From positions 10,261 to 39,723 of the IMG/VR virus record IMGVR_UViG_3300000116_000026: 29,463 nucleotides of DNA, one strand, 5' to 3'. The DNA is from a virus. The notes beneath the pieces were generated by a model. That model did not search any database, was not told where the DNA came from, and saw nothing but the letters and a program-made list of their open reading frames with translations. Each line of letters opens with the position of its first letter. The first letter of the stretch is position 1. A program made the position numbers and the translations under genes. Below, one piece after another: positions 1 to 29,463 of the stretch.

Positions 1-1446
1 GGATGGGTCAGATGTCCATGTATATGCACCAAACGCCCAAATATCAACATATGGCCCACGGTTACTATAATCGTCTGGTAGAGTATTAGAAGTACTGTGT
101 TGACATGCACCAACCACAATACAATTAGATGAAGAGGATGTCCTACTTCTTAAAGGATATTCTGTATAAGGGCCTGAACTAGCATTCGAACTAGTAAATC
201 TATATGTGCTGTTTACAACTGCTAAGTTTATATATGTAATTGACGCTTCAGTCGTAAGTCTTGTATTCCACCGTGGATCTGAATACTTAACCCCAACACC
301 GGCATTATTTCCTGCTGATTTAAAGTGATAAATTGATCCATCATCTACATAATTTTGCAAAGTTGCATTAAACGTTGCATCAAAAAAGTTATCTGGAATG
401 GGTATATACCATTTATCGGTACTATCATCTGGATCATTTAAAACACGAGGTGCGATTCCTGCATCTGTGAAAGGCGTTAAATCTGTTCCCCAGCTACTGC
501 CAGGCCTATTTACAACTGTCTCTACCCCATTTTTATCATACGAAGTGATGGTAGTAAAATCATCAACCAATATTGCATAATCATGATCTACGCCACCATA
601 ACCCCACGCACCAGTTGTAATGGTTGCATTACGACGACCTGTTACAGGGTTAATCGGTTTGGATTGATGCCAGTTTAATACCGCATTGTATACAGATGTC
701 ACACCATCCCCTGAACTCCCAAGATAGATAACTCGCATACTACTTACTTTTGACCAACCGCAATACTTACCTGCAGCCGCACTTAAAACTCCGATTGCAT
801 GATCGGAAAAATAAGTTGTGCCAACTGTTACTTGTCTGTTTGCGTCTGCAAAAATTGTTCCATGATTGTCCCAATCCATTTCCACAAATCTTGTTGCGTT
901 ACCAGCTTGGTTTTGTGAATCTACATGATTAACCCATATATCATTTGTTGACAAAGGATCACCTGCTTCAATTGCAACAATATCTACGTATTCGCCTGCA
1001 TAATTTTGATCAATAGTTTGATCTAGTACATATGCATCTTCTTTAGGTTCATTAACTCCTTGGCTAACATTAAAGAAACCTAGAGGGCCATCTGTATTTG
1101 CTCCTGGCGGAGTAATTTCCTGATCACTACTGAAAAATTTAAAATGGGATGTATGATCTGCACCTGTAAACGATGAATTTAGACTATATCTAGTAAGATA
1201 ATCACTTGTTTGACTGCGTGGAGACCACAGGGCTTCTTCAAAGATGTTATCTGTGTCTTCTCTTTCTACACCAACAATTTTTTCACATGATCTAAGTGTT
1301 TCTGCTTCATCATCGGTTAACATCATACAAACAACGCCATTCAACATTGGAAGTTCGTCATAAATTTCCATGCCAAGGCAATCTACATCAAGAACGGTTT
1401 GTTGTTCTGATGGATCTCTTAATACGATGTTATATCTCTGTTTCAT
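1..1446 (-). CDS. Subtilase-like (peptidase S8 fold) virion protein, C-terminus cut by window edge
   Basis: The frame is open from the ATG at 1446 to the window edge, giving 482 residues without a stop. Residues 1-62 resemble an I9 propeptide: a chain ending in LTDDEAETLRSCEKIVGVE. The rest follows the subtilase order: an Asp strand (VDIVAIEAGD, D155), a His helix (SDHAIGVLSAAAG, H216), the oxyanion-Asn region (FKSAGNN, N380) and the late motif YSNRGPYVDIWAFG (461-473). The catalytic GTS-A-P segment would lie beyond the window. The gene starts one base after the stop of the fibre-type protein at 1448, at the distal end of the baseplate operon, so a virion-attached protease or a protease-fold structural module is likely. 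Known: S8 enzymes use Asp-His-Ser. Inferred: activity. Fold confidence is good; activity is unproven because Ser is not visible. Confidence 0.72.
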   Translation of the reverse strand, partial: MKQRYNIVLRDPSEQQTVLDVDCLGMEIYDELPMLNGVVCMMLTDDEAETLRSCEKIVGVEREDTDNIFEEALWSPRSQTSDYLTRYSLNSSFTGADHTSHFKFFSSDQEITPPGANTDGPLGFFNVSQGVNEPKEDAYVLDQTIDQNYAGEYVDIVAIEAGDPLSTNDIWVNHVDSQNQAGNATRFVEMDWDNHGTIFADANRQVTVGTTYFSDHAIGVLSAAAGKYCGWSKVSSMRVIYLGSSGDGVTSVYNAVLNWHQSKPINPVTGRRNATITTGAWGYGGVDHDYAILVDDFTTITSYDKNGVETVVNRPGSSWGTDLTPFTDAGIAPRVLNDPDDSTDKWYIPIPDNFFDATFNATLQNYVDDGSIYHFKSAGNNAGVGVKYSDPRWNTRLTTEASITYINLAVVNSTYRFTSSNASSGPYTEYPLRSRTSSSSNCIVVGACQHSTSNTLPDDYSNRGPYVDIWAFGAYTWTSDPS

Positions 1447-1447
1447 T

Positions 1448-2506
1448 TTATATGTCTTCTAACTTGAGACCAGTAAGTGTAACTGCAACTGTACCTGTGG
1501 AACCTGATAAATTCTTAACGCTGACAGGAATTGAATTTGCTGCGGTGTCAATCCATCCCATCACGCCTGGTGTAATAACAAAAGTATTTGCAGCACTTGT
1601 AATAAATTCTGCGACTACACCTTCACCTTCTACTGGATCCGTACCTTGTGGTCTGCTAGAGTCTGCAGATCTAGCATTATCGTCGTTATAAATTCTGACC
1701 ATTGCAGCTTTGTCAGTTTGCACACTGTATAGTACGTATGACTTTCCCAGAGCAGTGAACTGAATATCTGCAGATGCTTGATCCGCAATTGATGAAGTAG
1801 TATTTGCTTGTGTCTGCCGTGAAGGCGTAAATCCGCCACCACCACCGCCTCCGCCAGTAGATGCAAAGGTAATGCTATCTGAGTTTGGATCGGTAGTGAT
1901 AGTCATATTTGACCCTGCAACAAAAGTCAATTGGTCTGTAGACGAATCTGCTGCAACACTTGACTGTCCTGCTACTGATATTGTGCCGAAGGTATTTGCG
2001 CTAACACCACCACCGCCACTACCACCTGTTTGATCGACGAATGAAAAATTTCCTGCACCGTCTGTAGCAAGAACCTGTCCATTTGAACCATCTAAAATTC
2101 CACCAGAAAGATCTAACATACTTCCTGTGTATGCAACGTTCGCAAGACTATCTGCGTATGATACCACATCATTATTGGCATTATCTGTTAGTAGTTTGCG
2201 CCACTGACCATGAGCGTAATATAGTGCACCAGTCGAGTGTACGTGTGCAATACAACCGTGATATGTCGCTGGACTTTTTGCATAAAGTTCTGCTTCAGTG
2301 TCCAGAAGAAATGAAATTGGGTTCCAAGTATTGATTACTTGAATTGCGTTATTAGAAACCATATTAAGTAGTGTGTTTGAACCCACACCACCAACTGCAC
2401 GATAAACCTCATTGAAGTTATCGTTTATCTTATCCATGGCGATACGTAGCGGATCGCCTGTTCCATCATTTGGAGCTTGACCAATGTCTACTATCTGTTT
2501 TGCCAT
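1448..2506 (-). CDS. Tail fibre/baseplate-type structural protein with poly-glycine linkers
   Basis: A 352-aa protein. Residues 5-37 carry the short motif seen at the N-termini of many T4-like fibre and wedge proteins (DIGQAPNDGTGDPLR, then DKINDNFNEVY), probably an attachment or trimerisation element. Residues 88-105 (HVHSTGALYYAHGQWRKL) resemble a repeat common in phage fibre-type proteins. Two glycine-rich linkers follow (161-167 and an eight-Gly run at 218-225). The last 120 residues are a beta-rich domain with no recognised enzyme motif. The gene has a strong ribosome-binding site (AGGAAGG) and a CATAAATA late-type promoter over the stop of the upstream gene, so it can be transcribed separately. 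Its place after the wedge genes parallels the fibre/wedge-tip genes of T4 (gp9-gp12), but no one-to-one match is claimed. Confidence 0.7.
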   Translation of the reverse strand: MAKQIVDIGQAPNDGTGDPLRIAMDKINDNFNEVYRAVGGVGSNTLLNMVSNNAIQVINTWNPISFLLDTEAELYAKSPATYHGCIAHVHSTGALYYAHGQWRKLLTDNANNDVVSYADSLANVAYTGSMLDLSGGILDGSNGQVLATDGAGNFSFVDQTGGSGGGGVSANTFGTISVAGQSSVAADSSTDQLTFVAGSNMTITTDPNSDSITFASTGGGGGGGGFTPSRQTQANTTSSIADQASADIQFTALGKSYVLYSVQTDKAAMVRIYNDDNARSADSSRPQGTDPVEGEGVVAEFITSAANTFVITPGVMGWIDTAANSIPVSVKNLSGSTGTVAVTLTGLKLEDI

Positions 2507-2535
2507 TATATGCCTTCCTAAAAAATGTTTCTAAT

Positions 2536-2543
2536 TATTTATG
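2536..2543 (-). promoter_or_regulatory. Late-type promoter CATAAATA before the fibre-type gene
   Basis: The minus strand reads CATAAATA, one base from the T4 late consensus TATAAATA. It overlaps the stop of the 992-aa gene and sits 30 bases before the ATG at 2506. The AGGAAGG ribosome-binding site lies between. It could give extra transcription of the two distal genes. Confidence 0.45.
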
Positions 2544-5517
2544 TTACTGTTATTGTATTGTTCATTGATCCATGAAACGCACATTGATAATAATAAGTTC
2601 CTGCCACTGCAGTCCATTGAAGAGTCGCACCACCTTGACCTGTAACACCAGAAAGTTGATTTCCAGTTCCACTTCCTTGGACAGTTTTCAGATAGAATGG
2701 ATGACTTGATTGTGTTCCAGAATCTATTCTAAATTCTACTTTATCACCAACATTAAATGTGAGTGGTGGTTGTGCACCATTACTCAATGCACCACCTCTG
2801 TGTGCACCGTTAAAGACGTAGTCAAAGATTGGCGTAGTGACATTGACAATGAAATCGGGGGTGAATGAAACAGGGGTTTGTGATGTATCATTAATGGTAA
2901 TTGGCCCTACACTTGCAACTTGTGGGCCCACGGATGAACCTGTGTGCAGTGTAACTGTAAAGGTTTCTGAACCTTCAGTAGTATTATCTGCGAGAGGAGT
3001 CAACTGGAATGCTCCTGTATTATTTGTTATGATAACATTTCCACCAGTAAACTGGAAGTCGCCTGTATTTGGAACTGCCCAATACAACGAACCAGTTACA
3101 TTAGTTGTAGTCACAACAAACGTTAATGCGGATCCCTCATCAACAGAGGTAGCACCACCCTGAACTGCGATTGCATATGTAGGAGTACCGCCACCTCCGC
3201 CTCCGCCTCCACCAGCAGACGAATCATTATCTGATGTAATAAGAGTAGTGTCCACGTAGAAGTTTTGCATATCGGATGTCAACTGTGCAGTGTTACCAAT
3301 ATCTAATGGAGATGTTGATCCGTCATCATTAAAGATACGGATGAATCTTTGTTTAACACCAAAGACGCCATCGCCTGCAGTAAATTTGCGATTATAGCTG
3401 AACTGTCCGAATAACTTTGTTCCTGCAGTGTGCATCGTTTCTTTGAGGAAGTCTTCATATTGGGGTAATCCCAACATTGATTTAATTTCATAAGAATATT
3501 CTTGAAAGTAATCACTATCTTGAATTTTCATAGAGGAATCAAAATAAACATATGTGTTTGCAGAATCTACCTCATATCCGTTCAAATGAGATTCAAAGTC
3601 TGCCCAATATCCTTCAGTTACACCTTGAGAATCTGCAGTTATTGTTCCACGTGCGTGTTGAATATCATTATTAGTAATATATCCAAGTTCATTTGTAACA
3701 TATCCAAAACCAGAATTGAAGATTTTTACTTCTTTGATTTTACCAACTGCAAAGTCTACATCTGCATCAATTTCTGCATTATCACCAAAAACTCTTGAAC
3801 GATAATCTGTTTCAACACCCAAGATATTAAATCGATCACTATTAGCACGAAGTATATCATTTGTTCCAGTAAATCCATAATATGCATATGGAGTGATAGA
3901 CAAGTATCCGACTTGTGTATCAACCTCACGAACAATACCTCTTACGCCAGTATTAGCTTCTGTGATGATTTCATCAATATTAAAAGATCCTGCAGCTGCA
4001 GGAGTTGTCAACTGAACAATTTGATCCTTGCGTTCGAATATCTTCATCTGACTGTCTTGAGCAATCGCAAATACATCGTTAGTATAGTTTTCGCCAGGAT
4101 CGACATTTTTAAAGATATCAATTGCCCCAATATTAAATGGTGTTAAGTCGAATGCTTGATTCAATGGTGTTGCTAGTGTTACTGGATCTGTACTACCAGA
4201 CATTGCTTGTGTGGCAGGTGGAATTGCATTATAGTTTGTAGAGTTGATGGGAACTGCGACAAACGGCGCAATTGGATCTGTGATTAATGAGATGTTTTCG
4301 ATATCTCTAAGTTGAGCAGTTACTTGTATAGTAGCATCTGGGGGAGTTCCATCAGGATATAAAGGGCCTGGCGAAGATGAATTCTTGTTTGTAATAGTGA
4401 TAAACCCAATATCTGAGTTTGCATAATCCCTGCGTCTAATTTGTGGTGTTTGTGAACCATCAAATTCTTCACCAGCATTAAGTTTTACACCAATTGCAAC
4501 TGAATTGAATCCAGTAAGAATACCTTCGTTGCCAAATTTATCACCGATAGTTTCGCCTTCTACCCAATCAACTTGTGCATCGATTGTTGCACTATCCAGA
4601 ATAATAACTTGATCCGAAACTAATAGTCTTGTATTTTCTACAGTATATCCAAATCCACCATCGATGATATCGTACTCAATCGTACCAGTAATTTCATCTG
4701 ATATTGCAGTAACAATAGCACGGCCACCGTACCCAAACGTTCCTTGAACGTCCATAATGTCACCGATATTGTTATTAGTTGTCGCACCATCCCAATCTGT
4801 ATCAATAGCAATTGAGACCAAAGATCCGTTTACTTTTCCAAACGAAACCGTTTCTCCATTAATAATGGTAAGAATATCATCGTACTTAATAAAATTACCC
4901 TGTAGGTTATCAATATAAATGATAGGTGTGATGATACCATTCAAAAGAATAAAGTTAATTTTATTAACTGAACATCTTGCTCCCGAAGTAGAACCCTGTA
5001 TGTTTCTACCCAAAAGGTCTAGATAATTATATTCTACGCCAGTTTTACTTGTAAAAACCTTTTCGATTGAATTAGGGAACATTTGTAGAAATGTACCCTT
5101 TCTCCAATTTGAAGAAGATGGTTTGAACATTTTTTGAGCGGGGTAATAAACTTCAATATCTTCTTGATAAAATATTCTAAAGAATAGTTCAATACCCTGT
5201 TGTGTACCTTTTGCACGATACAAGTCCATGATGTTTTTTATCACAAAAGAGACCTGTTCCTGTTTAAAAGGAAGATCCGCTAAAAACATTCTTTGAAAAT
5301 GAATAATCATACTACTTAAAGTAGTTGATATATCACGATATTCAAATAATCGTCTATTATTATAAACTGACTGGTCTGCTTCGGTTTCTAGGAAAGTATA
5401 ATAGTCTCTTACAAGTTGGATCAACTCAGGGCCAAATTGTTTATAGAGCGCAGGAAACTGAGCATCTACAAAGAAGGATACCTTCTTAAGAATTTCTGCC
5501 TGATTATAGGTTGCCAT
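2539..5517 (-). CDS. Large baseplate-associated structural protein with C-terminal Calx-beta-like and cupredoxin-like domains
   Basis: A 992-aa protein directly after gp6; its ATG overlaps the gp6 stop by one base (TAATG). The N-terminal 150 residues, starting MATYNQAEILKKVSFFVDAQ, are of the kind found in large wedge-adjacent proteins of marine T4-like phages, in the place of T4 gp7/gp8. The middle is long, beta-rich and unassigned. After a nine-Gly linker near residue 780, residues 780-878 look like a Calx-beta domain (TSVDEGSALTFVV, then TTEGSETFTVTL). Residues 885-992 look like a cupredoxin: FNVGDKVEFRID, H939, then YYYQCAFHGSM with C979, H982 and M985. The C-x2-H-x2-M spacing is that of amicyanin-type copper sites. 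Copper binding is inferred; a structural role is likely from context. Confidence 0.75.
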   Translation of the reverse strand: MATYNQAEILKKVSFFVDAQFPALYKQFGPELIQLVRDYYTFLETEADQSVYNNRRLFEYRDISTTLSSMIIHFQRMFLADLPFKQEQVSFVIKNIMDLYRAKGTQQGIELFFRIFYQEDIEVYYPAQKMFKPSSSNWRKGTFLQMFPNSIEKVFTSKTGVEYNYLDLLGRNIQGSTSGARCSVNKINFILLNGIITPIIYIDNLQGNFIKYDDILTIINGETVSFGKVNGSLVSIAIDTDWDGATTNNNIGDIMDVQGTFGYGGRAIVTAISDEITGTIEYDIIDGGFGYTVENTRLLVSDQVIILDSATIDAQVDWVEGETIGDKFGNEGILTGFNSVAIGVKLNAGEEFDGSQTPQIRRRDYANSDIGFITITNKNSSSPGPLYPDGTPPDATIQVTAQLRDIENISLITDPIAPFVAVPINSTNYNAIPPATQAMSGSTDPVTLATPLNQAFDLTPFNIGAIDIFKNVDPGENYTNDVFAIAQDSQMKIFERKDQIVQLTTPAAAGSFNIDEIITEANTGVRGIVREVDTQVGYLSITPYAYYGFTGTNDILRANSDRFNILGVETDYRSRVFGDNAEIDADVDFAVGKIKEVKIFNSGFGYVTNELGYITNNDIQHARGTITADSQGVTEGYWADFESHLNGYEVDSANTYVYFDSSMKIQDSDYFQEYSYEIKSMLGLPQYEDFLKETMHTAGTKLFGQFSYNRKFTAGDGVFGVKQRFIRIFNDDGSTSPLDIGNTAQLTSDMQNFYVDTTLITSDNDSSAGGGGGGGGGTPTYAIAVQGGATSVDEGSALTFVVTTTNVTGSLYWAVPNTGDFQFTGGNVIITNNTGAFQLTPLADNTTEGSETFTVTLHTGSSVGPQVASVGPITINDTSQTPVSFTPDFIVNVTTPIFDYVFNGAHRGGALSNGAQPPLTFNVGDKVEFRIDSGTQSSHPFYLKTVQGSGTGNQLSGVTGQGGATLQWTAVAGTYYYQCAFHGSMNNTITVT

Positions 5518-7448
5518 TAGTAGATCCCACCACCTGCTCCGCCTGAGTCACCACCGCCGGCTGCGCTTGGTGCGATACTAGCAACTGGAGATGTAACCAC
5601 GACTGGTTGACTTGTAGAGTCTACAACTTTTGCAGTAGACGTTATTTGTCCATCCACATAAACATTTACACGCAAATCTTGATCACGCAACAGGAATACT
5701 CTTCCTTGTGGTGACCTAATGTCGTCTTCTTTTGTATTTGCATATATTTTAATTGCATTGCCTGGGTAACTTTCTGTTTCAAAATTAATCAGTGTTACAA
5801 CACCTGTATTATAATCAACTGTCCCTGCATTTGGGTTGATAATTTGTGGGTTTGTTCTATCATCTGTTACGATTTGAATATTACCTTGACCATCGTCTTG
5901 GAAGAACATACACGTTCCGTTTTGATCAAACACACTAGAAACAATAGCAGGTTGATAATTTGTAAAACCTTGCGTGTTGTTGTATGCATATGGAAGTTTT
6001 AACTCTGTTCCAAATACAAAGCGTGGGTTATAAACCTGATTAATTGATGGAGAAAATTCGATAATCGGTTTTGCAGTAATTGAATTTGATTGAATTGCAG
6101 TATCAATTGCATCTATCTCTTTAGAAAGTTTTGACAGACGCAAAGTTCCACCAAACTTATTTAGATTTGTACTTGAATAAGCTGCAACGGTAGATCTAAC
6201 TATAGAATCTATTTCATCTGCAGTTCTTTCAGTTTCTTTTGTAGTGTAATAGACATTTACTACCAAATCAGCATAGAAGAATTCAGTTTTAACAAAGAAT
6301 GGTTCAATTGTTAAAGGAGTTCTCTCTTTCAAGAAATCAACATATGAGTTTGCAAGAGTTTGAGAAATTAATTGTGCATCATCATTCAGGTAGACAGAAA
6401 TTGCAACCTTACCATATTGTGGTGGATCGAGCGCATCACCACCATAAGCTGAAACTGCAGAGATTTCTGGAAACTGTTGTTTCAAAAGAATTTCATAGTC
6501 ACGTGTTGTAATTGCACGATCTTGAATTTGTAGTGCTTTTGGTGCATTGAACTTAATAGAATCAATCGATTCTCTTTCCGCACCACCTGTTGCAACTTGT
6601 ACAGTAGTTACAGTAATTTGCACATCTGGTACAAAAGATGTAGTAAAAGAGTTTGCACCGTTTGGTTCTGCTGCACTACAAATACGATAACGCACTTTTA
6701 CATCTTCAAATTCACTTGGTTGGAGTCCAAAAATATTTTTTCCAAAGTAAATATTATACCTATTATCGAAATAAGGTTCTATGTAGAATACTTTGTCAGT
6801 TGGGCCTACACCAAAGATATTAGTTCTATACTGGAATACGTTTTGATCTTCTGTAGCTTCTGCATCGATAAAACAAACAATAGAATCTGTATCCACTTCT
6901 GGGTTAGATAACGCAACACGCAAATTTCCGTCATCATCAACCAAGAAACCTTCACGTTCAAAACTGGCAAGCATTTCACCTTCGAATATTTCTACATCTC
7001 CTGTTTCGTAAACAGTCGGTGATGTCTTACGTGCAACATATGTTTGATTCGTCACAAAGTTATATGAATTACCCTGATACGACGAAGTGAACTCAGTATA
7101 TGTCGGAATTACGACAGTTTGGTCTGTGATACTTCCTTGTGGATCATCAATACGAATTCTTACAACTGCCTTTGCAGATTTGCGTGAACGAGGAAGATAG
7201 TTCAATTCCTTTGAGTGAGAAATCACTGAGTTACGCAACATTGCAGAATCAAGAAACATCTCGTTGACTGCCATGTTGGTATAAAAGTTGTTATGATATG
7301 TGTTGTATGCGAGGACATCCAACAACACAGACATGTTTGACCCTTCAAAGTTATAATCTTTGAATTGTGTTTGTGACCTTAAATAATCTTTGAGTTGTTG
7401 TTTGACTGCTGCAAAGTCAAGTTCAACTATTGGAGTTGGAGTCGCCAT
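5517..7448 (-). CDS. gp6: Baseplate wedge protein gp6
   Basis: A 643-aa protein, close to T4 gp6 (about 660 aa). The N-terminus holds the typical gp6/J-like sequence (FEGSNMSVLLDVLAYNTYH, MAVNEMFLDSAMLRNSV, SHSKELNYLPRS), followed by beta-rich domains and a middle segment IQDRAITTRDYEILLKQQFP that is also typical of the family. In T4, gp6 dimers form the ring of baseplate wedges and join gp25, gp53 and gp7. The last 20 residues are Gly/Ser-rich and look disordered. The ATG at 7448 directly abuts the gp25 stop at 7449, so the two are translationally linked. Identification is firm from sequence and neighbours. Confidence 0.93.
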   Translation of the reverse strand: MATPTPIVELDFAAVKQQLKDYLRSQTQFKDYNFEGSNMSVLLDVLAYNTYHNNFYTNMAVNEMFLDSAMLRNSVISHSKELNYLPRSRKSAKAVVRIRIDDPQGSITDQTVVIPTYTEFTSSYQGNSYNFVTNQTYVARKTSPTVYETGDVEIFEGEMLASFEREGFLVDDDGNLRVALSNPEVDTDSIVCFIDAEATEDQNVFQYRTNIFGVGPTDKVFYIEPYFDNRYNIYFGKNIFGLQPSEFEDVKVRYRICSAAEPNGANSFTTSFVPDVQITVTTVQVATGGAERESIDSIKFNAPKALQIQDRAITTRDYEILLKQQFPEISAVSAYGGDALDPPQYGKVAISVYLNDDAQLISQTLANSYVDFLKERTPLTIEPFFVKTEFFYADLVVNVYYTTKETERTADEIDSIVRSTVAAYSSTNLNKFGGTLRLSKLSKEIDAIDTAIQSNSITAKPIIEFSPSINQVYNPRFVFGTELKLPYAYNNTQGFTNYQPAIVSSVFDQNGTCMFFQDDGQGNIQIVTDDRTNPQIINPNAGTVDYNTGVVTLINFETESYPGNAIKIYANTKEDDIRSPQGRVFLLRDQDLRVNVYVDGQITSTAKVVDSTSQPVVVTSPVASIAPSAAGGGDSGGAGGGIY

Positions 7449-7865
7449 TTATCTTGTCCTCTCTAAAATCACATCAAGTGTGACCGGCTGTTCTCTGTTA
7501 CTAATATAAAATAACACAGTTACATAGACCTCGTGATCATCTAATGAAGCAGATACTGTCACATCAATGACATCTGCACGAGGTTCGTATAATTCTAACG
7601 TGCTTTTAACACGATCTCTAATTAATTCCATTGTTGCAGGAGTCAAATTCTCAAAAAGTAATTCTTTAAGTCCAGCACCAAGATTTGGTTGCATCAATCT
7701 TTCACCACGATCTGTTAACAAAAGATTAAGCATGGCCTCTTTGACAGCATTTTCATCTCTTGTGATTGCAAGATCATCCGTTAGAAGATTCAATTCCAGA
7801 TCTTTTCTAAAATCAGAATAAAGACTGATCTTTTTAGTTTGTGGTGTGAAAACATTTAACGTCAT
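7449..7865 (-). CDS. gp25: Baseplate wedge protein gp25 (GPW/gp25 family)
   Basis: A 138-aa protein, near the 132 aa of T4 gp25. Family marks are DENAVKEAMLNLLLTDRGER (38-57), the P-x-LG-x-G-L-x-x-LLFE stretch (60-72) and the EPR motif at 94-96 in YEPRADVIDV, which in contractile injection systems contacts the gp6/gp7 core bundle. Despite the family's historic lysozyme-like label, its role is structural: it links wedge and sheath initiation. It lies between the M15 hub protein (stop at 7866, adjoining) and gp6. Confidence 0.94.
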   Translation of the reverse strand: MTLNVFTPQTKKISLYSDFRKDLELNLLTDDLAITRDENAVKEAMLNLLLTDRGERLMQPNLGAGLKELLFENLTPATMELIRDRVKSTLELYEPRADVIDVTVSASLDDHEVYVTVLFYISNREQPVTLDVILERTR

Positions 7866-9575
7866 TTAAACTGCTCTTGTATCTATGTGAATAAAACTAT
7901 TATATTGCTTCATCCAGTTAAAACCGCATCTCTTTGCCTTATCAATAAATTCACTTTTACTCCAATTTCCGTACTTAACATCAATCGCTTTACCTGAAAG
8001 GTGTTGCGAGTAGAATGCTACGCCGTAATTCCATCCTTTACCTTCAACATATCTACCACGACTCTTACCCTGCGCTTTGTATCTTCTTCTCAGGTTTTCT
8101 TGATACTGTTCACTTCTAAATCCACTATTAATTGTTAACTTTTGACCAATTTCTTTTTGTAGTCTCATTAGTTTTGATTTAGTATCTGCATCAATTCCTG
8201 TCCAACCAAGTTCTCCCATACCAGACGTAAACGCAATTTTTGGATGGTTGCCGTCTTTGATTTCATCCCAAGTTGGTATTTCTCCATACTGTTGTGCCGT
8301 ACTTGGCGGCGGGTTATTAGGCGCATTACCAGAAGGTGTGTGGTGTTGCGTAGGTGTATTCTCTTCAACTCCCCCACATCCTGTGTGCGTGTCTGGCAAT
8401 CTAGAAAGTTTATTTACTTCTGGACTTCTCACCTCATCCTGTGGGTTATTACTTTGCGTTGCGCCAGTATCTGCTGGTGGTTGCCATTGTTCTGTCATTC
8501 TATTTATTTCATTTCTTTTTGTTTCAGAATCAAAACGAACTGCACCACCCTCAACTGCAGATGCAGTCGCCATTCCACTAATTCTTTTTAAACGACCTAC
8601 AACTCTTTGGTATTTAAATGCATAATTTTCCATTGGTGTTTTAATATCTTTAATCAACGCTTCGACATTAGAAACAAAACTACAAAAACGTGCAATCAAG
8701 AACTGAATTTCTTCTAGTGAAGGATTAGAAAACAGTCCAGTTGCATAGTCAAACAATGCTTTTACTTTATCTGTTAAACTCTTCTTGTTTTCATCTGTCA
8801 AAATTGCAGAAACATCATCTTTAATTTTAGCAGCCTTGCCAAATACTTCTTCTCTAATATATGTTTCGATTTCTCCAACAACCTCTGCAGGATTAAAGTT
8901 TTTTACTGCAGCTTTTACGTCTTCCCATGTTTCTTCAATAACAGCAGTAATTTTTTCCTTGACTTGTTTAATCAGTTGTGTTACAGTAAGTTTTTCAATA
9001 ATCTCTTTGATTGGATCTTCAAGATTCTTCAACTTATTAAGAAATGATAGTGCATCATTAATAAGTCCTGCAACAGTACCTATAATAGTGAAGAAACCAT
9101 CAACTGCCCCAAATACCTGTGGCATCATTTTACAGAACCCACCTAGAATAGATGCATTAGAATCTCTATAATAATTATTAAGATTTTTTAGAAGGTTAGT
9201 ATCACCATTATTTGAAGCAGATACAATTTTATCAGGAGTATAATTGTATGCTCCAATAAAATCTGCATATTCTATAAATGAAATAGGGCCCTTTGCAAAT
9301 CTATTATTCAGTTCTGGGTAATCTGTCAATACAGTATTTGATATCAAAGAAGTCAGTTTTGGTAATGAAGAATAAAAACTGTCACCATGAATATTAACTG
9401 CAAGTTCAACAGGATCAAATAATCCGTCTTCCTTGATACCTTCAAGGAATTCTACTTTATAATTTTCAATAGCATATACGTTTAGTTCCCCATTAGGTTT
9501 ACTAATAGGCGAATTACCAATTGCTTGTTTAGATTGGTATATTTGATCATTTAAGTCAATACAATTACTTGCCAT
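7866..9575 (-). CDS. Baseplate hub protein with C-terminal M15-type peptidoglycan peptidase domain
   Basis: A 569-aa protein. The N-terminal 340 residues are an unassigned structural region with long amphipathic helices (about 185-310). Residues 380-430 are a Pro/Asn/Thr-rich linker. The last 130 residues match the M15/VanY-type D,D-peptidase pattern: SGFRS, then SQHLSGKAIDV with H525 and D532, a helix with KRCGF, then SFIHIDTR with H563. These are the expected three zinc ligands. Its place right after the gp5-like spike gene, which lacks a lysozyme domain, suggests it does the wall-cutting work that T4 puts inside gp5. Ribosome-binding site GAGGAAC sits before the ATG. What is seen is the motif; activity and position in the particle are inferred. 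Confidence 0.8.
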   Translation of the reverse strand: MASNCIDLNDQIYQSKQAIGNSPISKPNGELNVYAIENYKVEFLEGIKEDGLFDPVELAVNIHGDSFYSSLPKLTSLISNTVLTDYPELNNRFAKGPISFIEYADFIGAYNYTPDKIVSASNNGDTNLLKNLNNYYRDSNASILGGFCKMMPQVFGAVDGFFTIIGTVAGLINDALSFLNKLKNLEDPIKEIIEKLTVTQLIKQVKEKITAVIEETWEDVKAAVKNFNPAEVVGEIETYIREEVFGKAAKIKDDVSAILTDENKKSLTDKVKALFDYATGLFSNPSLEEIQFLIARFCSFVSNVEALIKDIKTPMENYAFKYQRVVGRLKRISGMATASAVEGGAVRFDSETKRNEINRMTEQWQPPADTGATQSNNPQDEVRSPEVNKLSRLPDTHTGCGGVEENTPTQHHTPSGNAPNNPPPSTAQQYGEIPTWDEIKDGNHPKIAFTSGMGELGWTGIDADTKSKLMRLQKEIGQKLTINSGFRSEQYQENLRRRYKAQGKSRGRYVEGKGWNYGVAFYSQHLSGKAIDVKYGNWSKSEFIDKAKRCGFNWMKQYNSFIHIDTRAV

Positions 9576-9577
9576 TT

Positions 9578-11137
9578 TTATTGTTCCTCAAAGTACCAAA
9601 GACTAGAATCGTTTGGATCGTCTTGATTACTTTGTAATGTGTAATTCGATCCACCTATTTTATATGTATCTCCAACAGTTAGATTTTCCTTAGCTAATTG
9701 TGCAACACCCATGTTATCAAAGTAGTTACTACCTTCTTGTGCGTGAGATGGATCTGCATCGTCGTCTGTAGCTAATGCATTTATTCCATTCATAGATGCA
9801 ATTTTTCCACTGACAATTGATGTAGACTTCGCAGGGGGTTCAGGCATCTGAGTTTGACTTGCAACAACTGCATCAGTCGCCTCCGCCGGATCTACATTTT
9901 CACTTGCGTCATTTGCAAGATCGATGATACCACTGCCAGGATCTGCAAAGATGTTCTGTCCCGCTTTCATAGATATGTCTGCATCACTTTGAAATCTAAT
10001 CGTATCCGTACCTTTAAAGTTCATTCCAACATCACCCTTTGCTTCTTGGAATAAACCACCATCACTCTCAAAACGGATAACTCCACCAGATTTCATACTG
10101 TGTACTTGAGACTGTTGGGTAAACATTTTCTTAGACGATACATTAATATCTATATCAGATCTAATGTTAAGTTCTTTCTTTGCAAATAGTTCCATCGTAG
10201 ATACGTTTGCATCTAACATTACATCTGCACCACGCATTTGTAACTGGTCACTTGCATTTACAAAGAACGATCCACCAACACCAAACTGTGCATTACCACG
10301 AACAATCATGTTGTAATCGCCTTCGATTTCTTCAGTCTTATTACCTGCAACGTAGACATATGCATCATTATTAATAGTAACCATACTTGGGCCACCAACA
10401 TAAACATGGTGTTGTCTATCGTTTACTTCATATTTGTCGCCAACAGACTTGTGTGTTGTTGTACCACGAGCATCAATTTGCACATATGATCCCTCTTTGT
10501 GAAAGATCATAATACGCTCTGCGCCAGGCGTGTCGTCAATTTCAATAGAATGTTTTGCAGTTTCTATAACACGATTGTATGGATACTTTGCACCATATGC
10601 AGGATTCGGTTCGCTCCACGTCACCTGTTCGTCTTCGTTTGGTTCCACGTCTTGTTGACCGGCAATGTACACATTTTCAACACGATTCATTTCCTGTTGT
10701 AAAACATAAGTCTCTTCCAAACTTTCGCTACGTGCTAAACGAGAGTTTTGTGGTTGTCCATAGTCTTTTGGTGCTGATCCACGGGCATTAAGATCACCAT
10801 GACAATCTGGAATAACACCCCATCCATTTGTACTTGGATTTATGGGTGAAGCAAATTGTGAAGGTATCAACCCCAACACTAGTGGGTGTTGCGCTGCACG
10901 TCCATCTAAGAACACGCCATAGACGAAGGAGTTTAGTGGCGGCGGGTGTCCATTTGGATCGTAATCTCCCTTTACACATATTGCCCAAGGTAAATCTGTT
11001 GTAGGAACTTCTTTATTGTCTCCATGAATAGAGAATGCACGAACCTTTACACGGCCCTCAAAATGAGGATCGTGATTGTTTTCTACTACCCCAATAAAAA
11101 ATAGGGGATCTTTTATACCTAACCCTGAATCAATCAT
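9578..11137 (-). CDS. gp5: Baseplate central spike gp5-like, OB fold plus beta-helix, no lysozyme domain
   Basis: A 519-aa protein (T4 gp5 is about 575 aa). Residues 10-110 form the gp5/VgrG OB-fold: FIGVVENNHDPHFEGRVKVR, DLPWAICV, and GRAAQHPLVLGLIP. Later residues (about 200-400) are short alternating beta-repeats (for example AYVYVAGNKTEEIEGDYNMI, MLDANVSTMELFAKKELNIR), as expected of the trimeric beta-helical needle. No lysozyme-like Glu/Asp domain is present between them. It overlaps the gp27-like gene by four bases (ATGA); gp5 and gp27 form a complex in T4. An acidic tail ends in SLWYFEEQ. Confidence 0.88.
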   Translation of the reverse strand: MIDSGLGIKDPLFFIGVVENNHDPHFEGRVKVRAFSIHGDNKEVPTTDLPWAICVKGDYDPNGHPPPLNSFVYGVFLDGRAAQHPLVLGLIPSQFASPINPSTNGWGVIPDCHGDLNARGSAPKDYGQPQNSRLARSESLEETYVLQQEMNRVENVYIAGQQDVEPNEDEQVTWSEPNPAYGAKYPYNRVIETAKHSIEIDDTPGAERIMIFHKEGSYVQIDARGTTTHKSVGDKYEVNDRQHHVYVGGPSMVTINNDAYVYVAGNKTEEIEGDYNMIVRGNAQFGVGGSFFVNASDQLQMRGADVMLDANVSTMELFAKKELNIRSDIDINVSSKKMFTQQSQVHSMKSGGVIRFESDGGLFQEAKGDVGMNFKGTDTIRFQSDADISMKAGQNIFADPGSGIIDLANDASENVDPAEATDAVVASQTQMPEPPAKSTSIVSGKIASMNGINALATDDDADPSHAQEGSNYFDNMGVAQLAKENLTVGDTYKIGGSNYTLQSNQDDPNDSSLWYFEEQ

Positions 11138-12522
11138 TCTTCATAATCTCCACTCCAGTCATATTTTGCGAGGGTAAACGTTGTACGTGCCAGATCATCT
11201 TGTATCATTGTTTGTGTCGCAACAATCATGTAATTACCAGACAGTTGTTCGTTGTAAGGTTTGTCTGGTTGTTGTTCAATGGTAAATTTGGGAACCTTAA
11301 CAGCAATAATGTCGCCAGGCCTTATATCCATTCTTCCCTTTAGAGATGCAGTCACCACTGTTTGTCCAAGATGATGTTGATAAGCATTTCTATTTTGAAC
11401 TATTTCTGGATAATGCAGATTTGCTCGTAACGCAAATCCACTCTCGTCATAATAGTCTTTGAATATAAGATATCGTTTTGCATTGTCTTCTGTAAAAGTT
11501 TCTTCAATATATTCTTTAGTGTGAATACTATCTTTAATAGAAGTTTTTTCACCAGACATATCAATGTATTTTGCATCTTTGATATAATCATAGTTAATTG
11601 TTTTAACTCGTCTTCTACCAAGATCTATTTCAAACACCTTACTTCTATATCCACCCTGTCTAACATCATTGGCAGTATCTACACGAACAGGTGCAGAAAA
11701 AGTTTCGAAGGTATTTGTTTGCATCTCTACTTTATCTGGTTCCATAGAGTTCTGTGCATTATAAGAAAATACTTCAATATTTTGTGGATTAAAAACCCCA
11801 CGTTGAATTAAAAACTCATCTGTAACATAAAAGAAACCATCAAAGGTTTCAAAGAATCTAAAAGAACATGACGGTGAATTCTTACTAAACGATCTGTGTG
11901 TCAAAAAATTCATTGTTTGACTTGGTAAGAGATTCGGTATTATTGATCTCATCGTTCCTTCAGTAGGTTGTAAATAAAACCGCAATCCATTTGTACCGCT
12001 GATTTCATATTTCTTCCCCTCAAAAGGAATAAGTTCTTGTTTTACCTTTTTGGGTTTAGTTGTTTCAGAGAGACTTCCAAAGTATTTTTTGAATACCTTT
12101 TCTGCAATTTCTGAAGCCTTTTGGTCTGGGTAGGAGTCTCTAACTCTTTTGAGTCCAGACTCATAACTTATTTTTGAAATAAAATTTAAAGTAAAACTTA
12201 AACCAGTGAGATTCTCTGTTGGTTTTACATCAACAACAGAAATAACTTGCGCTTCTAATACAATGGGGTCTTTTAATTTTAAATCATAAGTTTGAATAGA
12301 TAGAGTTAATTTTTCCTCACCTCTGATTTTAAAAGATTCATTTTCTAACATCCCTGATGCATCTAAACAAGAAATACTGCCAGACCAAACTGGAGAATTT
12401 ATACTTTGTGTAAATTCTAGTTTATAAACAATAGCTTTCAGATCCACTCTTGCATTCCCATCATAGGATTCAATTATGGCTTCTTCAACTCTTGCATATG
12501 AGGGATTAAAATCTTGAGACAT
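11134..12522 (-). CDS. gp27: Baseplate hub protein gp27-like
   Basis: A 462-aa protein, longer than T4 gp27 (391 aa). It is placed by context (immediately upstream of the gp5-like spike, four-base overlap) and by features shared with gp27/gpD-type hubs: an early segment AIVYKLEFTQSINSPVWSGS, a middle GFFYVTDEFLIQRG, and a late one GDIIAVKVPKFTIEQQ followed by LSGNYMIVATQTMIQDD, as in hub proteins that seat the spike below the tube. It probably trimerises to adapt sixfold tube symmetry to the threefold spike. Sequence recognition is moderate; position makes it likely. Confidence 0.75.
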   Translation of the reverse strand: MSQDFNPSYARVEEAIIESYDGNARVDLKAIVYKLEFTQSINSPVWSGSISCLDASGMLENESFKIRGEEKLTLSIQTYDLKLKDPIVLEAQVISVVDVKPTENLTGLSFTLNFISKISYESGLKRVRDSYPDQKASEIAEKVFKKYFGSLSETTKPKKVKQELIPFEGKKYEISGTNGLRFYLQPTEGTMRSIIPNLLPSQTMNFLTHRSFSKNSPSCSFRFFETFDGFFYVTDEFLIQRGVFNPQNIEVFSYNAQNSMEPDKVEMQTNTFETFSAPVRVDTANDVRQGGYRSKVFEIDLGRRRVKTINYDYIKDAKYIDMSGEKTSIKDSIHTKEYIEETFTEDNAKRYLIFKDYYDESGFALRANLHYPEIVQNRNAYQHHLGQTVVTASLKGRMDIRPGDIIAVKVPKFTIEQQPDKPYNEQLSGNYMIVATQTMIQDDLARTTFTLAKYDWSGDYEE

Positions 12523-12785
12523 TAGGTTTCGTCAGCTCGTACTGATTTAATAAATTCTTTTGTTATTTGAGGTAAAAATCTATTATCAAAAAGAAATATT
12601 TCTTTTTTGGCCTCGTTTCGATCCTTTTCGTATTCAAATATCCTGTATGCATTCCATTCATCAGGAATGATACGTTTAATAATAATTTTACGTCCTTGTT
12701 CAGTCCGAAGAATCACACGATCTTCCTTACGAAGATAAATCGTTCTGAATGATTCGGGTGCAAGAATTACCTGATCGACTGCCAT
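12522..12785 (-). CDS. Small conserved-type protein of the baseplate operon, function unknown
   Basis: An 87-aa basic protein beginning MAVDQVILAPESFRTIYLRK. I do not recognise a family. It is tightly packed between gp53 (three-base gap) and the gp27-like gene (one-base TAATG overlap), so it is surely translated within the baseplate operon. Strand prediction by eye: beta-rich first half (VILRTEQGRKIIIKRII), one aromatic region (EWNAYRIFEYEKD), then a short helical tail. A structural or assembly role in the baseplate is plausible from position alone. Confidence 0.7.
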   Translation of the reverse strand: MAVDQVILAPESFRTIYLRKEDRVILRTEQGRKIIIKRIIPDEWNAYRIFEYEKDRNEAKKEIFLFDNRFLPQITKEFIKSVRADET

Positions 12786-12788
12786 CTG

Positions 12789-13166
12789 TTATACCTCTTT
12801 ATAATAATAAACTACGTTTTCATCGTTATCTGGATCACGAGCCCAATCAACAACATCGTCACCAATTTGACCAGAGGTTTCTTCATACTTTGAAACTAAA
12901 TATGCATTAAATGTTTCTTCGTCCATAGGCCATTCGTAATATGGATCAATAATTTGATTTGCCATATAAACTAACCAAACGTAATCTACAGATCCATAAT
13001 AAAATTGTGCAACATCTTCTGCACGTTCGTTTTGTTTAACTGTATATGGAAGAAATAACATAGGATTTGTAGAAACACTTTTTAAAAAGTTATTTCTCCT
13101 TGTTATATCTCTCATCAATTTACCATCGTATTCTACAACTGGAAAATTTTCAAAATATTTTGTCAT
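12789..13166 (-). CDS. gp53: Baseplate wedge protein gp53
   Basis: A 125-aa protein, shorter than T4 gp53 (196 aa), which is common in marine relatives. The family signature is strong at residues 56-81: FYYGSVDYVWLVYMANQ followed by IIDPYYEWP. In T4, gp53 clamps neighbouring wedges together and carries a LysM-like fold. The N-terminus (MTKYFENFPVVEYDG) also fits. The ribosome-binding site AAGGAAAG lies between this gene and the gp48-like stop at 13176. Confidence 0.92.
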   Translation of the reverse strand: MTKYFENFPVVEYDGKLMRDITRRNNFLKSVSTNPMLFLPYTVKQNERAEDVAQFYYGSVDYVWLVYMANQIIDPYYEWPMDEETFNAYLVSKYEETSGQIGDDVVDWARDPDNDENVVYYYKEV

Positions 13167-13175
13167 TGTCTTTCC

Positions 13176-14228
13176 TTATGTTGGGAGGTTTATGTCACCA
13201 GTTGATACGGCATCAACATCAGCACGAGTATGTGCAGAAAGTTCTGTAAACTCCATACTGAGTACTACTGAACCTGGCGCACCACCTTTCATAATTGGAA
13301 CACTACCGGCGGCATTTTCGTAAGAGACGTTAACCGCTTTTATCATACATGGTTTGAATTTTGGAAAGAACTTTGGATTTGTTCCAACCAATTTTATTTC
13401 AACTACTGAGGGGTAGGACAAAAATGTTTGTTCAAATACGCCTGGGATTAAGTCTTGTGTTTCTGGCAATGCATTACGTTTTGCAAGATTTATAATATTA
13501 TTAATTGTTTCTGTTTCTTGAACATTAGATGGATATAATTCCCAAGAGAAAGAATGAGCTTTAAGATCAACACCTTCAAATGCAATTGCTTCTTTTGGGT
13601 TTACGGTTGCGCCTGTTACAAGATCAATAGTTCTTGCAATATCACCACCAAGTTTACCTATCGTATTTCGCATTAAGTATGCAGCTGCACGACCTGCTTG
13701 TGCTTGACTGATACCAGCAATTCCTTCAATTGCGCCACCAATCTTACTCAATGCACCCTCGGCGCCACCAGTGGCCATCGACGTTCCTGCATCTTTAATT
13801 GCGCTTGCGATTTTGCCACCAGCTTCAAAAATTTGTCCACGAAGATCACCAAGATCACCACCGCCGATGCCCTGACCACCAATAGAGTTGACAATTGCTT
13901 CAGTAATTGCTTCTCTTTCAAAAGAGTTCAATCTAACCGAAGTATTATCTTGAAGTTGTTTTGGAAAGGGAAGTTCTATAGATCCTTGTGCACCTATCGA
14001 AGTTGCAATAGCAGTCGAACGATCTGATAAGGATCGTCCAACCGCACGTGATCGTGTTGAAAAATAACTAGGTTGATTGTCTTGTCTAGTATAACCCTGA
14101 TAAGAATAATTCTTGAACACCAATAACATTGAATGTCCTGTTTTATTCTCTGGAAAAGAAAATAAATTAGAATTAGTTTTGTACGAATTGTTTAAACGTG
14201 CAATCTCTGGTCTATTTGAACTTGGCAT
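13176..14228 (-). CDS. gp48: Baseplate tail-tube cap gp48-like
   Basis: A 350-aa protein (T4 gp48 is 364 aa) and the first gene of the leftward baseplate operon. It ends in a tail-tube-like domain: LKAHSFSWELYPSNVQETET (about 227-246), FLSYPSVVEIKLVGTN, KPCMIKAVNVSYEN and VVLSMEFTELSAHTR. The N-terminal 100 residues are Ser/Arg-rich, and 115-200 are Gly/Ala-rich helices. In T4, gp48 caps the baseplate and starts the tube together with gp54; a gp54-like gene lies in the opposing operon. The alternative, that this is the gp54 equivalent, is less likely given the size and the other candidate at 15905. Confidence 0.72.
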   Translation of the reverse strand: MPSSNRPEIARLNNSYKTNSNLFSFPENKTGHSMLLVFKNYSYQGYTRQDNQPSYFSTRSRAVGRSLSDRSTAIATSIGAQGSIELPFPKQLQDNTSVRLNSFEREAITEAIVNSIGGQGIGGGDLGDLRGQIFEAGGKIASAIKDAGTSMATGGAEGALSKIGGAIEGIAGISQAQAGRAAAYLMRNTIGKLGGDIARTIDLVTGATVNPKEAIAFEGVDLKAHSFSWELYPSNVQETETINNIINLAKRNALPETQDLIPGVFEQTFLSYPSVVEIKLVGTNPKFFPKFKPCMIKAVNVSYENAAGSVPIMKGGAPGSVVLSMEFTELSAHTRADVDAVSTGDINLPT

Positions 14229-14241
14229 ATCTCTAAAGCCT

Positions 14242-14249
14242 TATAAATA
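14242..14249 (+). promoter_or_regulatory. T4-type late promoter TATAAATA driving the rightward gp4-gp29 operon
   Basis: An exact match to the T4 late promoter box. With the usual spacing of about six bases, the transcript would begin near 14256, upstream of the gp4 ATG at 14292. Confidence 0.8.
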
Positions 14250-14263
14250 CTTGTGCATAAACC

Positions 14264-14271
14264 TATTTATA
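14264..14271 (-). promoter_or_regulatory. T4-type late promoter TATAAATA driving the leftward baseplate operon
   Basis: The minus strand reads TATAAATA exactly. The predicted start near 14257 is 29 bases upstream of the gp48-like ATG at 14228. The box lies 14 bases from the opposing late box, so the two face each other with nearly coincident start sites. Confidence 0.8.
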
Positions 14272-14291
14272 ACCAAAATGTGAAATTGATA

Positions 14292-14750
14292 ATGGCATAT
14301 AGTGGAAGATTTCGACCTAAGAACCCCAAGAAGTACAAGGGTGACCCTACAAACATCATATATCGTAGTTTGTGGGAGTTAAAATTCTTTAAGTGGTGTG
14401 ACGAACATCCAGATGTAAACTGGTGGCAGTCAGAAGAAATGACTGTATCTTATATATCTCCGATTGACAATCGGGCTCATAGATATTTTCCAGACGTGAT
14501 AGTGAACAAAAAAGATCGTGATGGTAATACAAAGACCGTTATGGTTGAAATAAAACCATACAAACAAACGAGACCACCAGACCCAAGGAAGAAAAATGCA
14601 ACTCCAACTGGACGTGTCTCACGAAGATATCTTAATGAGGTTAAGACTTGGGGTGTCAATGATGCAAAGTGGAGAGCTGCAAAACAATATTGTGCACAAA
14701 GAGGTTGGGAATTTATTGTGATGACAGAAAAGGAACTTGGCATTAAATAA
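14292..14750 (+). CDS. gp4: Head completion protein gp4 (gp50), nuclease-fold
   Basis: The chosen ATG gives 152 aa beginning MAYSGRFRPKNPKKYKGDP, which lines up with the start of T4 gp4 (150 aa, MAYSGKW...). An upstream GTG at 14253 is rejected because it would sit at the predicted transcript start. Conserved parts are TNIIYRSLWELKFFKW, the acidic YFPDVIV with VMVEIKPYKQ (restriction-enzyme-like D...E-x-K core) and a C-terminal WRAAKQYCAQRGWEF. T4 gp4 is needed to finish DNA-filled heads before tails join. It is the first gene of the rightward late operon. Confidence 0.92.
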   Translation: MAYSGRFRPKNPKKYKGDPTNIIYRSLWELKFFKWCDEHPDVNWWQSEEMTVSYISPIDNRAHRYFPDVIVNKKDRDGNTKTVMVEIKPYKQTRPPDPRKKNATPTGRVSRRYLNEVKTWGVNDAKWRAAKQYCAQRGWEFIVMTEKELGIK

Positions 14751-14762
14751 CTGGAAAGTAAG

Positions 14763-15188
14763 ATGCAATACACTTGGCCGAAGTACACATTATATGACGA
14801 TAATGGTTATGTTGTGTTGATTACAAGTTATAAAGAAATATATAATAATTTTAAAAAAAGAGGAATAGGGTGTAAGGACATGAAAAGATTAACCACATTC
14901 ATAAATGAGGGAGTTAAGTTAAAACTCATTCGTGGAAAAGATCAAGATGTTCTGAAGATGTGGAATAAGGGAGATCGTAAGTGGGTTGAACTAAGGGGTA
15001 AACCCGACTTCGAAAGAAAGTTTGATTCAAAGGATCCACTCCATCGTGCAATTGCCCAGTTGGGGAAAGCGGCAAATATTTCCGATTTTGTTAATGGGGC
15101 TGAAGTCAGTATAAACCCAAAACATCCAGATGGCAAGCGTGCATTAGATGTAATAACAAAGTTAATGAACGAATATGCAATTAGATAA
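14763..15188 (+). CDS. Unknown protein between gp4 and the Cys-rich peptide
   Basis: A 141-aa basic protein beginning MQYTWPKYTLYDDNGYVVL. I recognise no family or catalytic motif. It begins 12 bases after gp4 behind a purine-rich GGAAAG site and overlaps the next small gene by 14 bases, so it belongs to the late rightward operon. Lys/Arg are spread throughout and the last third (PLHRAIAQLGKAANISDF) is probably helical. A virion or packaging role is possible from position only. Confidence 0.65.
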   Translation: MQYTWPKYTLYDDNGYVVLITSYKEIYNNFKKRGIGCKDMKRLTTFINEGVKLKLIRGKDQDVLKMWNKGDRKWVELRGKPDFERKFDSKDPLHRAIAQLGKAANISDFVNGAEVSINPKHPDGKRALDVITKLMNEYAIR

Positions 15189-15294
15189 ACCAATTTGTAA
15201 AATCTGTGAACACTCATGTCATCGTGGCAAAGATTGTCCCGATTGTGTAAATGATGTTTGTTTTAAATGCAAATGTAAAGACTGTGAGGACTAA
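15175..15294 (+). CDS. 39-aa cysteine-rich mini-protein
   Basis: The frame encodes 39 residues with nine cysteines, at positions 8, 11, 15, 21, 24, 29, 32, 34 and 37 (for example CKICEHSC and CFKCKCKDC). It starts inside the end of the 141-aa gene and stops two bases before the ATG of the next gene, filling the gap exactly. The Cys spacing suggests binding of one or two zinc ions. No clear ribosome-binding site stands out, so it may be translated by coupling. I do not know a function. Chance is unlikely to give this Cys pattern, but its short length limits certainty. Confidence 0.6.
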   Translation: MQLDKPICKICEHSCHRGKDCPDCVNDVCFKCKCKDCED

Positions 15295-15296
15295 AG

Positions 15297-15905
15297 ATGG
15301 CAGCAACTCTGTTTAATGACATTCTGCTTAGAGGTATTCGTTCAGGACAAGTTCCTGCACGTACTGATGCTGCACGTAAATGGTACAGAGACACTGCACA
15401 AAAGTCTGTAAAGAGTGGCCCAATAAATTCGACGAGAGTTGAAAGAGAATTGAAAGATAGGGGTGGAAACAAATCGGCAGTAGGTTCTATGTACTTCTTT
15501 GCATATGAGGCAAAACATGCAAAGACATTACCTTATTATGATAAGTTTCCTCTGATATTCCCAATCGGCCCTGCACCAAATGGATTCATGGGTATCAATA
15601 TGCATTATTTACCACCTATTTTACGGGCAAAACTGATGGATGCTTTATATGATACAGTTACAAACGATAAGTATGATGAGAGTACTAGATTGAATTTGTC
15701 TTACAAAGTTCTAAACGGAGCTGCAAAGTATAGAGAATTTAAACCGACTATTAAACATTACTTGAACTCACAAACGAGATCTAGATTTTTTTATGTAAAT
15801 CCTGTTGAATGGGATATCGCACTATTCTTGCCAACAGCAAACTTCGTTGGTGCAAGTAAAAACAAAGTATACGCTGATAGTCGTAGAATTATAAGGAACG
15901 GATAA
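15297..15905 (+). CDS. Conserved-type late protein of unknown function (possible DNA-end protector or structural protein)
   Basis: A 202-aa basic protein: MAATLFNDILLRGIRSGQVP, then KWYRDTAQ, LPYYDKFPLIFPIG, GFMGINMHYLPPILRAKL and RSRFFYVNPVEWDIALFLP. These patches look like a conserved fold of marine T4-like phages, but I cannot name the family with confidence. Because T4 places gene 2 (DNA-end protector) next to gene 4, a gp2-like role is one possibility; a head-tail joining or structural role is another. Its stop overlaps the start of the gp54-like gene (TAATG), and GAGG precedes its ATG. Confidence 0.72.
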   Translation: MAATLFNDILLRGIRSGQVPARTDAARKWYRDTAQKSVKSGPINSTRVERELKDRGGNKSAVGSMYFFAYEAKHAKTLPYYDKFPLIFPIGPAPNGFMGINMHYLPPILRAKLMDALYDTVTNDKYDESTRLNLSYKVLNGAAKYREFKPTIKHYLNSQTRSRFFYVNPVEWDIALFLPTANFVGASKNKVYADSRRIIRNG

Positions 15906-16684
15906 TGGCATTTCGCATATCGGAATTTAAATCAACACTAGACCAATTTGGTGGCCCATCACATGCGAACTTGTTTCAGGTTACTATAACTGGTTACCCA
16001 AACAGTGTCAACTCATTAGTTGGATCTAAAGAATTAACTTTCTTTTGTAAGAGCGCTCAAATTCCGTCTGTCCAAATAAACGTTGCAAATTACGAAGCGG
16101 TTGCATCGCTCCCAAAACAATTTCCAATCAGTGTTCAGAATACACCAATTAACACAATCTTTATGTGTGATAGTGATCACGAGATATTAAAGTTCTTTCA
16201 CTCTTGGGTGCAAAGCGTAATTAATATTGGCACTCAAGGTGGAATGCTTTCGGAAGATGACGGCAAACTACCTTTTGAAATTGGTTATAAAGACGAGTAT
16301 TCTTGTCGTGTATCGATAAAACATTTTTCCGTGGACAACGATCCAAGTAGATTTTATGAAGTTGTATTAGATAAAGCATGGCCTAGTTCAATAGGTGACT
16401 TGGATCTTGCATGGGAATCAAACGATTCATATCTAACACTACCAGTTGCATTTTCTTACGATAGAATTGAATATTCAGGATTAAGACCTGGCTCACCAAC
16501 ATCAAGACTAGGACGTGGTTCTGGTTTGTTTGATATCCTTGGTGCAGTTGCAGGTTTTGCTGGTGTAGTACAACAAACAGTAAACCAAGGACTTTCTGGG
16601 GTGACAGGTATACAGGATGCAGTAAACAGGTTCCAACGTGTTAGTAACTCATTCGATAACCTCTCAAGGAGCATAGGACTTTAA
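15905..16684 (+). CDS. gp54: Baseplate tail-tube initiator gp54-like
   Basis: A 259-aa protein with a tail-tube-type fold: NLFQVTITGYPNS, FFCKSAQIPSVQINVANYE, NTPINTIFMCDSDHEILKFF, HSWVQSVIN, then a late strand LPVAFSYDRIEYSG. The C-terminal 60 residues are helical and Gly/Ser-rich, with GLSGVTGIQDAVNRFQR, comparable with the C-terminal part of T4 gp54 (320 aa). Known role: with gp48 it forms the platform on which gp19 tube rings polymerise. The alternative is a tube (gp19) paralog, but gp19 is shorter and usually sits with the sheath gene. Confidence 0.72.
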   Translation: MAFRISEFKSTLDQFGGPSHANLFQVTITGYPNSVNSLVGSKELTFFCKSAQIPSVQINVANYEAVASLPKQFPISVQNTPINTIFMCDSDHEILKFFHSWVQSVINIGTQGGMLSEDDGKLPFEIGYKDEYSCRVSIKHFSVDNDPSRFYEVVLDKAWPSSIGDLDLAWESNDSYLTLPVAFSYDRIEYSGLRPGSPTSRLGRGSGLFDILGAVAGFAGVVQQTVNQGLSGVTGIQDAVNRFQRVSNSFDNLSRSIGL

Positions 16685-16699
16685 TAAGGAGAATATATT

Positions 16700-17401
16700 A
16701 TGTCTTTACCTAAAATTGATCTGCCAATTTTTGAATTGAAACTTCCATCAACTGGCAAGAAAATTAAATATAGACCGTTTACGGTCAAAGAAGAGAAGAT
16801 CCTTCTCGTTGCACAAGAATCAAATGATCGTGAACAGGAACTGTTAGCTGCACGTCAAATTGTCAACAACTGTCTTCAAAACATTGACATTGGAAAACTA
16901 GCCATGTTCGATTTGGAGTATGTTATGTTGGTTCTACGTGCAAGATCTGTAGATAATGCAATTAAATTTACTGTTGGTGATCCCGACACGAAAGAAAGAG
17001 TGGAACTAGAAATCAACGTAGATGATGTGAAAATTGTCAAGGATAAATCACATAGTAAGAAAGTAAGAGTCAACGATCAATTTACTTTGTTTTTAAAATA
17101 TCCTACAATTGACCAATTTTCACAAATTATCAACATGGAGGCAGATGATCCACTCGTGAATTATCATATCATGACCTCTTGTCTAGATCAACTTGCATCT
17201 GAGGAAGAAACTTATAAGTTTGCAGACTATACACAAGAAGAAGTAGATGATTTTATGAATGATATGACAGCTGATGTAATGAAAGACATTCAAAAGTTTT
17301 TCGAAACGATGCCGAAACTCAGACATGAAATGAAGTACACGAATAAAAATGGCGAAGAAAAAACATTCGTCATAGAAGGGATGCGAAGTTTTTTCGTCTA
17401 A
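16700..17401 (+). CDS. gp26: Tail/baseplate-hub assembly chaperone gp26-like
   Basis: A 233-aa protein with a strong ribosome-binding site (AAGGAG). It resembles the T4 gp26-type baseplate protein family: LPIFELKLPSTGKKIKYRPF, TVKEEKILLVAQES, LEYVMLVLRARSV. It lies directly before a 58-aa frame and the tape measure gene, exactly where phages of many types keep their tail assembly chaperones. Near its end there is an in-frame T TTT TTC heptamer (17389-17395) followed by a stem-loop. A -1 slip there would replace the last Val by Arg-Leu and join the 58-aa frame, giving a 292-aa product. Family assignment is moderate; its role as chaperone is inferred from context. Confidence 0.75.
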   Translation: MSLPKIDLPIFELKLPSTGKKIKYRPFTVKEEKILLVAQESNDREQELLAARQIVNNCLQNIDIGKLAMFDLEYVMLVLRARSVDNAIKFTVGDPDTKERVELEINVDDVKIVKDKSHSKKVRVNDQFTLFLKYPTIDQFSQIINMEADDPLVNYHIMTSCLDQLASEEETYKFADYTQEEVDDFMNDMTADVMKDIQKFFETMPKLRHEMKYTNKNGEEKTFVIEGMRSFFV

Positions 17402-17460
17402 TGCTGTGCCATTTGACTCTGAAAGATTACTATCAAATAATCTTTTCTCTGGTGCAGCAT
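17389..17460 (+). promoter_or_regulatory. Candidate programmed -1 ribosomal frameshift signal
   Basis: The slippery heptamer T TTT TTC is in the zero frame of the gp26-like gene (codons AGT TTT TTC GTC TAA). After a five-base spacer comes a 10-bp stem (17401-17410 with 17451-17460, two G-U pairs), enclosing a second perfect 8-bp stem (17422-17429 with 17438-17445). After a -1 slip the frame reads CGT CTA ATG and continues into the 58-aa frame without a stop. Heptamer, spacer length, structure and open -1 frame all fit known frameshift sites of tail chaperone genes (lambda G/GT, P2 E/E'). Confidence 0.72.
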
Positions 17461-17577
17461 CATAAATACTCAATATCAGATATAGAAAATCTTATACCAT
17501 ATGAACGTGACTTATATTTTGCAATGCTGATTAACTTTATAGAAAAACAAAAAGAAGAATCCCAACGGGGCAGGTAA
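17401..17577 (+). CDS. 58-aa tail assembly chaperone partner frame (T-type extension)
   Basis: The frame begins at an ATG overlapping the gp26-like stop (TAATG) and ends right before the tape measure ATG at 17578. It encodes 58 residues, mostly helical: LKDYYQIIFSLVQHH, then SISDIENLIPYERDLYFAML. A short helical frame with a P-Y-x-R/E-R motif just before the tape measure is typical of the second part of tail chaperones. It can be made either as a separate peptide by reinitiation or as the extension of the gp26-like protein through the -1 frameshift. T4 has a separate assembly protein, gp51, with hub functions; homology to it is not claimed. Confidence 0.7.
   Translation: MLCHLTLKDYYQIIFSLVQHHKYSISDIENLIPYERDLYFAMLINFIEKQKEESQRGR
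17461..17468 (+). promoter_or_regulatory. Possible late-type promoter CATAAATA before the tape measure gene
   Basis: One base from TATAAATA, 110 bases before the tape measure ATG and inside the 58-aa frame. It may be coincidence in AT-rich coding sequence. Confidence 0.25.
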
Positions 17578-19434
17578 ATGGCAATTAGTGCAGAAACAGA
17601 AGCAATCTTAGAAAGATTGAAAGCGGAAGGTCAGTTGACTCGTAACAGCGGGGCAAACTCTATTCGATCTGTAAAAATCCAACTTGATCGATTTGAAGGT
17701 ATCTTCAATACTATTTCTGGCAATATTGCTGAACAGACTCAAATGTTAAGAAAGTCTCTTAACATCACGGAAGAAAGTATCGAAGCTCAAAAACGTGCTG
17801 CAGATTTCGCAGAAATTCAACAAAATCAAGTTGATGATGAGAAACCGACAGACACTTCTTCTACAACTGATTCTAAAGAAAAGAGTAAAGGTCTTTTCGA
17901 TATGCTTGCAGGGTTTGGTGGAAGTTTACTTGGACTATTAAAACCAATTTTGATTGGTGGTGCAGGTTTATTTGTAGCTTATAACTTTGCAAAAGGATAC
18001 ATTGATGCAAAAACTGGTGGTGGTTTTACCAAATTTGAAAATGCAATGATCGATACATTTAATAGTGTAGACTGGTCTGCACTTGGTGCATCTTTCATGA
18101 CGTTTGCAAGTAAAGTTCCCGAAGCAATCACATCTATCGTAAACTTTTTATCAGATCCATTGAATGCAATACTCGCAGGCGCAGGACTTACAGCTGCAAC
18201 AATTCTCACAGGTTTTGGTGGAGGCGCACTTGCACGTGGTGTAACACGTGGTATCATCGATGGAGTACTTGGAGGCGGTGGCCGTGATGGTGCAAAGGCA
18301 CCCAAAGGTGGTAAAGGTCTAATGAACCTTAAAAACGTTGCACGTGCCGGCGCATTAGGTATTTTGACAGGCGCACTTGCATACTACGGTGATGATGTTA
18401 AGAATTGGTTACAAAGCGTAGGCGTTCCAGAAGATTGGGCAAAAGTGTCTGTTGATACATTAACCGCTGTTGGAACAGGTGCATCACTTGGTATGATGTT
18501 TGGGCCAGCAGGCGCATTGGTTGGCGCAGCTGCAGGACTTGCATATAGTTTAGGTAAAGGTATTTGGAATTGGTTCAAAGGAAGCAAAGAAGATGCGGAA
18601 AAGAAACTTGAAAAAAGATTAGAACTTGCAGATGCAGCAGAGAATAACCTTGGTGCGTTAGAGAATTATGATGATGCCATATTAAGAGCCGCAAGAATAA
18701 AAAGACCAAACACAGATGGTGCAGTTGGATCTGCAAGTGCATCAGGACTTATGAGTCAGACCGATGCAGAACAACTAGCTCAGGCAGGCAGACTATATGG
18801 TGATGATTTTGATGTTGCATTGGAAAATGCAGCAAGGCCAGATGCAACTGCGAAAGAAATTGTAGAAGTTCAAAAGATGTTGGATCAAGCAACTATTCAA
18901 CATATGAAAGATCGTTATCAGGGGATTCTTGCTCAAAGAGGTCAACTAAGAATGCTTGGGGAAAACCTAGGCGAGATCCAAGATGATCCACTCTACCTTG
19001 AAATGGAAAGACAAATGGATGAACTTAAAGGGTTCATTGAAATGACTAATGGTGAAGATCAAAATTTCATTGATCTTTATCGCATGTTTAGAAATGAAAT
19101 GATGAGTTCTTTCACTGATAGGTTTGATTTGGATGAATATGAAGATATAAAGGGTGATTTGACACCAGAACAAAGACGAATATTTGAAAAACTTCGTGGA
19201 CTGATGGATCCATCTAATGAAATAGGAGCAGTGAGTTCTTTGGGTTCAGCCCAAGCTATGCAACAACTAGCAGACGCTGCAATGGGTAATGGTGGTGGAC
19301 AGGTTGTAATTGGAAAAGTTGGTGGTGATACTTACCAAACGATTCAGAACACAAAGATGGGTGATACTAACTATGCAGAAGTTAAACAGATACAGACTGG
19401 CACTATGTCTTCACACCCATTTGAAGTTGCTTAA
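17578..19434 (+). CDS. gp29: Tail tape measure / hub protein gp29-like
   Basis: A 618-aa protein (T4 gp29 is 590 aa). The N-terminal 95 residues are helical and charged (SVKIQLDRFEGIFNTISGNI). The middle has several hydrophobic Gly/Ala-rich segments (about 105-135, 190-230, 255-275, 300-325), as in tape measures that insert into the host membrane at infection. The last 250 residues are acidic helices ending in a short beta tail (VVIGKVGGDTYQTIQNTKMG). It sets tail length and runs inside the tube. Its position after the chaperone pair and gp54 supports this. It ends convergently with the Fe-S carrier gene; the two stops share four bases (TTAA). Confidence 0.82.
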   Translation: MAISAETEAILERLKAEGQLTRNSGANSIRSVKIQLDRFEGIFNTISGNIAEQTQMLRKSLNITEESIEAQKRAADFAEIQQNQVDDEKPTDTSSTTDSKEKSKGLFDMLAGFGGSLLGLLKPILIGGAGLFVAYNFAKGYIDAKTGGGFTKFENAMIDTFNSVDWSALGASFMTFASKVPEAITSIVNFLSDPLNAILAGAGLTAATILTGFGGGALARGVTRGIIDGVLGGGGRDGAKAPKGGKGLMNLKNVARAGALGILTGALAYYGDDVKNWLQSVGVPEDWAKVSVDTLTAVGTGASLGMMFGPAGALVGAAAGLAYSLGKGIWNWFKGSKEDAEKKLEKRLELADAAENNLGALENYDDAILRAARIKRPNTDGAVGSASASGLMSQTDAEQLAQAGRLYGDDFDVALENAARPDATAKEIVEVQKMLDQATIQHMKDRYQGILAQRGQLRMLGENLGEIQDDPLYLEMERQMDELKGFIEMTNGEDQNFIDLYRMFRNEMMSSFTDRFDLDEYEDIKGDLTPEQRRIFEKLRGLMDPSNEIGAVSSLGSAQAMQQLADAAMGNGGGQVVIGKVGGDTYQTIQNTKMGDTNYAEVKQIQTGTMSSHPFEVA

Positions 19435-19739
19435 ACTGCGAAAGACTCACCACACCCACATGATGCAGTCGCATTTGGATTGACAACTTTGAGATAACTA
19501 CCACCTAGTTCTTGAACGTATTGTACTTCGCATCCAAACAAAAACATTTCAGACATGATATCTACAACAAGAATATCGTCAATGATATCACCTTTAGATG
19601 TATCATCTGTGAAGTCCCACTTATATTGAAACCCAGAACACCCACCACCCTCTACTTGCAAAGAGATGTATTTGGTATCCTTAGTAGATGCCATATTTGT
19701 AAGGTAATTCTTTGCTTCTTCTGATATTGTTAATTTCAT
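19431..19739 (-). CDS. A-type iron-sulfur cluster carrier (IscA/HesB family)
   Basis: Starting at the ATG at 19739, which overlaps the HNH gene by four bases (ATGA), the product is 102 aa beginning MKLTISEEAKNYL. An upstream start at 19754 would add five residues but overlaps the HNH gene more. The three Fe-S ligands of the family are present: C34 in EGGGCSGFQYKW and C94/C96 in SCGCGESF at the C-terminus. Family members pass 2Fe-2S or 4Fe-4S clusters to target enzymes. It is a host-type metabolic gene and may support Fe-S enzymes needed during infection. It ends tail-to-tail with the tape measure gene. Confidence 0.92.
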   Translation of the reverse strand: MKLTISEEAKNYLTNMASTKDTKYISLQVEGGGCSGFQYKWDFTDDTSKGDIIDDILVVDIMSEMFLFGCEVQYVQELGGSYLKVVNPNATASCGCGESFAV

Positions 19740-20245
19740 AAAAATTTTTCCCAACTAGGGTGTTTAATTACAAACTTCTCTAATTGTTTTCGTTTGCGAA
19801 TCAATTCATAATATCCAGGCGCAAATGCTTTGTTTTTTGGATATATAATCTTATCGGACTTCTTGGTGTTACAAGGCCCACACGCTGCTACAATATTTTC
19901 CCAGTTTGTTTTACCACCCCTAGAAACAGGGATGATATGATCCAGAGTTAAATATTTTCTTTCAAACTTTTCAAAACAGTATTGACAAGTATATAGATCT
20001 CTGATATAAAGATTAGTTTTAGAAAAACGAGGTTTCGTTTTTTTACGCATCATGCGTTTCATCATGATGACTGCAGGAACCTTAGTTTCCCAACTAGGGC
20101 TCCTGATCATCCAGTCATCGTACCAATCAAGGACGTGAACTTTATCTAACCACATATATGTTACAGCTTCTTTCCATTTTATAGTACTTAAAGGTATAAA
20201 ACTGATAGGTTGACCATCGGCGTTTAAAACCAGTACATCTGACAT
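19736..20245 (-). CDS. HNH endonuclease domain protein
   Basis: A 169-aa protein. Residues 85-131 are a compact HNH module: zinc Cys pairs CQYC (87, 90) and CGPC (122, 125), with the catalytic DH in LTLDHIIPVSRGGKTNWENI (D102, H103). The N-terminal 80 residues (VLVLNADGQPISFIPLSTIK) are typical of stand-alone HNH proteins found in bacteria and phages rather than intron-homing types. The target is unknown; nicking in recombination, packaging or host-DNA breakdown are options. It shares a four-base overlap with the Fe-S carrier and has its own late-type promoter. Confidence 0.9.
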   Translation of the reverse strand: MSDVLVLNADGQPISFIPLSTIKWKEAVTYMWLDKVHVLDWYDDWMIRSPSWETKVPAVIMMKRMMRKKTKPRFSKTNLYIRDLYTCQYCFEKFERKYLTLDHIIPVSRGGKTNWENIVAACGPCNTKKSDKIIYPKNKAFAPGYYELIRKRKQLEKFVIKHPSWEKFL

Positions 20246-20279
20246 ACGAACAAGTTCTCCCTATGTGATTTCTTGCTGT

Positions 20280-20287
20280 TATTTATG
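20280..20287 (-). promoter_or_regulatory. Late-type promoter CATAAATA for the HNH / Fe-S pair
   Basis: The minus strand reads CATAAATA, one base from the T4 late consensus, and lies 35 bases before the HNH ATG. A GGGAGAA ribosome-binding site follows. The box overlaps nothing essential; it is just downstream of the 36-aa peptide stop at 20293. Confidence 0.5.
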
Positions 20288-20292
20288 GAATA

Positions 20293-20403
20293 CTACCAAG
20301 CTCCAAGGTATGTAATGGTGTATATTGTAAGAAAAGTGGAGAGGAATCCGAACATAATTATGAACGCAATGATTCCTCGAATTAGATCTTTAAAGTCATA
20401 CAT
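20293..20403 (-). CDS. 36-aa single-span membrane peptide
   Basis: The frame encodes MYDFKDLIRG followed by a hydrophobic stretch (IIAFIIMFGFLSTFLTIYTI) and a short tail ending TYLGAW. One membrane helix is clear, with the charged N-terminus probably inside. It overlaps the end of the 68-aa gene by eight bases and continues its operon, which supports translation. I recognise no family; small membrane peptides of phages often act on host envelope functions, but nothing here shows which. Chance ORF remains possible at this length. Confidence 0.5.
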   Translation of the reverse strand: MYDFKDLIRGIIAFIIMFGFLSTFLTIYTITYLGAW

Positions 20404-20602
20404 CTTCGATGTTTTTGTCAAGGATTAATGCCTTTGCTTCTTTGTGGTATCCTTGCCTATGTAATTCCGCCGCCGCTCTTGCTCTGCCTGCTGTTTCACC
20501 TGTTGCAATAATAAAAGCAAACGCTCCAACTAATGATTTTCTGATTACGTCACAAACTTTACAAGTAAAGTTATAAAAATTAGAATGTGTGATAGTAGTC
20601 AT
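20396..20602 (-). CDS. 68-aa host-like small protein next to the DUF1127 gene
   Basis: The ATG at 20602 overlaps the stop of the DUF1127 gene (TAATG), with AAGGGG upstream; an in-frame GTG at 20611 is a less likely start. The C-terminal half (AGRARAAAELHRQGYHKEAK) resembles small bacterial proteins that occur near or share ancestry with DUF1127 proteins. The N-terminus has two Cys (CKVC) and a hydrophobic patch (SLVGAFAFIIATG). Function is not known. The tight coupling suggests it works with the DUF1127 protein. Confidence 0.6.
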   Translation of the reverse strand: MTTITHSNFYNFTCKVCDVIRKSLVGAFAFIIATGETAGRARAAAELHRQGYHKEAKALILDKNIEDV

Positions 20603-20847
20603 TACACCCACCCCTTCAAGTTCTTATTAACTTCTGCTTTATAATGTTCTTCAGCCAAATCTCTGATCATTCCACGATATATTCCCATATCTTTAAGTTC
20701 GTTATCTGAAAGTCTTGATAATTCGTTGATTGTGCTTTTTCTGATTTTTGAGGCTTTTCTTTTGACTGAAATTTCTCTGATGAAGGATGCGATACCTTCT
20801 TGCCATGATTCTATCCATGACGATATTACTAACACCGTGTGTGTCAT
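20602..20847 (-). CDS. DUF1127 (YjiS-like) small protein
   Basis: An 81-aa protein with a strong AGGAGAAT ribosome-binding site. Residues 37-65 carry the DUF1127 signature: KSTINELSRLSDNELKDMGI followed by YRGMIRDLAEE, with the conserved L-S-D-x-E-L-x-D-x-G core. DUF1127 proteins are common in alpha- and gammaproteobacteria; some are linked to RNA metabolism and phosphate or envelope physiology, and they are often arginine-rich. A host-derived regulator is likely. It is first in a three-gene leftward unit (this, the 68-aa protein, the 36-aa membrane peptide) and has an unusual leader (see 20892-20936). Confidence 0.85.
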   Translation of the reverse strand: MTHTVLVISSWIESWQEGIASFIREISVKRKASKIRKSTINELSRLSDNELKDMGIYRGMIRDLAEEHYKAEVNKNLKGWV

Positions 20848-20891
20848 TTTATTCTCCTGTTAAATGTGATAAATGTGATGTGTTAATCCGA

Positions 20892-20937
20892 GTGTAGGCG
20901 ATCTACATTTTACTCCTTTTCCACACATTTATTTAGT
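20892..20937 (-). promoter_or_regulatory. Leader of the DUF1127 unit with late-like box and a start-stop codon pair
   Basis: The minus strand carries ACTAAATA (20937-20930, six of eight late-consensus bases), then AAAAGGAG, four bases, then ATG directly followed by TAG (20908-20903). A stem GTGTGG / CCTACAC (20926-20921 with 20898-20892) could enclose this site; a smaller hairpin TGTAG / CTACA (20907-20903 with 20897-20893) would compete with it. The real DUF1127 start has its own site about 45 bases further on. Confidence 0.4.
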
Positions 20938-21013
20938 ACAGAAGTAGGTAAATAACCCTTACCAATTTGGAATTTCTGCTATGCGATTTCGTCAAGTGTG
21001 ACAATCTGTCAAT

Positions 21014-21040
21014 AAAAAAAGGTCTCCGAAGAGACCTTTG
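21014..21040 (-). terminator. Intrinsic terminator after the phasin-like pair
   Basis: The minus strand forms a perfect stem AAAGGTCTC / GAGACCTTT with a TTCG tetraloop, followed by seven T. It sits right after the 78-aa gene stop at 21043. Confidence 0.9.
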
Positions 21041-21042
21041 AA

Positions 21043-21279
21043 TTAATCTTTTGTATCGTCTCGTTTACTAACGAAACTATACATCTCTTTTGCTTTTTCC
21101 ATGAGTTCTTCTACTGAATACATTTCAGCTATTTTCTGAAACTCTTCCACTTGCATTTTGCCTTGATCCAACATTTTTTCAGCAAACTGTACGTTCATGT
21201 GATACTGTTGATCCATATAGTCTTTTGCAAGTTGCAACATTTCGGAACGGATTTCGAATGGATTTTTGTTAGACATCAT
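21043..21279 (-). CDS. 78-aa phasin-like helical protein
   Basis: An acidic, fully helical protein: NPFEIRSEMLQLAKDYMDQQ, then FAEKMLDQGKMQVEEFQKIA and LMEKAKEMYSFVSK. The pattern of heptad-like hydrophobics resembles phasin-type proteins, which coat polyhydroxyalkanoate granules, but the match by eye is weak and a general coiled-coil is as likely. Its ATG overlaps the stop of the upstream gene (ATGA), so the two are made together, and a terminator follows directly. No catalytic residues are seen. Confidence 0.75.
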   Translation of the reverse strand: MMSNKNPFEIRSEMLQLAKDYMDQQYHMNVQFAEKMLDQGKMQVEEFQKIAEMYSVEELMEKAKEMYSFVSKRDDTKD

Positions 21280-21482
21280 TTCACCACCTTGGCGAGCATC
21301 TCGCCTGTTGCATTAGAAAACTCATTGATTTGTTTAAGGGACGATTTTGTGAATGCAGTTTGAGTGTCGATAAACTCGTTCAAAGGTTTACTGAGTGTTT
21401 CATCTTTTACCCAAGTTGATACCCAACCTCGTTTTGCATTTTGGATTGCGTCAATCCACATGTTAGACATGTATTCGTTCAT
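21276..21482 (-). CDS. 68-aa phasin-like helical protein
   Basis: A helical protein beginning MNEYMSNMWIDAIQNAKRGW. The segment ETLSKPLNEFIDTQTAFTKS with later NEFSNATGEML recalls phasin repeats (hydrophobic and Gln/Thr/Lys alternation). It has an AGGAGAAT ribosome-binding site and an exact late promoter 50 bases upstream. Together with the 78-aa protein it forms a two-gene late unit. A heteromeric helical complex is a fair guess; target and function are unknown. Confidence 0.75.
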   Translation of the reverse strand: MNEYMSNMWIDAIQNAKRGWVSTWVKDETLSKPLNEFIDTQTAFTKSSLKQINEFSNATGEMLAKVVK

Positions 21483-21531
21483 TTGTATTCTCCTGTTTGT
21501 GTGTGTTAAAGAGATATTTACATCTCAAGTG

Positions 21532-21539
21532 TATTTATA
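21532..21539 (-). promoter_or_regulatory. T4-type late promoter TATAAATA for the phasin-like pair
   Basis: An exact TATAAATA on the minus strand, 50 bases before the ATG at 21482. The predicted start is near 21526. Confidence 0.8.
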
Positions 21540-21566
21540 ACACATTATAGATCTTATGTCAAGCCG

Positions 21567-21574
21567 CATAAATA
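21567..21574 (+). promoter_or_regulatory. Late-type promoter CATAAATA for the histone-like gene
   Basis: One base from the late consensus, 46 bases before the ATG at 21620 and divergent from the box at 21532-21539. The predicted start, near 21580, coincides with the start of a hairpin. Confidence 0.5.
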
Positions 21575-21579
21575 GTATT

Positions 21580-21598
21580 AACCCCTCTGGGTTTTTTT
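21580..21598 (+). promoter_or_regulatory. Terminator-shaped hairpin at the predicted 5' end of the histone-like mRNA
   Basis: AACCC / GGGTT with a CTCT loop, followed by a T-run (21592-21598). It lies between a late-type promoter and the gene, so it could protect the mRNA 5' end or act as an attenuator. Confidence 0.5.
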
Positions 21599-21619
21599 AT
21601 TATTATACAGGAGAATATT

Positions 21620-21805
21620 ATGACACTACCGTCACTACATGAACAAATTGAACAAGCGTTTGCAGACTACGTGAAAGAGACTGAGTCCTTTGAAGAGAAA
21701 GGTGTGAAAGCATCTGCTGCACGTGCAAGGAAAGCACTATCAGAAATCTCAAAGCTTGCGAAAGACAGGCGAGCAGAAATTCAGAACGCAAAAAACGCAG
21801 CATAA
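21620..21805 (+). CDS. Histone-H1-like (Hc1-type) small DNA-binding peptide
   Basis: A 61-aa Lys/Ala-rich helical protein: LHEQIEQAFADYVKETESFE, then KASAARARKALSEISKLAKD and RRAEIQNAKN. This arrangement is like the short Hc1/histone-H1-type proteins found in bacteria and in several marine T4-like phages. Such proteins bind DNA without sequence preference; in a phage they could help condense DNA or cover host DNA. It has a good ribosome-binding site (CAGGAGAAT) and is bounded by a terminator shared with the permease gene. Confidence 0.68.
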   Translation: MTLPSLHEQIEQAFADYVKETESFEEKGVKASAARARKALSEISKLAKDRRAEIQNAKNAA

Positions 21806-21837
21806 AAAAAGGGGATCCTAAGATCCCCTTTCTCGTT
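21804..21837. terminator. Bidirectional terminator between histone-like and PiT-like genes
   Basis: The stem AGGGGATC / GATCCCCT with loop CTAA is flanked by A-runs on the left and a T-rich stretch on the right. The T-run is seven long on the minus strand, so it stops the leftward permease transcript well; on the plus strand the tail is shorter (TTTCTCGTTT). Confidence 0.85.
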
Positions 21838-21863
21838 TAGAGTACCGTTTCTACTCTTCTATA

Positions 21864-22835
21864 TTATAATCCGTTTGGAACAATAATATAATGTATCATC
21901 AGAACAAGTGCAACTGATGCACCAAGTCCTACCATCATCTTACCAAAGTCTTTGGCAACCAATGGGAATACTGATTTAGTTTTCTTCTTACCGAAGTACG
22001 TTGCCATTGCAAGTTCTCTACCTGCAAGTAAACCAACAAACACCCAAGTTGTACTCATAGGAATATCATTTAGTTCTTTGAAGAAGTACAGACACAGCCA
22101 ATAGAACAAGTCAATCAGTGTTGCAGATCTCACGTAACGAGTGTTGTGTTTCTCTAATACGATCTTCTGAATCTTACCACCCTTTTCTCTGAACATAAAG
22201 AACAGTCCAGCGACAAATACAAATGATATGAATATCATTAAATCAACTGGTACTTGACGTGGTAAGAATACTGCGATGTTTGCCATGTCATGTGACAACC
22301 ATGTCCACCACAGTCCACCTGTTGCAACCCACTGGGCGATGCGCCAGAACTTCTTATTACTTTCGGTGACTGGTTGAGTCTCATCAAACCACTTACCTGT
22401 ATACTTGTGTATTGCGAACCAAATTGCATATGCAAATGCGGCTGCAACACCATACCCCATGATCGATTTCATAAGCATTTTCTCCAACACGAAAGTTGAA
22501 GCAAATACTGATAAGACCAAAAACGAAGTTGACACTGGTACACCTAGTCTTGTTAGTGCAACTAGGATTGCCGGTGCGGCTGCATGATACCATTGTATTT
22601 CTTGCCAAGGTATTTTGTTTAGTCGTTCGTAACTGATGTCTCCACCATTTACACTCCACCCATACCACAGGGTTGCAAGTAACACTGCACTTGCGGCTGC
22701 CCATAGTGTTCTGTAGTGGAATCTCTCATTGTTTGATGCCATCCATGTGCCGAGAGTTTGCACTGAATCGTTTGCGATAACGGCATACGCCGCCAGTAGG
22801 AACCCAATGAGGCTCCACATGGTAAGTAGTTCCAT
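21864..22835 (-). CDS. PiT-like (PHO4 superfamily) phosphate permease homolog
   Basis: A 323-aa membrane protein with about ten hydrophobic segments. Two half-repeats each carry PiT-like signatures: IANDSVQTLGTW (20-31) and SHDMANIAVFLPR in the second half, where PiT proteins have their paired G-x-ND-x-x-N-x-x-G motifs; and RLGVPVSTSFLVLSVF and IPMSTTWVFVGLLAGREL, matching the paired PVSTTH-like motifs. Known PiT proteins move inorganic phosphate with H+ or Na+. Import of phosphate during infection is inferred; the substrate is unproven because several motif residues differ. It has an AAGGAGA ribosome-binding site, a structured leader and terminators on both sides, so it is an independent unit. 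It looks like a host-derived metabolic gene. Confidence 0.75.
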   Translation of the reverse strand: MELLTMWSLIGFLLAAYAVIANDSVQTLGTWMASNNERFHYRTLWAAASAVLLATLWYGWSVNGGDISYERLNKIPWQEIQWYHAAAPAILVALTRLGVPVSTSFLVLSVFASTFVLEKMLMKSIMGYGVAAAFAYAIWFAIHKYTGKWFDETQPVTESNKKFWRIAQWVATGGLWWTWLSHDMANIAVFLPRQVPVDLMIFISFVFVAGLFFMFREKGGKIQKIVLEKHNTRYVRSATLIDLFYWLCLYFFKELNDIPMSTTWVFVGLLAGRELAMATYFGKKKTKSVFPLVAKDFGKMMVGLGASVALVLMIHYIIVPNGL

Positions 22836-22906
22836 TTCTTTCTCCTTATGCTTGCAGGCTTTACCCCTGCGCTCGCTTGGATGACAAGCGAAACGGACTT
22901 GTCGGG
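22836..22906 (-). promoter_or_regulatory. Structured leader of the PiT-like gene, candidate riboswitch or translational control element
   Basis: Reading the minus strand, three stems can form. H1 is GACAAG / CTTGTC (22903-22898 with 22888-22883). H2 is CGCTTG / CAAGCG (22890-22885 with 22879-22874); H1 and H2 share the CTTG and exclude each other. H3 is GCAGG / CCTGC (22870-22866 with 22858-22854), ending ten bases before the ribosome-binding site AAGGAGA. No known riboswitch consensus was recognised. Confidence 0.5.
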
Positions 22907-22908
22907 AA

Positions 22909-22916
22909 TATTTAGG
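22909..22916 (-). promoter_or_regulatory. Late-like promoter box CCTAAATA for the PiT-like gene
   Basis: Six of eight bases match TATAAATA. A start about six bases on would place the transcript 5' end at the first base of the structured leader. Confidence 0.4.
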
Positions 22917-22946
22917 TTTGACTATAAGAAACTTTAATTTTTAAAA

Positions 22947-22974
22947 CAAAAAAAGGGAGACCAAAGTCTCCCTA
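22947..22974 (-). terminator. Intrinsic terminator after hsp20
   Basis: The minus strand forms AGGGAGAC / GTCTCCCT with a TTTG loop followed by seven T. It lies 23 bases after the hsp20 stop. Confidence 0.9.
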
Positions 22975-22996
22975 ACTGTTCTAGATGTTAATGTTA

Positions 22997-23461
22997 TTAA
23001 CCGTTTAAAACTTCAGCTTTGTTATTGCCATCACCGATGTTAATTTTACGAGGTTTCTTTTCCTCTGGGATTACGTTTTCCAATGAAACAGTCAAGATAC
23101 CATTTTCAAAATCAGCACCCTGTACTACAATAGTATCAGAGAGTGTAAACTTCCTGCGGAATTGTCGAGCTGAAATACCTCTGTGTAGGTAATTCTTTTC
23201 TTCTGATTCTTTATCCCTCTTACCTTCGACAGTAAGTACACCATCTTTGATTTCCACATCAATTTCTGATTGTGAGAAACCAGCTAGAGCAATTTCAATG
23301 ACATAGTTATCATCGTCTACTCTAAAAATGTTGTATGGGGGATAATTTGACTGTTCTGCCGTACCATGCATACGATCTACACGATCTAGTACACGATCAA
23401 ATCCAATAAAAAATGGATCATTTAGTAAGTCGGCATTAAATACTCTACGAGTGGTGTTCAT
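22997..23461 (-). CDS. hsp20: Small heat shock protein Hsp20 (alpha-crystallin family)
   Basis: The start at 23461 gives 154 aa (MNTTRRVFNADLLND...) and has AGGAG eight bases before it; a frame start at 23485 would sit before this site and is rejected. The alpha-crystallin domain spans about residues 38-135: YNIFRVDDDNYVIEIALAGF, SEIDVEIKDGVLTVEGKRD and GADFENGILTVSLEN. The C-terminal I-x-I anchor is INI in PRKINIG. The protein is IbpA-like in domain order. Such ATP-independent chaperones hold unfolding proteins; T4-like marine phages often carry one, perhaps to assist capsid or tail folding. Its leader holds a ROSE-like hairpin. Confidence 0.95.
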   Translation of the reverse strand: MNTTRRVFNADLLNDPFFIGFDRVLDRVDRMHGTAEQSNYPPYNIFRVDDDNYVIEIALAGFSQSEIDVEIKDGVLTVEGKRDKESEEKNYLHRGISARQFRRKFTLSDTIVVQGADFENGILTVSLENVIPEEKKPRKINIGDGNNKAEVLNG

Positions 23462-23467
23462 ATTGCT

Positions 23468-23519
23468 ATCTCCTTTTTTAAGCAAGATTGTTTTATAAAT
23501 GAACCCTTAAAGGCGTTCA
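23468..23519 (-). promoter_or_regulatory. ROSE-like RNA thermometer candidate in the hsp20 leader
   Basis: Two hairpins fill the leader. The 5' one pairs TGAAC with GTTCA and CCT with AGG around a TTA loop, with one bulged G (23519-23500). The second pairs ATCTTGCT (23488-23481) with AGGAGAT (23474-23468) across a TAAAAA loop: seven pairs with a single bulged G. It covers the whole ribosome-binding site. The left arm holds TTGCT, the U-U/C-GCU element that defines ROSE thermometers of hsp20 genes. Confidence 0.65.
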
Positions 23520-23524
23520 CGTAC

Positions 23525-23532
23525 TATTTATA
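23525..23532 (-). promoter_or_regulatory. T4-type late promoter TATAAATA for hsp20
   Basis: An exact late box on the minus strand, 64 bases before the hsp20 ATG. The predicted start near 23519 is the first base of the leader hairpin. Confidence 0.8.
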
Positions 23533-23563
23533 ACACAAATTCAATAGATTGTCAAGAAAAAAA

Positions 23564-23965
23564 TTATTTTCTCCCAATATTATATTTAACTGTAAGATCC
23601 CATTGATCTTTTTCTTTGTAAGAAATGATCTTGATGTGATTGAGTGGAGCTACTGGATTCTTTGTTTTCTCAGAATCTATAATTTTTAGTAGTTCCCATT
23701 CTTCTAATAGATTGACGATAGTATTTCGTCTAGATAAATCTTCATCAGTAAATGTATTCTGTTTACCATCTAGTATAAACAGTTCTTTAAAATGAAGGAT
23801 TGCATATCTACCTTTTTTATGTAGGATGTGACAAGACTGATATAGTCTTTTTTCTTTTCGTGAGGAAATACCAATTCGTGTGAGAGTCTCTTTAATTTTT
23901 AGAAAACTATCGTCAGAAGGTAGTTCTATCTCCACACCAACTCCCTTGAAAATATCTTCGTTCAT
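23564..23965 (-). CDS. regA: Translational repressor RegA
   Basis: A 133-aa protein (T4 RegA is 122 aa). The core lines up with T4 RegA: FLKIKETLTRIGI, LYQSCHILHKKGRYAILHFK, and EDLSRRNTIVNLLEEW. T4 RegA binds AUG regions of early mRNAs, including those of genes 44, 45 and its own, and blocks ribosome entry. It ends the replication block here, as in T4. The start ATG is preceded by AAGGTGA; a second ATG eight bases upstream is out of frame. The leader could form GTTATG / CATAAC. A GATAAATA box (24033-24040) lies upstream. Confidence 0.95.
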   Translation of the reverse strand: MNEDIFKGVGVEIELPSDDSFLKIKETLTRIGISSRKEKRLYQSCHILHKKGRYAILHFKELFILDGKQNTFTDEDLSRRNTIVNLLEEWELLKIIDSEKTKNPVAPLNHIKIISYKEKDQWDLTVKYNIGRK

Positions 23966-24032
23966 AATACATGTTCACCTTTTTTTATAATTTATTGTTA
24001 TGGGTGGTGTTGATAAACATAACCAACAAAAC

Positions 24033-24040
24033 TATTTATC
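24033..24040 (-). promoter_or_regulatory. Weak late-like box GATAAATA upstream of regA
   Basis: Seven of eight bases match TATAAATA, 68 bases before the regA start. In T4, regA is mostly transcribed early and middle, so this may add late expression or be chance. Confidence 0.3.
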
Positions 24041-24046
24041 ATTTTG

Positions 24047-24448
24047 TTAGCCGCCCTTAACTAATTTACTGTGAACATGTTCTAGTTGATTCTTAGAGAG
24101 AACCTTTAAGTATTGTTTCGCAACTGTACGACTGCATTGGTAAACCTGTTGAATGGCATCAAGATCCTCGCTGGGTTCTGATTTATGCCACTTGGAGAAA
24201 CGTTTACGTTTCCTCAGCATACCACTATAGTAGTCAAAGGAACCCAGAGGAAACATATTTGGTCTCTGGTTCATTTCATTTGCGTGAAGAATAGTATCTT
24301 GAAAGTAAGAAAATCCACGGTTGATAATGTACATATACTCACCGTATTCTTTCTCTATCATTTCTGGATTATCGTTTTCACGAATGATATCCTTCTTGGA
24401 TTCGGATACCGCATTCATAAAATCAAAAGGACTGTATTCTTTACTCAC
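24047..24448 (-). CDS. gp62: Clamp loader small subunit gp62
   Basis: The preferred start is the GTG at 24448, giving 133 aa (SKEYSPFDFMNAVSESKK...) and a short overlap with the zinc-ribbon gene; a longer frame from a TTG at 24472 is less likely. The protein is shorter than T4 gp62 (187 aa), as in marine relatives. Typical features are YIINRGFSYFQDTILHANEM and LRKRKRFSKWHK, then a helical C-terminus ending KLVKGG. gp62 forms a 4:1 complex with gp44 that opens the gp45 clamp. Operon position between 44 and regA matches T4. Confidence 0.9.
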   Translation of the reverse strand: MSKEYSPFDFMNAVSESKKDIIRENDNPEMIEKEYGEYMYIINRGFSYFQDTILHANEMNQRPNMFPLGSFDYYSGMLRKRKRFSKWHKSEPSEDLDAIQQVYQCSRTVAKQYLKVLSKNQLEHVHSKLVKGG

Positions 24449-24614
24449 CTGACATACCTTTTGTTTCCTCAATACCTTTTAATATGATATCAAATTCTTT
24501 TGCACATTCTGGACAGACATCATAAGTTACCTGACCCTCAGCCATTTCTACAGTCATCTTGAATGACTCTTCCTTATCGAATTTGGTTGCACAGTAGAAA
24601 CATTCTGTTGACAT
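24441..24614 (-). CDS. 57-aa zinc-ribbon protein between genes 44 and 62
   Basis: The frame encodes 57 residues with two CxxC pairs: MSTECFYCATKF (C5, C8) and VCPECAKEF (C34, C37), separated by a beta-rich stretch. This is a single zinc-ribbon knuckle fold. Its ATG overlaps the gp44 stop (TAATG) and its end overlaps the gp62 start, so it is translated within the clamp loader operon. I do not know its function. T4 has no gene at this exact place, so it is an insertion relative to T4. Confidence 0.8.
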   Translation of the reverse strand: MSTECFYCATKFDKEESFKMTVEMAEGQVTYDVCPECAKEFDIILKGIEETKGMSGE

Positions 24615-25573
24615 TACTTGTATTCACTTTCAATCATGATTTCAGTTAAGAATGCAACCATGTTTATTTCTTGATCTGAAACAAACTGCGATTTGTACAT
24701 ATAGTCTGCACATGTAACTACAAATCCTGGCATCGAACGAAACTCAACATAGTCTGATGCTGAGTCATAGATTCTTCGAAACATCTCATTCATATCTTGG
24801 TCTGAGTTACGTGCTACCCACTTTCGCATTTCAGTAAAGTTCTTTTCTTTTAGAAACTTGAACATCTCATCGATTGATTCTTGTTTCAAGTTGATAAAGA
24901 TACCTTCGTCGATAGAACCAGAAGCTGCATAAGATTGCAGTTCAGTCAATACTCTACGAAAGTCTGGGAAGTACTTTTGTACAACCTTTTGAATAACCTT
25001 CTTGTCGTATGGAACGCCCTCTTGATCAAGAATTGCAAGAACACGTTTATAAAACGCACCTGCAAGTGCAGGTTTATCTTCGTTGTCAATTGAGAAGTCA
25101 ATCTCAGATAGTCGTGAACGAAGAGGTGAGATGATACGGTTCTTGAAATTGCAGGTAAAGATGAACCCACAGTTTGAAGAGTATTCTTCGATGAAGTTAC
25201 GGAGAGCAGGTTGGACGTTTGCTGCATTCAAGTAATCTGCTTCGTCAAATATAACATACTTGCGACCACCTGTCAAGCTGACAGCAGACGCAAAGGTAGA
25301 AATATCATAACGGATAGAATCGATGTTGACGTTCAGTGACCCATTCTTAACAATGTAGTCACAACCCATCTCTTCTAACATTGCCTTTGCAACGGTAGTC
25401 TTACCAACGCCAGGCCCACCTGTTAGAAGAAGGTTTGGTACGTTCTCATCTTTAATAAATTTTTGAAAGATTTGTTTTGTGTTGGATGGAAGAATTGTAT
25501 CTTCAATCAACTGGGGCCGATATCGTTCAACCCATAATACTTCGTCTACTTTGACTGTTAGACCTTCTTGCAT
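24614..25573 (-). CDS. gp44: Clamp loader large subunit gp44 (AAA+ ATPase)
   Basis: A 319-aa protein, equal in length to T4 gp44. Walker A is GGPGVGKTT (52-60), Walker B VIFDEAD (107-113), and the sensor and arginine-finger region is FTCNFKNRIISPLRSRL (139-155). The N-terminal LWVERYRPQLIEDTILP is typical of clamp loaders. With gp62 it uses ATP to load the gp45 clamp at primer ends. It begins 38 bases after a GC-rich hairpin that may lower its expression relative to gp45. Confidence 0.97.
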   Translation of the reverse strand: MQEGLTVKVDEVLWVERYRPQLIEDTILPSNTKQIFQKFIKDENVPNLLLTGGPGVGKTTVAKAMLEEMGCDYIVKNGSLNVNIDSIRYDISTFASAVSLTGGRKYVIFDEADYLNAANVQPALRNFIEEYSSNCGFIFTCNFKNRIISPLRSRLSEIDFSIDNEDKPALAGAFYKRVLAILDQEGVPYDKKVIQKVVQKYFPDFRRVLTELQSYAASGSIDEGIFINLKQESIDEMFKFLKEKNFTEMRKWVARNSDQDMNEMFRRIYDSASDYVEFRSMPGFVVTCADYMYKSQFVSDQEINMVAFLTEIMIESEYK

Positions 25574-25611
25574 ATTGCATCACCATGTTCATATTATAAA
25601 AGTAAAGATCT

Positions 25612-25633
25612 GAGGGGCGGTCACCCGCCCCTC
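25612..25633 (-). terminator. GC-rich hairpin with GTGA loop before gp44, partial terminator or processing site
   Basis: The minus strand forms a perfect nine-pair stem GAGGGGCGG / CCGCCCCTC with a GTGA (GNRA) loop. No T-run follows, so a full intrinsic terminator is unlikely; attenuation, RNA stabilisation or processing between the 87-aa gene and gene 44 are options. Confidence 0.6.
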
Positions 25634-25680
25634 TGGGTATGTGAAACATCGTTGAGTGGTTCTACCCTTCTTAGTATTGT

Positions 25681-25944
25681 TTACTGGACTTTATCAGCCA
25701 GTTCGCCTTCAATAGGCATTTCAACGTTTACTGGTGTATCTCCTACACCTTCTGGTTGTTGAGGTGCGTTTTGGTTTACAAACGCAACAAGTTTGTTACG
25801 TAGCATACCAACGCCTGCCAATTCTTGGCCTTCGAAACCCCCACGACGAGATACCATATCAACTACCTGAATCATAGTAGATACGTCACCTAGTGTAAGC
25901 GTGACTTGTTGTTGCTGCTGTGCAGCTTGCATTTGATCATTCAT
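25681..25944 (-). CDS. 87-aa protein between genes 45 and 44, unknown function
   Basis: An 87-aa protein with a Gln-rich start (MQAAQQQQQVTLTLGDVSTM), a central RRGGFEGQELAGVGMLRNKL helix and an acidic tail. I do not recognise a family. It sits in the T4 clamp operon at a place where T4 has no gene (T4 rpbA lies on the other side of 45), with GGGG six bases after the gp45 stop as a ribosome-binding site. An accessory role in replication or transcription is plausible from position only. Confidence 0.7.
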   Translation of the reverse strand: MNDQMQAAQQQQQVTLTLGDVSTMIQVVDMVSRRGGFEGQELAGVGMLRNKLVAFVNQNAPQQPEGVGDTPVNVEMPIEGELADKVQ

Positions 25945-25950
25945 ATTGAA

Positions 25951-26613
25951 TTACCCCTTTTTATAAGTCGACTTAGAATCAGTTGCCACAAAATATGTGA
26001 CATCTTCACTTTTGAACTTAGAGATACCTTTACTGCAAAGCGTAACTCTATAGTCCTGCGGTAGAAGTTTAAGGTTATCGGTCTTGATGATAATCATAAA
26101 CTCATCGTCAGTTTCTCCAATCTCAACACCATAGTCGTCGGCGCCTTGATTAGTACTGTCGATTGCTTTAAGATAACAAGTGCCGGACGAACCAACAAAT
26201 GCTATCTCACTGAACTGAAGAACCCCTGCGGCTTTCAGTACAGATTGCATATCGTCCCATGTTACATCCACTACTACATCCTCTGAGGGAATCTTAACTT
26301 CCTTCTCAGGGGCTGCATGGATCATAGAGACATCTGCGAATAAGTATTTAGTCCGGCGTTTGCCTTCAGAAATAATAAAGTATTTATCATGGAATTCCAC
26401 ATCGGGATCCTCGTATAACGATAAAATCGACAAAAAACGTGACATATCGTAAATACAAGCGTCCGAAGGAATCTCATCTGGAATGGTTGCAGTAGCAATC
26501 AGTGTTCTTTCTGGTGTAATAGTCTTTAGAGACTTACCAGACTTCATCTGAATAGATTTGTTGATTGTACTAAAACTCTTCAAGATGGTAAGAGTTCTTT
26601 CACTGAATTTCAT
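25951..26613 (-). CDS. gp45: Sliding clamp gp45
   Basis: A 220-aa protein (T4 gp45 is 228 aa). Conserved segments are LTILKSFSTINKSIQMKSG, ACIYDMSRFLSILSLYEDPD, and DNLKLLPQDYRVTLCSKGIS near the C-terminus. It forms the trimeric ring that tethers the polymerase and, in T4, also activates late transcription with gp33 and gp55. It has its own sigma70 promoter and a strong AAGGAGAAT site, in line with the need for more clamp than clamp loader. Confidence 0.96.
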   Translation of the reverse strand: MKFSERTLTILKSFSTINKSIQMKSGKSLKTITPERTLIATATIPDEIPSDACIYDMSRFLSILSLYEDPDVEFHDKYFIISEGKRRTKYLFADVSMIHAAPEKEVKIPSEDVVVDVTWDDMQSVLKAAGVLQFSEIAFVGSSGTCYLKAIDSTNQGADDYGVEIGETDDEFMIIIKTDNLKLLPQDYRVTLCSKGISKFKSEDVTYFVATDSKSTYKKG

Positions 26614-26647
26614 TATATAGATTCTCCTTTTGAACGAATTATTGCTT

Positions 26648-26676
26648 ATTATATACTACTTGTCATTGTTTGGCAA
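26648..26676 (-). promoter_or_regulatory. Sigma70-type promoter for gene 45
   Basis: TTGCCA and TATAAT with a 17-base spacer on the minus strand. The -35 lies inside the end of the dehydrogenase gene, and the predicted start near 26641 is about 28 bases before the gp45 ATG. It would be read by host RNA polymerase early in infection. Confidence 0.8.
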
Positions 26677-27459
26677 GACATGATATTGATTCATTTTAAG
26701 TTTTTTATTGTAGTCTACAGTTTCCTGTATTAGACTTAATTGTGCGTCATACTGTTTTGCAGTGTGTAGTATTGCTGATGTATCTTTGGGGAAGCAATGA
26801 CCCCACCAACCACGTTCGTCTGTAACAAAACTATGGTCTGGATTTATGCGTTTGTCGAGTGTTAGTAGATGACGAACTTGACTAAATTCTGTGTTTGTTT
26901 TTTGACAAAGATCATAAACTTGATTAAAGAAACTTACTTTCATTGCAAGAAAACTATTCTCCATATACTTCACGATAATTGCTTCTTCGTTTGTACAATG
27001 ATGAACACGGCAAGCCAGAGTTTTTACAAAGAGAGAAGACCAAAAACTATCTCGTGTATCGTTACCAATAATCATATACTTTGTGTTCTGGAAATCTTCT
27101 AATGCAGTATTTGCACGTAGGAACTCTGGACTAAATGAAATCTTTCTTTTGGGGAATAGTAGTTTTATTTGTTCCCAACCCTCAAGACTAATAGTGGATT
27201 TAATTAGGATTGGCACATCTGGAGAATCACTAATTACATCTATTACATTTTGCATATAACAGGATCCGTCTTCCTCGCTCATTGGAGTGGATACACAAAT
27301 AATTACTGCATCTGTATCTTGACTGATTGGATAGTTCCACTCTTCAAACTGTGGATCTACTATTTCCAAAACAAATTTATCAAATAAATTCACACTGTTT
27401 TCAAAATGATTGACAACAGCTTTACCTACAAATCCATATCCTGCAATTGTAATTTTCAT
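26656..27459 (-). CDS. Short UDP-glucose/GDP-mannose dehydrogenase-like enzyme
   Basis: A 267-aa protein with the family's N-terminal NAD domain (GYGFVG at 7-12, VSTPM at 56-60) and central domain: ISFSPEFLRANTAL (107-120), VKYMENSFLAMKVSFFN (163-179) and the catalytic Cys at 222 in GWWGHCFPKD. Known members oxidise a nucleotide sugar twice to its uronic acid. Bacterial enzymes are about 400-450 aa; the C-terminal domain that completes the sugar-nucleotide site is absent here. The end is a true stop in a gene-dense region, not a visible frameshift. It may be a compact phage form with altered substrate. Ribosome-binding site AGAGGAT. Confidence 0.88.
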   Translation of the reverse strand: MKITIAGYGFVGKAVVNHFENSVNLFDKFVLEIVDPQFEEWNYPISQDTDAVIICVSTPMSEEDGSCYMQNVIDVISDSPDVPILIKSTISLEGWEQIKLLFPKRKISFSPEFLRANTALEDFQNTKYMIIGNDTRDSFWSSLFVKTLACRVHHCTNEEAIIVKYMENSFLAMKVSFFNQVYDLCQKTNTEFSQVRHLLTLDKRINPDHSFVTDERGWWGHCFPKDTSAILHTAKQYDAQLSLIQETVDYNKKLKMNQYHVLPNNDK

Positions 27460-27462
27460 AAT

Positions 27463-27642
27463 TTAATCCTCTGTCACTATAATATGGACTTTTACGATAT
27501 TGTCTTTTTGTTTCCTAATATGGTATTCGATACCATTTGCATTAAAAATTCTTTTGAGTTCTGATAATGTAGGAGTGCTTTTGATGCCGTTAACCGCATT
27601 ATAACTTGGATAACCCTTTTCAAAGACTGGTGAATCAATCAT
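27463..27642 (-). CDS. 59-aa small protein of unknown function
   Basis: The frame starts inside the end of the cytidylyltransferase gene (eight-base overlap) and ends four bases before the dehydrogenase ATG at 27459, filling the gap exactly. Sequence begins MIDSPVFEKGYPSYNAVNG; the second half is a basic helix-strand (LKRIFNANGIEYHIRKQK). No family is recognised. Tight packing supports a real gene. Confidence 0.6.
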   Translation of the reverse strand: MIDSPVFEKGYPSYNAVNGIKSTPTLSELKRIFNANGIEYHIRKQKDNIVKVHIIVTED

Positions 27643-28042
27643 TACAAACTCTCTTTCTTAAGTCACTCGTACTAAAACGATGATCTCTCTTGTTGAAATA
27701 TAAATCTATACCACGAGACCGACAGATGTCTTTACCAGTGAAATCTTTTTCACGATACTCTTCACCTAGAATTCTTACGTCTATATGATACATTGACAGT
27801 ATATCATCTAAATCCGACTCTGTCAAGTACGGAATGATTTCATCTACATAAGAAACTGCCTTTAACTGAGTGTATCTTTCTACAACTGTTTGTATCGGAG
27901 AATTCTTTTCTTTACGATCATAAGAGGGATCCATCTGCAATCCACAGATCAAATAGTCACATTGTTCTTTCGCTTCACGCAACATCTGAATATGTCCTGC
28001 ATGAAGCAAATCAAACGCACTGCATGTAAATCCTACTTTCAT
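27635..28042 (-). CDS. Cytidylyltransferase-like nucleotidyltransferase (TagD/RfaE-C type)
   Basis: A 135-aa protein with the family motifs: FDLLHAGHIQML with the H14-x-x-H17 catalytic pair, and HRFSTSDLRKRV (121-132), equal to the R-x-x-ST-x-L/I-x-x-R motif that holds the CTP phosphates. Glycerol-3-phosphate cytidylyltransferases have this length. The acceptor is unknown; a sugar- or alditol-phosphate is likely. Being three genes from a nucleotide-sugar dehydrogenase suggests a shared sugar-nucleotide path. Four-base overlap with the 64-aa gene before it. Confidence 0.88.
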   Translation of the reverse strand: MKVGFTCSAFDLLHAGHIQMLREAKEQCDYLICGLQMDPSYDRKEKNSPIQTVVERYTQLKAVSYVDEIIPYLTESDLDDILSMYHIDVRILGEEYREKDFTGKDICRSRGIDLYFNKRDHRFSTSDLRKRVCND

Positions 28043-28233
28043 TTTACCTGCCTTTTCAATAATTCATAGACTACATGTAACTCGTCTATACATTTATCTA
28101 ATATCATGTGGGCGGTTTCATCATCGTTTTTATTACGTTCATCACGCAACATTTTTATTCGCACTTGTAAGTACTTTATTGGGTTAGCAGGAGAAAGAAC
28201 TTCTCCCATTGGATGAATTGATCTACGTCTCAT
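28039..28233 (-). CDS. 64-aa helical protein of unknown function
   Basis: A small charged protein: GEVLSPANPIKYLQVRIKML then KCIDELHVVYELLKRQVK. It abuts the end of the 158-aa gene (28234) and overlaps the cytidylyltransferase start by four bases. An inner Met nine codons on (28209) is an alternative start. No family is recognised. Confidence 0.65.
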   Translation of the reverse strand: MRRRSIHPMGEVLSPANPIKYLQVRIKMLRDERNKNDDETAHMILDKCIDELHVVYELLKRQVK

Positions 28234-28710
28234 CTAATCCCATAAACTTTCATAATATTTACCGAATAAACGAAAGCCATTCGACATCCTTTCTCGATGC
28301 ACTTTTCGACCCTCGTTGTCTGAATTTATATGGTAGCCTCCAAACATTTTATCTTCGTCTTCTACCCATTCACCATAATATTGACTTTCCCAATCAATAG
28401 TCTTTTGTTCAAACGCCCAGATCATTTCGTCTAAGACATAATCCCAACGCTTGAAATAGTTATCGTCAGTTTCACCATTTTCCATATACAGTTTTTTAAC
28501 AGCTTCTGCATCTGGTGGCATCAATTCTTCTGGTACGTCTTTAAACTCTACTGTTGGAGCACCATGCTTAGTTTCTTTTAATTGTTTTAACATAGGCAAA
28601 ATAATAGGAGCAAGAGTGTGATCCATGCTCCAAGTGTCCCAAGGATCGATCTGTACTTCTACTACTTGGTCTTCGCCATCGTCTGTATATTTTTCAATAT
28701 TAACTTTCAT
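28234..28710 (-). CDS. Conserved phage protein of unknown function
   Basis: A 158-aa acidic protein that looks like a widespread phage family: IDPWDTWSMDHTLAPIILPM near residue 21-40, KQLKETKHGAP, DYVLDEMIWAFEQ in the middle and NGFRLFGKYYESLWD at the C-terminus. The Trp/Asp/His-rich conserved patches suggest a binding or enzymatic site, but no function is known to me. It lies in the early block behind an AGGTGGG site. Confidence 0.8.
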   Translation of the reverse strand: MKVNIEKYTDDGEDQVVEVQIDPWDTWSMDHTLAPIILPMLKQLKETKHGAPTVEFKDVPEELMPPDAEAVKKLYMENGETDDNYFKRWDYVLDEMIWAFEQKTIDWESQYYGEWVEDEDKMFGGYHINSDNEGRKVHRERMSNGFRLFGKYYESLWD

Positions 28711-28929
28711 CTACCCACCTGGCACAAATTCTTTCGGCCGATAAAATACTTTCTGATGATGTATACGTCCTAGTAGTTCTTGTATCTCTATCATTTCTTC
28801 ATGGAGTTTTTCACTCGTCTCTCCTTGTGCAATAGCAAGTCCTCTACGACCCGCTTTTGCACGAAGAGCCTGTTCAATGATTTCGATATCTCGAACTGTT
28901 AGGATGAAGTTTTTATTAGGTGAGTTCAT
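28711..28929 (-). CDS. 72-aa small conserved-type protein
   Basis: A 72-aa basic protein: NFILTVRDIEIIEQALRAKA, then EEMIEIQELLGRIHHQKVFY. It is helical and recalls short proteins found in early regions of marine T4-like phages. Function unknown. It overlaps the end of the glycine-zipper gene by four bases and directly adjoins the 158-aa gene. Confidence 0.75.
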   Translation of the reverse strand: MNSPNKNFILTVRDIEIIEQALRAKAGRRGLAIAQGETSEKLHEEMIEIQELLGRIHHQKVFYRPKEFVPGG

Positions 28930-29381
28930 TTTTGAAAACGTAAAGTATGTACATATCCGTTATAAGAAAATGACATTTCACTATGACTGTAAACTTCTCT
29001 GGTTTCTGTAGTATACGTTGTTTCATTTCTACAACGATTTTCTATTCGATAACCAACAATCTGTTGTCTATTTTGTTTTTTATCTGCAGAAACCATTCCC
29101 CCAAGAACTGCCCCTGCGGCCGCACCTTGATCGTTGCCAGAGATACCCTTACCAAGGATACCCCCGATTATCATCCCACCAAGAACATCTCCTGCACTAG
29201 CACCATTACCAGTATTGCCATAAATTGGTACTTCAACATCAAAACAAATTCTTTGAGTTGTTGGAGTGGAATTTGTTACTGTTTTATACTTGTCTACAAT
29301 ATTAGCTTTTACTTCTTCTGCATGAACAGGTGCACAAAAAGAAAGTGACAAAATTGAAGACATTAAAAGGCCGTATTTCAT
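28926..29381 (-). CDS. Exported glycine-zipper (17-kDa-antigen-like) protein
   Basis: A 151-aa protein with a clear signal peptide (MKYGLLMSSILSLSFCAPVHA, cut after A21 before EE). Residues 58-98 form a glycine zipper: GNGASAGDVLGGMIIGGILG then QGAAAGAVLGGMVSAD. The family (glycine-zipper 2TM, Rickettsia 17-kDa type) acts in the outer membrane or periplasm of Gram-negative bacteria. The Cys at 16 is preceded by Phe, so it is not a good lipobox. The C-terminal 45 residues have a repeated Thr/Glu/Tyr-rich beta stretch. In a phage it may alter the envelope, for example against superinfection; this is inference. It has a consensus early promoter. Confidence 0.82.
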   Translation of the reverse strand: MKYGLLMSSILSLSFCAPVHAEEVKANIVDKYKTVTNSTPTTQRICFDVEVPIYGNTGNGASAGDVLGGMIIGGILGKGISGNDQGAAAGAVLGGMVSADKKQNRQQIVGYRIENRCRNETTYTTETREVYSHSEMSFSYNGYVHTLRFQK

Positions 29382-29415
29382 CTGTTTTCATCCATTTTTA
29401 TTTAACATAGATACT

Positions 29416-29444
29416 ATTATACCCAATTCAACATCCATTGTCAA
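29416..29444 (-). promoter_or_regulatory. Full-consensus sigma70 promoter for the early block
   Basis: TTGACA and TATAAT with a 17-base spacer on the minus strand, a perfect match to the bacterial consensus. The predicted start near 29409 is 28 bases before the glycine-zipper ATG at 29381. Confidence 0.92.
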
Positions 29445-29463
29445 CCATTTATTTCTTTTTCTT

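Follow-up and report, generated by a model that had tools for sequence, protein, structure and literature searches.

One of the closest described systems to the gene that we analyze here is G/GT of phage lambda, whose slippery heptamer is G GGA AAG. The lambda gene lies between the tail tube and tape measure genes, and shortly before the short form ends, a -1 shift gives a C-terminal extension that is encoded in the -1 frame (Xu, Hendrix and Duda 2004; PMC5009743). Tail assembly chaperone (TAC) genes have also been described in T4-like phages: papers on PRFect (PMC10885494) and on phage Adele (PMC12846349) credit Vladimirov et al. 2022 (PMID 34826709) with these genes and with their TAC-N and TAC-NC forms. 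As that work is cited, poly-T slip signals are known in the TAC-N genes of T4-like phages (PMC12846349), and some T4-like phages have a short gene and a longer fused gene instead of frameshifting (PMC10885494). (The title of Vladimirov et al. 2022 stresses a mechanism other than frameshifting.) In another family, the Vandenendeviridae, the TAC-N gene of phage Adele ends with the poly-T motif GTTTTT, and the -1 frame runs without a stop up to the tape measure gene (PMC12846349). As for T4 gp51, which is essential, a 2010 review described it as a "protein of unknown function" (PMC3004832).

We analyzed a 29,463-nucleotide stretch of viral DNA (positions 10,261 to 39,723 of the IMG/VR record IMGVR_UViG_3300000116_000026), which we call the window. 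It contains what is very probably a TAC gene with programmed -1 ribosomal frameshifting, which would make a short and a long chaperone. In its two domains and its poly-T slip site, the locus matches the T4-like TAC genes attributed to Vladimirov et al. 2022, except that the window comes from an uncultivated member of the group and that T4 itself has the two-gene form. By position and layout, it resembles lambda G/GT, with a different heptamer (T TTT TTC). By motif and layout it resembles the TAC gene of phage Adele, where the motif is GTTTTT and not T TTT TTY. The initial annotation of the window knew of no frameshift at the gp26 position of T4-like phages; to judge by how PMC12846349 credits Vladimirov et al. 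2022, one appears to have been described already. So this kind of gene is known, and this phage is a new, well-supported example. We measured a covarying stem, the turnover of start codons, and the disappearance of the slip site where the genes are split; relative to Vladimirov et al. 2022, we do not claim that these are new.

The features of the locus are:

15905..16684, + strand: upstream gene for the tail tube protein (phrog_45, E = 1.3e-34; PF23849)
16700..17401, + strand: gp26-like gene, putative short chaperone form or TAC-N (PF12322 T4_baseplate, E = 4.6e-56; phrog_150, E = 1.7e-62)
17389..17395, + strand: slippery heptamer T TTT TTC in the zero frame (from the sequence and its conservation in relatives)
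17396..17400, + strand: five-base spacer between the slip site and the stem (from the sequence)
17401..17411, + strand: 5' arm of the outer stem, pairing with 17450-17460 (fold z = -4.4; covariation reached in 0 of 500 shuffles)
17450..17460, + strand: 3' arm of the outer stem (fold and covariation)
17421..17446, + strand: inner hairpin, 17421-17429 with 17438-17446 (folds here and is not conserved; probably non-functional)
17395..17577, + strand: -1 frame, predicted gp51-like C-terminal domain of the long form (phrog_634, E = 3.2e-24; conserved in relatives)
17578..19434, + strand: ORF of 618 aa in the tape-measure position (from its position and a weak match to the HTVC008M tape measure)

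The sequence and the ORF list give a gp26-like zero frame of 233 aa. Around the slip site, the window reads ...GGG ATG CGA AGT TTT TTC GTC TAA TG CTG TGC CAT... The heptamer is in the zero frame, as the initial annotation had it, and ends one codon before the stop (AGT TTT TTC GTC TAA) rather than two. The spacer and the open -1 frame were described correctly. The open stretch of the -1 frame begins 52 nt upstream of the gp26 stop and extends to 17574; within it, a 58-aa frame (17401-17577) starts at an ATG that overlaps the gp26 stop (TAATG), and its own stop (17575-17577) abuts the ATG at 17578 of the ORF in the tape-measure position. A conceptual fusion has 232 + 60 = 292 aa, with 60 aa after the slip.

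The locus sits between the tail tube gene and the ORF in the tape-measure position, as expected of a TAC gene. (In a search of 8 sequences only, that ORF matched the tape measure of HTVC008M weakly, with E = 5e-5.) Profile matches identify the gene neighbors as a baseplate tail tube cap, head closure, DNA end protector, and tail tube. A gene for an HNH endonuclease (19736-20245, - strand; phrog_16726, E = 1e-30) closely follows the ORF in the tape-measure position.

We examined the slip site in 188 loci, which comprise 80 close relatives (61-85% identity), sets seeded from S-PM2, Cr30, HTVC008M, and Va3, and named phages. gp26 is intact and linked in 187 of these, and 96 representatives are less than 90% identical. 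In 186 of the 188 loci (186 of 187 with intact gp26), TTT followed by TTT or TTC is found in frame, with 0-2 codons between it and the gp26 stop. The heptamer is TTTTTTC in 104 of these, TTTTTTT in 79, and GTTTTTT in 3. The two loci without the slip site are from Vibrio phage K364 and from a contig whose gp26 frame is broken after 162 aa (L179:1501-1986). (This contig is 99% identical to HTVC008M at the protein level, and the break is probably an assembly or sequencing error.)

Among the representatives, 95 of 96 encode the Phe-Phe at the slip site as T TTT TTY. These genes contain 94 further Phe-Phe pairs (almost all of them in a conserved FFxTMP), and only 3 of those are T TTT TTY. Therefore, the constraint is on the nucleotides and not on the amino acids alone. 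In other words, a zero-frame heptamer of the form X XXY YYZ, as expected of a -1 frameshift cassette, is conserved beyond the protein sequence. Within the window, T TTT TTY occurs in frame at 1 of the 6805 codon positions of the 19 larger ORFs, and that one is the slip site.

There are two kinds of exceptions. First, L042, L046, and L047 have G TTT TTT (the codon before is ACG); every other intact linked locus outside the Vibrio K364 group has T TTT TTY. At loci of this type, re-pairing in the P site has a mismatch at the first position, which counts against frameshifting. Second, the group of Vibrio phages K364 and D506 (~22% identical) keeps both frames and the TAATG without the heptamer, and has only CTTTTY sites (G CTT TTT in K364, A CTT TTC in D506). 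The initial annotation had said that relatives with both frames and no heptamer would refute frameshifting, and this group is the one such case that we found. These phages may use a weaker slip at CTTTTY, or they may reinitiate.

The RNA downstream of the slip site is predicted to be structured. The minimum free energy of 17396-17470 is -20.1 kcal/mol, versus -9.2 ± 2.5 kcal/mol for shuffled sequences (z = -4.4; 0 of 200 shuffles were as good), and the best fold includes the outer stem. The 10-bp stem that had been noted, 17401-17410 with 17451-17460, is present with one more A-U pair (17411/17450), which makes 11 bp. Across 48 distinct near relatives, the outer stem is paired in 91.5% of cells. 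Both sides have changed in 26 cells, versus 13.0 ± 2.7 in shuffled alignments (0 of 500 were as high), and slid registers score far lower. One pair alternates between T-A (18 sequences), A-T (14), T-G (12), and G-C (1), with at least 9 changes of the 5' base on the tree. A caveat is that few forks of the tree are well supported, so the count of independent compensations is uncertain; a phylogenetic sign test of covariation that used starred branches only had 2 pairs, which is too few for significance.

The 8-bp stem that the outer stem encloses is also present in the window, as reported initially. However, it is 60% paired in relatives, and shuffles and slid registers do as well, so we rejected it as a functional part. 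An alignment of relatives had been suggested as a check on the heptamer and both stems: the heptamer is kept and the outer stem shows compensatory changes, while the inner stem is not kept. Thus, the window's clade has the downstream structure at a short spacer that is expected of a -1 frameshift cassette, in the form of the outer stem.

In the family as a whole, the 68 nt after the slip site have a mean z of -2.85, versus -0.43 for other stretches of the same genes. Some distant members have no strong structure after the slip site (z = 0.0 in HTVC008M and -0.8 in X1). Cyanophages have local hairpins there (z = -3.8 in S-PM2 and -3.65 in P-SSM2). RNAalifold found no common structure in the cyanophage alignment, although single sequences fold well.

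What do the two frames encode? The profile match of the -1 frame is to a family described as "baseplate hub assembly catalyst" (phrog_634), which identifies it as a homolog of T4 gp51. A further match of the -1 frame is to the final part of the phrog_150 profile, the one that the zero frame matches. PF12322 and phrog_634 each occur at one place in the 54.7-kb record, and the two places overlap. We found no second, full-length gp51 elsewhere in the record, which is a 54.7-kb fragment.

In T4, genes 26 and 51 are separate and divergent. PF12322 is found in both T4 gp26 (E = 8.8e-64) and T4 gp51 (E = 3.9e-52). In T4 gp51, residues 147-246 match phrog_634 as well, and almost the whole protein matches phrog_150. 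We also aligned T4 gp51 with a profile built from the conceptual fusions; the alignment spans 230 columns and places the -1-frame part at the C-terminus of gp51. Therefore, the T4 counterpart of the short product is gp26, and that of the long product is gp51. The locus in the window belongs with the T4 gp26/gp51 family by its PF12322 domain and its gp51-type C-terminal domain, and it differs from T4 in that these are not two separate genes. Thus, the two forms that this phage would make by slipping have a gene each in T4.

As in T4, where no T TTT TTY ends gene 26, the slip site is absent from all nine of the split-gene genomes that we examined (T4, PG7, CHI14, VR20, PKO111, fHyAci03, Rgz1, AhMtk13a, and CP-p-KP-21068). 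Linked relatives from the Straboviridae (the Va3/KVP40 type, Ahp1_CNU-2021, and AS-yj) keep T TTT TTC. In Klebsiella phage CP-p-KP-21068 (L200:1501-2792), a long gp51-like protein (246 aa) and a short gp26-like protein (184 aa) are encoded in tandem, unlike the divergent pair of T4. This is possibly a stage of duplication.

We considered whether gp51 could instead be made as a separate protein. Under termination-reinitiation, gp26 would end at the TAA, translation would restart at the ATG at 17401 to give a 58-aa gp51, and the run of T would just encode Phe-Phe. The TAATG overlap is present here and in 18 of the 48 near relatives, and the Vibrio phages K364 and D506 keep it without the heptamer. 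Also, GenBank lists gp51 as a separate gene of ~58 aa in S-PM2, P-SSM2, phiN3, and other cyanophage or T4-like genomes. (In pf16, Cr30, and others, the small gp51 gene is annotated as a hypothetical protein.) Among our loci, GenBank annotates gp51 as its own small gene after the gp26 stop at L082:2720-2893, L083:2723-2896, and L085:2714-2875.

However, an ATG lies within 5 codons after the slip site in only 43 of the 96 representatives, and in 26 of them, none of the first 14 codons is ATG, GTG, or TTG. Even so, these 14 codons are a conserved protein sequence that varies most at the third positions of the -1 frame, and the same pattern is seen in the representatives without a start codon. On the gp26 tree of the 48 near relatives, the ATG state changed at least 12 times, and the slip site was never lost. 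Since the downstream ATG is gained and lost among relatives, reinitiation cannot be the conserved route, and we rejected it as such. In the window itself, the ATG at 17401 has no good Shine-Dalgarno sequence, and reinitiation leaves T TTT TTY unexplained. Overall, we consider it unlikely that reinitiation accounts for this locus. An open and conserved -1 frame that needs no start codon of its own is what a -1 frameshift cassette should have. The initial annotation had named reinitiation at the TAATG as a competing route; in this phage, it may add some separate 58-aa product alongside the frameshift product. By this evidence, the small gp51 genes that are annotated separately would be the C-terminal parts of a frameshift product.

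Slippage by RNA polymerase would likewise join the frames, if a T were added or dropped within the run of 6-8 T in some of the mRNAs. But in 104 of the 186 loci, the site is TTTTTTC, with only 6 T ended by a C, and runs of 6 T are short for polymerase slippage. Also, a covarying RNA stem downstream is a trait of ribosomal slipping and not of polymerase slipping. This makes transcriptional slippage very improbable. The idea that an AT-rich gene has Phe-Phe before its stop and an unrelated small neighbor by chance gains a little from TTT being the commoner Phe codon in these genes (69%), and it is virtually eliminated by the contrast between 95/96 representatives and 3/94 control pairs, by the z-scores and covariation of the RNA structure, and by the disappearance of the slip site from the nine split-gene genomes.

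We also compared predicted structures. We modeled gp26 up to the slip site with AlphaFold2 (mean pLDDT 86.8), and Foldseek found no convincing relative for the model in the PDB. A second aligner gave PDB matches to 3fgx (Z = 7.9), 2ob9 (7.4), 3klu (6.5), and 5ir0 (5.4), with the next at 3.9; these cover the N-terminal residues 1-93. The match to 2ob9, a tail assembly chaperone from HK97, has 83 aligned residues with an rmsd of 4.5, and its Z of 7.4 is at a level that can be reached by chance. So the modeled N-terminal domain of gp26 is compatible with the TAC fold, at a similarity too low to stand alone. The -1 extension is modeled as helical (pLDDT 77), and the 62-aa extension had no match with E < 0.001 in a library of viral structures. 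In BFVD, A0A8S0HX62 (182 aa) has matches to the gp26 model (31% identity) as well as to the -1 extension (44% identity), and it may hold both domains in one frame.

Overall, the comparisons strongly support programmed -1 frameshifting. Relatives preserve the heptamer and not the ATG, the outer stem covaries, no stop interrupts the -1 frame, and genomes in which gp51 has become a separate gene have lost the slip site. The heptamer, the open frame, and the covarying stem all support the initial proposal of a 233-aa and a 292-aa chaperone. We infer the slip itself, its efficiency, and the roles of the products as follows. Most ribosomes would stop at the gp26 stop codon and release the 233-aa short chaperone. 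Some would pause at the stem (17401-17411 with 17450-17460) while the Phe-tRNAs occupy TTT TTC, and these tRNAs would re-pair one base back, on TTT TTT. The slipped ribosomes would continue through CGT CTA ATG CTG and make the 292-aa chaperone, which ends in the 60-residue gp51 domain. The analogy with lambda G/GT suggests that binding of the tape measure protein would fall to the short part, and that the long form would use its gp51 domain to recruit subunits of the tail tube.

We think it is probable that frameshifting in gp26 is the older state in the T4 superfamily and that T4 genes 26 and 51 arose by a duplication that fixed both products as separate genes, with the tandem copies in CP-p-KP-21068 as a stage along the way. 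The stimulatory RNA would be lineage-specific, with a long-range stem in the window's clade and local hairpins in cyanophages. (Vladimirov et al. 2022 may already contain this scenario in part or in full.) Wherever the two forms became separate genes, the slip site was lost, and this offers a natural test of the purpose of the frameshift. The small gp51 genes in deposited genomes such as S-PM2, P-SSM2, and phiN3 would be part of a long chaperone. If these small genes are the C-terminal part only, then expression or functional work on them would use the wrong protein. And T4 gp51, the "hub assembly catalyst," would have a candidate role as the long form of the tail chaperone.
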